A stretch of DNA of 64,000 bases from assembly GCF_005233835.1 (NCBI RefSeq), contig NZ_SZQA01000038.1, positions 1 through 64,000 of the forward strand. Direction: 5' to 3'. Origin of the DNA: Herbidospora galbida. GTDB lineage: Bacteria > Actinomycetota > Actinomycetes > Streptosporangiales > Streptosporangiaceae. The notes beneath the pieces were generated by a model. The model saw only the letters and a list, made by a program, of their open reading frames with translations, was not told the origin of the DNA and made no database searches. Made by a program: the position numbers and the translations under genes. Below, in pieces: positions 1 through 64,000 of the stretch. The number at the start of each line of letters is the position of its first letter. Positions within the stretch are counted from its first letter, which is position 1.

Positions 1-4498
<4,498 letters not shown>

Positions 4499-4626
4499 GA
4501 ATGCGCCACCCCAAGCCGTAATATCCATACGGAGAAAATGATGGACACTAGCGTTATTCAAATGGTCACCGCCGGAAGTTACTGCGACCCTACGGGCGGC
4601 TCCCCGCACCGGGCCACGATCGCGTG

Positions 4627-4644
4627 CTGGCACCTTGTTGCCAG
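4627..4644. promoter_or_regulatory. Inverted repeat CTGGCA-N6-TGCCAG in the 282-bp divergent region between PKS and 4781 gene
   Basis: A perfect 6-bp inverted repeat with a 6-nt spacer lies between the divergent starts at 4498 and 4781, in a region clearly richer in A/T than its flanks. The same CTGGCA/TGCCAG words recur in the other divergent promoter region at 9759-9798, which suggests one cluster regulator binds both. No clear -35/-10 pair could be assigned. Operator function is inferred. Confidence 0.4.
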
Positions 4645-4780
4645 TAGCTAGCTGCCATCGCCGCCCCGTTGAGACGCCTTGACACGGCCGCGCGCGAGCT
4701 CTGATCCTGGTACGACGCGCTATTATCGGCCGAAATCGAATAGACGCCCTGCACAGAATTCATCTCGTGGGAGAAGAAAC

Positions 4781-5356
4781 GTGAGCCCGCCATTCGATCC
4801 GGCCGAAACGGCGCCCGTCCGGCCCGCGCTGATCTGGGCCGCCTCGGCCGGAGTCTGGGCGGTCGCCGCCGGCGTGCTGTTCCTGCTCCGGGGGGTCGAT
4901 CCGCTCGGGTCGGCCGTCTGGGCGGCCGGCCTGGTGGCCTGCGGGCTCCTGGTCGTGTCGCGGCGGACCGAGCCGGAACCGGTGTCGGCGCTGCGGTGGG
5001 GTTCGGTGCTCACCCTGGCCGGGGGCGCGGCGGCGCTCGCCGTCGGCGGAGACCTCACGCTGTTCCTGGCGGCGCAGGCGCTGCCGGTCGTCGTGCTGTC
5101 CGCCGCGGTGCTCCGGCCGCTGGCCCGCCGTACCGACTGGGTGCGGTCCGGGCTGGTCAGGGTGCGGCTCACGTGGACGGTCGCGGGGTCCTACGCCGGC
5201 CTGATCGCGTTCGGCCTGATGCAGGATCTGCGCGGGTTGCCGTTGATCCATCCCGACGTGGCGAGCCTGGTCACGCTGGGGACCATGTTCGAGATCGCCG
5301 TCGCCGTCGCCATCTTCGTGCTGTGGCAGGGACGGCAGTCCGTCACGAACCGCTAG
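4781..5356 (+). CDS. Small integral membrane protein, unknown function
   Basis: 191 residues from GTG 4781, chosen because GGGAGAA lies just upstream; an in-frame extension to 4679 lacks a ribosome site. The sequence shows about six hydrophobic helices separated by short Arg-rich loops and no recognisable catalytic motif. It resembles general actinobacterial DUF-type membrane proteins and could support transport, immunity or membrane tethering of the pathway. The stop is 8 bp before the next gene, so the two are probably co-transcribed from the promoter region divergent from the PKS. Confidence 0.75.
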   Translation: MSPPFDPAETAPVRPALIWAASAGVWAVAAGVLFLLRGVDPLGSAVWAAGLVACGLLVVSRRTEPEPVSALRWGSVLTLAGGAAALAVGGDLTLFLAAQALPVVVLSAAVLRPLARRTDWVRSGLVRVRLTWTVAGSYAGLIAFGLMQDLRGLPLIHPDVASLVTLGTMFEIAVAVAIFVLWQGRQSVTNR

Positions 5357-5364
5357 GAGAACCG

Positions 5365-6735
5365 ATGCCCGCCGACGCCCCCCTCAGCCACGGTCAACTC
5401 TTCAGCTGGCGCGAGATCGAGCGCTATCCCGACGACTGGATGCAGGACGCGAACCTCCCCATCGTCTGCGACCTGCGGGGGTTGCCGATGGCCCGGGTCG
5501 AGAACGCGCTGCGCGTGCTGATGGACCGGCACGAGCCGCTGCGCACCACCTACCACGTCGTCGACGGGCAGCCGGTGCAGCGCGTCCACGAGTCGGCGGA
5601 CCTGCCGATCGAGCGGGTCGACCGGGTGGTCCGCGACTGGGAGGACCCGGAGGACACCAAGGACGAGCTCTGCGCGGAGCCGTTCGCGATGGAGGGCGGC
5701 CTGCTCTGGCGCGGGCGCATGATCACCACCAACGGGTCGGCGGTGTTCCTGGCGCTGTCCTTCTCGCACCTGATCATGGACGTCTGGTCGATCAACCATC
5801 TGACCGACCAGTTCAGCGCCTTGATCGCCGACCCGGGGGCCGTCGCCGAACTCGGGCCGACGCCGAGCGAGCTGGCCCGCGAGCAGCGCACCGAGCGGTG
5901 GCGCGACCGGCAGGAGGCGTCGGAACGGTACTGGCGGCGCACCCTCGACGACGTCCTGGCCGACCCGCTGCCGACGCTGCCGGCCAAGGCGAAGCGCAAC
6001 CGACTTGAGGCCACCCTGCACTCGCACCGTCTCGGCGGGCTGGCCGCGCTGGCCGCCAGAAGGCTCGGCGTCACCGCGCCCGCGCTGGTGATGGCGCTGG
6101 TCACCGCTGGACTGGCCCGGCACACCGACACCGACAAGGTGACGATGAGCCTGATGGCCTCCAACCGGTTCTCGCCGGAACACCACCACGTGATCGGCAC
6201 GATGAACCAGCTCATCCCGGTCGTCGCGACGGTCGACCCGGGATCGCCGCTGGGCGAGCACGTCAAGCGCCTCCACTGGGCCGGGGCGACGGCCTACCGC
6301 CACTCCTCCTACGACTTCGACAAGATCGCCGCGCTCGCCGCCGAGGTCGCCGCGCAGCGGGGCGACGACCTGGCGCACGACTGCTGGGTGAACCAGCTGT
6401 TCCGCTGCTGGTTCAACTACGTGCAGCTCGACCGCAAGCCGTCCGACGCCACCGCCGAGACCCCGGCCGAGCTGTCGTGGACGCCGCTGGCGCAGCAGTA
6501 CGGCCAGCCGTTCCGGGTCAGGGTGACAGTGGCCAACGGCCGGACCAGCATCTTCATGCTCGCCGACCCGGCGATCATCCCGGCCGGGGGCATGGCCGGG
6601 ATGCTGCGCACGATCGCGCTCGGCGTCCAGGTCGCCGCGACGGCCCCAGAGACCAGCCTCAAGGACCTGTGGGACGTCGACCACGCGACCCTGGCGCCGT
6701 CGCTGTTCCCCGCGACCGTCGCCCTGCCGGAGTAA
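5365..6735 (+). CDS. Stand-alone condensation-domain protein (C-domain superfamily)
   Basis: 456 residues; ATG 5365 has AGGAGA 4 nt upstream. The N-terminal HEPLRTTYH stretch and the central catalytic region are those of NRPS condensation domains, but there is no A or PCP domain. The canonical HHxxxDG is SHLIMDVW here: the second (catalytic) His135 and Asp139 are present, the first His is Ser and the Gly is Val. A related variant, with His and Asp at identical residue numbers, occurs in the protein at 9870. It is likely an acyl/aminoacyl transferase making an amide or ester between carrier-bound intermediates, or releasing the chain. Substrates are unknown. Its stop lies 7 bp from the stop of the convergent decarboxylase. 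Confidence 0.85.
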   Translation: MPADAPLSHGQLFSWREIERYPDDWMQDANLPIVCDLRGLPMARVENALRVLMDRHEPLRTTYHVVDGQPVQRVHESADLPIERVDRVVRDWEDPEDTKDELCAEPFAMEGGLLWRGRMITTNGSAVFLALSFSHLIMDVWSINHLTDQFSALIADPGAVAELGPTPSELAREQRTERWRDRQEASERYWRRTLDDVLADPLPTLPAKAKRNRLEATLHSHRLGGLAALAARRLGVTAPALVMALVTAGLARHTDTDKVTMSLMASNRFSPEHHHVIGTMNQLIPVVATVDPGSPLGEHVKRLHWAGATAYRHSSYDFDKIAALAAEVAAQRGDDLAHDCWVNQLFRCWFNYVQLDRKPSDATAETPAELSWTPLAQQYGQPFRVRVTVANGRTSIFMLADPAIIPAGGMAGMLRTIALGVQVAATAPETSLKDLWDVDHATLAPSLFPATVALPE

Positions 6736-6742
6736 GCAGGTC

Positions 6743-7957
6743 TTATACGAGGACTTCCACCGGCGCCGGATGGCTGAGGAACGCCGTGGGGCTCGCCGTG
6801 AGGCCGTACGCGCCGGCCTGGAACACCACGACCAGGTCGCCGATCTCGACTCTCGGGAGTTCCACCCGGTCGCCGAGCAGGTCGAGCGGGGTGCACAGGC
6901 GGCCGACCACGGTGACCGGCGCGTCCGCGGGCCCGCCCAGGCGATCGGCCACGGCCATCGGATAGTTGCGCCGGATCACCTGCCCGAGGTTCCCCGAGGC
7001 CGCCAGCTGGTGGTGCATCCCGCCGTCCACGACCACGAAGGTCGTGCCCCGGGACTCCTTGCGGTCGACGACGCGGGTGACGTACACGCCGGCCTCGCCG
7101 ACCAGATAGCGCCCGAGTTCGATGACGACGCGGGCGCCCGGCAGCAGCGGGGTGATCCGCTCGCGCATGAGCCGCGCCAAATTCTCGCCGATCGGCTCCA
7201 GGTCGAGGGGCCGGTCCCGGCGCGAGTACGGGATGCCGAACCCGCCGCCGAGATTGAGGTACCGGATGGGCGGCGACACGTCGGCGAGCCCGAGAACCAG
7301 GTCCACGGTGCGCCGCTGCGCCTCGCAGATGTCGTCGGCGCGCAGGTTCTGCGAGCCCGCGAAGACGTGGAAGCCCTGGAAGTCGACGTCGTCGCCCAAC
7401 CGGGCGAGCACCTCGGGCACGCGTTCCGCGTCGATGCCGAACTGCTGCGGCCCGCCGCCCAGGCGCATCCCGGAGCCTCGCACCGTGAAGTCGGGATTGA
7501 CCCGGATCGCGATCCGGGCGGGCACCCCGAGGGCGGCGCCGATCGCGCGCACCCTGGCCAGCTCGGTCTCCGATTCCAGTTCCACCGTCACGCCGGCCGC
7601 GACCGCCTGGGTCAGTTCACCGACGGTCTTGCCCGGCCCGGCGAAACCGATCCGGCCGGCGGGTACCCGCGTGTCGAGCGCATGCCGCAGCTCTCCCGCC
7701 GAGGCCACGTCGAAGCCGTCGACCAGCCCGCTCAGATGCTGCAGCAGGGCGGGCATCGGGTTGGCCTTGACCGCGTAGCTCAGCTCGACTCCGGCGGGCA
7801 GCGCGGCGCGGAGCGAGGCGACCCTGCGGGTGACGAGGTCGCGGTCGTAGGCGAAGAACGGCGTGCTCCCGACCCGGGCGGCGAGCCTTCCTGCGGGGAT
7901 GCCGCCGACGGTCAACCGCCCGTCTCGGTGACCTTCCCAGTGACCTTCCCAGGTCAT
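6743..7957 (-). CDS. PLP-dependent decarboxylase, diaminopimelate/ornithine decarboxylase fold (type III)
   Basis: 404 residues. An N-terminal alanine-racemase-like barrel carries the PLP lysine (YAVKANP, Lys64), a Gly-rich phosphate-binding region (LNLGGGFGIP) and a C-terminal beta domain with the DAPDC-type catalytic Cys context (RLCTPLD). It starts at ATG 7957, overlapping the stop of the AMP-ligase gene by ATGA. The ACP/ligase/decarboxylase arrangement resembles exosortase-associated and butirosin-type (BtrK-like) systems. There the amino acid is decarboxylated while bound to a carrier protein, so lysine biosynthesis is unlikely. Inferred product: a decarboxylated aminoacyl-ACP building block. 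The N-terminus has a short duplicated WEGH. Confidence 0.88.
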   Translation of the reverse strand: MTWEGHWEGHRDGRLTVGGIPAGRLAARVGSTPFFAYDRDLVTRRVASLRAALPAGVELSYAVKANPMPALLQHLSGLVDGFDVASAGELRHALDTRVPAGRIGFAGPGKTVGELTQAVAAGVTVELESETELARVRAIGAALGVPARIAIRVNPDFTVRGSGMRLGGGPQQFGIDAERVPEVLARLGDDVDFQGFHVFAGSQNLRADDICEAQRRTVDLVLGLADVSPPIRYLNLGGGFGIPYSRRDRPLDLEPIGENLARLMRERITPLLPGARVVIELGRYLVGEAGVYVTRVVDRKESRGTTFVVVDGGMHHQLAASGNLGQVIRRNYPMAVADRLGGPADAPVTVVGRLCTPLDLLGDRVELPRVEIGDLVVVFQAGAYGLTASPTAFLSHPAPVEVLV

Positions 7958-9417
7958 CGGAGCGCCCGGCGGCGGAGTTCGGCGCGGTCGAACTTGCCGT
8001 TCCCCGAGCGGGGCAGCGCGGCGGCGAGGATGAACCGGCGGGGCACCATGTACCTGGGCAGGTCGCGTTCCATCGCCCGGCGCAGCTCGTCCGGGGTCGT
8101 GCCCGCGGCGGTGAGCACGGCGTGCAGCGTCACCTGCTCGCCCAGGTCCTCGTCCGGTACGCCGACCGCGACGGCCTCGGTGACCAGGCCGGTGGCGTAG
8201 GCCGCCTCCTCCACCTCGGTCGGGCTCAGCCGGTAGCCGGAGGTCTTGATCATGTCGTCGGTACGCCCGACGAAGTAGATGAAGCCGTCGTCGTCCCGGT
8301 AGGCGACGTCGCCCGACCAGACGGCGATCTCGTCGGCGCCGGGCGGGAACGGCCGGAACCGCGCCGCGGTGCGGGCCGGGTCGTTCCAGTAGCCGAGTGA
8401 CACCAGCGGTCCCCGGTGCACGATCTCCCCCTCCTCGCCGGGGTCGCAGACCGAACCGTCCGCCCGTACGACGAGGACCTCCGCGCCGGGGATCGCCTTG
8501 CCGATCGATCCGGGCCGGCGGTCGATCTCCGCGGGGTCGAGGTAGGTGGATCGGAAGGCCTCGGTCAGGCCGTACATCAGGAAGGGGGTGGCCTGGGGGA
8601 ACGTCTCGCGCAGCCGGGCCAGGGTGGTCGCGGGCAGCCGGCCGCCGGTGTTGGCGAAATAGCGCAGGTTCCGGGTCGCCTCGGCCGGCCATCGCTGGGT
8701 GGCGAGCTGGGTCCACAGCGGCGGCACGCAGGTCAGCGCCGTCACCCCGTGTGTGGCGCAGAGCCGGACGACGTCGCGGGGCAGCAGGTAGTTGACCAGC
8801 ACCACATGCGCTCCGGCCAGGAACGCGGTGGTGAGCTGGCTCAGTCCGGCGTCGAAGCTCAGCGGCAGCGCCGCGAGGACCACGTCGACGGAGGTGTGGC
8901 CGAGGTAGCCGGCGACGCTCCGCGCGCCCGCGAGCAGGTTGCCGTGGCTCAGCACGACGCCCTTCGGCGATCCGGTGCTGCCGGACGTGTAGAGGATGGC
9001 CGCGACCCGCGCGGCGTCGCGATCGGCGGAGAGGCTCACCGCCGGTTCCGCGCCCAGGTCGTCGAGCAGCGCCGTGGGGATCGAAGAGTTCAGCGTGCGC
9101 GCCCGTTCGGGTGTGGTGAGCAGGAGCGCGGCGCCGCAGTCGTCGATCACGTACTCGACCTGCCGCGCCTTGAAGAGCGGATTGACCGGTACGAAGACCC
9201 CGCCGGCCGCCGCCACCGCGAAGATCGCCACGACGGTTTCGATCCGCTTCTCCGCGTATATCGCGACCCGGGCGCCGGGCTCCAGCCCGCGCAGCCCCTC
9301 GGCCGCCCGCGCGACCCGGCTCCGCAGCTCGCGATAGGTGAGCGTCACATCCTTGTAGGTGACCGCCGCGTGATCGTCGTCACCGAACCGCAGCAGGTCG
9401 TCGAGGCGCGTCAGCAC
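7954..9417 (-). CDS. AMP-forming acyl/aminoacyl-ACP ligase (ANL superfamily)
   Basis: 487 residues. The A3 loop (YTSGSTGSPKG, near residue 145), the A5 motif (YGLTEAF), the A7/A8 region (SGDVAYRDDDG and GRTDDMIKTSGYR) and the A10 lysine (GNGKFDR, near residue 478) are all present. It should activate a carboxylic acid or amino acid and load it onto the ACP encoded 3 bp upstream. It is closest in layout to the stand-alone ligases found next to a PLP decarboxylase. Substrate cannot be read from the sequence. ATG 9417; the stop overlaps the decarboxylase start. Confidence 0.9.
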   Translation of the reverse strand: MLTRLDDLLRFGDDDHAAVTYKDVTLTYRELRSRVARAAEGLRGLEPGARVAIYAEKRIETVVAIFAVAAAGGVFVPVNPLFKARQVEYVIDDCGAALLLTTPERARTLNSSIPTALLDDLGAEPAVSLSADRDAARVAAILYTSGSTGSPKGVVLSHGNLLAGARSVAGYLGHTSVDVVLAALPLSFDAGLSQLTTAFLAGAHVVLVNYLLPRDVVRLCATHGVTALTCVPPLWTQLATQRWPAEATRNLRYFANTGGRLPATTLARLRETFPQATPFLMYGLTEAFRSTYLDPAEIDRRPGSIGKAIPGAEVLVVRADGSVCDPGEEGEIVHRGPLVSLGYWNDPARTAARFRPFPPGADEIAVWSGDVAYRDDDGFIYFVGRTDDMIKTSGYRLSPTEVEEAAYATGLVTEAVAVGVPDEDLGEQVTLHAVLTAAGTTPDELRRAMERDLPRYMVPRRFILAAALPRSGNGKFDRAELRRRALR

Positions 9418-9420
9418 GGC

Positions 9421-9678
9421 TCAGAGCCCGGCCCGCGTCGATTCGAGCAGCGCCGACAGCCGCGCCCACAACGACCCGACCGTCGCGAACGTCTCCTCGT
9501 CGAGGATGTCGTCGGGCAGTTCCCGGTCGTATCCGTCCTCCAGATCGACCAGCAGCTGCACCACCCCCATCGAGTCCAGCCCGAGCGCGGTGAGATCGTC
9601 GCCGGGGGACAGATCACCCGGCCCGGCGTAGGGAAGATGCCGGCGAAGAATGGCCTGGAACTCGTGAGGTATTTCCAT
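9421..9678 (-). CDS. Discrete acyl carrier protein of the ligase/decarboxylase cassette
   Basis: 85 residues with the phosphopantetheine site LGLDSMGVVQLL. ATG 9678 is chosen because AGGAGA sits 6 nt upstream; a TTG at 9693 lies before that site and is unlikely. It is the first gene of a three-gene minus-strand operon and probably carries the amino acid while it is decarboxylated. The two AcpS-type PPTases in the next operon are candidate activators. Confidence 0.92.
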   Translation of the reverse strand: MEIPHEFQAILRRHLPYAGPGDLSPGDDLTALGLDSMGVVQLLVDLEDGYDRELPDDILDEETFATVGSLWARLSALLESTRAGL

Positions 9679-9758
9679 CACGGGTCTCCTCAAAAGTCCT
9701 GCGCTGTATTACCTCGTTCAGGGTCATTGAATTCCGCGACAACTGTCAAGAAAGGGCT

Positions 9759-9798
9759 CTGGCAGCTTTTCACCCAAGACAACCTGCCAGCGGCAGGT
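9759..9798. promoter_or_regulatory. Nested inverted repeats in the divergent ACP / C-domain promoter region
   Basis: ACCTGCC-AGC-GGCAGGT (9782-9798) is a perfect 7-bp inverted repeat with a 3-nt centre. CTGGCAG (9759-9765) also pairs with CTGCCAG (9784-9790) across 18 nt. Both contain the CTGGCA/TGCCAG word seen at 4627-4644. It lies about 80-110 bp from both divergent start codons (9678 and 9870), fitting an operator shared by both operons. Confidence 0.45.
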
Positions 9799-9869
9799 CA
9801 GGACGGCGGCCGTCTTCTCATTTAGCCTGAGTGGGCTGAACCGTTCAACCGCAGGAGGCCTGGTTGCCG

Positions 9870-11432
9870 ATGAACGCGAATCTCGGCTGGGGCCAGCACC
9901 ACATCTGGCTCCGCTACCACGAACTGCCGCCGGACGCTCGCCACAATACACATATCATTCTGAATCTAGAGATTCCACCGGGCCTGACGGTCCAGAACTG
10001 CCGGGCGATTCTCAATCAGACGGTCCGCAGGCACGAGACGCTGCGCACCACCTACCACTTCGACCACGACGGCGACCCCTACCGGGTTGTGCGCCCGCCC
10101 GGCCCGTGTCCCCTCGTCGTGCTGTCCGCCGAGGACGACGGCACGGCCATGCCCGCCGAGGTCGTGGAGCGGCTCGGCGCGGCCGAGTTCGACATCGCCT
10201 CGGAGTGGCCGATCCGGGTCGTCGTCATCACCACCGAGGGCGTGCCCCGGCAGGCGGTGGTGGTGCTGAACCATCTCGCGGTGGACATGTGGACGGTCAC
10301 GGAGCTCAAGCGCGAGATGTGGGCGGGCTGCGCGGGCGTGGTGGCCCGCCGGCCCACCGCGATCGAGCCGGTCCGGCACCGTCCCTCCGATCTCGTCCGG
10401 CACGAGGCGTCTCTCGACCCGGCGCCGGCGCTGGCGTACTGGGAGAAGGAGATCGAGGCCATGCCGGCCGACGGGTTCGGCGACCGCCGCCGGCCCGGCC
10501 CGCCCGTGGAGACGCTGCGGGCGTCACTGATCTCCCCGGCCCTGCTGGGCGCCGCGCAGCGGATCGCCGCCCGCCACCGGGTGTGGCCGTCGCAGGTGCA
10601 CCTGGCGGCCTACACGGCGCTGATGGCCGCCTACACCGGCGGCCCGTCCTTCGACCATCTGACGTTCACCGGCAACCGCGAGAGCGGCCCGTACTCGCAG
10701 GTCCTGACCTGCCTGTTCTCCCCGATGCTCATGCGCGTCGACGTGCGGGACGACCCGCCCTTCGCCGAGTTGCTCGCCCGCGTCGCCGACCGGTTCGAGC
10801 AGGCGCGGGAACACGCCTACGTCCCGTACGACGCGGTGGTCGAGCTGCTGGCCAGGAAGGGCACCCGGCTGGCCTCGGAGTTCAACTTCATCAAGCAGCC
10901 CACCCTGGAGTCCCGCGCCCGGCGCAGCAGGGTCACCTGGCACCCGGCGGCCGACGCCTACGGCACCGACACCTACGTCCGGGTCGACCAGTGGCGGGAC
11001 TCCGTCGTGGTCGCGCTGCACGCCGCCTCCTCGGTCATGGACGGGGACGCCGTCGAGCGTTTCCTGCGCGCCCTGGAGACCACGATCCTCACCTACGACG
11101 CGACGCCGGGCGACCTGCGGACCAGCGACATCGCCGCACTGGCCGGCTTCGCCCCGGCGCCTCCGCCCGGCCGGCCGCACGACGTGCCGACCATCCCGGA
11201 GCAGGGGGCGGTGGAGGCCCTCGCGGCCGCCGTGAGCCAGGCGAACGGACTCGCCGGCGTCGACCCGGCCCGGAACTACGCCGACGCCGGGGGCAGGGTC
11301 CTGCGGATCCCGCGGGTGCTCGCCCTGCTCCGGGACCTCGGGTGGGCGGGAGTCACCCTCCACCAGCTCACCGGCGTCACGCCGCTGAGCACCCTGGCGG
11401 GCCAATTACTACAACCCGGAGTTCGATCATGA
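9870..11432 (+). CDS. Stand-alone condensation-domain protein with degenerate carrier-like C-terminus
   Basis: 520 residues from ATG 9870; a TTG at 9864 is also possible because AGGAGG is 5 nt before TTG and 11 nt before ATG. It shares HETLRTTYH and the variant catalytic motif NHLAVDMW (His135, Asp139) with the protein at 5365, so the two are paralogues. After the C fold, residues about 440-515 resemble a peptidyl carrier domain, but the expected GGDSL reads GGRVL, so the phosphopantetheine Ser is missing. This tail may dock a partner or be a dead carrier. The gene ends in a TTA-CTA codon pair (TTA at 11406), so it may depend on a bldA-type tRNA. Its stop overlaps the next start (ATGA). Confidence 0.85.
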   Translation: MNANLGWGQHHIWLRYHELPPDARHNTHIILNLEIPPGLTVQNCRAILNQTVRRHETLRTTYHFDHDGDPYRVVRPPGPCPLVVLSAEDDGTAMPAEVVERLGAAEFDIASEWPIRVVVITTEGVPRQAVVVLNHLAVDMWTVTELKREMWAGCAGVVARRPTAIEPVRHRPSDLVRHEASLDPAPALAYWEKEIEAMPADGFGDRRRPGPPVETLRASLISPALLGAAQRIAARHRVWPSQVHLAAYTALMAAYTGGPSFDHLTFTGNRESGPYSQVLTCLFSPMLMRVDVRDDPPFAELLARVADRFEQAREHAYVPYDAVVELLARKGTRLASEFNFIKQPTLESRARRSRVTWHPAADAYGTDTYVRVDQWRDSVVVALHAASSVMDGDAVERFLRALETTILTYDATPGDLRTSDIAALAGFAPAPPPGRPHDVPTIPEQGAVEALAAAVSQANGLAGVDPARNYADAGGRVLRIPRVLALLRDLGWAGVTLHQLTGVTPLSTLAGQLLQPGVRS

Positions 11433-12319
11433 CTGAACTGTTCGCGGAGTCCATAAGCAAGACCCACCGACTCGTCGCCTCGGAGCAGGAGCTCCGCACC
11501 GCCGTCGACCGCGAGCTCGCCACCGCGAACCTGGACGGACTCGTCGTCATGGGCGGCCACTTCATGCTGTTCGAGGAGGAGGGCACCGGCAGGCTCGTCC
11601 CCGGCGTCCTGGAGGAGCAGTCCTCCACCGTGATGCGCGACCGGATCGCCGGCCGGGTCGGGATCTTCCCCGGTTACACCTGGCGGCTCTCGGTCGACCT
11701 GATCACGTCGTACGCGAACATCGTCACCGACGCCAAACTGCTGCTGCTGATCAACGACTGGCAGTACGTCCCCACCGGCGGCCGTCCCGCCGGTCAGCTC
11801 CGCGCCGAGTTCTTCGACGGCTTCACCGGGCTGCCCGACGGCTACGAGCGGATCCTGCGTGAGGCGGGACTGGACGCGGGGAGCGTGCTGCCCAGCCGCA
11901 GACATCCGCTGGCGTTCCCGGAGACCTGGCTCAAGTACCGCTTCCAGAAGGCCGCCGACAGGTTCGTCAAGCAGGGCAGGCTCGAAAAGCGGGTGCTGGA
12001 GTCCGGCACGAAGGACACCGAGGTCTCGTTCCTGGACGAGTCGGGCAACTACCGCACGCTGATCAGCTGCGGCGTCACCGGCTGCGCCGGCGAGATCACC
12101 GAGATGATCTCGGAGGTCCACCGGGCCGGCCACCGGACCATCGTGATCTTCGCCCCGGGCGAGTGCCTGTCCCCGGTGCGGACCGGAGTCGAGATCGCGC
12201 TCAGCCTCTACGGGCTCACCGGCATGACCGTCGTGATCGCCGATCCCGGCGGCAGCGGCGAGATGTCCACCGACGAGATCTATTCGAAGCTGGTGACGGT
12301 CAGCACCTTCCGGAGCTGA
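11429..12319 (+). CDS. Unrecognised 296-residue protein coupled to a cysteine desulfurase
   Basis: I do not recognise the family. There is no signal peptide or membrane segment. The N-terminal half is mixed alpha/beta with a hydrophobic LLLLIND strand. The centre is basic (KYRFQKAADRFVKQ). The C-terminal third has a CGVTGC pair (Cys-x4-Cys), a further GECLSP Cys and Gly-rich loops (ADPGGSGEM). It starts by ATGA overlap with the C-domain gene and ends 10 bp before the desulfurase, so the three are one operon. From context it could accept sulfane sulfur or use it on a carrier-bound substrate. That role is inference only. Confidence 0.75.
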   Translation: MTELFAESISKTHRLVASEQELRTAVDRELATANLDGLVVMGGHFMLFEEEGTGRLVPGVLEEQSSTVMRDRIAGRVGIFPGYTWRLSVDLITSYANIVTDAKLLLLINDWQYVPTGGRPAGQLRAEFFDGFTGLPDGYERILREAGLDAGSVLPSRRHPLAFPETWLKYRFQKAADRFVKQGRLEKRVLESGTKDTEVSFLDESGNYRTLISCGVTGCAGEITEMISEVHRAGHRTIVIFAPGECLSPVRTGVEIALSLYGLTGMTVVIADPGGSGEMSTDEIYSKLVTVSTFRS

Positions 12320-12329
12320 GGGCGGAACG

Positions 12330-13484
12330 ATGGACGTCATATACCTGGACAACTGCGCCACTACCCGCGTGGACGAAGAAGTGCTCGACGCGATGCTGCC
12401 GTACCTGCGCGAGGAGTTCGGCAACCCGTCCTCCCCGCACCTGCTGGGCAAGCGGGCCCGCAGAGCGGTCGACCGGGCCGCCGAGTCGGTCGCCCGGCTG
12501 CTCGGCGGCGACCCGGCCGGCGTCGTGTTCACCTCCGGCGCGACCGAGAGCAACAACCTCGCGCTGCTCGGCGCGTTCGGCCACGACGACCGCTCCCCGG
12601 TCAACGCGGTGTTCTGCCCCACCGACCACAAATCGTCGCTGTCGGTCGCCCGCGCGCTGCGCGGGCGCGGCGTCGACGTCCGGACCATGGCGATCCGGGC
12701 CGACGGCGTGGTCGACCTGGCCCGGTTCGCCGGCCAGCTCGACTTCGACTCCCGGCTGGCCACGGTGGCCTGGGTGAACAGCGAGATCGGCACCATCCAG
12801 CCGGTCCGCGAGATGGCCGCGCTCTGCCATGAGAGCGGCGCCCTGCTGCACGTCGACGCCGCCCCGGCCGCGGGACGGATCCCGATCGACGTGGCCGGCG
12901 CGAGCGTCGACACCCTGGCCATGTCCGCCCACAAGATCGGCGGCCCGAAGGGCATCGGCGTCCTGTACGTCCGCCCGGAGATCCGCCGCAGGATCCGTCC
13001 CATCACCTACGGCGGCGGCCAGTACGACCTGCGCAGCGGCACCATTCCCACCCACCTGGCGGTCGGCCTCGGCACCGCCTGCGAGCTGGCCGCGGCCCGG
13101 ATGGAGGAGGACGGCAGGAAGGTCGCGCTGCTGCGCGCGACCGCGCTGGAACTGCTCACCCGCCGCATCCCCGGCCTGCGCCTCAACGGGCGCCCGGAGG
13201 CCGGCGTCCCGCACGTGCTGAACCTGGTGCTGCCGGGCGTGCGCGGCGAGAGCCTGGTCGCGAGCCTGCCGTCGGTGGCGCTGTCCACCGGATCGGCGTG
13301 CAACTCCGACTCCCAGGAACCCTCGCCCGTGCTCACCGCGATCGGGGTCAGCGCCGAGGACGCCAACAGCTCCATCCGGATGTGCCTGAGCCCCCGCATG
13401 ACGGTCGAGGAACTGGTCACCGGACTGAACCTGGTCTGTGACCGGGCCCGCGGCCTGGCCGGCGTCGTGGCGGCGATGCGTTGA
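12330..13484 (+). CDS. Cysteine desulfurase, NifS/IscS-like class V aminotransferase fold
   Basis: 384 residues. An N-terminal YLDNCATT motif, the PLP lysine in SAHKIGGPKG and a mobile active-site loop with Cys in STGSACNSDS are all present, so persulfide-forming chemistry (L-Cys to Ala plus bound sulfane sulfur) is expected. There is no iscU, iscA or fdx nearby. Its place at the end of the C-domain/296-residue operon suggests pathway-specific sulfur supply, as in thiotetronate polyketide clusters that carry their own desulfurase. GAGGGCGG precedes ATG 12330. A strong hairpin follows the stop. Confidence 0.92.
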   Translation: MDVIYLDNCATTRVDEEVLDAMLPYLREEFGNPSSPHLLGKRARRAVDRAAESVARLLGGDPAGVVFTSGATESNNLALLGAFGHDDRSPVNAVFCPTDHKSSLSVARALRGRGVDVRTMAIRADGVVDLARFAGQLDFDSRLATVAWVNSEIGTIQPVREMAALCHESGALLHVDAAPAAGRIPIDVAGASVDTLAMSAHKIGGPKGIGVLYVRPEIRRRIRPITYGGGQYDLRSGTIPTHLAVGLGTACELAAARMEEDGRKVALLRATALELLTRRIPGLRLNGRPEAGVPHVLNLVLPGVRGESLVASLPSVALSTGSACNSDSQEPSPVLTAIGVSAEDANSSIRMCLSPRMTVEELVTGLNLVCDRARGLAGVVAAMR

Positions 13485-13488
13485 GGAC

Positions 13489-13518
13489 AGGGGTCCGCCG
13501 CAGGGGCGGCGGACCCCT
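13489..13518. terminator. Bidirectional hairpin between convergent desulfurase and regulator genes
   Basis: A perfect 13-bp stem (AGGGGTCCGCCGC with its complement) and 4-nt loop AGGG lie between the stops at 13484 and 13520. There is no long U tract on either side, as is common in actinomycetes. Confidence 0.85.
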
Positions 13519-13519
13519 C

Positions 13520-14467
13520 TCACGCCCCGCCGGCCAGGAACGTGCGGGCCGCCTGCACACCCGCCTGAAACCGGCTGGTGGCCTCCAGGTCACGCATCAG
13601 GGTGGCGATGTGCCGGCGGCAGCTCCGCACCGACATGCCGAGCTTGCGGGCCACCACCTCGTCGGTGTAGCCCTTCGCCATCAGCCCCGCGATGGCCTGC
13701 CGCAGGTCGTCGGCGACGTTCGCGTAGCCGGACTCGGCGCCCTCCAGCGGCGTCGCGGTGTCCCACAGATGGTCGAACAGGTCGAGCAGGAACCGGACGA
13801 TCCCGTCGTTGTGCACCCGCGCCACGTTGGTCTCGCCGTCCGACAGGCCGAACAGCACGACCAGCTCGCGGTCGAAGACGACCGCGGAGCGCGGGACGTG
13901 ACTGACCGTGCCGATGGCCGCGCCCGCGTCGATGAGCTGCTTCAGCTTCATCCGGGTGGCCAGGTCGGCCCGGTTCCGGTGCTGGCAGACGATCCGCACG
14001 GTGACGCCGCGCGAGAGCAGCGGCAGGTACGCCCGGGCCAGCTCCTCGGCGTCGTCCTCGCCGGACTGCAGGACCAGCACCTCGGTACGGCAGGCGTCCC
14101 CGGCCATCTTGAGGAAGCCGCGCACCTCCAGCGACCCGGCCAGGTACTCGATCGGCGACGGCGCGGGACCGACGAAGTCCCGGATCTGGTCGATCAGCTC
14201 CCGCCGCTGGTAGATCTCCCGCTCCACCGAGGAGACCAGCGCGTTGGCCGCCACCTGCGGGTCCACCGGGATGAACCGGTGGGCGGCGCCGTCCACGGCG
14301 CGTAACAGGCGGCTCTCGACCAGCTGGTTCACCGCCTCGTTCAGCTCGCGCACGCCGATGCCTAGCTCGCCGGCCGCCACGTCGAGGACGTCGATGGCGC
14401 CCTTCCTGGTCGCGTATCGGTAGACGCCGGCGATGTCGGCGGGCCACTTGGTAATCGAATTCATCAT
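13520..14467 (-). CDS. TrmB-like / LuxR-type HTH transcriptional regulator
   Basis: 315 residues with an N-terminal winged-helix region (about 20-75), a central sensor-like region and a C-terminal LuxR-type helix-turn-helix (about 255-305, motif YTDEVVARKLGMSVRSCRRH). This architecture is common for cluster-linked regulators in actinomycetes. The start is ATG 14467 with AGGAGG 7 nt upstream; the ribosome site overlaps the stop of the ABC permease, so it is the last gene of the 29.8-13.5 kb operon. It has no receiver domain and may sense a metabolite. It is a candidate for binding the CTGGCA repeats. Confidence 0.85.
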   Translation of the reverse strand: MMNSITKWPADIAGVYRYATRKGAIDVLDVAAGELGIGVRELNEAVNQLVESRLLRAVDGAAHRFIPVDPQVAANALVSSVEREIYQRRELIDQIRDFVGPAPSPIEYLAGSLEVRGFLKMAGDACRTEVLVLQSGEDDAEELARAYLPLLSRGVTVRIVCQHRNRADLATRMKLKQLIDAGAAIGTVSHVPRSAVVFDRELVVLFGLSDGETNVARVHNDGIVRFLLDLFDHLWDTATPLEGAESGYANVADDLRQAIAGLMAKGYTDEVVARKLGMSVRSCRRHIATLMRDLEATSRFQAGVQAARTFLAGGA

Positions 14468-14479
14468 GGTGCTGCCTCC

Positions 14480-15622
14480 TCAGAGGGTTCTCGTTCGTCG
14501 GCTGAACAGGACTAGGGACAGGCTCAGCAGAACGGCGGCCATGAGGCCCAGGACGGCGACCTCCGGCAGCACGTCGCCGAGACCCGTCCCGGGCCGGGAA
14601 AGAGTCAGGAGGGCGTCCATCCCCCAGGCGTGCGGGAACAGGTGGCCGATGGCGGTGAGCGTCTGGCCGGCGGCCTCTGCGGGCCACAGGCAGCCGCCGA
14701 GCATGCCGAGCACGATGCCGAGCGGCGGCCCGATCGCGGACGGCTGCGCCGACGAGCGGACCAGGCTGCCCATCAGGATCGCGGCGCCGGTGGCGACCAA
14801 AGCGAAGACGCCCACGACGGCGGCGACGCCGAACGGCTCGCCCCAGGAGACGCCGAACAGCAGCGAACTCACCACCATGATCAGCACGGCCTGGGCGGCG
14901 GCCACGATGAAGCGGCTGAGCGCCTCGCCGAACAGGACGGCCCCGCGCCGCACCGGGGCGGTGAAGGCCCGGGGCAGCATGCCGATGCGGCGGCTCTCGA
15001 CGAGCGCGGCGGCGACGGCCATGGAGTTGATGAACGTGAACAGCAGCAGGTTGGCCGGGGCGGTGTAGGCGAACCCCCGTGGTGTTCCAGAGGCCGTGTC
15101 CGAGTTGACCACCTCGACGTCGGCCGAGGCGGCCTGCGCCTTCCGTACCAGTTCGGCGGCCTGGGCCGGGGTCGCGCCGGCCGAGGTGGCGGCGCGGGTG
15201 GCCTCGATGACGGCCGCGACCCGGCCGACGGAGACGTCGACGGCGCTGCGGGCGGCCATGCCGCTGCCGCTGGACTGCGTCATGACCAGCTCGAACGTGG
15301 TCGAGCCCGGCGGGATCACGACTCCGGCGGCCAGCGCGCCGCCCCGGACGCCGGCCCGCAGCTCCTCCTCGCCGCCGACGGAGGTGATCTCCAGGTCGGG
15401 ATGCGCGCGCAGTTCCGCCAGGACGGCGGCGGCCACCGGGTCGGACTCCTGGGCCACCACGCCGACCGGCAGCCGTGAGGCGGCGGCGCCGCCGCCCAGC
15501 GCCATGCCGACGAAGACGATGCTGACGAACGGCATCACCACGATGAAGAACAGGCCCACCCGGTCACGGGAGTGGCGGCGCAGGTTGGCGGCGACCAGGG
15601 CCAAGACGGGGTGCGGTCTCAT
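14480..15622 (-). CDS. ABC-2 type exporter permease (second subunit)
   Basis: 380 residues with one N-terminal membrane helix, a large extracytoplasmic region (about 45-190) and five or six C-terminal helices, the standard ABC-2/DrrB-like topology. It overlaps the upstream permease gene by ATGA. With the ATPase at 16799 it should form a heterodimeric exporter, probably for the cluster's product and hence self-resistance. Confidence 0.9.
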   Translation of the reverse strand: MRPHPVLALVAANLRRHSRDRVGLFFIVVMPFVSIVFVGMALGGGAAASRLPVGVVAQESDPVAAAVLAELRAHPDLEITSVGGEEELRAGVRGGALAAGVVIPPGSTTFELVMTQSSGSGMAARSAVDVSVGRVAAVIEATRAATSAGATPAQAAELVRKAQAASADVEVVNSDTASGTPRGFAYTAPANLLLFTFINSMAVAAALVESRRIGMLPRAFTAPVRRGAVLFGEALSRFIVAAAQAVLIMVVSSLLFGVSWGEPFGVAAVVGVFALVATGAAILMGSLVRSSAQPSAIGPPLGIVLGMLGGCLWPAEAAGQTLTAIGHLFPHAWGMDALLTLSRPGTGLGDVLPEVAVLGLMAAVLLSLSLVLFSRRTRTL

Positions 15623-16797
15623 CCGAGCAGTCCCTTCCTGAAGCCGGTCGCGGCCAGCCCGAAGGCGGCCACGGCGATCGCGCACAGGACGCCGATCGGC
15701 AGGGCCACCGAGGCCGGTCCCGCGCCCGATCCGGCCAGGCCGGTGAGCCCGGTGGTGGTCCAGGCGTTCGGGGTGAACAGGGCGATCTTCTGGAGCACGT
15801 CCGGCAGCGTGTAGAGCGGGACCAGGCTGCCGCCGAAGAACGCGGCCACGAAGGAGATCACCATGATCACTCCGTCGGCCTGGGCGTCGGTCCTGGCCCG
15901 GCTGGCGACCAGCATGGTGATCGCGGTGGCGGCCAGCACGTGCGCGAGCAGGAGGGTGAACACGGCCACCGGGTCGCCCCACGTGGAGCCGAAGATCAGC
16001 ACCGAGGAGGCCCAGGTGACGCAGACACTCACCATGGCGAGGGCGAACCCGACGACGGCCTTGCCCGCGATCGGGACCCAGCCGTGGATCGGCCCGGCCC
16101 GCATCCGGTCGAGAGTGCCCTGCTTGCGTTCGATCAGCAGGCTGCGGAACGACGCGCCGACCACGAAGAAGGCGAACAGCGCGGCCATGCCGGCGCCGTA
16201 GTAGACCGACAGGTCGACCCTGCCGCCGGCCATCGGGTCGTTGTCCAGGGTCAGGGCCGGCCCGGCCGCGCCGTTGCGCTCCACGAACTCCTTGACCTCC
16301 CCGGCGGGCACGCCCGCGTCCAGGGAGGCCCGGACCGCGAGCGTGCGGGCCCGCACCAGGCTGGAGATGCGGTCCACCACGGCGTTCGCGACCACCCCCG
16401 CCAGCGGCGTGTCCGCTGAGGTCAGCACGCCGACCCGGCCGCCCTCGCCCGCGCCGACGCTGGCGCTGAACCCGGCGGGGAAGATGATCGCGGCCCCGAT
16501 GTCGCCCGCGTCCAGGGCGCTCTGGGCCCGCTCACGGCTGGGCAGGTCGCGCAGCGTCAGCACGCCGTCCAGCTCGGTGGACGCCATGACCTCGCGGCGG
16601 ACACCGGCGGGGAACTCGCCGCCGTCCAGGTCGACCATGCCGACGGTGGCCCGCAGCGGCGGGTCGTCGCCGCCGAGCGCCACCCCGAACAGGGTGGCCA
16701 TGGCCACCGGCACGATGATCGCGATGATCAGGGCGGTCCGGTCCCGCACCCGGGTCCGGAGCTCCAGGGCGCTCACCGTGAGAAGCGATCGCAACAT
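15619..16797 (-). CDS. ABC-2 type exporter permease (first subunit)
   Basis: 392 residues with the same topology as the next gene: helix 1 at about 22-42, an extracytoplasmic domain to about 215, then six helices ending in FRKGLLG. The two permeases look like diverged duplicates. Its ATG lies 1 bp after the ATPase stop, so the subunits are co-translated. Confidence 0.9.
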   Translation of the reverse strand: MLRSLLTVSALELRTRVRDRTALIIAIIVPVAMATLFGVALGGDDPPLRATVGMVDLDGGEFPAGVRREVMASTELDGVLTLRDLPSRERAQSALDAGDIGAAIIFPAGFSASVGAGEGGRVGVLTSADTPLAGVVANAVVDRISSLVRARTLAVRASLDAGVPAGEVKEFVERNGAAGPALTLDNDPMAGGRVDLSVYYGAGMAALFAFFVVGASFRSLLIERKQGTLDRMRAGPIHGWVPIAGKAVVGFALAMVSVCVTWASSVLIFGSTWGDPVAVFTLLLAHVLAATAITMLVASRARTDAQADGVIMVISFVAAFFGGSLVPLYTLPDVLQKIALFTPNAWTTTGLTGLAGSGAGPASVALPIGVLCAIAVAAFGLAATGFRKGLLG

Positions 16798-16798
16798 G

Positions 16799-17749
16799 TC
16801 AGTCCCTGAGCGTGCTGCCGGTGAGGTGCAGGAAGGTGGCCTCGAGGTCGGGTTCGACGACCTCGACGGCGGTGACGGCGGCGATGCCGTCGACCGTGGA
16901 GATGACCGCGGGCAGCAGGTACCGGCCGCCTTCGGCGATCAGCCGGACCGACCCGGCCGTGGTGCGGACCGCCTCGGTGACGCCGCCCAGGCCGCGGAGC
17001 TTGGCGAGGGCGGTCTCGACGTCGCCGTCCAGGGTGAGCTCGATCCGGTCGGCCCCGCCGACCAGCTCGACCAGCTCATGGCGGGTGCCCTCGGCGACGA
17101 CGGAGCCGTGGTCGACGATCGCGATCCGGTGGCAGATGCGCTCGACCTCCTCCATGTAGTGGGAGGTGTAGAGCAGCGCCATGCCGTCGGCCACCAGGCG
17201 TTCGAGGCCGTCCAGGATGGACTTGCGGCTCTGCGGGTCGACGCCGACCGTGGGCTCGTCCAGGATGAGCAGTTCGGGACGGTGCAGCAGGGCGGCGCCG
17301 ATGTTGATGCGCCGCTTCATGCCGCCGGAGTAGGTGTCGAGTTTGGCGTCGGCGCGGTCGGCGAGGCCGACCAGGTCGAGCACCTCCTCCACCCGCCCGC
17401 GCACCTCCCTGCGCGGCAGGCCGAACAGGCGGCAGAAGAAGCGCAGGTTCTCCCGGCCGGTCAGGTCGGGGTAGAGGGCGATCTCCTGCGGGACGTAGCC
17501 GATCTTCGCCTTGGCCGCCATCGGGTCGGTTGCCAGGTCGGCGCCGCCGACCACGACCGTGCCCGTGTCGGGCTTGAGCAGGCCGACCAGCATGGAGATC
17601 GTGGTGGTCTTGCCGGCGCCGTTCGGGCCCAGCAGCCCGTACGCCTCCCCCGGCGCGATGGTGAACCCGACGTCGCGCACCGCGACCACGCCGCCGTAAC
17701 TCTTGCTGAGGTTCTCGCAGGTCAGCGTGTTGATCAGCGTGTCGGTCAT
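16799..17749 (-). CDS. ABC transporter ATP-binding protein (DrrA-like)
   Basis: 316 residues. Walker [11 protein letters not shown] (near residue 41), signature YSGGMKRR, Walker [13 protein letters not shown] and the H-loop TSHYMEE are all intact. The C-terminal extension of about 80 residues is typical of drug-export ATPases that partner ABC-2 permeases. It overlaps the beta-helix gene by ATGA. Confidence 0.95.
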
Positions 17750-18750
17750 GGCCGCCACCCCCATGCCTCGCCGGGCTCTCCCTTGGCGGCCACGTTGCCG
17801 GCGAAGGTCTGGAGTCCGAGGTCGACGCCGAGCTGGTAGTCCAGCGGCGTGTTGCCGGTGACCCTGTTCCAGAGGATGTGGTTGGCCACCGCGTCGTCGC
17901 CGCCCCAGCCCTTGGACGAGCCCATCACGAACGCGGCGCCCATCACCGACTCGCCGCTGGGGTGGTTGTCGTGGACGTCGTTGTCGACCACGCACACCCG
18001 CTCGGTGCCGATCAGCGCGATCCCCACCCCCGAGATCGGCGGGCCCGCCGCGCCCAGCGCGCCGGGGTCCTCGCCGCCGGAGGCCAGGTCGTTGCCGTGG
18101 ACGACGTTGCCGGCGACCAGGCAGTCCCGCACCCCGCCGTCCGGCTCCCCCTCGTAGGTCTGGTTGAGCAGCAGCAGCCCGATCGCGTTGCCGTGGCTGA
18201 CGTTGCGCAGCACCCGCACCCCGCTGGAGTTGTCGACGAACACTCCGAACGCGTTGGCGAAGGTCTCGTTGCCCTCGACGAGCGCCTCGCCGCGGCCGCA
18301 GAAACTGACCGCGACGCCGCCGTACTGGCTGCCGGAGGCCCGGCACCGGAGCACTTCGCAGCCGTCGCCCTCCCGCACGTAGACACCCCAGACGGCGTTG
18401 TCCACGGCGGTCACGTCCCGGACGGCGAGGCCGGTGACGGAGTGGGCGTAGACGCCGGCGCCGGAGAAGCCGCGCACCGTCAGCCCGTCGAGGGTGACGT
18501 CGCGGACGCCGCAGGCGACGACGCCGGAGACGACATCCTCGCCCGCGTCGTGCAGTTTCGGGACGTCGGGGCGGAGCCCCGGTCCGGGGAGCAGCACGGC
18601 CCCCTCACCGCGCAGGGTCACCCCGTCGTGCCTGATCCAGACGTTCCCCGGGTACTCCCCCGCGGCGAGCAGGATCGTCGCGCCGGGGCCCGCCTCGTCC
18701 AGGGCGGCCTGGATCGGCTCGCCGGGCCGGACGGTCGTGGTCATGGACAT
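17746..18750 (-). CDS. Right-handed parallel beta-helix (NosD/pectate-lyase-like) protein
   Basis: 334 residues with repeated beta-helix rungs (GNxxxxNxxGV-type repeats from about residue 100 to 310) but no signal peptide, so it is probably cytoplasmic. Beta-helix proteins usually bind or cleave polysaccharides; some act as epimerases, isomerases or cyclases. No lyase catalytic set is recognisable. It is unusual inside a polyketide operon, lying between the exporter and a PPTase gene. ATG 18750 is preferred because AGGAAGG lies 7 nt upstream; ATG 18744 is the alternative. Confidence 0.8.
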   Translation of the reverse strand: MSMTTTVRPGEPIQAALDEAGPGATILLAAGEYPGNVWIRHDGVTLRGEGAVLLPGPGLRPDVPKLHDAGEDVVSGVVACGVRDVTLDGLTVRGFSGAGVYAHSVTGLAVRDVTAVDNAVWGVYVREGDGCEVLRCRASGSQYGGVAVSFCGRGEALVEGNETFANAFGVFVDNSSGVRVLRNVSHGNAIGLLLLNQTYEGEPDGGVRDCLVAGNVVHGNDLASGGEDPGALGAAGPPISGVGIALIGTERVCVVDNDVHDNHPSGESVMGAAFVMGSSKGWGGDDAVANHILWNRVTGNTPLDYQLGVDLGLQTFAGNVAAKGEPGEAWGWRP

Positions 18751-19205
18751 CGGGTGTCCTTCCTGTCGGCGTAGACGACGGCGAGGGAGACGAGCAGCCC
18801 CGCGCCGCTCCCCCAGCGGGCCGCGCCCGCCACCTGGCCCCGGCCGCCGGCCAGGCGGAGCCGGGCGGCCTCCCGGCAGGCGCCACGCAGGACGTACGCC
18901 GCGCCGGCGGTCAGGGCCAAGCCGGTGGCGGCGGTGAGTTCGGCGGCCGCCTCGTCGAGCAGCTCGCCGGCCCAGGGCGACGGCGGCTCCGGCGCCGCCT
19001 CGAAGTCGTGCCAGCTGAAGCCGGGCGGGCGGCCCCCGACGGCCTTGATGAAGCTCTCCTTGACCGGGAACGTCGCCGCGCCCAGGCCTCGGTCACGTTC
19101 GGCGAGGGTGGTGAGGTGGCGGGCGAAGGTCGCGCCGCCGCGCGCGGCGGCCCGGCTCAGCCGGTCGGCCGAGACGATGTCCACCCCGATCAGGACGGCG
19201 GTCAC
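18741..19205 (-). CDS. Holo-[acyl-carrier-protein] synthase, AcpS type (copy 1)
   Basis: 154 residues from GTG 19205, coupled by GTGA to the preceding hydrolase stop. The AcpS motifs GVDIV (Mg-binding Asp) and FPVKESFIKAVGG (Lys-Glu) are intact. A C-terminal strand resembling SLAVVYA matches the family. It should transfer phosphopantetheine from CoA to the cluster's carrier proteins. A second AcpS-type gene is at 20838. Confidence 0.88.
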   Translation of the reverse strand: MTAVLIGVDIVSADRLSRAAARGGATFARHLTTLAERDRGLGAATFPVKESFIKAVGGRPPGFSWHDFEAAPEPPSPWAGELLDEAAAELTAATGLALTAGAAYVLRGACREAARLRLAGGRGQVAGAARWGSGAGLLVSLAVVYADRKDTRCP

Positions 19206-19987
19206 GCCGGCACCCGCCCGTGCCGGTCCAGGAACGACTCCAGGACCGCGGTGTACTCGTCGGCCCGCTCGATCATCGGGATGTGGCCGCTGTCGGCCAC
19301 GACGACGACCTCGGTCCCCGGGTAGTCAGCGAGCAGTTCCAGCCAGGGGTCGACGGGGGTCATCCGGTCGTGCCGGCCCCACACGAACGCGGCAGGGCAG
19401 CGCACCTTGTCCAGTGCGGGCCTGACCTGGTAGCGGCGGGTGGCCTTGATGCTGCGGGCCATGCTGACCATCGCCTCGGGCCGCAGCATCATGGCGCCGA
19501 CGCCGTCCATCTGCTCCTGGGTGAAGAACCGCTCCTCGCCGTGGAAGAGCGCGGCCGTCATCCGGTCGCCGAACTCCGCGCCGACCGGCCGCACGCTGGC
19601 CCGCCGGTCGAAGCTGAGGCCGACGTCGGGGTCGGGGGTGAGGCCGGGGGCGCCGCTGACCACGATGCCGCGCACCCGGTCGGGGTGCCGCCCGGCGAGG
19701 TCGATCGCGACGAGCCCGCCGAGCGAGTTGGCGCACACGATCACATCCCGTTCGCCGGCCTCGTCGCAGGCCCGCAGGAGCGCGTCGCCGAGCCGTTCGA
19801 TCGACCCGGCCACCCGCCGGTCGAGAGCGCAGACGGCCTCGTGGGTGCGGAGCACCGGCACCCCCGCCGCCGCCAGCCGCCGGTAGGGGTGCTCCCAGAT
19901 CCAGCCGCCGGCGAACAGCGCGGACATGAACACCACGGCCGGCCGGCCGCCGTCTCCCGGCGCGTGCTCGAAGGTGAAGTCGGTCAT
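19202..19987 (-). CDS. Alpha/beta hydrolase
   Basis: 261 residues from ATG 19987 (GGGAG 6 nt upstream). The nucleophile elbow is CANSLGG, the acid GRHDR and the His DSGHIPM, giving a Ser-Asp-His triad. The elbow lacks the usual first Gly, as in MhpC/BphD-like C-C hydrolases and some esterases. Possible roles are type II thioesterase-like editing, chain release or ester hydrolysis. Confidence 0.88.
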   Translation of the reverse strand: MTDFTFEHAPGDGGRPAVVFMSALFAGGWIWEHPYRRLAAAGVPVLRTHEAVCALDRRVAGSIERLGDALLRACDEAGERDVIVCANSLGGLVAIDLAGRHPDRVRGIVVSGAPGLTPDPDVGLSFDRRASVRPVGAEFGDRMTAALFHGEERFFTQEQMDGVGAMMLRPEAMVSMARSIKATRRYQVRPALDKVRCPAAFVWGRHDRMTPVDPWLELLADYPGTEVVVVADSGHIPMIERADEYTAVLESFLDRHGRVPA

Positions 19988-19998
19988 CGTTGCTCCCG

Positions 19999-20841
19999 TC
20001 ACAGTAGGGGGACGTCGCCGGGGGTCCACCCGCAGCCGCAGGCCGCGCCGTCGCCGAGCCGGACCACGGTGCCGCAGTCGGCGCAGCGGGCGTACTCGCG
20101 GACGACCTCGGGGATCAGGACGCTGGTGAGGGCCCGGGCGCAGAGCCCGGCCCTGAAGAATCTGCGCACCGCCCGCTGGTGCGGGCGGGCGTGCACGGCG
20201 CGCACCGACTCGGGCCGGTCGAAGGCGGCGAGGGTGTACTTCCGGTCGCCGACGTCGAAGGTGGCGACCCCGAGGAAGCCCTTGGAGGCGCGCAGCCCTT
20301 TGACGATCTCCACGCTGAGCAGGTCCACCTCGGCGGCCTCCGCCGGGCCGCCGACCTCCACCCAGGTGAGGGTGAACGCGCCGGGCCGGTCGGTGCGGCT
20401 GCTCGCCGCCCGCGCGCTGACCCCGAATTCGCGCACCTCGTCGGCGGCGGGAACGAAGGCGGCCCGGTATCCGAGCGCCCCGGCGACGGCCAGCCGGTCG
20501 AAGGAGCGCCTGACCCGCCCCTCGGCGGTGACGAGGTCGGTCCCGGCGATCCTGACGACGCCACCGGCGCCAGGAATTCCCAGGTAGGAGTCACGGTGGT
20601 CGGCTTCGAGGGTCCACCAGACGGTCACCGCGTCGGCGTCCCCGGTCACCTGCTCGACCTGGAGGCGCGGGTTCCTGAAGCGCTCCAGGACGGCCGCCGC
20701 GTGCGCGGCCAGCGCGTCGCCGCTGAGCCAGCCGCCGGTGTCGGGGTCCTGGAACTGCGCGGCGGTGGCGGCCACGGCGGCGGGGTCGGCGCTCCGCCAC
20801 GCCTCAAGGTGGGCTTCAGCGATCTTCCTGGCGTCCATCAC
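19999..20841 (-). CDS. SnoaL/NTF2-like protein with second alpha+beta domain and C-terminal zinc ribbon
   Basis: 280 residues. Residues 1-120 fit an NTF2/SnoaL-like fold (AEAHLEAWRSAD start), 130-225 form a second alpha+beta domain and 250-275 hold CADC...CGC, a probable zinc knuckle. SnoaL-like proteins act as cyclases, isomerases or hydratases, but the fused zinc ribbon is unusual. GTG 20841 is favoured because GGAGGA is 9 nt upstream; ATG 20838 is the alternative. It overlaps the second PPTase gene by GTGA. Confidence 0.7.
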   Translation of the reverse strand: MMDARKIAEAHLEAWRSADPAAVAATAAQFQDPDTGGWLSGDALAAHAAAVLERFRNPRLQVEQVTGDADAVTVWWTLEADHRDSYLGIPGAGGVVRIAGTDLVTAEGRVRRSFDRLAVAGALGYRAAFVPAADEVREFGVSARAASSRTDRPGAFTLTWVEVGGPAEAAEVDLLSVEIVKGLRASKGFLGVATFDVGDRKYTLAAFDRPESVRAVHARPHQRAVRRFFRAGLCARALTSVLIPEVVREYARCADCGTVVRLGDGAACGCGWTPGDVPLL

Positions 20842-21254
20842 GCGTCACCGTCCTCCGGGAGCCCGGCCGACGCCACGGCCATCGCCAGCGCCCGGCCGGA
20901 GGTGTGGCTGAGCGAGAGCCGGATGCGCTGGTCGATCCGGGCGGCGAGGGCGGGGCCGAGCCTCACGAAAGGGGGATGGCCGTCGTTGCAGGCGGCGGTG
21001 CGGGCGCAGGCCGCGGTGGGCCGGGGCAGGACCTCGACCTGGACCAGATGCTCGGCCGTCGGCGGGACGCCGAGCAGGCGCAGGACGGCCTGCTTGGCGG
21101 CCAGCCGCCCGGCCCAGTGCTGGAGCGACCGGCCGGCGCCGGAGCGCAGCCGTTCGGCGGGGGTGTAGACGTCCTCGATCCGCATGCCGTCCAGCAGGTC
21201 CTGCGGCCGGGTGAGCCCGGCGAAGGCGACCATGGCGCTGCCCCACCGGCTCAT
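20838..21254 (-). CDS. AcpS-like phosphopantetheinyl transferase homologue (copy 2, altered metal site)
   Basis: 138 residues. The layout EDVYTPAERL, then WAGRLAAKQAVLRLLG, then SLSHTSGRALAMAV follows AcpS-type PPTases. The Mg-binding Glu of the usual (A)AKEA motif is Gln here (AAKQA). It may be weakened, may use another ligand, or may have become a scaffold. It starts by ATGA overlap with the acyltransferase stop, suggesting coupled expression. Confidence 0.75.
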   Translation of the reverse strand: MSRWGSAMVAFAGLTRPQDLLDGMRIEDVYTPAERLRSGAGRSLQHWAGRLAAKQAVLRLLGVPPTAEHLVQVEVLPRPTAACARTAACNDGHPPFVRLGPALAARIDQRIRLSLSHTSGRALAMAVASAGLPEDGDA

Positions 21255-22156
21255 GCCGCGAACTCCCTGGCCAGCCGGCGCAGCGTGCCGGGGTCGGCCA
21301 TGCTCAGGCAGCGCGCGCCGGCCCGGCGGGACAGCCCGGCCAGCACCTTGCTGTCGCCCACCTCGACGGCGGGCCCGAGCGCGTCCACCACCGTGACGGT
21401 GTCGGTCCAGCGGACCCTGCCGGTGAGCTGGGCGATCAGCGAGTCCCTGATCACGTCGAGGTCCTCGGTGGGTCTGCCGGTGACGTTGGGGACGACCGGC
21501 ACACTCGGCGCCGCCATCGGCGCGGCCCGGACGGCCTCGGCCCAGCCCGGGACGGCCGGGGCCATCAGGGGCGAGTGGAACGCGTTGCCCACCGCCAGCG
21601 ACACGATCTTGGCGGCGTCGACGGCCAGGCCGGTCAGCCGGTCGAGCGCCGCCGTCGAACCGGAGACGACCACGTGTCCCGGCGCGTTCTCCAGCCCGAC
21701 CACGAGCGGCTCCGCCGGGGTCCCGGCCTGCGCGGCCAGCTCCTCGACCCGCTCGACCGGCAGGCCCATCACCGCGCGCATCCCGCCCGTCACGCCGACC
21801 CGCGCCATCAGCCGCGACCTGGTCTCCACCAGGCGGACCGTGTCGGCCAGCCCGAGCACCCCTGCGGCGTGCAGCGCGGTCAGCTCGCCGACGCTGTGAC
21901 CGGCCACCACGCCCGGCTCGTAGCCCTCTTCCGTCAGCACGGCCAGCGCCGCCAGGTTGCAAGCGGTCACCGCGATCTGCGCGTGCTCGGTGGCGACCAG
22001 CCGATCGAGCGGGCCGCGCACGCACAGCGGCGAGATCGGCCGCGTCAGCAGGTCGTCCACCTCGTCGAACACGGCGCGGGCGACCGGCCGGCGGCGCAGC
22101 CAGGCGCCCATGCCGACCCGGACGGTGCCCTGACCGGGGAACAGGTACCCGAGCAT
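21251..22156 (-). CDS. Discrete malonyl-type acyltransferase (trans-AT, FabD-like)
   Basis: 301 residues with FPGQG at the N-terminus, the catalytic Ser in GHSVGEL and the His motif NAFHSP. GHSVG and xAFH both indicate malonyl specificity, unlike the methylmalonyl-type AT in the type I PKS. It likely loads the discrete ACP at 28748. Its ATG shares one base with the previous stop (TGATG). Confidence 0.92.
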   Translation of the reverse strand: MLGYLFPGQGTVRVGMGAWLRRRPVARAVFDEVDDLLTRPISPLCVRGPLDRLVATEHAQIAVTACNLAALAVLTEEGYEPGVVAGHSVGELTALHAAGVLGLADTVRLVETRSRLMARVGVTGGMRAVMGLPVERVEELAAQAGTPAEPLVVGLENAPGHVVVSGSTAALDRLTGLAVDAAKIVSLAVGNAFHSPLMAPAVPGWAEAVRAAPMAAPSVPVVPNVTGRPTEDLDVIRDSLIAQLTGRVRWTDTVTVVDALGPAVEVGDSKVLAGLSRRAGARCLSMADPGTLRRLAREFAA

Positions 22157-23025
22157 CAGAGCCGCCTGCGCGGGCGTCGTTCGGCCTGGGCCGAGTCCTC
22201 CGTGCCGAGGAAGCCCAGCAGCAGTTTGCTGACCACGTCGGGGGCGTCGAGCGGAATCCAGTGGCCGGCCTCCTCGACCCGCTCGTACCGCCAGGGGCCT
22301 TTCACGAACTTGGCCGAGCCGAGCATGCCCTCCTCGCGCAGCGCCTGGTCGCCCGCCCCCCAGATGCCCAGGGTCGGGGCCAGGACCGGCGGGAACGGCC
22401 GGGCGGGCCGCAGCTCCGCCTCGGGCGAGCGGTTCGCGCGGTACCAGTTCAGGCCGGCGGTCAGCGCGCCGGGCCTGGCCATGTCGCGCAGGTAGCGGTC
22501 GTGGTCGCCGTCCCTGCCCATGATCTCCTTGAACAGCCGCCAGCCGTTGCGGCGCAGCAGTTCCTCGCTGATCCCGGGGAACTGGTAGAGCAGCATGTAC
22601 CAGGAGGCCGCGCGCTGCTCGATGGACGGCCGCGCGAACACCCCCGGGTGGCCGACCGACAGCACGGCGAGGTGGTCGATCCTGCGGGGCATCAGGAACG
22701 CGTACATCCAGGCGATGGCCGCGCCCCAGTCGTGGCCGACCACGTGCGGGCGGCGGATGCCGAGCCTGGTGGTGAGGGCGACGACGTCGTTGACGATCGT
22801 CTGCATGCCGTACGCCTCGACCTCCTGCGGCTTGGAGGAGTCGCCGAAGCCGCGCAGGTCGGGCGCGATCACCCGGAACCCGCCCTCGGCGAGCGCCGGG
22901 ATCTGGTGCCGCCACAGGTAGGAGGAGTCGGGGTAGCCGTGCAGCAGGATGACGGGGTCGCCTTCGCCCTCGTCCACGTAGGCGATGTCGACGTCGTTGA
23001 CGCGCACCGTCTTCTTCTCGGTCAT
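22156..23025 (-). CDS. Epoxide hydrolase-like alpha/beta hydrolase
   Basis: 289 residues. HGYPDSS (oxyanion HGxP), the nucleophile in GHDWG (Asp), a cap domain with Tyr-rich helices, the acid in GAGDQ and the His in AGHWIP match epoxide hydrolases and haloalkane dehalogenase relatives. Asp as nucleophile fits epoxide or haloalkyl substrates. In this operon it could open an epoxide made by a flavoprotein monooxygenase. It overlaps the flavoprotein gene by ATGA. Confidence 0.88.
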   Translation of the reverse strand: MTEKKTVRVNDVDIAYVDEGEGDPVILLHGYPDSSYLWRHQIPALAEGGFRVIAPDLRGFGDSSKPQEVEAYGMQTIVNDVVALTTRLGIRRPHVVGHDWGAAIAWMYAFLMPRRIDHLAVLSVGHPGVFARPSIEQRAASWYMLLYQFPGISEELLRRNGWRLFKEIMGRDGDHDRYLRDMARPGALTAGLNWYRANRSPEAELRPARPFPPVLAPTLGIWGAGDQALREEGMLGSAKFVKGPWRYERVEEAGHWIPLDAPDVVSKLLLGFLGTEDSAQAERRPRRRL

Positions 23026-24251
23026 GCCGTCTCCCTGAACAACCGTTCCGCGAAGAACTCGCTGAATCCGAATTCGGGCACATCTTCGGGGGCCACCATG
23101 TTCAGCAGGCCCGTGACCTGGGCGGCGAAGTTCTTCGCCATCAACCGGCGGGCCCGCCGGCGGCGTTCCACGGCCTCCTCGCCGAACTCCACGTGCAGCC
23201 GGCTGACGATGTCGGCGCCGAACGCGAGCCGATCCAGCCGGAACTCCCGCTCCCGCACGTACGGCTCGAACGCCGCCGGCGACCAGTCGTCGGAAGCGAG
23301 CAGGAGGTCGCAGACGGTCCTGGAGTCGCGCATCGCGCAGGAGAGCCCGGTGCCGAGCACGGTGTCGGCGTTGCCGGCCTCGTCACCGATCAGCACCACA
23401 CCCTCGGCCAGCGGCGGCCCCTCCGGCACGCTCGACACCGACGGCCACACCGACAGCGGCCCGGCCGGGACGGCCTCGGTGACGGCCTTGCCGCGATCGG
23501 GCAGGCAGTCGAGCTCGAACGCGGCCAGGAACCGTTCGACGCCGCCCTCGCCCCGGTAGCGCAGCTTGTTCTCGGCGGGGAAGTTCAGGTAGAGGCGGGC
23601 GCGGCCGTACCCCTGCGGGAAGACCATGAACATCACGTCGCCCTCGGTGCCCATGGCCTGCACGTCGGCCGGCCAGGAGTCCAGGCCCTCGACCATCATG
23701 CCGCCGCCCCAGTGGTGCATGGAGTTGCGCATGGTGACGCCGATCTGCCGCCCGACGGTGCAGCCCCGGCCGGTCGCGCCGAGCACCATCCTCGGGCGGA
23801 TCTCGTGCTCGCCCTCGGGGGTCCGGTAGGTGACGACGGGTTCCGGTCCGGCGGTGACGCGGATGCGGGAGGCGTCCATCACCAGGCGGGCGCCCGACCC
23901 CACGGCCTGGGCGGCCATCAGCTCGCACACCGCGTGGTGCGGGAAGGACATCGGGCCGCCGACGCCGGGGATGAACCCGGTCATGTCGACGGCCTCCACC
24001 TCGTCGTCGCCGACCGCCTCGTCCCAGGTCATCCACTCCCGGATCTCCCAGGCTCCGCCCGCGCCGAAGCAGTCGTAGACGCCGAGCCGCTGCGCCTCGC
24101 GGATGCCCCAGGGGGCCAGCCACTCTCCGCGGACCAGATCGTGGTAGGCCCGCTGCTTCTCCAGGAGCACGACCTCCAGCCCACCGGCGGACAGTCTGCA
24201 GGCCGCCGACGCGCCCGCGATGCCGCCTCCGACGATCACGACATCGGTCAT
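23022..24251 (-). CDS. FAD-dependent oxidoreductase (geranylgeranyl reductase/halogenase-like fold)
   Basis: 409 residues. An N-terminal GGGIAGASAA dinucleotide motif and GDEAGNADTVLGTGL (ribityl-binding GD motif) place it in the class A flavoprotein superfamily. The WxWxIP motif of flavin halogenases is absent, so halogenation is unlikely. Candidate reactions are epoxidation, hydroxylation or double-bond reduction on a carrier- or CoA-bound polyene. It overlaps the nitroreductase gene by ATGA. Confidence 0.88.
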   Translation of the reverse strand: MTDVVIVGGGIAGASAACRLSAGGLEVVLLEKQRAYHDLVRGEWLAPWGIREAQRLGVYDCFGAGGAWEIREWMTWDEAVGDDEVEAVDMTGFIPGVGGPMSFPHHAVCELMAAQAVGSGARLVMDASRIRVTAGPEPVVTYRTPEGEHEIRPRMVLGATGRGCTVGRQIGVTMRNSMHHWGGGMMVEGLDSWPADVQAMGTEGDVMFMVFPQGYGRARLYLNFPAENKLRYRGEGGVERFLAAFELDCLPDRGKAVTEAVPAGPLSVWPSVSSVPEGPPLAEGVVLIGDEAGNADTVLGTGLSCAMRDSRTVCDLLLASDDWSPAAFEPYVREREFRLDRLAFGADIVSRLHVEFGEEAVERRRRARRLMAKNFAAQVTGLLNMVAPEDVPEFGFSEFFAERLFRETA

Positions 24252-24970
24252 GCCTCCCACCTCTCCCAGTACGTGCGTTCCTTCGCGCGGGCCCGGTCCG
24301 CCGGGCGGAAGTCGGTGCCCACCGTGTAGGCGACCGGGATCATGCAGACCTGCGTCACCCCGGACGGGATGCCCAGCAGCTCGCCGACCTGCCGCTCGTG
24401 CGGGATGTGCATGCAGGTGATCGTGCTGCCGAGGCCGCGGCTGCGCAGCGCCAGCTGGAAGGACCAGATGGCGGGGAAGATCGAGCCGTAGAAGATGCTG
24501 GCCCGCATCGGGCCGAGCCGGACGTGATGGCCCGGGTCCTCCGGCGGCTTGGTCGACATGCGCTCCCGCCAGGCGGCGTCGATCGCCTCGATGTCCGGGG
24601 GGCGGCCGAGCACGCACGGGATGACCAGGATCGGCACCCGCGCGATCGTCTCTGCCAGCGCGACCACCGACTCGTTGTTGCGGCGTGCCTGCGGCGTGTT
24701 CCGCCGCCGCCCCGCGTTGGTCCACACGTCGTTGCGGTGGAACAGCCAGGACGCCCGGGTCATCTCGGCGATCTTCTCTTTGACGGCGGGCTCGCTGATC
24801 ACCAGCCAGCGCCAGTTCTGGTGGTTGTTCGCGGTGGGCGCCTGGACGGCGATCTCCAGGGTCTCCTCGACGATCTCCCTGGGCACCGGCCGGTCCAGGT
24901 CCAGGCGGCGGCGTACGGAACGGGTCGTGGTCAGCAGCCGATCGGTCTCGCTCACCTCGAAGAGGGTCAT
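24248..24970 (-). CDS. Nitroreductase-family flavoenzyme
   Basis: 240 residues with an RSVRRR start, APTANNHQNWRW (FMN-binding region) and a C-terminal dimerisation helix. It matches the FMN nitroreductase fold but sits inside a polyketide operon between KS and flavoprotein genes, with ATGA overlaps on both sides. Members of this fold also do dehydrogenation, desaturation and azoline oxidation, so a tailoring oxidation is plausible. Confidence 0.9.
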   Translation of the reverse strand: MTLFEVSETDRLLTTTRSVRRRLDLDRPVPREIVEETLEIAVQAPTANNHQNWRWLVISEPAVKEKIAEMTRASWLFHRNDVWTNAGRRRNTPQARRNNESVVALAETIARVPILVIPCVLGRPPDIEAIDAAWRERMSTKPPEDPGHHVRLGPMRASIFYGSIFPAIWSFQLALRSRGLGSTITCMHIPHERQVGELLGIPSGVTQVCMIPVAYTVGTDFRPADRARAKERTYWERWEA

Positions 24971-27207
24971 AACGCCCCCAGCAGGACGGCGCCGCGCACC
25001 GAGCCGGGCGCGGCGCTGAGCACCAGCGCCCGCCGGGCCGGCTCCGGCAGCTCCGGTTCGCTCAGGTAGTCGGCGAGCGTGCCCGCCGCCGGCGTGGCCA
25101 GCCCGGTCAGGGCGGGAGCGACCCCGTCCCTGATCGCGAGCGCGGCCAGCGCGATGTTCAGGGCGCCGGTCGCGGCCTGGCAGTCGCCGGTGAGCCCGGC
25201 CGACGCGGTCAGCGGCACGCCGGGCAGCGCGGCCAGCACGGAGGCGGCCTCCTCGGCGTCGTCGTCGCCTCCGGTGGCCGCGCCGACCACCAGGTCGAGC
25301 GGTCCGGTGAGACCGGCGAGTCCGGTGAGCCCGTCGAAGGGGCCGCCGACGTGGCCGGCGCCCAGCACCCGCGCGTAGGGGCTCCCGCCCCGCGCCGCGC
25401 AGTGGTCGGCCGCCTCCACCACGAACGCGACCGCCGCCGACCCGGGCACCCGTCCGGAGTCCCGGTCGTACGGCGACACGAACGCGTCCTGCGGCACCAC
25501 GCCGACGTGCTCGTCGGCGGCCACCACCACGACCACGTCCGCCTTGCCCGCGCTGATCATCTCCACCGCGCAGTCCAGGGCGATCGACGCCGACGCCCCG
25601 CCGTTGCAGATCGTCGTGGTCGGCCCGCGCAGCCCGAGGGTCTGGCAGACCGCGCCGCCGGTGGCGTTCAGCACCACGTTGGAGAAGCTGAGCACGGCGG
25701 GCTTGTTCGGGTTGGCCGCGATGCTGTCGTCGAAGCCGCCGGTGCTCTCCGCCGACCCGGCGCCGGTGGCGAACACCAGCCCGACGTCGTCGAGTTCCTT
25801 CCTGGGCAGCTTCAGCCCGGCGTCCTCCCAGCTCAGCCGGGCGGCCGCGATGGCCATCCGGGACAGGTGGTTCATGTGCCGCCACAGTGAGCGGGGCGCG
25901 AACGTCCTGCCCTCCAGGGCGGGCCGCGCGCCCGGCGCCCGGCGGCCGGCCAGGAGGGCCTCGGTGGTCTCGGCGATGCCGGCCCCGAGCCCGGTGACCG
26001 GGCCGAGCCCGGTGATCACGACCTCCCGCGGGGACGGTTCGGCGTACTCCCGGCCGGCGTCCGGCGTGGTCAGGACCAGCGAGACGTTGTTGCCGCCGAA
26101 CGCGTAGTTGTTGGAGACGACCGTGTCGGTCGAGAGCTTGCGCGCGCGGTTCGGCACGAAGTCGAGGTCGCCGGGCACGGCGCCCGGGTCGAAGCCGATC
26201 GTGGGCGGCGCGATGCCGTCGCGCAGGGCGAGCACGGCGGCGACCGCCTCGACCGCGCCGGCCGCGCCCAGGGTGTGGCCGACGAACGACTTGATGCTGC
26301 TGGTCGGCACCTGCCCGGCACGCGGCCCGAAGGCCGCGCGCATGACCTTGGCCTCCATCGCGTCGTTGGCGGGGGTGCCCGTGCCGTGCCCGCTGACGTA
26401 GCCGACGTCGTCGGTGGTCAGGCCGGCGTCGGCGAGCGCCCGCCGCATCGCGGACACCCCGCCGCGGCCGGTGGGGTCGGGGGCGGTGGCGTGGTAGGCG
26501 TCGGCCGACAGGCCGTACCCGGCGACCTCGGCCAGCGGGACCGCGCCCCGGGCCAGCGCCAGGTCCAGCGGCTCCAGCAGCAGGAACGCGGCTCCTTCGC
26601 CGAGGTTCAGGCCGTCGGAGTGGCTGTAGGGCCGGCACGGGCCGGTGCTCAGGGCCTTGAGCCCGGCGAAGCCGGCGTAGGTGCCGAACAGCAGCGGGTC
26701 GACGCCGCCGGCCAGGACGGCGTCGGCCTCCCCGGCGCGGATCTTGTCCTTGGCCAGCCCGACCGCGTTGCCGCCGGCCGCGCAGGCCGTGGACACCAGG
26801 ATGCGGGGGCCGCGCATGCCCAGCCGGTCGGCGATCACGTCCTGGGTGTGGTGCATGGGCTGGTAGTGGCCGGCCGCGTCCGGGGTGGCCTGGCACTTGC
26901 CGAGGATCATCCCGAACCGGGTGGCGTCGATGCCGGTCAGCCCCGCCTGGGCGATCGCCTGGCGGGCCGCGATCAGGGCGAGCCCGGCGGTGCGGTCGAG
27001 GGCGGTGTCGGGCCCGGGCAGCTGCCCGGTGATCCACTCGTCCGGGACCTGCCCGGCGTACCGGGCCTCGAAGACCTCGAAGGCCGGGTCCCGGATGGGG
27101 GTGAGGCCGCCCTGGCCGGTGGTGAGCCGGTGCCAGAACTCTTCGGGGTCCCGGCCGATGGCACAGATGACTCCCAGGCCGGTGACGACGACGGGCCGCA
27201 GCGCCAT
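24967..27207 (-). CDS. Fused ketosynthase-ketosynthase (KS plus chain-length-factor-like) protein
   Basis: 746 residues. The N-terminal half (about 1-390) is a complete FabF-type KS with VSTACAAG (active Cys), GHGTGTP and KSFVGHT. The C-terminal half (about 395-746) is a second KS fold with TICNGGASAS at the nucleophile position but no HGTGT (GAATGG instead) and no second catalytic His, so it is chain-length-factor-like. KS and CLF are normally separate genes. With the ACP, DH, KR and AT in the same operon it forms a discrete, highly reducing type II-like system. AAGGAG precedes ATG 27207. Confidence 0.9.
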   Translation of the reverse strand: MALRPVVVTGLGVICAIGRDPEEFWHRLTTGQGGLTPIRDPAFEVFEARYAGQVPDEWITGQLPGPDTALDRTAGLALIAARQAIAQAGLTGIDATRFGMILGKCQATPDAAGHYQPMHHTQDVIADRLGMRGPRILVSTACAAGGNAVGLAKDKIRAGEADAVLAGGVDPLLFGTYAGFAGLKALSTGPCRPYSHSDGLNLGEGAAFLLLEPLDLALARGAVPLAEVAGYGLSADAYHATAPDPTGRGGVSAMRRALADAGLTTDDVGYVSGHGTGTPANDAMEAKVMRAAFGPRAGQVPTSSIKSFVGHTLGAAGAVEAVAAVLALRDGIAPPTIGFDPGAVPGDLDFVPNRARKLSTDTVVSNNYAFGGNNVSLVLTTPDAGREYAEPSPREVVITGLGPVTGLGAGIAETTEALLAGRRAPGARPALEGRTFAPRSLWRHMNHLSRMAIAAARLSWEDAGLKLPRKELDDVGLVFATGAGSAESTGGFDDSIAANPNKPAVLSFSNVVLNATGGAVCQTLGLRGPTTTICNGGASASIALDCAVEMISAGKADVVVVVAADEHVGVVPQDAFVSPYDRDSGRVPGSAAVAFVVEAADHCAARGGSPYARVLGAGHVGGPFDGLTGLAGLTGPLDLVVGAATGGDDDAEEAASVLAALPGVPLTASAGLTGDCQAATGALNIALAALAIRDGVAPALTGLATPAAGTLADYLSEPELPEPARRALVLSAAPGSVRGAVLLGAL

Positions 27208-27234
27208 ACTGGATCTCCTTACCTGGCGGACCGA

Positions 27235-28272
27235 TCAGATGATCGGAATGCTCCAGCTCTTGGGCACGATGTAAGGGCTGGTCAGCGTGGTCACACCGGC
27301 GCCTTCCACGGTGAGCTCCAGCCCGGCGGCGGCCAGTCCGGCCTCCACCCTGGCCAGGCCGAGCGTCGTGCCGAGGCCGACGCTGCGCACCGCGAACACC
27401 ACCTCGCCGACGTCCTCGCCGCCGGCCAGGACGCGCGCGCCCGGCTCGGGCACGGTGTCGCCGCCGGAGAAGCCGACGGTCCTGCGGCCCTGCCGCGACT
27501 CGAACGCGGCGAGCACGGCCTCCTTGCCGACGAACTCGTCCTTGGTGATGTCGACCAGCCAGTTGGCGCCGATCTCGATCACGTTGACGTCGCCGGCGGT
27601 CTCCAGCCGGGGGATGGGCTGGCGGACCTCCAGCATGGCCAGCTCCAGCGCCTCCTGCCCGGAGGGGGTGACGTGCTCCAGAGTGGCCCGCCACAGGTCG
27701 GCGGCGGATTCGACCGGCACGATCATCTGGTAGCCGTACTCGCCGGTGAACCCGGTCCGGGCGAAGATGATCTCGACGTCGTTCCACACGGTGTCCGACA
27801 CCGCCTCGAAGGGCAGCGAGGCCAGCTCGCCGTCGATCAGGCGGCCGACCACGCCCCACGCGTACGGGCCTTCGAGCCCGATCACCGTCAGGTCGGCCGA
27901 ACGGTCGACGATCTCCACGTCCTCGTCGTTGACCGCCCGCAGATGCTCCAGCAGCCGGGTGCCCGCCCCGACCGAGCTCTCCAGCAGCAGCCCGTCCTCC
28001 CGGCCGAACGCCAGGACCTGGTCGACGACCCGCCCGTCGTCGTCCAGCACCAGGCTCATCATGCAGCGCTCGGAGGTCAGGTACTCGACGTCGCGGGCCA
28101 GCACCCGCTGCGCGAAGTCCACCGCGCCGGGACCGCTGATCTCGATCAGCGTGTGCCCGCTCAGGTCCAGCGCCACGGCCCGTTCCCTGAGCACCTTGTA
28201 CTCGTCCGACAGGTCGGTGAAGCGGAGCGGGACGGTGGCGTCGCCCACCTGGCCGTAAACGATGTCGGTCAT
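27235..28272 (-). CDS. GcvT-like (aminomethyltransferase/folate-binding family) protein
   Basis: 345 residues. The GcvT-type regions DDDGRVVDQVLAF, RTGFTGEYGY and FVGKEAVL are present in order, and length matches T-proteins. There is no gcvH or gcvP nearby, so glycine cleavage is unlikely. The family includes tetrahydrofolate-dependent demethylases and methyl- or methylene-transferring enzymes, so it may move a one-carbon unit on a polyketide or amine intermediate. It lies between KS-CLF and DH genes with gaps of 27 and 5 bp. Confidence 0.85.
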   Translation of the reverse strand: MTDIVYGQVGDATVPLRFTDLSDEYKVLRERAVALDLSGHTLIEISGPGAVDFAQRVLARDVEYLTSERCMMSLVLDDDGRVVDQVLAFGREDGLLLESSVGAGTRLLEHLRAVNDEDVEIVDRSADLTVIGLEGPYAWGVVGRLIDGELASLPFEAVSDTVWNDVEIIFARTGFTGEYGYQMIVPVESAADLWRATLEHVTPSGQEALELAMLEVRQPIPRLETAGDVNVIEIGANWLVDITKDEFVGKEAVLAAFESRQGRRTVGFSGGDTVPEPGARVLAGGEDVGEVVFAVRSVGLGTTLGLARVEAGLAAAGLELTVEGAGVTTLTSPYIVPKSWSIPII

Positions 28273-28277
28273 CGGGG

Positions 28278-28751
28278 TCACACCTTTCCTTCGGCGGCGT
28301 TGCCCGCCGGATCGACGATGGTGAGGATTCCTTCGGCCGCGACCTGGCCGTCGACCCGGGCCGAGACCCGGAACTCGGCGAAGCCCGCGCCGCCTCCGGT
28401 CCGCTCGGCGGTCAGGGTGAGCCGGTCGCCGGGGACGACGGGGCGGCGGAACCGCATCGACCTGACTCCGGCCAGGTAGCTGATCCGGCTGGCCCCGGCC
28501 AGGGCGAAGACCAGGCCGGCGAGCTGCGCCATGGCCTCGATCATCACCACGCCGGGCAGCACCGCCTCGGTCGGGAAGTGGCCCTGGAACCACAGCTCGG
28601 TGCCGGTGACGTTCTTGGTCGCCGTGCCCTTCGTGCCGGGTTCGACCTTGCCGACCCGGTCCAGCAGCAGCATCGGCCAGCGGTGCGGCAGCACCTCGCG
28701 GATCTGGTCGTTGCTCAGCCCGGTGACGGGGGCCGCCGCCACGATCGTCAT
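28278..28751 (-). CDS. FabZ/FabA-type hotdog 3-hydroxyacyl-ACP dehydratase
   Basis: 157 residues. HRWPMLLLDRV followed by FQGHFP and LPGVVMIEAMAQ gives the FabZ catalytic His and Glu. It removes water from 3-hydroxyacyl-ACP after the KR. With no enoyl reductase in the operon, the expected product is a polyene chain. It overlaps the ACP gene by ATGA. Confidence 0.93.
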   Translation of the reverse strand: MTIVAAAPVTGLSNDQIREVLPHRWPMLLLDRVGKVEPGTKGTATKNVTGTELWFQGHFPTEAVLPGVVMIEAMAQLAGLVFALAGASRISYLAGVRSMRFRRPVVPGDRLTLTAERTGGGAGFAEFRVSARVDGQVAAEGILTIVDPAGNAAEGKV

Positions 28752-29038
28752 GCGGTCGCCCCGAGCCGCGGATCGACCTCGTCGGCCAGGCGGGAGATGG
28801 AGCCGAAGACGGCCATCTCGCTGTCGTACAGGGCCACCCCGAACTCGGCCTCGATCGCGACGTACAGTTCCAGCACGTCCAGGCTGTCGAGTTCGAGGCC
28901 GCGCCCGAAGAGTGGCTGGTCGTCGGTGATCCAGTCGGGTTCGACCTCCAGGTCGAGGCGGGACACGATCATCTTCTTGATCTGGCTGCACGTCTGCTGG
29001 CGCTCGGCGGCCTTGGCGCGGAGCTCGTCGACGGTCAT
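28748..29038 (-). CDS. Discrete acyl carrier protein of the type II-like system
   Basis: 96 residues with the attachment motif ELDSLDVLELYVAIE. It differs from the ACP at 9421 and is probably served by the malonyl AT at 21251 and extended by the fused KS-CLF. TGGAGG lies upstream of ATG 29038, in the 34-bp gap after the KR gene. Confidence 0.93.
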   Translation of the reverse strand: MTVDELRAKAAERQQTCSQIKKMIVSRLDLEVEPDWITDDQPLFGRGLELDSLDVLELYVAIEAEFGVALYDSEMAVFGSISRLADEVDPRLGATA

Positions 29039-29072
29039 CTGTCCTCCAGTTGGTTCTTCGGCGTTGGGTTCT

Positions 29073-29822
29073 TCAGCCGAGGCCGCCGCCGTGGGCGACC
29101 ACGACAGAGCCGGAGATGTAGGACGCCTTGTCGGATGCGAGGAAGCTGACGATCGAGGCGATCTCCTCGGGCCGCCCCATCCGGCCCAGCCGGATGCGGG
29201 ACTCGTACTGCTTCCTGATCTCGGCGGGCACCCTGCGGGTCATGTCGGTGGCGACGAAACCGGGCGCGACGACGTTCGCGCGCACCCCGTGGGGGGCGGC
29301 CTCGTTGGACAGCGCCCGGGTGAACGCGATGATCGCGCCCTTGGACGCCACGTAGTTGGTCTGGCCGGGGAAGCCGCCGTCCAGGCCGCTGGTGGACGAC
29401 AGCGTCACGATCGCCCCGCGGCGCTGGTGCTGCATCAGCCGCAGGCCCTCCCGGCAGGCCAGGAACGTGCCGACCACGTTGACGTCCATCGGCGTGCGGA
29501 ACTGCTCCAGGTTCATCGCGACGAGGTAGCGGTCGAGGGTGATGCCGGCGCTGGTCACCAGGATGTCGAGCCGGCCCCGGACGGCGCGGACCTCGCGGAA
29601 CATCGCCCGCACCGCGTCCTCGTCGGTGACGTCCGCGCGAACGGCCGTCGCGGTGCCGCCGCGCTCCTCGATGAGGGTGACGACCTCCTTGGCGTCCGCC
29701 TCGGAGCGGGCGTAGTTGACGATGACGTGCGCGCCCTCGGCGGCGAGGTCGAGCGCGACGGCCCGGCCGATTCCGCGGGAGCCACCCGTAACCAGGGCCA
29801 CGGAGCCTTCGGCAAAGAGCAT
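29073..29822 (-). CDS. FabG-type 3-oxoacyl-ACP reductase (SDR family ketoreductase)
   Basis: 249 residues. TGGSRGIGRA (NADPH-binding), LSSTS (Ser), NYVASKGA (Tyr-x3-Lys) and a C-terminal SGSVVVAHGG match FabG. It is the first gene of the 16 kb operon. ATG 29822 has TGGAG 7 nt upstream; a longer in-frame start at 29867 has no ribosome site. Confidence 0.94.
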   Translation of the reverse strand: MLFAEGSVALVTGGSRGIGRAVALDLAAEGAHVIVNYARSEADAKEVVTLIEERGGTATAVRADVTDEDAVRAMFREVRAVRGRLDILVTSAGITLDRYLVAMNLEQFRTPMDVNVVGTFLACREGLRLMQHQRRGAIVTLSSTSGLDGGFPGQTNYVASKGAIIAFTRALSNEAAPHGVRANVVAPGFVATDMTRRVPAEIRKQYESRIRLGRMGRPEEIASIVSFLASDKASYISGSVVVAHGGGLG

Positions 29823-29921
29823 CGTCGTCTCCAGACAATCGCACTCAGAAATAGTCCGAAACTTCAAGAATCAAGCTACTAAGGCGCGATATCACGGCTG
29901 TATCACCGGGTTATCCACGGA

Positions 29922-29947
29922 TTGACGCACATTAGGCGACATATGAT
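29922..29947 (+). promoter_or_regulatory. Possible promoter for the flavin monooxygenase; mRNA may be nearly leaderless
   Basis: TTGACG (29922-29927) and TATGAT (29942-29947) resemble -35/-10 boxes but with a short 14-nt spacer. The GTG start at 29957 is 10 nt after the -10 box and has no ribosome site, fitting a very short or absent leader. It lies in the 134-bp region divergent from the KR operon. Confidence 0.35.
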
Positions 29948-29956
29948 TCTGGCTCC

Positions 29957-31507
29957 GTGGACGAAGCACGCGTCGAGAACGTCGAGATTTTGATCGTCGG
30001 CGGCGGTCCGGTCGGACTGGCGGCGTCCATCGAGTTGTCCCGGCACGAAATATCTTCGTTACTCGTCGAAAAACATCCGGATACATCTCTTTTTCCGAAA
30101 GCGCGGCTCGTCTCCACCCGGACGATGGAGATCCTGCGCTCCTGGGGCATCCAGGACGAGGTGGAGCGGGCCGGCATGCCGCGCGAGGACGTGCTGGCGG
30201 TCGGCGTCGGCACCTCGCTGAGCGCCGGCGACTACCTGCGCAAGGCGGCGGCCATCGCCGAGGACGCGGCGCAGAGCCCGACCTACACCTATCTGTGCTC
30301 CCAGGACGTCCTTGAAGTGATCCTGCGCCGGGTCGCCGAGTCGGCCGCCGACGTGCGCTTCGGCACCACCATGACCGACCTGCGGATCGACCGTGACGGG
30401 GTGCTGGCGACCGTGGTCGCGGGCGGGGTCGCCACCCGGGTCAGGGCCCGCTACCTGATCGCCGCAGACGGCGGCCGCAGCGCGATCCGCGAGCGGCTCG
30501 GCATCGCCATGGAAGGCCCGCCCCCGCTCGGGCACATGGTCAGCATCATGTTCGACGCCGACTTCGACTTCCTGCCCCCCGGCCGCCGCGCCGCCCTCTC
30601 CTTCGTCCGCAGCACCCCGGGCGGCGCGATCGAGGCGGTCGACAACCGCCGTCGCTGGATCATGCAGACCGGGTACGACCCCGCCAGGGGCGGCAGCGCC
30701 GACGACTTCACCGAGGAGTACTGCCTGGCCGCCGTACGTTCGGCGATCGGCATCCCCGGCCACCCGGTCGACATCGTCGGCGTGATGCCCTGGCTCCAGC
30801 AGGCGGCGGTCGCCGCCGAGTTCGCCAAAAACCCTGTCTACCTGGCCGGGGACGCCGCGCACGTGGCCACCCCGCAGGGCGGGTTCGGCATGAACTGCGG
30901 CATCCAGGACGCCCACAACCTGGCCTGGAAGCTGGCCGCCGTCCTGCGCGGCGAGGCCGGCCCGCGACTGCTGGACACCTACGCGGAGGAACGCCGCCCG
31001 ATCGCGGTGCGCACCGTGGACGAGAGCCTGGTCAACGCCATGATCACGTTCAAGATGATGGCCGGACGGCTGTCCATGCACGAGGCCATCGAGCAGCAGG
31101 CGGGGCGGCGCGGGTCGGAGGGGCTGGTGCTGGGCTTCCACTACGACTCGGCCGCCGTCGTCCCGGACGGCACGCCGGAGCCCATGCCGGCCGATCCGTA
31201 CCGGACGTATGTGCCGACCGCCCGGCCGGGCCACCGCGCCCCGCACGTCTGGGTGTCACCCGGCGTGTCCACGCTCGACCTGCTCGGCCCGGCGTTCACC
31301 CTGCTCACGGCGGCGGGCAGCGGATGGGCGCCGGCCCCGGGGGTGAAGGTGGTGGAGATCGACTCGGCGGAGTGGGCCGAGGCGTACGGCGTCGGCCCGG
31401 AGGGCGCGGTCCTGGTCCGCCCCGACGGCCATGTCGGCTGGCGTACCCGGAGCGGCGACCACGCCGGACTGGAGAAGGCGCTCGACGTCATCCTGGCGCG
31501 GGAGTGA
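29957..31507 (+). CDS. Class A flavoprotein aromatic monooxygenase (PHBH-like)
   Basis: 516 residues. GGGPVGLAASIEL (FAD), a central DG-type motif (ADGGRSAIRERL), GDAAHVATPQGGFGMN and a C-terminal thioredoxin-like domain (about 400-516) match polyketide hydroxylases such as RdmE/MtmOIV relatives. NADPH-dependent hydroxylation or Baeyer-Villiger oxidation is possible. Codon 35 is TTA (30059), a rare codon here that could make it bldA-dependent. The 3' end overlaps the SARP gene tail-to-tail by 20 bp. Confidence 0.92.
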   Translation: MDEARVENVEILIVGGGPVGLAASIELSRHEISSLLVEKHPDTSLFPKARLVSTRTMEILRSWGIQDEVERAGMPREDVLAVGVGTSLSAGDYLRKAAAIAEDAAQSPTYTYLCSQDVLEVILRRVAESAADVRFGTTMTDLRIDRDGVLATVVAGGVATRVRARYLIAADGGRSAIRERLGIAMEGPPPLGHMVSIMFDADFDFLPPGRRAALSFVRSTPGGAIEAVDNRRRWIMQTGYDPARGGSADDFTEEYCLAAVRSAIGIPGHPVDIVGVMPWLQQAAVAAEFAKNPVYLAGDAAHVATPQGGFGMNCGIQDAHNLAWKLAAVLRGEAGPRLLDTYAEERRPIAVRTVDESLVNAMITFKMMAGRLSMHEAIEQQAGRRGSEGLVLGFHYDSAAVVPDGTPEPMPADPYRTYVPTARPGHRAPHVWVSPGVSTLDLLGPAFTLLTAAGSGWAPAPGVKVVEIDSAEWAEAYGVGPEGAVLVRPDGHVGWRTRSGDHAGLEKALDVILARE

Positions 31508-32924
31508 CCGACAGGGAGCGGATCCGGGCGGCCCCCATCCGCAACCGCAGCGGATTGCCGCAGGAGCGCGCCAGCAGATCCGTTACGGCCTGCCCCCCGG
31601 CCGGGCCGGCCAGCAGCCCGGCCAGTTCCCTGGCGGCCTCGGCGGCGAGCGGCCGGACGAACTCGCGGTGCGCGCCCTGCCGGGCCACCAGCTCGTCGAG
31701 CGGGTCGGTGCTGGTCACGATCACCCGGCAGTTCGCGCCGCCGGGCAGCAGCGGCAGGACCTGGGCGGCGTCTACGGCCCGGTCGAGCACCACGACCATC
31801 CGGCGGCGGGCCGTCCAGCTGCGGAACAGCGCGACCTTCTCGTCGCGGTCGGCGGGGATGTCGGCGCGTGGCACGCCGAGCGCGCGCAGGAACCGTCCCA
31901 GCACGGCGGCGGGCTCGGTCTCCTCCAGGTCGGCGAACAGCTGACCGTCGGGGAACCAGTCGGCCCGGTCGTGCGCCCACCGCAACGCCAGCGCGGTCTT
32001 GCCGATGCCGGCCGGGCCGCTCAGCACGGTCGTGCCGGGCAACGCCACCTCGGGGTCGGGCCGCAGCACCGCGTCCAGCGCGGCCAGTTCCTCCCCCCGC
32101 CCGACGAACGGCAGGACCCGGGGCGGGAGCTGGGAGGGCACGACGAGTCCGGCCCGGTGCGCGGGCTGCCGCATCAGGCCGGACTCGTCGCGCAGGATGC
32201 GCTCGTGCAGGTGGCGCAGCGCGGGGCCGGGCTCCAGGCCGATCTGGTCGCGCAGGTAGCGGCGGGTCTCCTGGTAGGTGCGCAGCGCGTCGGCGCGTCG
32301 GCCGGCCCGGTACTGGGCCAGCATGAGCTGGGCCCTGACCCGCTCGCGGAACGGGTGCTCGGCGACCAGCGCCAGCAGTTCGGGGATCACCTGGTGGTGG
32401 TGGCCCAGTTCGATCTCCAGCTCCAGGCAGCCCTCGGCGGCCTCCAGCCGGGACTCCTCCATCCGGGCCACGTCGAAGCGCAGGCCCCGGATGTCCTCGA
32501 AGGGGTTCCCGCGCCAGAGCGCGAGCGCCTCCCGCAGCAGCCGGACCGCCTGCTCCGGGTTCTTCGCCGCGGCCTCGCCCCGGGAGCGGGCCACCAGGGA
32601 CTGGAACCGCAGCCAGTCGATGCTGTCGGGGGCTGGGCGGATCAGGTAGCCGGGGCTGGACGTCTCGATCACGCCGGCGCCCAGGACGCGGCGGAGCCGG
32701 GACACGCAGATGGCGATCTGGCGGCGCGCGCTGGGGGGCGCGGCCTCCGTCCAGACCGTCTCGATCAGGCGGTCGACGCTGACCGCGCGGCCCGCGTTGA
32801 GCACCAGGCCGGCCAGTATCGCCAGCTCGCGGCCGGCGCAGATCCGCAACTCGACGCCGTCGCGCAGGACCTGCATGGGGCCGAGCACCCGGAATATGAA
32901 ACCGTCGCCCATCATCGGGCCCAT
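31488..32924 (-). CDS. SARP-family regulator with NB-ARC domain (AfsR-like, lacking TPR region)
   Basis: 478 residues: an OmpR-type winged helix (about 10-95), a BTAD domain (about 100-245) and an NTPase domain with Walker A GPAGIGKTAL near residue 305. It ends soon after a GLPL-like motif (CGNPLRLR), so the TPR repeats of full-length AfsR proteins are missing. SARPs activate biosynthetic operons by binding direct repeats near -35. ATG 32924 is the longest start; ATG 32915 and 32912 are alternatives, and none has a strong ribosome site. Confidence 0.9.
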   Translation of the reverse strand: MGPMMGDGFIFRVLGPMQVLRDGVELRICAGRELAILAGLVLNAGRAVSVDRLIETVWTEAAPPSARRQIAICVSRLRRVLGAGVIETSSPGYLIRPAPDSIDWLRFQSLVARSRGEAAAKNPEQAVRLLREALALWRGNPFEDIRGLRFDVARMEESRLEAAEGCLELEIELGHHHQVIPELLALVAEHPFRERVRAQLMLAQYRAGRRADALRTYQETRRYLRDQIGLEPGPALRHLHERILRDESGLMRQPAHRAGLVVPSQLPPRVLPFVGRGEELAALDAVLRPDPEVALPGTTVLSGPAGIGKTALALRWAHDRADWFPDGQLFADLEETEPAAVLGRFLRALGVPRADIPADRDEKVALFRSWTARRRMVVVLDRAVDAAQVLPLLPGGANCRVIVTSTDPLDELVARQGAHREFVRPLAAEAARELAGLLAGPAGGQAVTDLLARSCGNPLRLRMGAARIRSLSVTPAPG

Positions 32925-33160
32925 AAATTCTCGAAGAGATAATGTTGAGCCATTTCAATAATCTCTCCCGCACAGATTCCACTGACTCCGAACCTAATCA
33001 GCGGCCCCTCGTCCCGGCACCCCTAGCACCCCCCTGTTACCCGTCACCCCGACGCCCGACGGGGATTCCCCTGTTTCTCCGGGAAACCGGCACCGGCCGA
33101 ACCGTCACTGTACGCTTTTGAGCGGACTTTGACCGCCACTGCGCTCGCCGAGGGGGGAAA

Positions 33161-34075
33161 TTGCGTTTTACGAGACTCGGGCGGGACGGCCCGGTGATCT
33201 CCAATATCGGGCTCGGCACCCTCGCGCTGTCAGGGGCGTACGGGTCGGTGGACCCCGGCGACGCGCTCCACCTGATCGGCCGCGCGCTGGACGCCGGCGT
33301 CAGCATCGTCGACACCGCCGACCTCTACGACGACGGCCAGGTCGAGCGCCTGATCGGCCGGGCGGTCGCGAGCCGCCGCGAGGAGATCGTCGTCTGCACC
33401 CGAGGGAGCGGCACCGCGCAGGCGTGCGAGGCGTCGCTGAAACGCCTCGACGTGGACGCCATCGACGTCTACTACCTGCGCTCCCCGCACCGGGACGCCC
33501 CCGTCGAGGAGAGCATGTCCGGGCTGGCCGACCTGGTCAGAGCCGGGAAGGTCCGCCATGTCGGCCTGTCCGGCGGGACGCTGCGGCAGCTCCGCGAGGC
33601 CAGCGCCGTCCATCCGGTGGCCGCGCTCGCGGTGGAGTACTCCCTGTGGGGACTGCGCGCCCAGCCCGGCCTGCTGGCCGAGGCCCGGCGGCTGGGCGTC
33701 AGCGTGGTGGCCGCCCGCCCGGTCGGCCGGGGCTTCCTCACCGGCCGCATCCGCTCCGCCGGCCAGCTGACGCCCGGCGACTGGCGGCGCCGCGACCCCC
33801 GCTTCCATCCCGCCGGCCTGCGCCGCGGCCTCGGCCCGCTGCGTGCGGTCGAGGACGTCGCCGCGCGGCTGGACCTGGGCGCGGGCCGGCTGGCGCTCGG
33901 CTGGCTGCTGTCCCAGGGCGACCATGTCGTCCCGGTGCCGAGCACCCGCGACGAGGTGCACCTGGAGATGAACCTCGCCGCCTCCGAGGTGCGGCTCGCC
34001 CCGGGCGTCCGCGACGAGCTCAGCCGGATCTTCCCGCCCGGGGCGGCCGATCAGTCCGACTCTCTCCTGCTCTGA
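33161..34075 (+). CDS. Aldo/keto reductase homologue with substituted catalytic residues
   Basis: 304 residues from TTG 33161 (AGGGGGG 3 nt upstream). The AKR barrel is clear: GLGT, VDTADLYDDG (Asp and Tyr of the tetrad) and the C-terminal VVPVPSTR cofactor region. The catalytic Lys is Arg (VCTRGSG) and the His position after YYL is also Arg (YYLRSPH), so two of four tetrad residues differ. It may be a weak or changed enzyme or a non-catalytic relative. Its 3' end overlaps the response-regulator gene by 25 bp. Confidence 0.85.
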   Translation: MRFTRLGRDGPVISNIGLGTLALSGAYGSVDPGDALHLIGRALDAGVSIVDTADLYDDGQVERLIGRAVASRREEIVVCTRGSGTAQACEASLKRLDVDAIDVYYLRSPHRDAPVEESMSGLADLVRAGKVRHVGLSGGTLRQLREASAVHPVAALAVEYSLWGLRAQPGLLAEARRLGVSVVAARPVGRGFLTGRIRSAGQLTPGDWRRRDPRFHPAGLRRGLGPLRAVEDVAARLDLGAGRLALGWLLSQGDHVVPVPSTRDEVHLEMNLAASEVRLAPGVRDELSRIFPPGAADQSDSLLL

Positions 34076-34719
34076 GCCGGGATCAGCGACGCCGCCATCG
34101 CCTTGTTGACCGCGTCGATCCGGGAGACCGCGTTGAGCTTCACGAAGATGTTCCGCATGTGCCGCTTGACGGTCGCCTCGGCCAGCCCGAGCCGGCGGGC
34201 GATCTGGAGGTTGCTCAGCGCCTGCGCGGCCAGTTGCAGGATCTCCTTCTCCTTGTCGGTCAGCACCCCCGGCTGCGGGCCCTCCACCTGGGCCAGGCTG
34301 GCGCGGGACACGGCGAGCACGACCCGGCCCGGGTCCTCGTACACGCCGCGGACGGCCGCGAGCAGTTCGTGCCGGTGGATGCTCTTGAGCAGGTAGCCGC
34401 TGATCCCGGCCGCGAGCAGGCGGGTGAGGAGGTGCGGGCCGTCGTACATGCTCAGGATGATGATCCGGGTGGACGGCGACAGCGTCCGGATCCGGGTGAC
34501 GGTCTCCAGCACGTCGTCGCCGGGGATCTCCACGTCGAGCAGCACCACGTCCGGGCGGGTGTCGCACACGACCCGTACGGCGTCGGAGGAGTTGCCCGCC
34601 TCGCCGGCGATGACCAGGTCGGCGGTGGATTCGAGGATCTCGCGCAGGCCCTCGCGGAACAGGGCGTGGTCGTCGACGAGCGCGACCGAGATCTTCCCGC
34701 TAGAGGTCGTCGGGCTCAC
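34051..34719 (-). CDS. NarL/LuxR-family response regulator
   Basis: 222 residues with a receiver domain (VDDHALFREG, phospho-Asp in VVLLDVEIPG, Lys in YLLKSI) and a LuxR HTH (LTDKEKEILQLAAQ...VKRHMRNIFVKL). It overlaps the kinase gene by 20 bp, so the pair is one two-component unit. It likely controls the adjacent prenyltransferase or cluster genes. Confidence 0.93.
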   Translation of the reverse strand: MSPTTSSGKISVALVDDHALFREGLREILESTADLVIAGEAGNSSDAVRVVCDTRPDVVLLDVEIPGDDVLETVTRIRTLSPSTRIIILSMYDGPHLLTRLLAAGISGYLLKSIHRHELLAAVRGVYEDPGRVVLAVSRASLAQVEGPQPGVLTDKEKEILQLAAQALSNLQIARRLGLAEATVKRHMRNIFVKLNAVSRIDAVNKAMAASLIPAQSRRESD

Positions 34720-35797
34720 GGGTCTGCCTCTTGAGCGGGATGGACAGGTCGACCCGGCAGCCGCTGCCCGGGTCGCTGGTGATCGCCAGCCGGCCGCCGA
34801 GCAGCTCGGCCCGCTCCCGCATCGAGGCCAGCCCCACGCCGCGGCCCCGGGCCCGCGACGGCTCGAAGCCCCGGCCGTTGTCCTGCACGAACGCCTGGAG
34901 TTCGTGCGGGGCGATGTCGACCCGCATCAGGATCACCGACGGCCCGCCGTGGGTCAGCGCGTTCCTGGTCGCCTCGCGGATGATCAGGAAGGACTCGTCA
35001 AGGACGCGCGGCTCGGCCCACGACTCGTCGCCGTTCACCTCCAGACCGACCGACACCCCGTTGTCCTCGATCGCCTCGAGGAACCCGAGCAGCGCCTTCT
35101 CCAGGCTCTTGACCGGCACCTGCGGGTGCAGTTCCGAGGTGATCTGGCGGAGGTGCTCCATCGCCTCCTGGATCGCCTGCTGGGCGACCCCGATCTTGAT
35201 GGCCGCCCTGGCGGGGTCGGTGCCACGGTGCAGCTCCGACAGCGCGAGCTGCTGGTGCGCGACGCTGACGCCGTGACCGATCCGGTCGTGCAGATCGCGC
35301 GCGATCCGGCGGCGCTCCTCCTCCTGCGCCTGCTGCACCTCGTTGAGCAGGAACCCGTGGTAACTCTCGGAGGCCTCCCTGACCCGGCGCGAGAGGCTCT
35401 CCTCCATGCCGGCGGCGACCAACGCGAAGACGTCGGTAGGGCTGTCGGAACCGGCCGCAATTTGCCGGGCCAGATGTGTGAGCGCGGACCTGAAAAAAAG
35501 TGAGCCCGCCTCAAGAGATGCCTTCGGATGAACTCCGGAAGCCGCCCTGCTGGTGCCGACTTCCCAGGCGTGAAACTTATAGAGTTCGCTGACCTGCACT
35601 TTTCCGGAGCGCAGTGTCGCGGCTACGTCGTCGAGAACGTACTGGGCCGTCATAAGAGCCTGGCGAACCGCGTTCGGATCCGTGGAGAGCGTGTTGCCGG
35701 TGGCGTGCAGCTCCGACTCGAATTCCTCAAGGATTTCGGCCCGGCACGCATCCACGAATCTCGCCGGATCACCCTCCGCCCCGAAATCAGCACCCAA
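34700..35797 (-). CDS. Cytoplasmic sensor histidine kinase (HisKA_3 type)
   Basis: 365 residues from TTG 35797 (AGAGGGA upstream). The first about 150 residues are soluble with no membrane helices and no recognised sensor domain. The H-box RRIARDLHDRIGHG, the N-box REATRNALTHG and the G-box GRGVGLASMRERAELLGG are intact. It is downstream of the UbiA gene by 52 bp on the same strand and probably senses a cytoplasmic signal. Confidence 0.88.
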   Translation of the reverse strand: MGADFGAEGDPARFVDACRAEILEEFESELHATGNTLSTDPNAVRQALMTAQYVLDDVAATLRSGKVQVSELYKFHAWEVGTSRAASGVHPKASLEAGSLFFRSALTHLARQIAAGSDSPTDVFALVAAGMEESLSRRVREASESYHGFLLNEVQQAQEEERRRIARDLHDRIGHGVSVAHQQLALSELHRGTDPARAAIKIGVAQQAIQEAMEHLRQITSELHPQVPVKSLEKALLGFLEAIEDNGVSVGLEVNGDESWAEPRVLDESFLIIREATRNALTHGGPSVILMRVDIAPHELQAFVQDNGRGFEPSRARGRGVGLASMRERAELLGGRLAITSDPGSGCRVDLSIPLKRQTREPDDL

Positions 35798-35849
35798 GGA
35801 AGTCCCTCTCGATTTGGGACGCGCGAGAGCCTACAATCTCCCACTTACG

Positions 35850-36803
35850 TCACAAAAGCAACATATCCTTCCCAATATTAGAGGACAGGACAGTAATGTG
35901 AACCACGTATTGCGTCGTCATGAAGGCCCGGTAAGGTCTGCGCCGCCGGCCCCGGGCGGCGCCCGCGTGTGCGGTGCGACCCGCCAGGGTGACCGCCACC
36001 GCTCCGGCGAACATGGCCACTGCGGTCCCGGTGAGCGGCGCCGAAAGCGCCGCACTGGCCACCCAGAACGCCCCCGCCAGGAGCAGCGCGGCGGCTGACA
36101 TGACGTTCCCGGCCGCACGCGCGCCCCAGATCACCGCGATGGTGCGCCGGCCGGCGGCGGCGTCCCCCTCGATGTCCGACAGGTCCTTGGCCGGGATGCC
36201 GACGAGCGTCATCCAGCAGGTCGCGGCCGTCGCGAACATGATCAGGGTGAGCGGCGTGGCCCCGTCCGCCCCGTCGACGACCACGGTGAACCCTCCCCCG
36301 TAGGCCAGCAGCCCCGACCCGCAGACCACCGCGACGGTGCCGCCCGAGCGCCGCTTCAGGTGGAACGGCGCGCCCGAGTACAGGTAGCCGAGGACCAGGT
36401 TGGCCGCGACGACCCAGGTCATCGCGGCGGGCAGCCCGGCGGTCGCCACCAGCGACAGGGCCGCGGTGACCGCGGCCGCCGCGGCCGCCGTGCGCGGGTC
36501 CAGGTCATTGCGGGCGATCGGCCGGCGGGACCCGTTGACCCGGTCCTCGTGGACGTCCGAGACGCCGTTGCCCACATAGACCGCGAAGATCGACAACACC
36601 CAGGCGGCGGCGCCCTGCAGCACCTTCGCCGGGTCGGGGGCGGCGGCGACCGGCAGTGCCAGCGTCGCCCCAGCCAGGAATCTCAGCATGGACACGGCCA
36701 GCACGGCCGGCCGGGCCTCGATCGCGCAGAACCTCAGCGCTCTCATCGCGCGTCTGAGGGTGGAGGGTCCGGATGCCCGGCCCGATACCCACGTGCTCGC
36801 CAT
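35850..36803 (-). CDS. UbiA-family prenyltransferase (membrane)
   Basis: About 317 residues with eight or nine hydrophobic helices. The two Asp-rich motifs NGVSDVHEDRVNGSRRP and KDLSDIEGDAAAGRR bind the Mg-diphosphate of a prenyl donor. The family prenylates quinones, tetrapyrroles or aromatic natural products. The start is uncertain: ATG 36803 is used, but GTG 36896 would read through promoter-like DNA and ATG 36752 is also possible. No other isoprenoid gene is seen nearby, so the acceptor is unknown. Confidence 0.85.
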   Translation of the reverse strand: MASTWVSGRASGPSTLRRAMRALRFCAIEARPAVLAVSMLRFLAGATLALPVAAAPDPAKVLQGAAAWVLSIFAVYVGNGVSDVHEDRVNGSRRPIARNDLDPRTAAAAAAVTAALSLVATAGLPAAMTWVVAANLVLGYLYSGAPFHLKRRSGGTVAVVCGSGLLAYGGGFTVVVDGADGATPLTLIMFATAATCWMTLVGIPAKDLSDIEGDAAAGRRTIAVIWGARAAGNVMSAAALLLAGAFWVASAALSAPLTGTAVAMFAGAVAVTLAGRTAHAGAARGRRRRPYRAFMTTQYVVHITVLSSNIGKDMLLL

Positions 36804-37141
36804 GACCGGATTGATACGCCGGAATCGGAGCCCGGTTAAGGGGGATAATCCGAGAGTTGCAGGCGGGAATACAACTTTTGATACCCCCCTTACCACTCGG
36901 GGCTACTTTCCCCGAACTGCCGACACCCCTTCTTGCCGGGCTCGGCGGCCCCTATTAGCTTGAGGCCAGCGAATCAGGGATCGTACAACTTTCAACAAGT
37001 CGACCTTAGGCAACCCGGCGCCGGATATCAAGCTTCTGCGCCCACCGGGGTCCCCACAGGCAATCGCACAGGTCAGGCCGCGCCGGGCCCCTCCTTGCAT
37101 GATCCACCCGCCGGGAGTCATACAGGAAAGGAAATACGACG
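36804..37141. other. 338-bp divergent intergenic region, no gene seen
   Basis: It lies between the UbiA gene (minus) and leuA-like gene (plus) and is richer in A/T than its flanks. It holds a weak promoter candidate at 36960-36989 and a plausible ribosome site just before 37142. I found no leader peptide rich in Leu codons and no convincing T-box or riboswitch. Confidence 0.6.
36960..36989 (+). promoter_or_regulatory. Possible promoter for the leuA-like gene
   Basis: TTGAGG (36960-36965), an 18-nt spacer and TACAAC (36984-36989) resemble a housekeeping promoter, giving a leader of about 150 nt. The -10 match is weak. Confidence 0.3.
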
Positions 37142-38863
37142 ATGAAGGGTGTCGAGCGTTATTCCGAATTCACCCCCCTTGTTCTGACCGATCGCACGTG
37201 GCCGGGAAACCGCATCGACACCGCGCCGCGGTGGCTCTCCACCGACCTGCGGGACGGCAATCAGTCACTCGCCGATCCGATGACGCCCGAGCGCAAACTC
37301 CAGATGTTCGAACTTCTCGTGGGGATCGGCTACAAGGAGATCGAGGTCGGTTTCCCGGTGGCCAGCCGGAGCGATTACGACTTCGTGCGCATGCTCATCG
37401 AACGCGACCGAATACCGGACGACGTCTCGATCACCGTGCTCACCCAGGCCCGTGACGACCAGATCCGGCGCACCGTGGAGTCCCTGAAGGGCGCGCGCCG
37501 CGCGGTCGTCCACATCTACAACGCGACGTCCCCCCTGTTCCGCCGCACCGTGTTCAACCTCGACCGGGCGGGCGTGCGCGACCTGGCCGTCCGGGGCACC
37601 CGGACGATGATGCGCCACGCCGAGCGGACGCTGCCCGGCTGCGACCTGGCCTACCAGTACTCCCCCGAGCTGTTCAACGAGACCGAGGCCGACTTCGCCC
37701 TGGAGGTGTGCGAGGCCGTCATGCGGGTCTGGCAGCCCGAACGCGGGCGCGGCATCATCCTGAACTTCCCGACGACGGTCGAGCGGTCGCTCCCGAACGT
37801 CTTCGCCGACCAGATCGAGTGGCTGCACCGCAACCTGTCCCATCGCGAGCACGTCTGCCTGTCGGTGCACCCCCACAACGACCGGGGCACCGCGGTCGCC
37901 TCCGCCGAGCTGGCCCTGCTGGCCGGCGCGGAACGGGTCGAGGGCTGCCTGTTCGGCAACGGAGAACGCGCCGGCAACGTGTGCCTGGTCACCCTCGCGA
38001 TGAACATGTACAGCCACGGCGTCGACCCCGGCGTCGACTTCTCGGAGATCAACGCGGTCCGGCGCACCGTCGAGCGGTGCACCGGACTGCCGGTCCACCC
38101 CCGCCACCCCTACGGCGGCGACCTCGTCTACACCGCGTTCTCCGGGTCGCACCAGGACGCCATCAAGAAGGGCTTCGACGCCCGCGCCCGGCAGGCCGCG
38201 GAGACGGGGACGCCCCCCGACGCGCTGCCGTGGCAGGTGCCGTACCTGCCGGTGGACCCCAAGGACGTGGGCCGGACGTACGAGGCGGTGGTCCGGGTGA
38301 ACGGCCAGTCCGGCAAGGGCGGGGTGGCGTACGTGATGAGCGCCTGGCACGGCCTGAACCTGCCGCGCGGCCTGCAGGCCGACCTGTCGGCCCGGGTGCA
38401 GTGGCACGCCGACGCGGCCGGCGGCGAACTGAGCCCGAACCGGATCGGCGCGCTGTTCTCCGAGGAGTACCTCTACCACGGCGAGCCGACCGACCCGCTC
38501 CCGGTGGGCCGCGAACCGCTCGCGGCGACCCTGCACGTCGACGGGGGGTTCGAGGTCGGCGGCGTCCGGGCGGACGCGTTCGGCGCCCTCGGCTCGGTGC
38601 TGAGCCCGTGGGGCATCCGGGTCGACGTGGTGCACCGCACCGGGCGGCCGCTCGACAACGACGAGCTCACCCCGGACCAGCCGGTCAGGTCCGGCGACGA
38701 GACCGTGATCTACGCCGAGTGCCGCAGCGGCGGAGCGGTCGCCTGGGGCGCGGGCATCGACAGGGACGTCGCGGCGGCGGCCTTCTCCGCGGTCCGCGCG
38801 GCCGCCGACCGGCTCGCCAGGGACGGCCACCTGACCGCCCACCTGGCCGCCGCCGGGCACTGA
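37142..38863 (+). CDS. leuA: 2-isopropylmalate synthase (LeuA, HMGL-like TIM barrel plus regulatory domain)
   Basis: 573 residues; AGGAAAGGAAA precedes ATG 37142. The catalytic and metal motifs are DLRDGNQS (near residue 38) and HPHNDRG (near 243). The C-terminal third is the allosteric leucine-binding LeuA dimer domain. It condenses acetyl-CoA with 2-oxoisovalerate. No leuB/C/D is nearby, and it sits 16 bp before the LAL regulator, so it could be a pathway copy feeding a branched or homologated building block, or simply the primary leuA. Confidence 0.9.
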   Translation: MKGVERYSEFTPLVLTDRTWPGNRIDTAPRWLSTDLRDGNQSLADPMTPERKLQMFELLVGIGYKEIEVGFPVASRSDYDFVRMLIERDRIPDDVSITVLTQARDDQIRRTVESLKGARRAVVHIYNATSPLFRRTVFNLDRAGVRDLAVRGTRTMMRHAERTLPGCDLAYQYSPELFNETEADFALEVCEAVMRVWQPERGRGIILNFPTTVERSLPNVFADQIEWLHRNLSHREHVCLSVHPHNDRGTAVASAELALLAGAERVEGCLFGNGERAGNVCLVTLAMNMYSHGVDPGVDFSEINAVRRTVERCTGLPVHPRHPYGGDLVYTAFSGSHQDAIKKGFDARARQAAETGTPPDALPWQVPYLPVDPKDVGRTYEAVVRVNGQSGKGGVAYVMSAWHGLNLPRGLQADLSARVQWHADAAGGELSPNRIGALFSEEYLYHGEPTDPLPVGREPLAATLHVDGGFEVGGVRADAFGALGSVLSPWGIRVDVVHRTGRPLDNDELTPDQPVRSGDETVIYAECRSGGAVAWGAGIDRDVAAAAFSAVRAAADRLARDGHLTAHLAAAGH

Positions 38864-38879
38864 CGAAGAGGGGACGACG

Positions 38880-41570
38880 GTGGACGACACGCATGAGGGC
38901 ATCGCGACGCTGCGGGTGCTGCTGGCCGAGGCGGTCGCGGGCAAGGGCAGGATCGCGATGGTCACCGGCGCGGTGGCGACCGGCAAGAGCGAGCTGCTGT
39001 ACCTGATCGCCGAGCACGCCCTCGACCAGGGCGCGCTGCCGCTGACGGCCACCGGTTCGCCGGCCGAGAGCGGCCTGCCGCTGGGCGTGCTGTCCCAGCT
39101 GCTGCACCACGCGCCGCTGCCGGACGAGCAGCGGGCCGCCATGCTCGGCCTCCTGCACGAGGGCGCCCGCAGGCAGCTGGCCGGCGACACGGGCGCCGAG
39201 TCGATCGAGCACGTGGACGCGCAGATCGTGGACGCCCTCTGCGTGGTCCTGCTGGAACTGGCCGGGCGCTGCCCGCTGGTGATCACGGTCGACGACGTGC
39301 ACCACGCCGATCGCGCCTCACAGCTGTGCCTGGCCTACCTGGCCAGGCGGATCAGGTTCGCGAATGTCCTGCTGGTGTTCAGCACCCCCGACCATAGCCC
39401 CCACCTGCGCACCCTCTTCCACACCGAGGTGCTCAGGCAGCCGCACTGCCGTCCGGTGCGACTCACCCACCTGTCCCGCGAGGGCGTCGACGCCCGGCTC
39501 GGCGAGGACGCCGCCCACCGGTTCGGCGAGCTCGTCCACACCCTGAGCGGCGGCAACCGGCTGCTCGTCGACGCCCTGCTGGAGGACCTCCAGGTCACCG
39601 GCGCCCCCGGTGACCGCTACGGCGAGGCGGTGCTGGCGTGCGTGCGCAGGCTGGGGCCGTGCGTCCAGGAGGCGGCGTACGGCCTGGCCGTGCTGGGCGA
39701 GCCCGGCTCGATCAGCCGCCTGCTCGGCCTCGGCGAGAGCGAGGCCGTCGTCGCCAAGTCGCTCCAGGCGATGGCCGGGGCCGGGCTGCTGGACGGCGGC
39801 CGGTTCCGGCACGAGGCGGCGCGCTCGGCCGTCCTGGCCGAACTGGACGCCGCCGACCGCATCCACCTGCACCGCCGCGCCGCCGAACTGGCCCACCGCG
39901 ACGGCGCGTCCGCCGACGTCGTGGCCGGCCACCTCGCCCAGGCCGGCCACGCGGGCGACCCGTGGGCGCTGTCGGCCCTGGAGGAGGCGGCCCGGCTCGC
40001 GCTCCGCGACGACGGCGTGGAGTCCGCGATCGAGTACCTCAGACTGGCCTGGCGCGCCTGCGACGACGAGCGCCGCCGGGCCAGGATCGGCACCGCGCTG
40101 GTCCGGGCCGAATGGCGGATCGACCCCGGCACGCCCGCCGGCCACCTGGCCGGGCTGACCGACGCCCTGCACAAGGGCCACCTCGGCGGCGGGGAGACCG
40201 TCGTCCTGGCCAAGGCGCTGCTCTGGCACGGCCACGCCCAGGACGCCCTGGACGTCGTGGGCCGCCTGCGCGAGCTCCGCGAACCCGACCGGGAGACCTC
40301 GGCCGAGCTCGCCGCCGCCCGCCCGTGGTTCCGCGCCCACTACCCGTCGTTCCTGCCGCACCTGCCGGAGGTCGGCGTCCCGCCCGCCCCGGCCCTCGGC
40401 GTCGGCCGCCGGATCCAGTCGGCCGACGTGCTCGCCGACGTCCTCACCGACGGCCCCAGTGAGGAGACCATGGCCGCCGCCGAGCACATCCTGCGCGGCT
40501 GCCGCCTCGACGAGGTGACCCTGGACACGGTGGAGACGGCGCTGCTGGCCCTGACCTACACCGACCGCCCCGGCCGCGCCGCCCCGTGGTGTGACGCGTT
40601 CATCGCCGAGGCCGAAGCCCGGCGCGCGCCCAGCCGCCGGGCCCGCCTGTCCGCCATCCGGGCCGAGATCCGCCTCCGGGAGGGCGATCTGGCCGCGGCG
40701 GCAGGGGACGCGCGGCGGGCCCTGGAGATCATCCCCGCCGGGAGCTGGGGGGTGGCCGTGGGCGGGCCGCTGGGCACGCTGCTGCTGGCCGGCGGCGCGA
40801 TGGGCCGGCTGGACGACTGCCTGCCCGAGGTCAACCTGCCCGTCCCCGAGGCGATGCTGGAGACCCGGTACGGCCTGCAGTACCTGCGGGGCAGGGGGCG
40901 TCTCAACCTGGCGGCCGACCGTCCCGGCCAGGCGCTGCGGGACTTCCGGCTGTGCGGCGAGCTGATGACGCGCTGGGACCTGGACGCCCCCGGCTTCATC
41001 GCATGGCGGCTGGACGCCGCCGAAGCCCTGATCGCGCTGGGCGACGAAGAGGAGGCCAGGCGGCTCGTGAAGGAGCAGCTCTCCCGCTGCGGGCCCCCGT
41101 CCCGGCGGGTCCGCGGTTCGGCGTTACGCCTGCTGGCCGCCGTCAGCGAGGTCCACGAGCGCCCGGCGCTGCTGCGCCAGGCCGCCGAGCCGCTCCAGGA
41201 GGGCGGCGACCGCTACGAGTACGCCCGCCTGCTGTGCGACCTCACCGAGGCCTACCACGCCGTCGGCGAGCACCGCAGGGCCGGGATGCTCAAGCAGCGC
41301 GCCCGCGCCATGGCCAAGGAGTGCCACGCCGAGCCGCTCACCCGGGCGCTGGCCCGCAGGGACGATCCGGCCTCCACCGTGCCCGCGCAGCTCAGCGACG
41401 CCGAACTCCGGGTGGCGCACCTGGCCGCCGAGGGTCACACGAACCTGGAGATCGCCACCCGGCTCTACATCACCGTGAGCACGGTCGAGCAGCACCTGAC
41501 GCGCATCTTCCGCAAGCTGAACGTGTCCCGCCGCACCGAGTTGCCGGCCACCCTCGAGCGCATCGGATGA
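38880..41570 (+). CDS. Large LuxR-family (LAL) ATP-binding transcriptional activator
   Basis: 896 residues from GTG 38880. Walker A GAVATGKS (residues 30-37), Walker B LVITVDDVHH, a long TPR-like middle and a C-terminal LuxR HTH (LSDAELRVAHLAAEG...VEQHLTRIFRKLNVSRRTEL). LALs are typical cluster-situated activators. A TTA codon at 41124 (codon 749) may place it under bldA-type control. It ends 1 bp from the stop of the convergent carboxylase gene. Confidence 0.93.
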   Translation: MDDTHEGIATLRVLLAEAVAGKGRIAMVTGAVATGKSELLYLIAEHALDQGALPLTATGSPAESGLPLGVLSQLLHHAPLPDEQRAAMLGLLHEGARRQLAGDTGAESIEHVDAQIVDALCVVLLELAGRCPLVITVDDVHHADRASQLCLAYLARRIRFANVLLVFSTPDHSPHLRTLFHTEVLRQPHCRPVRLTHLSREGVDARLGEDAAHRFGELVHTLSGGNRLLVDALLEDLQVTGAPGDRYGEAVLACVRRLGPCVQEAAYGLAVLGEPGSISRLLGLGESEAVVAKSLQAMAGAGLLDGGRFRHEAARSAVLAELDAADRIHLHRRAAELAHRDGASADVVAGHLAQAGHAGDPWALSALEEAARLALRDDGVESAIEYLRLAWRACDDERRRARIGTALVRAEWRIDPGTPAGHLAGLTDALHKGHLGGGETVVLAKALLWHGHAQDALDVVGRLRELREPDRETSAELAAARPWFRAHYPSFLPHLPEVGVPPAPALGVGRRIQSADVLADVLTDGPSEETMAAAEHILRGCRLDEVTLDTVETALLALTYTDRPGRAAPWCDAFIAEAEARRAPSRRARLSAIRAEIRLREGDLAAAAGDARRALEIIPAGSWGVAVGGPLGTLLLAGGAMGRLDDCLPEVNLPVPEAMLETRYGLQYLRGRGRLNLAADRPGQALRDFRLCGELMTRWDLDAPGFIAWRLDAAEALIALGDEEEARRLVKEQLSRCGPPSRRVRGSALRLLAAVSEVHERPALLRQAAEPLQEGGDRYEYARLLCDLTEAYHAVGEHRRAGMLKQRARAMAKECHAEPLTRALARRDDPASTVPAQLSDAELRVAHLAAEGHTNLEIATRLYITVSTVEQHLTRIFRKLNVSRRTELPATLERIG

Positions 41571-41571
41571 C

Positions 41572-42978
41572 TCACAACGGGATGTTGCCGTGCCGCCCAC
41601 GCCGGCAAGGGGCCCGGTTCAGGGCCTCTGCCAGGCGGAGCCGGGTGGTCTCGGGCGAGATGACCTCGTCGACGACGCCGAGCGCGAGCGCCCGTCCGAC
41701 TCCGCCGGAGACGCGCAGGTGCTCCTGGGTGAGCCGCGCCTTCAGGTCCGCGCGCTCGTCGTCGGGCACGGCGGCCAGCGCCTTGCGGTGCAGGACGCCG
41801 ACGGCCGACTCGGCCCCCATGACCGCGACCTCCGCGTCCGGCCACGCGAAGACCGCGGAGGCGCCGAGAGAGCGTGAGTTCATCGCGATGTACGCGCCGC
41901 CGTACGCCTTGCGGGTGATCAGGGTCACCCGGGGCACCACCGATTCGGCGAAGGCGTGCAGCAGCTTCGCGCCACGCCGGACGACCCCGTCCCACTCCTG
42001 GGCGATCCCGGGCAGGTACCCGGGCACGTCGACCACCACCACCAACGGCACGCCGAGCGCGTCGCACATCCGCACGAACCGGGACGCCTTCTCGGCGGAG
42101 AGCGTGTCGAGGCACCCGCCCTTGCGGATCGGATTGTTGGCCAGCACGCCCACGGAACGCCCGCCCAACCGGCCGAGGCCGACCAGGACGTTGCTCGCCC
42201 AGCGCGGCTGCAGCTCCAGGAACCCCTCGTCGACGATCGAGCGCACGAGCGGCCGGACGTCGTACGCGCGGCGCGGCGAGTCGGGCAGGATCGCGGCCAG
42301 GTCGCGGCCTTCGGCGAGCGCGCCGAGGTCGAAGTTCCCGGGCCGGGCGAACACGCCCGTGAGCCGGCGCGCCTGCTCGTACGCCTCGTCCTCACCACCC
42401 GCGACCAGGTGCGCCACCCCCGACTTGGGGCCGTGCGCCTCGGGACCCCCGAGCCCGGCCATGTCGATGCGCTCCCCGGTGACACTGCGGACGATCTCCG
42501 GGCCGGTGATGAAGATCCGCGCGTCCTCGGCCATGATCACGATGTCGGTGAGCGCGGGCCCGTACGCGGCGGCTCCCGCGGCCGGACCCAGGACGACCGA
42601 GATCTGCGGGATCACCCCGGACACCCTGGTCATCGCCGCGAACATCCGCCCCACCCCGTGCATCGACTCGACACCGTCGGCGAGGCGCGCCCCGCCCGAG
42701 TGCCACAGCCCGATCACCGGGCAGCCGAGCCGTTCGGCCGCGCCGATGGCCTCCACGACGCGCTCCGCGCCCGCTCCCCCGAGCGCGCCGCCCATCCGGG
42801 TCGCGTCGGTGCAGTACGCGACGACCACCGCGCCGTCCACCCGCCCGCACACGGCCTGAACCCCGCTGTCGTCGTCGGCGTGCAGCGGCACCGCCGAACC
42901 GGGGTCGAGCAGCCGGGCCAGCCGGACCGAAGGAGCCCGGTGATCCATCTCGACGTCGACGATCGGCATGGTGGTCAT
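41572..42978 (-). CDS. Acyl-CoA carboxylase beta subunit (carboxyltransferase, AccD/PccB-like)
   Basis: 468 residues from ATG 42978. Two crotonase-like halves carry the oxyanion regions SGGARLADG (about 95) and KAYGGAYIAM (about 355). It transfers CO2 from biotin to acetyl- or propionyl-CoA, supplying malonyl- or methylmalonyl-CoA. No alpha or epsilon subunit is adjacent. It would serve the methylmalonyl-type loading AT and the malonyl trans-AT, and may mark the right edge of the biosynthetic locus. Confidence 0.9.
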   Translation of the reverse strand: MTTMPIVDVEMDHRAPSVRLARLLDPGSAVPLHADDDSGVQAVCGRVDGAVVVAYCTDATRMGGALGGAGAERVVEAIGAAERLGCPVIGLWHSGGARLADGVESMHGVGRMFAAMTRVSGVIPQISVVLGPAAGAAAYGPALTDIVIMAEDARIFITGPEIVRSVTGERIDMAGLGGPEAHGPKSGVAHLVAGGEDEAYEQARRLTGVFARPGNFDLGALAEGRDLAAILPDSPRRAYDVRPLVRSIVDEGFLELQPRWASNVLVGLGRLGGRSVGVLANNPIRKGGCLDTLSAEKASRFVRMCDALGVPLVVVVDVPGYLPGIAQEWDGVVRRGAKLLHAFAESVVPRVTLITRKAYGGAYIAMNSRSLGASAVFAWPDAEVAVMGAESAVGVLHRKALAAVPDDERADLKARLTQEHLRVSGGVGRALALGVVDEVISPETTRLRLAEALNRAPCRRGRHGNIPL

Positions 42979-43166
42979 CCGCGAACCCCGATTTCCCTCA
43001 GAGGTATTTCGCCGAATGTGCCCGGCCGCGCCTCCGTCAGCCAACCCCTATTTTCCGCCATCCCTGTATGACCAGCGGAAACGTCTATTGGCAACTTGTG
43101 ACCGCCACTTCTGCCAATTGACCGGTCATCTCACATCCGCGTTTCCTCGTCGTGATCACCTGAACG

Positions 43167-46100
43167 ATGGAGGGCACTTTGTCCATATGGTCAGCACCGA
43201 CGGTCGCCGCGCTTCTGGCGGCGATGGCATTGCCGGCGGGCGCGGTGGCCGACACCGTGCCCACCCCGGTCAGCGACGTGGCCGCACTCGTCAACCCGTT
43301 CCTCGGCACCAAGGCGGGCGCCGCCGACTTCGGGCACGGCGGCGGCGCGGGGATGAACTTCCCCGGCGCGGTCGTGCCGTTCGGCATGATGCAGTGGAGC
43401 CCGGACACGATGGAGAACGCCGGAGGCGGCTACGCGTGGGAGGACAACCGCCTGCGCGGTTTCTCGATGACGCACATCTCCGGGCCCGGCTGCACCGGCG
43501 CGCAGGACTTCCCGGTGATCCCGATCTCCGGCCGGATCGGCCGGTCGCCCGCCACCCACGGCGCCGACTACGTCCAGACGTTCAAGCACGAGAACGAGAA
43601 GGCCGCCCCCGGCTTCTACAGCTCGGTCCTCGACACCGGCGTCAAGACCGAGCTGTCGGCGAGCACGCGCGGCGGCGTGGCCCGCTTCAGCTTCCCGGCC
43701 GGCAGGCCGGGCACGCTCCTGCTGAACACCAGCGGCTCGGTCAACGGCGTGGACGACGGCGAGACCAGGATCAGCGGCAACACCGTCACCGGCTGGGTGC
43801 AGACGGGCGGCTTCTGCGGCCCGCCGATGCGGTACAAGGTGTACTTCCACGCCACGTTCGACCAGCCGATCCTCGGCCACGGCACCTGGAAGGACGACAC
43901 CGTCACGCCGGGAGGCGCGGCCGTCCGGAACGCCTCTGAGGCGAAGGTCGCCAACGCCGAAGTGGTCACCCCCGGCGACATCTCGGTGAACGGGCCCGGC
44001 TCGGGCGCGTACCTGGAGTTCGATCCCGCCAGGCCGGTCCAGATGCGGGTGGGGCTGTCCTACGTGTCACTGGCCGGCGCGAAGAACAACCTGGCGGCCG
44101 AGATCGGCCAGGACGGCGTGGACCAGGTCGCCGCGAAGGCGCGGGCCGCCTGGAACGCCCGGCTGGGGCAGGTGCGGATCGGCGGCGGCACCGGTGAGCA
44201 GCAGCACACCTTCTACAGCAACCTCTACCACGCGCTGCTCCAGCCGTACGTCTTCGAGGACGTCGACGGCACCTACACCGGCATGAACGGCCAGACCTAC
44301 AAGGTCGCGCCGGGAAGGCACCACTACGCGACGTTCTCCGGCTGGGACATCTACCGCAGCGAGGTCCAGCTGCTCGCCCTGCTCGCCCCGGACGTGGCCA
44401 GTGACATCGCCCAGTCGATGTACGACAACGCCCAGTCGGTCGGCAACGTCTGGGACCGCTGGTCACACCAGAACGCGATCACCGGCGTCATGGTCGGCGA
44501 CCCGTTCCACTCGATCCTCTCCAGCGTGTACGCCTTCGGCGCCCGCGCCTTCGACGCCCCGAAGGCCCTGGACGCGATGGCCGCCTCCGCCCGCCGGGTG
44601 GGCCCCAAGGACATCGGCCACCCGCAGCTCGGCTACGACCAGCGCCCCGGCAACGCCGACTTCATGGCCAAGGGCTACGTCCCGATGGATGTGTCGACCA
44701 CCCTGGAGTACGGCATCGCCGACTTCGGCATCGCCCAGCTGGCCGCCCGCCTGGGCGAGACCGCGCTGTCGGCCGAGTTCATGAAGCGCGCCCAGGCCTG
44801 GCAGTCCACCTACAACCCGGCCAGCACCTGGATCCAGCCGAAGATGGCCGACGGCGCGTTCCGGTCGCCGTTCGACCCGGGCACGATGAACTCCTACATC
44901 GAGGGCAACGGCGCGCAGTACCACTGGCTGGTGCCGCACAACGTACGCGGCCTGTTCGACTCGATGGGCGGCAACGCGGCGGCGGCCGCCCGCCTGGACG
45001 AGTTCTTCAAGGTCCTCAACGCGGGCCCGAACCAGCCGTACGCCTACCTCGGCAACGAACCGTCCGCCGCCACACCGTGGTTGTACGCGTGGGCCGGGCA
45101 GCCGTACAAGACCCAGGATCTGGTCCGGCGGATCCAGAAGGAGCTCTTCTCCCCGGCCCCCGACGGCCTGGTCGGCAACGACGACCTCGGCGCGATGGGC
45201 TCCTGGTACGTCTGGTCCGCGATCGGCCTGTTCCCGGCGATCCCCGGCCGCGCCGAGCTCCTGGTCAACACCCCGCTGTTCGACACGATCACGATCAAGC
45301 GCCCCGCCGGCGACCTGGTCGTCAACGCGCCGGGTGCCGCCAACCGCTACGTCAGAACCCTGAAGGTCAACGGCGTGGCCACCACGAAGGCGTGGCTGCC
45401 GGAGACGATCGCGCAGCGCGGCGGCCGGCTCGACTTCACCACCTCGACCGTCCCGAACACCGCGTTCGGCTCGGCCCCCGCCGACGCGCCACCCGCCTTC
45501 AACGAGGGCGCCAAGCCGGTGCTGCTGGGCCTGAACCCGGGCAGCGGCCCGGTCGAGCCCGGCAGGACGTTCGAGACCACGATCACGGCCCGCGCGACCG
45601 GTCAGACCGGCGCGTCGGTGCGCTGGGAGGCCAAGCCCCCGCCGGGCGTCTCGGTCACCCCGATCAGCGGCACCCTCACCCCGGCCGCGGGCGCCGCCGC
45701 CTCACGGCGCATCACGGTGACCGTCCCCGCCGGCACCCCGCTCGGCACGATCAGCATCCCGATCATCGGCTCCGGCCAGGTCGGCGCGGGCATCCGGCTG
45801 AACGTGGCCAGGCCGGGCACCCCCGCCTGGCACCACAACAACGCCAGCATCGGCGACGACACCAAGCCCGGCAGCGCCAACGTGGACGGCGCGAACTTCA
45901 GCTACTCCGCCCAGGCCCTCGCCGCCGCCGGCCTCACCCCCGGCGCGACGGTCGCCTGGAACGGCTTCACGTTCACCTGGCCGAACCGCGGTCCCGGCGA
46001 GTGGGACGACATCCAGCCCGGCCTGAAACCCCTGGACGTCACCGCCCCCACCGGCGCCCGCGAGATCGCCTTCCTCGGCGCCGGCACCGGCGGCTACCCC

Positions 46101-46388
46101 GAGGTGGACGCGACGATCACCTACGCCGACGGCACCACGACCACCGCCAAGCTCGGCATGAGCGACTGGCTGCTCGACTTCGGCGGCGGCTCACCCCAGT
46201 ACGGCAACGAGATCATCGCCTCCAGCCCCTACCGGCTGTACGGCGGCTCGTGGGCCATGCAGCCCATCCCGGCGCACGTGTTCGCCGCCCGGCCGATCAC
46301 CCTGAACCCGGCGAAGAAGCTGAAGAGCATCACGTTCGGCCCCTCCGACGACGGAACCCTGCACATCTTCACCTGGGCGTTCCGGTAA
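43167..46388 (+). CDS. Secreted GH92-family alpha-mannosidase with C-terminal accessory domains
   Basis: 1073 residues from ATG 43167. TTG 43179 is at least as likely because GGAGGG sits 4 nt upstream. An N-terminal hydrophobic signal ends near AVA-DT. The GH92 body (about 35-725) shows NPFLGTKAG, FGMMQWSP, GYDQRPGNADF and GNDDLGAMG typical of exo-acting alpha-mannosidases. Residues 770-880 look like an Ig-like NEW3-type domain, and 890-1073 like a galactose-binding beta sandwich. It acts outside the cell on mannosides and is not obviously part of the polyketide locus. A strong hairpin follows. Confidence 0.92.
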   Translation: MEGTLSIWSAPTVAALLAAMALPAGAVADTVPTPVSDVAALVNPFLGTKAGAADFGHGGGAGMNFPGAVVPFGMMQWSPDTMENAGGGYAWEDNRLRGFSMTHISGPGCTGAQDFPVIPISGRIGRSPATHGADYVQTFKHENEKAAPGFYSSVLDTGVKTELSASTRGGVARFSFPAGRPGTLLLNTSGSVNGVDDGETRISGNTVTGWVQTGGFCGPPMRYKVYFHATFDQPILGHGTWKDDTVTPGGAAVRNASEAKVANAEVVTPGDISVNGPGSGAYLEFDPARPVQMRVGLSYVSLAGAKNNLAAEIGQDGVDQVAAKARAAWNARLGQVRIGGGTGEQQHTFYSNLYHALLQPYVFEDVDGTYTGMNGQTYKVAPGRHHYATFSGWDIYRSEVQLLALLAPDVASDIAQSMYDNAQSVGNVWDRWSHQNAITGVMVGDPFHSILSSVYAFGARAFDAPKALDAMAASARRVGPKDIGHPQLGYDQRPGNADFMAKGYVPMDVSTTLEYGIADFGIAQLAARLGETALSAEFMKRAQAWQSTYNPASTWIQPKMADGAFRSPFDPGTMNSYIEGNGAQYHWLVPHNVRGLFDSMGGNAAAAARLDEFFKVLNAGPNQPYAYLGNEPSAATPWLYAWAGQPYKTQDLVRRIQKELFSPAPDGLVGNDDLGAMGSWYVWSAIGLFPAIPGRAELLVNTPLFDTITIKRPAGDLVVNAPGAANRYVRTLKVNGVATTKAWLPETIAQRGGRLDFTTSTVPNTAFGSAPADAPPAFNEGAKPVLLGLNPGSGPVEPGRTFETTITARATGQTGASVRWEAKPPPGVSVTPISGTLTPAAGAAASRRITVTVPAGTPLGTISIPIIGSGQVGAGIRLNVARPGTPAWHHNNASIGDDTKPGSANVDGANFSYSAQALAAAGLTPGATVAWNGFTFTWPNRGPGEWDDIQPGLKPLDVTAPTGAREIAFLGAGTGGYPEVDATITYADGTTTTAKLGMSDWLLDFGGGSPQYGNEIIASSPYRLYGGSWAMQPIPAHVFAARPITLNPAKKLKSITFGPSDDGTLHIFTWAFR

Positions 46389-46394
46389 CCAGCC

Positions 46395-46432
46395 GGGAAG
46401 GGTGCCCCGCAGGCTGCGGGGCGCCCTTTCCC
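46395..46432 (+). terminator. Rho-independent-type hairpin after the GH92 gene
   Basis: GGGAAGGGTGCCCCGCAG pairs with TGCGGGGCGCCCTTTCCC around a tiny loop, 7 bp after the stop. Confidence 0.85.
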
Positions 46433-46504
46433 GCCGCGCGAAGACGAACGCCTACAGGCGTTACCTCGTAGATCGGGGTTCGGCTGGGGCAATAGCATCC
46501 TGCG

Positions 46505-46708
46505 ATGGCCAATGAACGTCTTTACGGCGGCGAGAGCTCCGCCTTCATCACGGCGCTGGTGGCTCTGCAACGTGCCCAGGGCGTGCCGCTCGACCAGGCA
46601 TACCGGTTCGCCGAAGCCACCTATCGGGAGACGACGTCCAGGAAAGGCAGGAACTCCTTCGGCAACGACGAGCTACTGGAATTCCTGAGGTTGTTCGAAC
46701 AGCGCTGA
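46505..46708 (+). CDS. Small hypothetical protein, 67 residues
   Basis: ATG 46505 opens a charged, helical, soluble protein (PLDQAYRFAEATYRE, NDELLEFLRLFEQR) with residue use like a real protein. No family is recognised and the ribosome site is weak. It lies between a terminator and a degenerate region, so it may be a stand-alone gene or a small toxin/antitoxin-like or regulatory protein. Confidence 0.5.
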   Translation: MANERLYGGESSAFITALVALQRAQGVPLDQAYRFAEATYRETTSRKGRNSFGNDELLEFLRLFEQR

Positions 46709-46870
46709 GCCGTCGGCTCCCGGCGGCGGCGCGCCGGGAGCCCGCGCGGTCAGCGGCGAACCACCGAGATCCGCCGCGCGCAGCTGCGCGCGAGACGAGG
46801 CGACCCGGTTCGCGGTCGGGTGTGCGGTGGTGCCGAGTACGCGAGCGCGTCTGGTCGCGTGGGCGATGAC

Positions 46871-46980
46871 GGCCAGATCCATCGACGAGGGCGTGGCGAC
46901 GTCGACGTCGTAGATCCCTCGCCGCCGCTCCTCGGGGAGCATCCCGGCGATCCTCTCCCACGCCGACTTCGCGGCGGGCC
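46871..46980 (-). pseudogene. Probable remnant of a pyruvate formate-lyase N-terminal region
   Basis: The minus-strand frame reads SAWERIAGMLPEERRRG and IYDVDVATPSS, resembling my memory of the actinobacterial PFL N-terminal stretch (..LFPEERRRGVYDVDxxTPSS). The similarity stops abruptly on both sides. It lies in a 530-bp interval (46709-47239) with no intact gene. PFL is an anaerobic enzyme, consistent with the hypoxia island that follows. Confidence 0.4.
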
Positions 46981-47035
46981 GCCGATCACGACCCGGAGGT
47001 CACGCCCGACCAGGACCGAAGTCACCTCCACCAGG

Positions 47036-47133
47036 TCGACGGCGACCTGGTGAAAGTGTTTGGCTGGTACGACAACGAGTGGGGCCACGCGAGCCGCCTG
47101 GCCGAGACGGCCGGCCGGATCGCCGCCGAATGA
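47036..47133 (+). pseudogene. C-terminal fragment of glyceraldehyde-3-phosphate dehydrogenase
   Basis: The frame ending at TGA 47131 reads VDGDLVKVFGWYDNEWGHAS, followed by RLAETAGRIAAE. The WYDNEWG block is the hallmark C-terminal GAPDH motif. Nothing upstream encodes the NAD-binding or catalytic-Cys parts, so only the last 32 or so codons remain. Adjacent to the PFL-like scrap, it marks a deletion junction. Confidence 0.8.
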
Positions 47134-47173
47134 CGCCCGATGACCGGGCCCGGTGCTTTCGCCTCCCTCCGCG

Positions 47174-47187
47174 AGGACCTTCGTCCC
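47174..47187. promoter_or_regulatory. DosR/DevR-box-like site upstream of the universal stress protein gene
   Basis: AGGACCTTCGTCCC is a near-palindrome close to the mycobacterial DosR consensus (GGGACT-WW-AGTCCC). It lies 53 bp before ATG 47240. It is the weakest of five similar sites in the island. Confidence 0.5.
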
Positions 47188-47239
47188 TGGGGGACCGCAG
47201 GTCGCGCGGGATGTCATGGAGGCGACCCCAGGAGGAGCC

Positions 47240-48127
47240 ATGAAAGAAGCCATCGTCGTCGGTGTGGACGGTTCCCCGGCCACCGTCGCCGCCATCGAGT
47301 GGGCCGCGGACGACGCGGCCCGGACCGGCCTGCCGTTGCACGTCGTCTTCGCCGTCGACCGGTCCCCGCACGAGATCCCCAAGTTCCCCAGCCCCGGGCT
47401 GGAGGACGCGCTGTCCCGCGGCGCGGCCCGCGTCCTCGACGAGGCCGAGAAGGCAGCCAGGGCCAGACAGCCCGGGATCACCGTCGTCACCGAGCAGATC
47501 GAGGGCCGGCCGGCGGACGTCCTGCGGCGTGCCGCCGCCGAGGCGGCGGAGCTGGTCGTCGGCACCCGTGGCATGGGCGGCTTCGCGGGCGCGGTCGTCG
47601 GGTCGGTGAGCTCGCACGTCGCCGGGCACGTGCCCGGTCCCGTGGTGGTGGTCCGCCACCTGCCGGGGCCGCCCACCGGCGAGATCGTCGTCGGTGTCGA
47701 CGACTCCCCCGCCGCGCGGCCCGCACTGGCCTACGCGTTCGAGCAGGCCCGCTCGCGCCACAGCGCGCTCCGGGCGGTGCGCGCCTGGATGGAGCCGGTG
47801 CACGCGTACGCCCCCGGCATCCTCTACGACCTGGAGGAGATCGCCACCGCGCAGCACGCCGTGGTCGCGGGGCTGCTCGACCCGTGGCGGGAGCGCTACC
47901 CGGAGATCAAGGTCATCGAGGACGTGCGCCTGGGACATCCCGTCGCGGCCCTGGTGGACGCCTCCGCGGGCGCCGACCTGCTCGTCGTGGGCTCGCACGG
48001 CCGGGGCACGGTCGCCTCGGCGCTGATGGGCTCGGTCAGCCGGGCCGTCCTGCACCACGCCGAGTGCCCAGTCGCGGTCGTCCGGCCCGGCGCACCTGCG
48101 GAGGGGGCTGAAGACCATGTCCGTTGA
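47240..48127 (+). CDS. Tandem universal stress protein (two UspA domains)
   Basis: 295 residues; GGAGGAG precedes ATG 47240. Two Usp domains (1-140 and 150-290) each end with an ATP-binding G-x2-G-x9-G(S) motif: GTRGMGGFAGAVVGS and GSHGRGTVASALMGS. Such tandem Usps are core members of the DosR dormancy regulon in mycobacteria. A DosR-like box is 53 bp upstream. It overlaps the CBS gene by 11 bp. Confidence 0.95.
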   Translation: MKEAIVVGVDGSPATVAAIEWAADDAARTGLPLHVVFAVDRSPHEIPKFPSPGLEDALSRGAARVLDEAEKAARARQPGITVVTEQIEGRPADVLRRAAAEAAELVVGTRGMGGFAGAVVGSVSSHVAGHVPGPVVVVRHLPGPPTGEIVVGVDDSPAARPALAYAFEQARSRHSALRAVRAWMEPVHAYAPGILYDLEEIATAQHAVVAGLLDPWRERYPEIKVIEDVRLGHPVAALVDASAGADLLVVGSHGRGTVASALMGSVSRAVLHHAECPVAVVRPGAPAEGAEDHVR

Positions 48128-48767
48128 GGTCAGAGACGTGATGGGCCGCGTGGCGATCGCCGTGGAACTGGAAGCGGACTTCGCCGAGATCGTGGCCGCC
48201 ATGCGGCGGTTCAAGGTGGGCGCGGTCGCCGTCATCGACGCCGACCGCCGCCCCGTCGGGGTCGTCTCGGAGGACGACCTGCTGCTGCGGGAGATCGTCC
48301 CCCGCAGGACGTTCGCCTCGTTCGGTCCGGGCAACCGGGCGCGCCGGCGCAAGGAGCGGGCGGTGCGCGCGGTCGAGCTGATGACCTCGCCCGCGATCGT
48401 CGTGATGCCGGGGACGTCGGTGAAGGCGGCCGCACGGCTGATGCACAAGCACCGGGTGAAGCAGCTCCCGGTGATAGACCCGGTCACCGGGCGGGTCTGC
48501 GGCACGGTCCACCAGTTCGACCTGCTGCGGGTGTTCCTCCGCCCGGCGGCCGACCTGGAGGCCGACGTCACGGCCGCCGCGAATCCCGAGGCGATCACCT
48601 GCGACGTCGACAGAGGGGTGGTCACCGTCGCGGGAGAGATCGGGGACCTGGAGCTCCGCAGGCTTCTCAGGGAGATCCGGGAGATCGACGGCGTGATCGA
48701 CGTCGCGGTGGGCGAGATCACGGCGCCGGCCACCGTTCCGGAGGCCGTCTTCCCCCCGCTGCTCTGA
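48117..48767 (+). CDS. CBS-pair and BON-domain protein
   Basis: 216 residues: a CBS pair (about 8-62 and 85-142) and a C-terminal BON-like domain (about 150-205, GVVTVAGEIGDLELR). CBS pairs bind adenosyl ligands such as AMP or ATP and act as energy sensors. Its overlap with the Usp gene indicates a two-gene stress operon. Confidence 0.92.
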   Translation: MSVEVRDVMGRVAIAVELEADFAEIVAAMRRFKVGAVAVIDADRRPVGVVSEDDLLLREIVPRRTFASFGPGNRARRRKERAVRAVELMTSPAIVVMPGTSVKAAARLMHKHRVKQLPVIDPVTGRVCGTVHQFDLLRVFLRPAADLEADVTAAANPEAITCDVDRGVVTVAGEIGDLELRRLLREIREIDGVIDVAVGEITAPATVPEAVFPPLL

Positions 48768-48778
48768 ACACGGAACGA

Positions 48779-48816
48779 AAGGGCCGGTCCGGCGAGTGAT
48801 CGCCGGACCGGCCCTT
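48779..48816. terminator. Very strong bidirectional hairpin between convergent CBS/BON and acyl-CoA synthetase genes
   Basis: GGGCCGGTCCGGCGA and its exact complement form a 15-bp stem with a 4-nt loop (GTGA), extended to 17 bp by flanking AA/TT. Confidence 0.92.
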
Positions 48817-48869
48817 CGCGTCGTGCAGACGACTCCACCGTCACGACCTCCGGGGTGTGTCTCCTCCTG

Positions 48870-51467
48870 TCAGCGAAGTCTGCGGATGAAAGGCGAGGGC
48901 GGCCGTCCGGCCGGGGCCAGCCGGATCCGGGCGTCGACGGCGACCGCGCCGCCGGGGGTGACGATCACCGGGTTGAGGTCGAGTTCGGCGACCTCGGGGA
49001 GGGCGTCCATGAGCCGGCCGACCTTCGTGATCACGTCGGCCAGCGCCCGCGCGTCGGCGGGGGGCCGGCCGCGGTAGCCGTACAGCAGAGGATGCGAGCG
49101 GAGCTCGCGGATCATCGCCTCGGCGGTGTCGGCCGAGAAGGGCGGCACCCGGAAGGCGCGGTCGGCGAGCAGGTCGGCGGTGACGCCGCCCATGCCGACC
49201 ATGACCAGCGGGCCGAAGGCCGGATAGTTGACGCCGCCCACGATGATCTCGGTGCCCTGCTCGACCATCGGCTGGACGACCGCGCCGGTCATCTCCGCGC
49301 CGATCGACTCCCGCATCGCGGCGAACGCGGCCCTGGTCTCCTCCGGGGTGGTCAGCCCGACCCGTACACCGCCGACGTCGCTCTTGTGGACGGGGCCGAC
49401 CGCCTTCAGCACCACCGGGCCGCCCAGGGCGGCGGACGCCTCGGCCGCCGCGTCGGCGTCCGCCACGCCGATCGTCTGGACGAGCGGGATGCCGAAGTGC
49501 CGGAGCAGTCCGTCGAGCGCGTCGGGGTCGAGCCATCCTTCGGGGGCCTGGCCCGACAGCAGTGATCGCGCGGTGAGGTCGTCGAAGCCGCCCGTCTCCA
49601 CCTCCTCGGCGGGCGAGTTCCGCCACTCGGCGTAGTCGACGACCCGGGCCAGCGCCTGGACGGCCTGTTCCGGGTAGGCGTAGCTCGGCACGCGGCCGTC
49701 GATGAGACCGTCCTCCCCCAGGACGCAGGCGATGACCGGCTTGGCCGCGTGACGGGTGGCCTTCGCGATCGCGTCCCTGGTGGCCGGGGCGCCGGAGCCG
49801 AAGGGCGGGGTGTAGACGACCACGACCACGTCCACCTCCGGATCGGCCAGAGCGCTCTCGATCCCCAGGCCGATGTCCTCGGCGGACGCCTCCGCGCCCA
49901 GGTCGACCGGGTTGCCGAGCGCGGCCGTCGGGAACCTGCGCCGCAGGTCGGCGCCGGGGGTGAGGGCCGGGACGACCAGCCCGGCGCGCTCGCAGGTGTC
50001 GGCGGTCATGGCCTCCGGGCCGCCCGAGTTGCCGACGATGGCGACTCTCCGTCCGGCGGGCAGCGGCTGCGTCTCCAGGAGCCGGGCGGTGTCGTACATG
50101 TCGCGGATGCTGTCGAGGCGGATCACCCCGGCCGAGCGGACCAGCGCGTCGACGGCGATGTCCGGGGTCGCGGCGGCGGCGGTGTGGGAGCGCACGGCCC
50201 GGTCGCCGGCGTCCGAACGGCCGCTCTTGACCAGCAGGACCGGCTTGCGGCGGCCCACGCGGGCGGCGATCCGGGCGAACCTGCGGGGGTTGCCGAACGA
50301 CTCCAGGTAGAGGGCGACGACCCGGGTGGCCTCGTCGTCCTCCCAGTACTCCAGCAGGTCGTTGCCGCTGACGTCGGCCTTGTTGCCGACCGACACGAAG
50401 GAGGAGATCGGCAGCCGGTCGAGCAGCACCGCGCCGACCGCCCCCGACTGGGACAGCACCGCGACACCGCCCCGTTGCGGCGCGCCGCGCAGGAAGCTCG
50501 CGTTCAGGCGGGCGGCGGTGTTCACGATGCCCAGGCAGTTGGGGCCGATCAGGCGCATCCCCGCCGTGCGGCAGATCGTCAGGAGTTCGCGTTCGGCGTT
50601 CTTCCCGCCCTGCTCGGCGAACCCGGCCGACAGGACCACCAGGCCGCGCACCCCCGCCGCCGCGCAGTCGCGGGCCACGTCCAGGACGGCTTTGGCGGGG
50701 ACCGCCACCACGACGACGTCGACCTGCTCGGGCAGCATAGCCAGCGAGTGATAGGCCGGCCATCCGGCGATCACGTCGGCGTGCGGGTTGACGGGGTAGA
50801 TCGTGCCGGGGAATCCGCCGTCGATCAGGTTGCGCAGCACCTTGTGCCCGACCGAGTCGGGGTTGCGGCCGGCGCCGACGACGGCCACGGCACGCGGTTC
50901 CAGCACCCGCCGCAGCGAGGCGCGTTCGGCCTCGTGGTCGCGGGCCGCGATGGTCCCGGCCAGGCGGCTTCCGGCGGTGAGCGCCACGATCACGCGGGTG
51001 TCCGGGCCGCTGCGGGTGACCTCGACCGGCAGGCCCACGTTCGAGAGCACGTCGAGCATGACCTTGTTCTCGGTCAGGACGTCGGCGACGAACCGGGTCA
51101 CCCCTTCGGCCGCGGCGGCGAGGGCCAGGTGCTCGACGAGCAGCGTGCCCAGGCCGGTGCCGTGCAGGGCGTCGTCCACGAGGACGCCGATGTCGGCGGT
51201 GCCGTCCCCGGCCGGGATGTACTCGGCGACGGCGGCGAGCCGTCCCGCCGCCAGAGCGACCAGCACGTGACCGTCGTGGCCGGGCCGGATGATCCGGTCG
51301 ACGTACGCGTGCGCGCTCGCCCGCCCGCCGGTGAAGAACCGCAGGTAGGCGGAGGTCTCGGAGACGCGTTCGACCAGGTGGTGCAGGTCCGGCGCGTCGG
51401 CCGGCTCAAGAGGGCGGACGTGGGCGATGCCGCCGTCGCGCAGCAGGACGTCGCATTCATCGGACAT
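48870..51467 (-). CDS. GNAT acetyltransferase fused to ADP-forming acyl-CoA synthetase (Pat-like)
   Basis: 865 residues. An N-terminal GNAT domain (about 10-165, DALHGTGLGTLLVEHL), a CoA-binding Rossmann domain (about 185-320, VAVVGAGRNPDSVG), a ligase domain with the phospho-His in SHTAA, and a C-terminal ATP-grasp domain (about 650-860). Bacterial Pat proteins with these parts acetylate metabolic enzymes such as acetyl-CoA synthetase, but usually carry GNAT at the C-terminus; here it is N-terminal. ATG 51467 has GGAG upstream. It overlaps the nitroreductase gene by 11 bp. Confidence 0.92.
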   Translation of the reverse strand: MSDECDVLLRDGGIAHVRPLEPADAPDLHHLVERVSETSAYLRFFTGGRASAHAYVDRIIRPGHDGHVLVALAAGRLAAVAEYIPAGDGTADIGVLVDDALHGTGLGTLLVEHLALAAAAEGVTRFVADVLTENKVMLDVLSNVGLPVEVTRSGPDTRVIVALTAGSRLAGTIAARDHEAERASLRRVLEPRAVAVVGAGRNPDSVGHKVLRNLIDGGFPGTIYPVNPHADVIAGWPAYHSLAMLPEQVDVVVVAVPAKAVLDVARDCAAAGVRGLVVLSAGFAEQGGKNAERELLTICRTAGMRLIGPNCLGIVNTAARLNASFLRGAPQRGGVAVLSQSGAVGAVLLDRLPISSFVSVGNKADVSGNDLLEYWEDDEATRVVALYLESFGNPRRFARIAARVGRRKPVLLVKSGRSDAGDRAVRSHTAAAATPDIAVDALVRSAGVIRLDSIRDMYDTARLLETQPLPAGRRVAIVGNSGGPEAMTADTCERAGLVVPALTPGADLRRRFPTAALGNPVDLGAEASAEDIGLGIESALADPEVDVVVVVYTPPFGSGAPATRDAIAKATRHAAKPVIACVLGEDGLIDGRVPSYAYPEQAVQALARVVDYAEWRNSPAEEVETGGFDDLTARSLLSGQAPEGWLDPDALDGLLRHFGIPLVQTIGVADADAAAEASAALGGPVVLKAVGPVHKSDVGGVRVGLTTPEETRAAFAAMRESIGAEMTGAVVQPMVEQGTEIIVGGVNYPAFGPLVMVGMGGVTADLLADRAFRVPPFSADTAEAMIRELRSHPLLYGYRGRPPADARALADVITKVGRLMDALPEVAELDLNPVIVTPGGAVAVDARIRLAPAGRPPSPFIRRLR

Positions 51468-52383
51468 GGTGGATCTCCAGTTCGGTCACGGGACGGCGGG
51501 GGGCGCGGGGCACAGGCGGGCCGTAGCCGAACCTGATGATCATTTGTGGGTGCCCGCGCCGGTGGCGGGGGGCGGTGTGGCCGCGCATGTCGCGCAGGTC
51601 GAGCGGCTGGTTCAGGAAGGATGTCGACAGCCCGGCGGCGGTGGCGACCAGGAGCACCCGTTCGAGGGCCTGTCCGGCGCGTAGCCAGTCCACCGGCCGG
51701 TCGCCGGGCGTGGTCAGCACGGCGATCCGCGGCCGCGCCTCGAACGCGGCCGACCGGTACCGCCGGCCGAGGTTCCGGGTCACGGGCGGATCTCCGGCCG
51801 GGCCGGGGCCACGCACGTAGTCGGGCACCGCCCACCGGGTGAGCTCCGCCTGATACTCGGCGTCGCGGCCCAGCTCGTCCTCCGCGATGGCCGCGTATTC
51901 GAGCAGCTCACGAACCCCGTCGCGGTCGAGGACGACCAGGCAGGCCCCCTCCCGGCTGGCGGCGATCTTCATGTCACCGATGATCCCGGCGGGCACGGCC
52001 CGATCGTCGTAAGGCTCGCGGTTGGTCCTGCGGGCGGGGATGGCGGCGTACAGGACGCGCTCGGCGGGGAGTGACGGCTCGGTCTCCTTGAGGCGCACGG
52101 CGGCCAGCAGGCCGGGCTCGGGCATCAGCCACACCAGCGGGTGATGGCCCGTCTGCCGGACGGCCAGCCGCAGGTTGAGCAGGGCGGCACCGCAACTCAC
52201 GTGCAGCGACTTGGCACGGGGATCACCCACCGCGAGCCGGCGTTCCGGATCGGCGGACAGTTCGAGGTACTCACGCCGCACGATGCGAATGCGCCACGGC
52301 TGGATGTTCTGCACCGACGGAGCCTCGCCGGCCGCGATCAGCAGTCGTCGTGCCCCGAGGTCGGTGGCCAGCGGAGTGATCAT
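51457..52383 (-). CDS. Acg-type nitroreductase-like protein
   Basis: 308 residues; AAGGAGG precedes ATG 52383. APSVQNIQPWRI, RRTNREPYDDR and HVSCGAALLNLRLAV match the Acg/Rv3131 family, which sequesters FMN in dormant mycobacteria. A DosR-like box lies 82 bp upstream at 52465. It forms an operon with the GNAT-acyl-CoA synthetase. Confidence 0.92.
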   Translation of the reverse strand: MITPLATDLGARRLLIAAGEAPSVQNIQPWRIRIVRREYLELSADPERRLAVGDPRAKSLHVSCGAALLNLRLAVRQTGHHPLVWLMPEPGLLAAVRLKETEPSLPAERVLYAAIPARRTNREPYDDRAVPAGIIGDMKIAASREGACLVVLDRDGVRELLEYAAIAEDELGRDAEYQAELTRWAVPDYVRGPGPAGDPPVTRNLGRRYRSAAFEARPRIAVLTTPGDRPVDWLRAGQALERVLLVATAAGLSTSFLNQPLDLRDMRGHTAPRHRRGHPQMIIRFGYGPPVPRAPRRPVTELEIHHVR

Positions 52384-52464
52384 GACAAAGCCTCCTTAAC
52401 GGGCCTGTCGCCACACTCCCGCCGACGACCCCCTGGGGTGCAGGGCCGGACGGCTCGCCGGCCG

Positions 52465-52478
52465 GGGACTTTGGTCCA
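52465..52478. promoter_or_regulatory. DosR/DevR-box-like site between nitroreductase and DevS-like kinase genes
   Basis: GGGACTTTGGTCCA nearly matches the DosR consensus. It is 82 bp from ATG 52383 (minus) and 48 bp from ATG 52526 (plus), so one site could drive both directions. Confidence 0.7.
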
Positions 52479-52525
52479 TCAACCCCATGGGTATTTCGAT
52501 ACCTTTTGGTGCCACACTTCGGGAT

Positions 52526-54214
52526 ATGACGGCGGACGGGGCACCCCCACTGATCCCGAGCATGCGTCTGGACGAGCTGCTCTCGGAGCTCCAATCACGC
52601 CTGGAAGCGGTGCTCGCCACCCGCGACAGGGTCCACACCCTCCTGGAGGCGGTGGTCCTGGTCGGCAGCGACCTCCAGCTGGAGACGGTGCTCCGCCGCA
52701 TCGTGAAGGCCGCGACCCAACTCGTGGACGCCAGCTACGGCGCCCTGGGCGTGATCGGCGAGGAGAACACCCTCCTGGAGTTCATCCCCGTGGGCCTCAG
52801 CGAGGAGGAGATCGCCCGGATCGAGCACTGGCCCCACGGTCTCGGCCTGCTCGGCATGCTCATCAAGGAACCCCGCCCGCTGCGGCTGTCCCGGATCTCC
52901 GACCACCCCGAGTCGTACGGCTTTCCCCCCGGCCACCCGCCGATGGGCTCCTTCCTCGGCGTCCCCCTGCGGGTGCGGGAAGAAGTCTTCGGCAACCTCT
53001 ACCTCACCGAGAAACGCGGCGGAGCCGACTTCGACGAGGAGGACGAGGCGGTCGTCATCGCCCTGGCCACCGCCGCCGGTGTGGCCATCGAGAACGCCCG
53101 CCTCTACGGCGAGACCCACCGCCGGGAGATCTGGCTGCAGGCCAGCTCCGAGGTGACCACGAGCCTGCTGTCCGGCGCGGACGTGGGCGACGTCCTCAGC
53201 CAGGTGGCCCGGAACGTACAGGACATGGCGGACGCCGATGTCACCTCGATCCTCTTCCCGACCAGCGACGGCCAAGCACTGCGGGTGTTGATAGCCGAAG
53301 GCGCCGAAGGCCTGCTCGGCACCGAAGTCGGTCTCGACGGGTCACTGCCGGGCGAGGCGTACCGGACCGGCGGACCGGTCACTGTCCCCGACCTGGCCGC
53401 GACCGACTACGAAATCATCGACGACCTGCCGATGGGTCCCGCCGCCGCCGTCCCACTGGGCGCGGCCGGATCGATCAGGGGCGTGCTGACCTTCGGAAAG
53501 CGCCCGGGCCGTATTCCGTTCTCCCCCTCGACGGTGCGCATGCTGAACGCCTTCGCCGGGCAGGCCGCGATCGCGCTGGAGCTGGCCGAGGCCAGGAGGG
53601 ACGCCGAGCGTCTGGGGCTGCTGGAGGATCGCGACCGCATCGCCAAGGATCTGCACGACGTGGTGATCCAGCGGCTGTTCGCGGTGGCGATGACCCTGAT
53701 GAGCACGGTCCGGCTGGTCGACCGGCCCGAAGGCGCCTCCCGCGTCCAGCACGCCATCGACGAACTGGACGCGACGATCCGCCAGATCAGGGCGACGATC
53801 TTCGCGCTGCAGAGTCCGCTCGGGCCCGGCGGATCGGGTCTGCGGGCGCAGATCGTGGAACTCGTCGAGGGGACCCGCGGGCACCTGGGGTTCGTCCCGG
53901 GGCTGCAACTGGAGGGTCCACTCGACAACGCCGTGCCGGAAGCGGTGGTCGCCCAGTTGCTTCCCGTCCTGCGGGAGGCGCTGTCGAATGTCGTGCGGCA
54001 CGCGAAGGCGACCCGAGTCGAAGTCGTGGCCGAGGTCGCCGGAGGCCGTGTCACGCTGACGGTCGAGGACAACGGCGGCGGCCTGCCTCCGGAGGGCCGC
54101 CAGAGTGGGCTGCGCAACCTTCGCGACCGCGCCGATCAACTAGGCGGCACGTTCGAGACCGGTTCGGGCGCGCTCGGCGGGACCCTGCTGCGCTGGAGCG
54201 TGCCGACCGGCTGA
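52526..54214 (+). CDS. DevS/DosS-like sensor histidine kinase with two GAF domains
   Basis: 562 residues from ATG 52526. ATG 52487 is an in-frame alternative but lies 9 bp from the DosR-like box, so it is less likely. GAF-A (about 45-180) keeps the GFPPGHPPM and FGNLYLTEK blocks of mycobacterial DosS/DosT; the heme-binding His of those proteins is in this part, so gas or redox sensing is inferred. GAF-B is about 195-340, followed by HisKA_3 (DRIAKDLHDVVIQRLF) and an HATPase (LREALSNVVRHAK, DNGGGLP). It is convergent with its DevR-like partner. Confidence 0.93.
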   Translation: MTADGAPPLIPSMRLDELLSELQSRLEAVLATRDRVHTLLEAVVLVGSDLQLETVLRRIVKAATQLVDASYGALGVIGEENTLLEFIPVGLSEEEIARIEHWPHGLGLLGMLIKEPRPLRLSRISDHPESYGFPPGHPPMGSFLGVPLRVREEVFGNLYLTEKRGGADFDEEDEAVVIALATAAGVAIENARLYGETHRREIWLQASSEVTTSLLSGADVGDVLSQVARNVQDMADADVTSILFPTSDGQALRVLIAEGAEGLLGTEVGLDGSLPGEAYRTGGPVTVPDLAATDYEIIDDLPMGPAAAVPLGAAGSIRGVLTFGKRPGRIPFSPSTVRMLNAFAGQAAIALELAEARRDAERLGLLEDRDRIAKDLHDVVIQRLFAVAMTLMSTVRLVDRPEGASRVQHAIDELDATIRQIRATIFALQSPLGPGGSGLRAQIVELVEGTRGHLGFVPGLQLEGPLDNAVPEAVVAQLLPVLREALSNVVRHAKATRVEVVAEVAGGRVTLTVEDNGGGLPPEGRQSGLRNLRDRADQLGGTFETGSGALGGTLLRWSVPTG

Positions 54215-54220
54215 CGGCCG

Positions 54221-54862
54221 TCAGTCGTGCGGGTCGGCCTGAAGACGCGCGGCCAGGGCCGCCACCTGGGTGCGGCGCTGCATGCTCAGCTTGGTGAGCA
54301 GGGTGGACACGTAGTTCTTCACCGTCTTCTCGGCCAGGAACATGCGTTCGCCGATCTGGCGGTTGGTCAGCCCGTCGCCGATGTACTCCAGGATGCGGCG
54401 CTCCTGGTCGGTCAGCGCGGCCAGCGGATCCTTGCGCGCCGCGTCGTCGCGCAAGCGGTGCAGCATCGCCGACGTGGTCTGCGGATCCATCAGCGACTGG
54501 CCGGCCGCCACCGTGCGCACGGCGCCCACCAGGTCGGACCCGTGGATCTGCTTGAGGACATAACCGGCCGCGCCCGCCATCACCGCCTGGAACAGCGCCT
54601 CGTCGTCGGCGTAGGAGGTCAGCATGAGACAGGCCAGACCGGGCACCCGGTTGCGCACCTCCCGGCAGACCTCCACACCGGAACCGTCGGGCAGCCGCAC
54701 GTCGAGCACCGCGACGTCGGGACGCAACGCGGGGATGCGCGCGATCGCCGACTCCGCGGTGCCGGCCTCGCCGATCACCTCGATGTCGTCCTCGCTGTCC
54801 AGGAGCGCGGCGACACCACGCCGGACGACCTCGTGATCATCAACAAGAAATACCCGAATCAT
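54221..54862 (-). CDS. DevR/DosR-like response regulator
   Basis: 213 residues. VFLVDDHEVVRRG, phospho-Asp in VAVLDVRLPDGSG, Lys in GYVLKQI and a LuxR HTH with LTNRQIGERMFLAEKTVKNY follow M. tuberculosis DosR almost block by block. It should bind the GGGACC-type palindromes scattered through 47-56 kb, one of which (54898) is 36 bp from its own start. No ribosome site precedes ATG 54862, so the mRNA may be short-leadered. Confidence 0.95.
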   Translation of the reverse strand: MIRVFLVDDHEVVRRGVAALLDSEDDIEVIGEAGTAESAIARIPALRPDVAVLDVRLPDGSGVEVCREVRNRVPGLACLMLTSYADDEALFQAVMAGAAGYVLKQIHGSDLVGAVRTVAAGQSLMDPQTTSAMLHRLRDDAARKDPLAALTDQERRILEYIGDGLTNRQIGERMFLAEKTVKNYVSTLLTKLSMQRRTQVAALAARLQADPHD

Positions 54863-54897
54863 GTCATCAATTTACTTTTAGCGGACAAACCGCAATA

Positions 54898-54911
54898 GGG
54901 ACCAAGGTCCT
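54898..54911. promoter_or_regulatory. DosR/DevR-box-like site between devR-like gene and cyd remnant
   Basis: GGGACCAAGGTCCT, a near-palindrome, lies 36 bp upstream of the devR-like start (autoregulation) and 57 bp upstream of the cydAB remnant. Confidence 0.7.
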
Positions 54912-54968
54912 CCCTCGCTGGGACGGATTCCCCTGGGGACGCCCGCGCCCGGCCTCCACGCTCCCAGC

Positions 54969-55517
54969 ATGGATGTCCTCGACCTCTCCCGCTGGCAGTT
55001 CGGCATGAACTGGAGCGCCTACTCGCGGTTCGTCGGTGACGTGTTCGGCGCGCCCCTGGCCGTGGAGGGCTGATCGCCTTCTTCATGGAGTCCACGTTCC
55101 TCGGCCTGTGGATCTTCGGCTGGGACCGGCTGCCCCGCCGGGTGCACCTGGCCACCATCTGGCTGGCCTCGATCGGCACGGTGATCTCGGCGTACTTCAT
55201 CCTCGCCGCCAACTCGTGGATGCAGCACCCCGTGGGATACCGGCTCAACCTCGTTCACGGCGAACGCCGTCGCCGTCGTCGCGATCACCGCCACGCTGTT
55301 CGGCGGCCTGTGGCCCGACGTCATGCCAGCGCTCGATCCGGCCCACAGCCTGACCGTGGCGAACGCGAGCTCCACCCCGTACACCCTCGGCGTGATGACC
55401 TGGGTCGCGGCCGTCTTCACCCCCGTCGTGCCGGCCTACCAGGCGTGGACCTACTGGGTCTTCCGCCGCCGGCTGACCGCCCCCAGGGACCAAAGTCCCG
55501 TCCGCGAAGGGTCTTGA
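54969..55517 (+). pseudogene. Cytochrome bd oxidase remnant: cydA 5' part with internal deletion and frameshift joined to cydB 3' part
   Basis: The frame starts [12 protein letters not shown], a CydA N-terminus, then jumps to [17 protein letters not shown], normally about 70 residues later. The join is at QFG, present on both sides in intact CydA, suggesting deletion between short repeats. A one-base loss then gives a stop at 55071. The next frame continues CydA (AFFMESTFLGLWIFGW to MQHPVGYRLN, about 55245). After that a third frame encodes the CydB C-terminus (NAVAVVAITATLFGGLWP to TYWVFRRRL). Most catalytic and heme-binding parts are lost, so it cannot make an oxidase. Confidence 0.88.
55486..55499. 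promoter_or_regulatory. DosR/DevR-box-like site upstream of the DoxX-like gene
   Basis: GGGACCAAAGTCCC is the best match in the window to the mycobacterial DosR consensus. It overlaps the tail of the cydB remnant and is 120 bp before ATG 55620. Confidence 0.75.
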
Positions 55518-55619
55518 GGACCGCGCCGGGGAGCCTTCCGGCACTGAGCGCGGACCCCGGAAAACGATGTCATTGAAAGTGCCACGAACGAGATGGAAAT
55601 CCTCTGAAAGGGGCTCACG

Positions 55620-56177
55620 ATGGCCACCACGCACGGACGCCGCATCTTCCACACGACCCCCCTCGTCACCCCCGAGGCGGCCACCCCTGCCACGGGCCCC
55701 GCGGACCGGGTCTGGGCCGTCGCCCGCATCGCCCTCGGCTGGATCTTCCTCTGGGCCTTCGCCGACAAGCTCTTCGGATTCGGCTTCGCCACCCCCGCCG
55801 CCAAGGCGTGGATCAACGGCGGCACCCCGACCACCGGCTTCCTGAAGGGCGCCGCCGAGGGCCCCCTGGGCGGCCTCTACGGCGCGCTCGCCGGGAACGC
55901 CCTGGTCGACTGGCTGTTCATGCTCGGCCTCCTCGGCATCGGCGCCGCCCTGATCGCCGGCATCGGCCTGCGGGTCGCCGCCGGGGCGGGCGCCCTGATG
56001 ATGGTCCTGATGTGGGGCGCGGAACTGCCTCTCACCACCAACCCCTTCATGGACGACCACATCGTCTACGCCGTCGTCCTCATCGGTCTGGCCGCCGCCG
56101 CGGCCGGCGACACCTGGGGCCTGGGCCGCTGGTGGGCCCGCCTCCCCATCGTCCAGAAGTACCCGGTTCTCAAGTAG
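55620..56177 (+). CDS. DoxX-like integral membrane protein
   Basis: 185 residues; AAAGGGG precedes ATG 55620. Four hydrophobic helices (about 33-52, 92-112, 115-135 and 143-163) and an [16 protein letters not shown] start fit the DoxX/DoxD-like family (thiosulfate:quinone oxidoreductase subunit or redox-stress membrane proteins). A DosR-like box upstream and a hairpin downstream make it a single-gene unit of the hypoxia island. Confidence 0.85.
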
Positions 56178-56189
56178 CAGCCAGCCCGT

Positions 56190-56230
56190 CGCGACGACGC
56201 CCCCCGGTTCTCCGGAGGCGCGTCGTCGCG
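56190..56230 (+). terminator. Hairpin after the DoxX-like gene
   Basis: CGCGACGACGC and GCGTCGTCGCG form an 11-bp stem enclosing a second small CTCCGGAG palindrome; TTTCC follows. Confidence 0.75.
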
Positions 56231-56264
56231 TTTCCGTCGTCGAGTTTCAACGGCCCTCCCGCTC

Positions 56265-56278
56265 GGGACCTAGGTCCC
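56265..56278. promoter_or_regulatory. Perfect palindromic DosR/DevR-box-like site before the phosphoketolase remnant
   Basis: GGGACCTAGGTCCC is perfectly palindromic and lies 36 bp before ATG 56314. The gene it once controlled is now truncated, but it may drive the downstream PNPOx-like gene. Confidence 0.72.
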
Positions 56279-56313
56279 TGGGAGGGCCTCGGCGCGGAGA
56301 CGACGATCGGAGT

Positions 56314-56640
56314 ATGGACACGCCGGAGAAAGTCGACGCCTACTGGCGGGCCGCCAACTACCTCTCGGTCGGCCAGATCTACCTGCTGGACAACCCCCTG
56401 CTGACCGAGCCGCTGGCGGCCACGCACATCAAGCCGCGCCTGCTCGGCCACTGGGGCACCACCCCCGGCCTCAACTTCGTCTTCGCCCATCTGAACCGCG
56501 TCATCACCGAGCGCGGCCAGGATCTGATCTACATCGCCGCCGTGGAGACGCATCAGGGCGACCCCGGTCGGCGAACACGTGGGGCAGTAGAATGGCGTGA
56601 ATTCTGCCTCCTCCCTCTGATGAATCACTTTCATCGCTGA
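56314..56640 (+). pseudogene. Truncated phosphoketolase (Xfp) N-terminus
   Basis: [38 protein letters not shown] and DLIYIA are the N-terminal thiamine-binding region of xylulose-5-P/fructose-6-P phosphoketolase. Similarity ends near 56540, where GPGHGGP should follow; about 35 unrelated codons lead to TGA 56640. About 700 residues are missing, so it is a deletion remnant. Confidence 0.88.
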
Positions 56641-56650
56641 AAAGGAGCAC

Positions 56651-57079
56651 ATGATGGCGGGCAAGCAGAATCCCGAGGCCGGCACGCTCGAAACGCTGAG
56701 CGAACAGGAGTGCCTGCGGCTGATCGGCGCCGGCGGAATCGGCCGGGTGGCCTTCGGAGGGGCGCCGGGCCCCACTGTTTTCCCGGTGAATTACCGGCTG
56801 CTGAACGGTGAAGTCGTCTTCCGGATTCGTCAAGGCGGAACCATGGACGAGAGCCTCCGGTCCGGCATCGAAGACGTGGACGTCAAAATCGCCTTCCAGA
56901 TCGATCACATCGACGAGGTCAACCATGAGGGCTGGAGCGTCCTGATCCAGGGACCCGCCCACCACGTCGCGGAAAACGACATCAAGGCGATCGTGGACTC
57001 CTGGGCGGGCGACGACCGCGACCACTACATCCGCATCACCCCGCAGCGCGTGACAGGCCGGCGGATCAACCGGCTCTGA
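56651..57079 (+). CDS. Pyridoxamine 5'-phosphate oxidase-like flavin-binding protein
   Basis: 142 residues; AAAGGAG precedes ATG 56651 (ATG 56654 is the alternative). It has a split-barrel FMN-binding fold: IGRVAFGGAPGPTVFPVNY, GTMDESLRS, WSVLIQGPAH and IRITPQRVTGRRI. Members of this family occur in the mycobacterial DosR regulon. Its exact substrate is unknown. It is 10 bp after the phosphoketolase remnant and probably uses its promoter. Confidence 0.9.
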   Translation: MMAGKQNPEAGTLETLSEQECLRLIGAGGIGRVAFGGAPGPTVFPVNYRLLNGEVVFRIRQGGTMDESLRSGIEDVDVKIAFQIDHIDEVNHEGWSVLIQGPAHHVAENDIKAIVDSWAGDDRDHYIRITPQRVTGRRINRL

Positions 57080-57088
57080 TCATGGATT

Positions 57089-57119
57089 GGCCAGGTCGGC
57101 GGTGTCCGCCGACCTGGCC
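57089..57119. terminator. Bidirectional hairpin between convergent PNPOx-like and CBS-nitroreductase genes
   Basis: GGCCAGGTCGGCGG pairs perfectly with CCGCCGACCTGGCC (14 bp) around loop TGT. Confidence 0.88.
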
Positions 57120-57124
57120 GGGTC

Positions 57125-58471
57125 TCATCGGTCGTGTTCTTCGGACAGCACCTCCGACAACGGGCGCCTGACTCCACGGGTCGTTCCGTCCGGGTAGCCC
57201 AAGCGGATCAACACCTGCGGAAACTCCTTGGAGCAGAGCTCCGTCCGGACGAAGTCGCGAAGGTTCGGATACTCCAGCGACTGCGTGTGGAAGGCCGCGC
57301 CGATCCCGTGGACGGCGGCGTGCAGCAGCACCCTTTGCAGGGCCTGCCCGGCGTGCAGCCAGTCGATCCGGTCGTCGCCCGGAGTGGTGAGCAAGGCCAC
57401 CACCCCCACCTCCGCCCCTGCCGCCTCGCCGACGTCGCCGCCCCAGCCCTGGCCCCGGCTGTAGTCGCGCTGCGGGAATCGCGGCGGTTCCCGGCCTGGC
57501 CGCAGGTAGGCGTCGGCGGGCACGCCGTCGCGGCGCCCGCTCCCCGGGCGTCGCCCCCAGCGGATCATCTCGAGATCGAAGTCAGGATCGCCCGCGTGCG
57601 CCTCCTGGGCCACCGAGGTCAGCGCGGCCAGCATCTCCACCGAGGTCTCGGAGGTGAGCGGGATCAGCCGGCCGCCCTCCTGGGCGGCCTCGGTCACGAG
57701 TGTTCCCAGCACACCCGCGGGCAGCGGCCGGTCGGTGAAGCCTCCCCGGTGCGTCCGGCGACGCGGAATCTCGTGCCGGATGGTCCTGACCTCCTCCCCA
57801 GCGGGCTCCGGAGGGCCGATGCGCACGGTGGCCAGCAGCGATGGACGATCGGGATCGGGCAGCGTCCGCACGATCGGGGCACGGTCCATGGCACGTATGG
57901 CGGTCTTCATGTTGAACAGGGCCGCGCCGCAGCTGATCAGCAGTTGCCGTCCCCGCGGATCGCTGAAGGGCAGCCGCCGGTCCATGTCGGCGCGGAGGCT
58001 GATCTCCTCCCCGGCGACGGCGAACGACCACGGCTGGGTGTTGTGAATCGACGGCGCCCAGGTGGCGGCCTCCACCACGGCTTCGAGCGCTTCCCGCCCG
58101 TCGCCTGGTTCGACGAGGGACACCACGTCCGGCTGCCAGACCATTCCGGCGATCTTCCCGCTGGCCGGATCGACCACCGGGACCTGCCGGATCGCGTGGC
58201 GATCCATGAGCCGGGCGACCTCCCCCGCGGTGACGTCAGACGTCACGGTGACGGCCGGAGAGCTCATCAGGTCCTCCGCTCGGAGTGAGCCGCCCCTGCC
58301 CCTCCGCAGATCACCTTCGGACACGACACCGACCGGCCGGTCCTCCTCGTCGACGACGGCGACCGCCCTGACCGAATACCGATCCATCGCGGCCACGATC
58401 TCCGCGCAACGGGCGCCGGGCCTTACGGCGACTGCGGTCCGACCCATGACCTCTGCGATTCTGATCGGCAT
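57125..58471 (-). CDS. CBS-pair domain fused to Acg-type nitroreductase
   Basis: 448 residues. Residues 1-120 are a CBS pair (RIAEVMGRTAVAVRPG, RAEDLMSSPAVTV). Residues 125-448 are an Acg/Rv3131-type nitroreductase (TWAPSIHNTQPWSF, RRRTHRGGFTDRPL, LISCGAALFNMKTAI). The fusion could let adenylate energy charge control flavin binding. The paralogue at 51457 lacks the CBS part. AAGGGG precedes ATG 58471. The 274-bp region behind it holds no clear gene. Confidence 0.92.
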   Translation of the reverse strand: MPIRIAEVMGRTAVAVRPGARCAEIVAAMDRYSVRAVAVVDEEDRPVGVVSEGDLRRGRGGSLRAEDLMSSPAVTVTSDVTAGEVARLMDRHAIRQVPVVDPASGKIAGMVWQPDVVSLVEPGDGREALEAVVEAATWAPSIHNTQPWSFAVAGEEISLRADMDRRLPFSDPRGRQLLISCGAALFNMKTAIRAMDRAPIVRTLPDPDRPSLLATVRIGPPEPAGEEVRTIRHEIPRRRTHRGGFTDRPLPAGVLGTLVTEAAQEGGRLIPLTSETSVEMLAALTSVAQEAHAGDPDFDLEMIRWGRRPGSGRRDGVPADAYLRPGREPPRFPQRDYSRGQGWGGDVGEAAGAEVGVVALLTTPGDDRIDWLHAGQALQRVLLHAAVHGIGAAFHTQSLEYPNLRDFVRTELCSKEFPQVLIRLGYPDGTTRGVRRPLSEVLSEEHDR

Positions 58472-58745
58472 GGATCACCCCTTATCCCTCTCATTCCAGA
58501 GAGGCAGCAGGCCATTCGTCCTAATAGCAAACCGTTCCCACGCGTGAACGCACAGGGCCGAAAGACCTCTTAAAAGAAATCCCCGAAGTCCTTGACCAGC
58601 GGATGGGATCGAGGCCGACGGAAATGCCCCGCCCAAAATGCCGTCATAGCCGATCCGTCGTCGTCGGCTACGACGGCGTCCGGAGCGGTTCTCGGCGGGA
58701 CGGCGCCCCGTCGCGATCGTCACCGCACGCGCGGGCGGAACCCGG

Positions 58746-60419
58746 TCACGGATGCCGTGACCGCCACTCCTCGTAGGCGGCCACCGCGGTCGGCAGCGTC
58801 GGGAACAGGTGATCCTCGCCGATCGACGCGGTCAGGCCGTAGGCGTCGAGGGAGTCGCGGAGGTCCTGCTTGACGCGGGCGAGGCCGAAGACGATGCCAC
58901 GTCTGGCCAGTTCCGTCCGCAGGGATTCGACGGCGTCCAGGCCGGTGATGTCGACCTCCACGTTGGCCTCGACGTTGAGCACGAACCATCCGACGGGACC
59001 GTCGTGGCCGTCGACCGAGGTCAGGGCCCGGCGGCGGAAGTTCTCGGCGTTGGCGAAGAACAACGGCGAGTCGTAGCGGTAGACGACCAGGCCGGGAATG
59101 GTCTGGGCGTCGGGGTGGTCGTCGACGTCGTGCATGCCGGCCAGTCCCGGGACCACGCCCAGGATGGCGTCGTGCGGCCGGGCCACCCGCACCAGCATGT
59201 CGGCGACCGACAGGGCGACGGCGAGGAGCACCCCGTACAGGATGTCGAAGAGCAGCACGCTCAGACAGGTGGCCACCGCGAGCACGAGCTCGCTGCGGCG
59301 GAAGGCCAGCAACCGGCGGAACTCGCCGACGTCGATGAGCCGGGTCGCGGCGAAGACGACGATCGCGCCGAGGGCGGCCACGGGAAAATCGGCCAGCACA
59401 GGTCCGCCGACGACCAGCACGACGATCACCGCGGCCAGAGTGACCAGCGAATACACCTGGGTCCGGGCGCCCGCCGCCACGCCGAGGGCGGTCCGGCTGC
59501 CGCTGCTGCTGACAGGGAAGCCCCGCAGGAGCCCGGCCCCCACGTTGACCACGCCCAGCGCGAGCAGCTCCCGGTTGGCGTCGATCTGCTGGTTCTCGCG
59601 AGCCGCGAACGAGCGGCCGGTGAGCACGTTGTCGCTGTAACCGACCAGCAGCACCCCCAGAGCGGGCAGCACGAGGCCGCTCCATCCGGAGGCCGAGGGC
59701 AGATCCGGCAGCGGGAGCCCGCCGGGGACGGGTCCGATCACCGCGATCCCGGCCGCCTCCAGGTCGAACAGCGCGACGACGACCGTGGCCAGCGACACGG
59801 CCAGCAGCGGGCCGGGGAAGGCGGGCAGCAGCCGGTCGAGCAGGAAGAGGAAGACCAGCACGACCGCCGCGAACAGCAGCGTCCACCAGTCGACCTGTCC
59901 CAAGCCTCCGCCGAAGGACGTCAGCTCGTCGACGAAGGTGTCCCCGTCGACGGGCACTCCGGTGATCCGCTCCAGCTGGCCGATGATCATGGTGAGCCCG
60001 AGACCGGTCAGATACCCGACCAGGACGGGCCGGGACAGCAGATCGGCGACGAACCCCATCCGGAGCAGCCAGCACACCAGCGCGAACCCGCCCACCACGA
60101 CGGCCAGCGCGGCGGCGAGTTGCGCGTACCGGACGGGGTCACCGGCGGCCATCGGCCCGATCGTGACGGCGGTCATCAACGCGGTCGACGACTCGGGACC
60201 GATGGACAGCTGCCGGGACGAGCCGAGCAGCGGATAGATCGCCAGCGCCGGAAGCACCGCCCACAACCCGGTCACCGGGGGAAGCCCCGCGACCGTCGCG
60301 TACGCCATCACCTGTGGCACCAGATATCCGGCCACGGTGAGCCCGGCGAGCAGATCGCCGCGCACCCATGCCCGCCGGTAGTTCCGCAGGTCGGAGATGA
60401 CCACGGGCACCTGGATCAT
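58746..60419 (-). CDS. SulP-family anion transporter with C-terminal STAS domain
   Basis: 557 residues with 10 to 12 membrane helices (about 20-415), the SulP signature GPESSTALMTAV region, and a cytoplasmic STAS domain (about 440-550, FVLNVEANVEVDITGLDAVE). It would import sulfate, bicarbonate or another anion. No carbonic anhydrase is fused or adjacent. Confidence 0.92.
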   Translation of the reverse strand: MIQVPVVISDLRNYRRAWVRGDLLAGLTVAGYLVPQVMAYATVAGLPPVTGLWAVLPALAIYPLLGSSRQLSIGPESSTALMTAVTIGPMAAGDPVRYAQLAAALAVVVGGFALVCWLLRMGFVADLLSRPVLVGYLTGLGLTMIIGQLERITGVPVDGDTFVDELTSFGGGLGQVDWWTLLFAAVVLVFLFLLDRLLPAFPGPLLAVSLATVVVALFDLEAAGIAVIGPVPGGLPLPDLPSASGWSGLVLPALGVLLVGYSDNVLTGRSFAARENQQIDANRELLALGVVNVGAGLLRGFPVSSSGSRTALGVAAGARTQVYSLVTLAAVIVVLVVGGPVLADFPVAALGAIVVFAATRLIDVGEFRRLLAFRRSELVLAVATCLSVLLFDILYGVLLAVALSVADMLVRVARPHDAILGVVPGLAGMHDVDDHPDAQTIPGLVVYRYDSPLFFANAENFRRRALTSVDGHDGPVGWFVLNVEANVEVDITGLDAVESLRTELARRGIVFGLARVKQDLRDSLDAYGLTASIGEDHLFPTLPTAVAAYEEWRSRHP

Positions 60420-60510
60420 GATCGCCAGTGTGACACTCCGGACGGTTCCGGAACGCCCTCTGACACGCTCGGCCCGGCCCGCCTCATGAGGAGCGCCGGC
60501 CCCCCCTGAG

Positions 60511-60524
60511 TAGACGAGCGTCTA
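60511..60524. promoter_or_regulatory. Perfect 14-bp palindrome in the SulP/monooxygenase divergent region
   Basis: TAGACG-AG-CGTCTA lies 92 bp from ATG 60419 and 70 bp from ATG 60594. It looks like an operator half-site pair, possibly for the TetR-like regulator at the right edge or for ArsR. Function is inferred. Confidence 0.35.
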
Positions 60525-60531
60525 ATTTGAC

Positions 60532-60584
60532 ATTCCTCTAATCAAGAGTGAAGCTAGGACTGATTCGATAATCCTCTAAACAAG
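60532..60584 (+). promoter_or_regulatory. Direct repeats before the arsenic-type cassette
   Basis: ATTCCTCTAATCAAG (60532-60546) and AATCCTCTAAACAAG (60570-60584) agree at 13 of 15 bases, 38 bp apart. A consensus -35 TTGACA (60527-60532) overlaps the first copy and the second abuts the ribosome site, as expected for a repressor operator. Confidence 0.5.
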
Positions 60585-60593
60585 GTGGGCATC

Positions 60594-61937
60594 ATGAGCG
60601 ACTCGGGCACCCTTCCCGTGGCCGTCATCGGCGCCGGTCCCGTCGGCCTGGCCGCCGCCGCACACCTCGCCGAACGCGGGGTGGACTTCGTCGTTCTGGA
60701 GAGCGGCGCGAAGGTCGGTTCCTCGGTGGCGAAGTGGGGCCACGTGCGGGTCTTCAGCCCGTGGCGCTACAACATCGACAGCGCCGCCCGGCGTCTGCTG
60801 GAGGCCGACGGCTGGACGGCCCCCGACGACGAGTGGCTTCCGACCGGCGCGGAGATCGTCGACGACTACCTCGCCCCACTCGGCAAGCTCTTCGGCGCAC
60901 GGGTCCAGGTCAACGCCGCAGTCACCGCGATCAGCAGGCTCGGTTTCGACAAGGTCCGCACCAACGGCCGTGAGCTGGCACCCTTCGTCCTGCGCCTGTC
61001 GGACGGCCGGGAGATCCAGGCCCGCGCGGTGATCGACGCCTCCGGGACCTACACCAGCCCGAACGTCCTCGGTGCGAGCGGCCTGCGCGCCTTCGGCGAG
61101 GAGACCGTCACCGAACTGATCGACCACGCCCTCCCCGACGTCCTCGGCGCCGACCGCGAACACTACGAGGGCCGTCACACCCTGGTCGTCGGCGCCGGCC
61201 ATTCGGCCGCGACCACCCTTCTGGGCCTGGCCCAGCTTGAGGACACCCCGATCACCTGGGCCATCCGCGCCGGAAACGCCGACCGCACCTACGGGGGCGG
61301 CGAAGCCGACGCGCTGCCCGCCCGGGGGGCCCTCGGCACCCGCGTCCACGCCCTGGTCACCTCGGGCCGCGTCCGGCTGGTGACGGGCTTCTTCACCCAC
61401 CGGGTCAGCGCCCACGCCGACGGCGTGGAGGTCGTCAGCCGAGACCCGCTGGGCGACGAGCAGTCCATCGTGGCCGAGCGCATCATCAGCGCCACCGGCT
61501 ACCGGCCCGACCACTCCATCGCCGAAGAGCTGCGCCTCGATCTGGATCCCATCCTCGGCAGCACCCGCGCGCTCGCACCGCTGATCGACCCCAACGCCCA
61601 CTCCTGCGGCACCGTCCCGGCCCACGGCGTCGACGAGCTCACCCACCCCGAACCGGGCTACTACGCGATCGGCGTCAAGAGCTACGGCCGCGCCCCCACG
61701 TTCTTGATGGCCACCGGCTACGAGCAGGCGCGTTCCGTGGTGGCCGCCATCGCCGGCGACTGGGAGGCCGCGCGTGCGGTGGAGCTCGACCTCCCCGAAA
61801 CGGGCGTCTGCTCCTCCAGCCTCGCCGAAGCCCAGGAACAGCGCGTCGGCCTGGCCACCGGCGTGAGCGGCGGCCTGCTCGGCACCCCGCTCGTACTCGC
61901 CGGCGCACCTGCCGACGGCGGCGGCTGCTGCGGCTGA
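60594..61937 (+). CDS. Flavin-dependent monooxygenase (ArsO-like) with Cys-rich tail
   Basis: 447 residues from ATG 60594; GTG 60585 is the alternative. GAGPVGLAAAAHL (FAD), VVGAGHSAATTLL (NADPH) and ISATGYRPDHSI fit flavin-containing monooxygenases. The C-terminus is GGGCCG, a possible thiol site for As(III) or another soft metal. With the MFS and ArsR genes it forms an arsenic-type cassette like those with ArsO in actinomycetes; its reaction there is not certain. Confidence 0.85.
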   Translation: MSDSGTLPVAVIGAGPVGLAAAAHLAERGVDFVVLESGAKVGSSVAKWGHVRVFSPWRYNIDSAARRLLEADGWTAPDDEWLPTGAEIVDDYLAPLGKLFGARVQVNAAVTAISRLGFDKVRTNGRELAPFVLRLSDGREIQARAVIDASGTYTSPNVLGASGLRAFGEETVTELIDHALPDVLGADREHYEGRHTLVVGAGHSAATTLLGLAQLEDTPITWAIRAGNADRTYGGGEADALPARGALGTRVHALVTSGRVRLVTGFFTHRVSAHADGVEVVSRDPLGDEQSIVAERIISATGYRPDHSIAEELRLDLDPILGSTRALAPLIDPNAHSCGTVPAHGVDELTHPEPGYYAIGVKSYGRAPTFLMATGYEQARSVVAAIAGDWEAARAVELDLPETGVCSSSLAEAQEQRVGLATGVSGGLLGTPLVLAGAPADGGGCCG

Positions 61938-61949
61938 GGAGGTCAGACC

Positions 61950-62000
61950 ATGTCCGAAGGACACCCGACCCAACCGCTGCCGGGCTGCGCCCGGACATGA
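61950..62000 (+). CDS. Possible 16-residue leader peptide overlapping the MFS start
   Basis: ATG 61950 has a strong GAGGAGG site and encodes 16 residues (MSEGHPTQPLPGCART). Its TGA overlaps the MFS ATG at 61997 as ATGA, and the MFS start has no ribosome site of its own. Translation of the MFS gene therefore seems to depend on reinitiation after this peptide. A sequencing frameshift in the MFS N-terminus is the alternative. Confidence 0.4.
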   Translation: MSEGHPTQPLPGCART

Positions 62001-63208
62001 GCGACGAACCCACGGCCGCCGTCCTCGAAACCGGCGGCGGCCTGCCCGTTCGCCGGGGCTGGACGATCGTCGGCGCGCTGTCGATCACCCAGACCATCGG
62101 CTACGGCGCGCTCTACTACTCCTTCTCCGTCCTGCTCGTCCCGATGTCGCGAGATCTGGGTGCCACGGCTCCACAGATCGCCGCCGCCCTCACCGTCTCC
62201 GTTCTGGCCGGGGCACTGTGTGCTCCGCTCGTCGGCCGGGTCCTCGACGTCCATGGGGGACGCGGGGTGATGACGGCGGGCGCGGCGCTGGGCACCCTCG
62301 CGCTGCTCGCCTGGTCCCAGGTCAGCGGCTTGCCACAGCTCTACGCCGTCTTCCTCCTGCTCGGGGTGGCCTCCGCGATGGTCTTGTACGAACCGGCCTT
62401 CGCCGTCATCGTCAGCTGGTTCGACGCCTCGACCCGCGCGAACGCGCTCCTGGCCGTCACGATCGTGGCCGGCTTCGCCTCCTCGATCTTCCTCCCCCTC
62501 ACCGGCCTGCTCGTGTCGTCCTTCGACTGGCGTCCGGCTTTGATCATCCTGGCCGTCGTGTACGGTCTGACCGCCGTCCCCCTCCACGCGCTGGTGCTCC
62601 GCAGGGGACATCTGCATAAGGATCGACCGGCCGAGCGAGCCGCGACCACCCGGGAGGCCGTGCGCAGCCGCCCGTTCTGGCTGCTCGTGGCCGCCTTCAC
62701 CACGCACGGTGGCGCGGTCGCCGTGATCGGCGTTCTCCTCGTCACCTATCTGATCCACCTCGGCCATCCACCGGTGTTCGCCGCCACCGTCGCCGGGCTG
62801 CTCGGCGTGCTGTCCGTCACCGGCCGGGTGGTCACCACCGGGCTGCGGCGACGCTGGGCGGCGGCGCCGATCGCGGGCGCCGTCTTCGCCGTTCAAGCCG
62901 TGGGGGCTGCGCTGCTTCCCCTGGTCGGCCACACCGTCGCCGGGGCGATCGGGTGCGTGCTGTTGTTCGGCATTGGCTTCGGGGTCGGCACGATCACTCG
63001 TCCGCACCTGCTCGCCGAACGGTACGGCACTACGGCGTACGCCACCATCGCGGGCCGGATCGCCTTCTTCTCCATCGGCGCCAAGGCCGTCGCTCCGCTG
63101 GCGGCCTTCGCCGGGGCGGAGGCCGCCGGCTACACCGTCATTCTGAGCACAGTGTCGGTTCTGTGTGGAATCGCGGCGTTGTCGCTGTTCGGGTACGCCC
63201 GCCTATAA
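61997..63208 (+). CDS. MFS transporter of the arsenic-type cassette
   Basis: 403 residues with 12 predicted helices in two halves. The A-motif-like loop GRVLDVHGGRGVM follows helix 2. Placed between the flavin monooxygenase and ArsR, it is likely the exporter of an arsenical or related toxic product. The substrate is not certain; it resembles the oxalate/monocarboxylate MFS branch. Confidence 0.88.
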   Translation: MSDEPTAAVLETGGGLPVRRGWTIVGALSITQTIGYGALYYSFSVLLVPMSRDLGATAPQIAAALTVSVLAGALCAPLVGRVLDVHGGRGVMTAGAALGTLALLAWSQVSGLPQLYAVFLLLGVASAMVLYEPAFAVIVSWFDASTRANALLAVTIVAGFASSIFLPLTGLLVSSFDWRPALIILAVVYGLTAVPLHALVLRRGHLHKDRPAERAATTREAVRSRPFWLLVAAFTTHGGAVAVIGVLLVTYLIHLGHPPVFAATVAGLLGVLSVTGRVVTTGLRRRWAAAPIAGAVFAVQAVGAALLPLVGHTVAGAIGCVLLFGIGFGVGTITRPHLLAERYGTTAYATIAGRIAFFSIGAKAVAPLAAFAGAEAAGYTVILSTVSVLCGIAALSLFGYARL

Positions 63209-63228
63209 TTTCGATTGACGTCGAATTA
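63207..63228. promoter_or_regulatory. Candidate ArsR operator overlapping the arsR ribosome site region
   Basis: AATTTCGA-TTGACG-TCGAATTA is an imperfect inverted repeat (TTCGA/TCGAA core) ending 11 bp before ATG 63240. TTGACG in its centre could serve as a -35. ATTCGAT also occurs at 60563, before the monooxygenase gene. Confidence 0.5.
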
Positions 63229-63239
63229 AGGAGCCGCAC

Positions 63240-63587
63240 ATGACCGCCGTGACGATTCAGTGTTGCGCGCCGATCACGCGCGACCCCCTGACCGAAGAAG
63301 AGGCCGCCCACCTGGCCGGACTCCTGAAGGCGGTGGCAGACCCGGTCAGGCTGCGGCTGCTGTCGATGATCGGCTCCCATGAGGGCGGCGAGGCGTGCGT
63401 CTGCGACCTGACCGACGCCTTCGACCTCACCGCCCCCACGATCTCCCACCACCTCAAGGTCCTGCGCACCGCCGGCCTCATCGACGGCGAGCGGCGCGGA
63501 ACCTGGGTGTACTACCGGGTGATCCCCGAGACGGTGGCCCGGCTGGGAGCGATCTTCACACCTTTGGCGGATGCCGCACCGGCTTAG
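63240..63587 (+). CDS. arsR: ArsR-family metalloregulator
   Basis: 115 residues; AAGGAG precedes ATG 63240. A winged helix with LTAPTISHHLKVLRTAGL (recognition helix) and the arsenic-sensing CVCDL motif in helix alpha-3, plus an N-terminal CC pair (QCCAP). As(III) binding should release it from its operator. It is the last gene of the cassette and has its own candidate operator. Confidence 0.93.
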   Translation: MTAVTIQCCAPITRDPLTEEEAAHLAGLLKAVADPVRLRLLSMIGSHEGGEACVCDLTDAFDLTAPTISHHLKVLRTAGLIDGERRGTWVYYRVIPETVARLGAIFTPLADAAPA

Positions 63588-63838
63588 GGCTCACCCCGCG
63601 ACGGTGATGTCCGCTGATCGATCGCGCGATGACCGGCAGGCCGATGAACACACCCCCATCCCGGCGATGCGCCAGACGGGGCGGCGCCTGCGCAGAAGGT
63701 ATCCGGCAGATCAGTGACATCACCGCCAAGGTGGCGAAGACCGCCCCCAGGGGCCCAGATGTAGATCCGCCCGACGCGCCGATGACGTCGGCGAGAAGGC
63801 GGACGCCGTCGGCTAGGTGTAGGTCCCGGACGGACACG
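63588..63838. other. 251-bp interval, no gene supported
   Basis: Between arsR and the TetR gene at the edge. A minus-strand frame with one hydrophobic stretch (LGAVFATLAVMSLICRI) runs through it but has no good start or family match; it could be a transporter scrap. Confidence 0.4.
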
Positions 63839-64000
63839 TCACGAGCGGGGTTCTGCGGATGGGGAAGAGATCGGGCTGAACGCGGCGAGCACGGTGGCCG
63901 CGATGTATCCCGCGGCCTGGTCGGCGGCGAGGCGGTCGGCATTGATCTCATCCGCCGCGTGATGCATGACGCTGTGCATCACGCCGACCAGCCACTCGGT
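63839..64000 (-). CDS. TetR-family regulator, C-terminal end only (gene runs off window)
   Basis: The last 53 codons are visible: EWLVGVMHSVMHHAADEIN and AADQAAGYIAATVLAAFSP, then stop at 63841-63839. The helical pattern is that of a TetR C-terminal dimer domain. The DNA-binding part is outside the window, so the family call rests on the tail alone. Confidence 0.5.
   Translation of the reverse strand, partial: TEWLVGVMHSVMHHAADEINADRLAADQAAGYIAATVLAAFSPISSPSAEPRS

Follow-up and report, generated by a model that had tools for sequence, protein, structure and literature searches.

The window analysed here, by which we mean the whole stretch of 64,000 nucleotides from Herbidospora galbida, harbours a gene for a 296-residue protein followed immediately by a gene for a cysteine desulfurase, and it raises the question of which function such a pair fulfils inside a hybrid polyketide synthase (PKS) cluster. 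The 296-residue protein, an LPD16-type protein henceforth called the partner (11429..12319, plus strand, ATG start), is encoded 10 nt upstream of the 384-residue desulfurase of the IscS/NifS/DndA type (12330..13484, plus strand, ATG start). The partner's start overlaps the stop of a gene for a free-standing condensation-domain protein (9864..11432, plus strand) within an ATGA at 11429-11432 which couples the two genes. A GC-frame plot backs the coding status of both members of the pair and exposes a 737-residue open reading frame at 10106-12319 as the partner gene with an out-of-frame upstream extension. Downstream of the desulfurase gene lies a GC-rich hairpin with a perfect stem of 13 bp (about 13489..13518, plus strand; ΔG of -38.5 kcal/mol and z of -5.7 for 13478-13530), which is a probable terminator and is missing from the calls of an intrinsic-terminator scan because it has no T-run. 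It separates the pair from a convergent gene for a LuxR-type (GerE) regulator (13520..14467, minus strand, weak match). The initial annotation had described the pair as locked between a condensation-domain gene and a terminator with no Fe-S assembly genes at hand, and this description is borne out, since no such gene is seen adjoining the pair while SufB, SufU and MnmA are encoded on other contigs.

The upstream genes give the pair its biosynthetic setting. The adjoining condensation-domain protein bears the motif NHLAVDMW and a carrier-like tail devoid of the phosphopantetheine serine. It is preceded on the minus strand by an open reading frame resembling an acyl carrier protein (9421..9693; GLDSMG site, assigned by reading of the sequence rather than by family search), an AMP-dependent acyl/amino-acid ligase (7954..9417; TIGR03098 type, above cut-off) and a PLP-dependent decarboxylase of the Orn/DAP/Arg type (6743..7957, start approximate). 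Further upstream follow a second free-standing condensation-domain protein on the plus strand (5365..6735, start approximate) with the motif SHLIMDVW and, on the minus strand, a type I modular PKS of the order KS(Q)-AT-ACP-KS..., which runs off the contig start (2..4633). A long plus-strand reading frame at 5-4102 is, according to the GC-frame plot, the shadow of this PKS gene. As a possible product we considered karamomycin, a thiazole from Nonomuraea endophytica, and found nothing connecting it to this cluster.

The desulfurase belongs to the class V aminotransferase fold family (Pfam PF00266, 3.7e-67). Its residues His100, Lys202 and Cys324, which align with the catalytic histidine, lysine and cysteine of NFS1, are invariant in all loci carrying the desulfurase, while most of the C-terminal tail of IscS is missing. 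It scores well against the SspA and DndA models and stays below the NCBIfam equivalog cut-offs of IscS (323.5 bits, cut-off 643.2), NifS (323.9 bits, cut-off 530.75) and DndA (320.4 bits, cut-off 480). The same genome encodes further desulfurase homologues elsewhere, a SUF locus including SufS, with SufB and SufU on contig C48, and MnmA on contig C2 close to a second desulfurase, so that the desulfurase of the pair appears to be an additional, dedicated one.

The partner, in turn, is by the criterion of sequence outside every characterised family. Searches of PHROGs, NCBIfam, PADLOC and PDB sequences returned nothing or matches at chance level, and viral and phage collections contained no relative. 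The score of the window protein against Pfam LPD16 (PF18830) is 24.3 bits at a gathering cut-off of 27 bits and rises to 27.3 bits if its whole open frame is scored; a Xenorhabdus homologue reaches 29.1 bits and the most divergent homologue does not match. LPD16 was described in polyvalent proteins encoded by conjugative elements (PMC5512222), but the full-length relatives recovered in this analysis occupy desulfurase cassettes, and the name therefore says little about function. The CGVTGC motif and the third cysteine to which the initial annotation had drawn attention are real features of the family: Cys214, Cys219 and Cys246 are invariant in all 48 distinct sequences covering them, that of the window included. 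In none of the homologues could HxGH or K[MF][ST]K, corresponding to the HIGH and KMSKS motifs, be found, nor a PP-loop SGGxD[S/T] of the MnmA, ThiI, TtcA and DndC type, and activation by ATP is thus without motif support.

Two AlphaFold models, one led by the window sequence and the other by a Photorhabdus sequence, both match the catalytic domain of class I aminoacyl-tRNA synthetases, best that of ArgRS (Z 14.4, 196 aligned residues, rmsd 3.4 / 3.2), and all structural matches listed for the two models are class I synthetases or relatives thereof. The partner is hence predicted to adopt the HUP/Rossmann fold of this catalytic domain, and the models place the three invariant cysteines at loops following core strands, although the regions predicted with the least certainty in both include the Cys214-Cys219 loop. 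An hhalign comparison of the partner with 11 ArgRS and 13 CysRS/MshC sequences gave a probability of <1%. The profile and structure searches proposed in the initial annotation thus leave the protein uncharacterised, as had been supposed, yet reveal no match to a sulfur-transfer family; with a predicted synthetase fold the name of the partner alone would not suggest sulfur.

A further 50 records, which derive from Streptosporangiaceae, Proteobacteria and Bacilli, contain relatives of the partner. The pair keeps its gene order across three bacterial phyla, being present in Streptosporangiaceae, Pseudomonas, Pandoraea, Burkholderia, Brucella, Photorhabdus/Xenorhabdus and Bacilli. Where the flank was read, the desulfurase gene follows directly on the partner gene: this holds for 46 of 48 genome loci besides that of the window and for the Priestia plasmid read, the two exceptions being a decayed locus and a contig end. 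The co-occurrence across genomes that had been put forward as a check is evident, and the pairing far exceeds what chance would produce. The divergence of the two proteins is correlated (r = 0.96 over 47 pairs), which partly reflects species phylogeny. In Photorhabdus thracensis the partner gene is frameshifted and the desulfurase lost while a methyltransferase is kept; both members have therefore decayed together. Among 396 genomes sampled across the phylum only the genome of the window itself gave a match, so the family is rare; within the Streptosporangiaceae 12 of 151 sampled genomes contain it. Of the 26 actinobacterial loci besides that of the window, 25 have a condensation-domain gene directly upstream of the pair, and the remaining one is cut by its contig end. 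Elsewhere the neighbours are Ddl-like ligases, an EamA amino-acid/metabolite exporter or an enzyme resembling sarcosine/dimethylglycine methyltransferases, and the Priestia locus additionally comprises an alanine racemase, an alanine permease and a Ddl-like gene. Together with the condensation domain of the window, these third genes would suit an amino-acid-like product. The Photorhabdus cluster for 4'-thiothymidine, which encodes a radical SAM enzyme, a nucleoside kinase and a triphosphatase, contains neither member of the pair (PMC12691670). In a full-text literature search covering mostly journals accessible without subscription, no paper on this pair was found.

Since the desulfurase appears catalytic and dedicated, and since the uncharacterised partner has three invariant cysteines and is tied to the desulfurase across phyla, a new sulfur-handling partner is the best reading. 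The sulfur-insertion partner originally suspected thus persists as an interpretation, albeit one to which no known sulfur-transfer family lends its name. We give roughly even chances to the view that the pair forms a dedicated two-enzyme sulfur-transfer module making a sulfur-bearing amino-acid-like unit. Judging from the conserved residues and from what is known of the family, the desulfurase would draw sulfur from cysteine, carry it on Cys324 in persulfide form and pass it to the cysteine-bearing partner. In the latter, the pocket of the fold that once received the amino acid may accommodate an amino-acid-like substrate, to which the protein would add the sulfur, giving rise to a small sulfur-bearing amino-acid-like unit. 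In the window, either the polyketide or a carrier-bound amine would receive this unit through the adjacent condensation-domain proteins, while in other bacteria what the pair makes would pass instead to a Ddl-like ligase, a methyltransferase or an EamA exporter. A possible, if doubtful, extension is that the partner represents an uncharacterised enzyme class in which a synthetase-like protein without ATP motifs makes amino thioacids or other thio-amino acids from desulfurase-derived sulfur as portable building blocks for unrelated clusters of three phyla; the Ddl and alanine racemase genes present in some of them would then confer self-resistance to a D-Ala-like product.

The fold also admits an unlikely alternative, namely an enzyme which, like the cyclodipeptide synthases, depends on aminoacyl-tRNA and uses cysteine or a desulfurase-derived persulfide as acceptor to yield an aminoacyl thioacid or thioester. 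A synthetase fold without HIGH and KMSKS would fit, as would the helix 165-189, the most basic segment of an otherwise acidic protein (pI 5.3). Seven positions of this helix carry Lys or Arg in no fewer than 45 of the 48 sequences, but it could instead bind a phosphate or a nucleotide. Cyclodipeptide synthases, which form a covalent aminoacyl-enzyme on serine (PMC12945691), do appear among the weaker Foldseek matches of the second model, but they are outranked by ArgRS, MetRS, CysRS and GlnRS, and a tRNA-binding domain is not apparent in the partner.

Quite unlikely is a metal site in which the three cysteines bind zinc or an Fe-S cluster gripping a thiol substrate, as in CysRS and MshC, so that the partner would handle cysteine or a derivative and the desulfurase act on the product or strip its sulfur. 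Structurally, CysRS and MshC rank among the closest matches (Z 10-11.5), and MshC coordinates the thiol of cysteine with Cys43, Cys231 and His256 (PMC9736012). In a manually set register, Met41 and Cys214 of the partner would occupy the topological positions of two zinc-ligand cysteines of CysRS, but this register was chosen by eye with no hhalign signal, one ligand is replaced by Met41 in every homologue, and HIGH and KMSKS are absent.

The described Priestia genes for alanine metabolism would also agree with a desulfurase which serves to make alanine or acts on carrier-bound cysteine, sulfur being a by-product, and action on PCP-bound cysteine has been proposed for thiotetronates (PMC5518548); yet a dedicated desulfurase would be odd given that alanine is abundant and the three invariant cysteines would be left unexplained, which makes this reading very unlikely. 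That housekeeping genes for Fe-S assembly, tRNA thiolation or DNA phosphorothioation happen to sit in the cluster is, despite the good SspA and DndA scores, exceedingly improbable, as the desulfurase is far below the equivalog cut-offs, SUF and MnmA are encoded elsewhere, the partner has neither PP-loop nor PADLOC match, and no Dnd/Ssp gene occurs among the scanned neighbours.

If the sulfur-transfer module is real, a compact two-gene device crossing phyla would constitute a new, genetically simple means of sulfur insertion, offer a means of searching for sulfur-containing metabolites yet to be discovered and widen the range of functions of the aminoacyl-tRNA synthetase fold. To our knowledge, natural products receive a single cysteine-derived sulfur by few enzymatic routes, several of which rely on carriers taken from housekeeping metabolism.

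Among known systems, the catalytic domain of ArgRS is the best structural match of the partner, which at just 296 residues is too short to accommodate the other domains of ArgRS, lacks HIGH and profile similarity, and in an ungapped alignment presents Met41 opposite the arginine-binding Asp118. With MshC and CysRS it shares the predicted fold and, putatively, a cysteine at the strand carrying a zinc ligand, whereas its three cysteines are arranged differently, HIGH and KMSKS are lacking and sequence similarity is not detectable. It resembles the cyclodipeptide synthases in combining a predicted synthetase-like fold without ATP motifs with a conserved basic helix, and differs from them in a lower structural rank, in possessing cysteines instead of the serine and in always occurring with a desulfurase. 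MnmA-like enzymes are members of the HUP superfamily, to which the predicted fold of the partner also points. The paulomycin cluster, where the MoeZ/ThiF-like Pau30 accompanies the desulfurase Pau31 and a ThiS-type carrier has been invoked (PMC4425429), likewise contains a desulfurase gene, but no gene for a ThiF/MoeZ-like protein or a ThiS-type carrier is seen adjoining the pair studied here. In thiotetronate biosynthesis the desulfurase StuS and the thiouridylase-like sulfur transferase StuJ are encoded at a separate locus and shared with primary metabolism (PMC5518548), and the parallel drawn in the initial annotation is therefore looser than claimed. Unlike StuS/StuJ, the pair described here resides inside the cluster and is strictly linked, its partner being synthetase-like, without PP-loop and not MnmA-like; as in StuS/StuJ, a cysteine desulfurase and an enzyme of the HUP superfamily would together supply sulfur to a polyketide.

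The reading frames of the initial annotation for the 296-residue LPD16-type protein, here called the partner (11429-12319, forward strand), and for the following cysteine desulfurase of 384 residues (12330-13484, forward) were exactly reproduced upon re-reading. The start of the partner gene lies within the stop codon (ATGA, 11429-11432) of a gene encoding a free-standing condensation-domain (C-domain) protein (9864-11432, forward) and 10 nt separate its own stop from the desulfurase start, so that the three genes, all backed as coding by GC-frame analysis, form one closely coupled run. A 13-bp hairpin 3' of the desulfurase gene (13489-13518, z -5.7) lacks a T-run and is considered a putative terminator only. 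The carrier-protein-like C-terminal tail of the C-domain protein is devoid of the phosphopantetheine serine in aligned homologues, nearly all of which read GG[R/Q/G][V/A]L.

The 8.3-Mb genome, with Herbidospora as its closest relatives (94% identity), includes an 82-kb contig at whose end the window begins. The pair is flanked on the left by a modular PKS, which opens with a loading module of the KS(Q) type, by two free-standing C-domain proteins and by a reverse-strand trio of ligase (7954-9417), PLP-decarboxylase (6743-7957) and carrier-protein-like frame (9421-9693); to its right follow a regulator, ABC transporters, aromatic hydroxylases, a SnoaL-like protein and more PKS-like genes. Since the orthologous cluster of Nonomuraea dietziae harbours several DH-KR modules, the backbone is probably polyene-like. 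The ligase of the trio belongs to TIGR03098, a family named after exosortase A systems, and resides within a PKS cluster, as does a GCV_T (glycine-cleavage T-protein-like) gene (27235-28593). In N. dietziae another adenylation enzyme replaces the trio.

The partner had initially been regarded as an unknown protein. AlphaFold models were obtained for the window partner (pLDDT 85) and for its Photorhabdus homologue (pLDDT 88). E. coli ArgRS is the best match of each (Z 14.4 over 196 aligned residues; rmsd 3.4 and 3.2, respectively), although the models are not fully independent as most of their alignment is common to both, and every VIA match listed is a class I synthetase or, like MshC, a relative of that class. 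In contrast, sequence profiles reveal no relation to ArgRS or CysRS, and no partner homologue contains a HIGH, KMSKS or PP-loop motif. Thus, the models support a class I synthetase-type fold, while membership of the synthetases is not supported. As the structural alignment begins at partner residue 35 versus ArgRS residue 112, Met41 would, if no gap intervenes, occupy the position of the arginine-binding Asp118. Manual reading of the topology places Cys214 tentatively at the end of the strand bearing ArgRS Asp317 and the Zn-ligand cysteine of CysRS. The helix 165-189, the most basic segment of the partner, in which seven positions are K/R in 45 or more of the 48 sequences, suggests a phosphate, nucleotide or tRNA ligand.

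The desulfurase is IscS/NifS/DndA-like, reaches none of the equivalog cut-offs checked and has a shorter C-terminus than IscS, which extends about 30 residues past the alignment. His100, Lys202 and Cys324 are invariant across all loci that possess it.

Partner relatives occur on 48 genome contigs and two Priestia plasmids; none were found in phages and viral contigs. The proposed pairing holds across genomes, the desulfurase directly following the partner in 46 of 48 other genome loci. One exception is a contig end, the other Photorhabdus thracensis (L042, 9950-11569), which retains the methyltransferase and a frameshifted copy of the partner gene but has lost the desulfurase. Partner and desulfurase distances correlate (r 0.96), for which species phylogeny accounts in part. 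In several hosts the GC content of the pair differs from that of its flanks (0.48 versus 0.61 in P. cremoricolorata, 0.50 versus 0.41 in P. khanii), as expected of horizontal transfer. The neighbouring third gene is lineage-specific: the C-domain gene lies directly upstream in 25 of 26 other actinobacterial loci, the remaining one ending at a contig edge; a methyltransferase is found in Photorhabdus, Xenorhabdus and Burkholderia, a Ddl-like ATP-grasp ligase in Pseudomonas, Pandoraea, Brucella and Priestia, and an EamA exporter in Halalkalibacter and Paenibacillus.

In Pandoraea, Brucella and P. cremoricolorata (L044, 14642-17447; L045, 2335-8234; L046, 3974-9981) the cassette adjoins a B12-binding radical SAM enzyme (TIGR04434, 801 bits against a cut-off of 550) and a cystathionine-lyase-like PLP enzyme, accompanied in the latter two by a GntR/FCD regulator and a second D-Ala-D-Ala ligase; such a locus resembles a compact antimetabolite cluster that carries a ligase for self-resistance. 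On a Priestia megaterium plasmid (L050, 17977-33864) the cassette and Ddl-like gene are joined by an amino acid-[ACP] ligase, an ACP, an acyl-CoA dehydrogenase, an ATP-grasp protein, an alanine permease and an alanine racemase, a gene set suggesting a D-alanine-like product.

We favour the pair to be a sulfur-transfer module, in which sulfur would be taken up as a desulfurase persulfide, passed to one cysteine of the partner and from there to a substrate held in the old amino-acid pocket. A sulfur-bearing, amino-acid-like product is favoured, since the third genes, though varied, are of kinds handling amino-acid-like molecules. The other serious reading, by analogy with MshC, whose thiol substrate is held at a Zn site (PMC9736012), is that a Zn site in the partner may grip a thiol substrate. 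A further route, allowed by the basic helix and the fold, is that the partner may accept a charged tRNA in the manner of cyclodipeptide synthases (PMC12945691) instead of activating its substrate with ATP, against which the absent motifs count.

Within the coverage of an incomplete literature search, neither the partner family nor its fold assignment nor the cross-phylum two-gene cassette was found. The general kind, a desulfurase serving a secondary metabolite, is already known, since paulomycin has an in-cluster desulfurase (PMC4425429) and the thiotetronate sulfur supply sits in a separate locus (PMC5518548). As the same genome harbours further desulfurase homologues, a SUF locus with SufB, SufS and SufU (contig C48) and, on contig C2, MnmA about 1.3 kb downstream of another desulfurase, the pair in the window is additional and dedicated. 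It is the layout on C2 that resembles the StuS/StuJ arrangement, which thiotetronate producers have borrowed from primary metabolism (PMC5518548).
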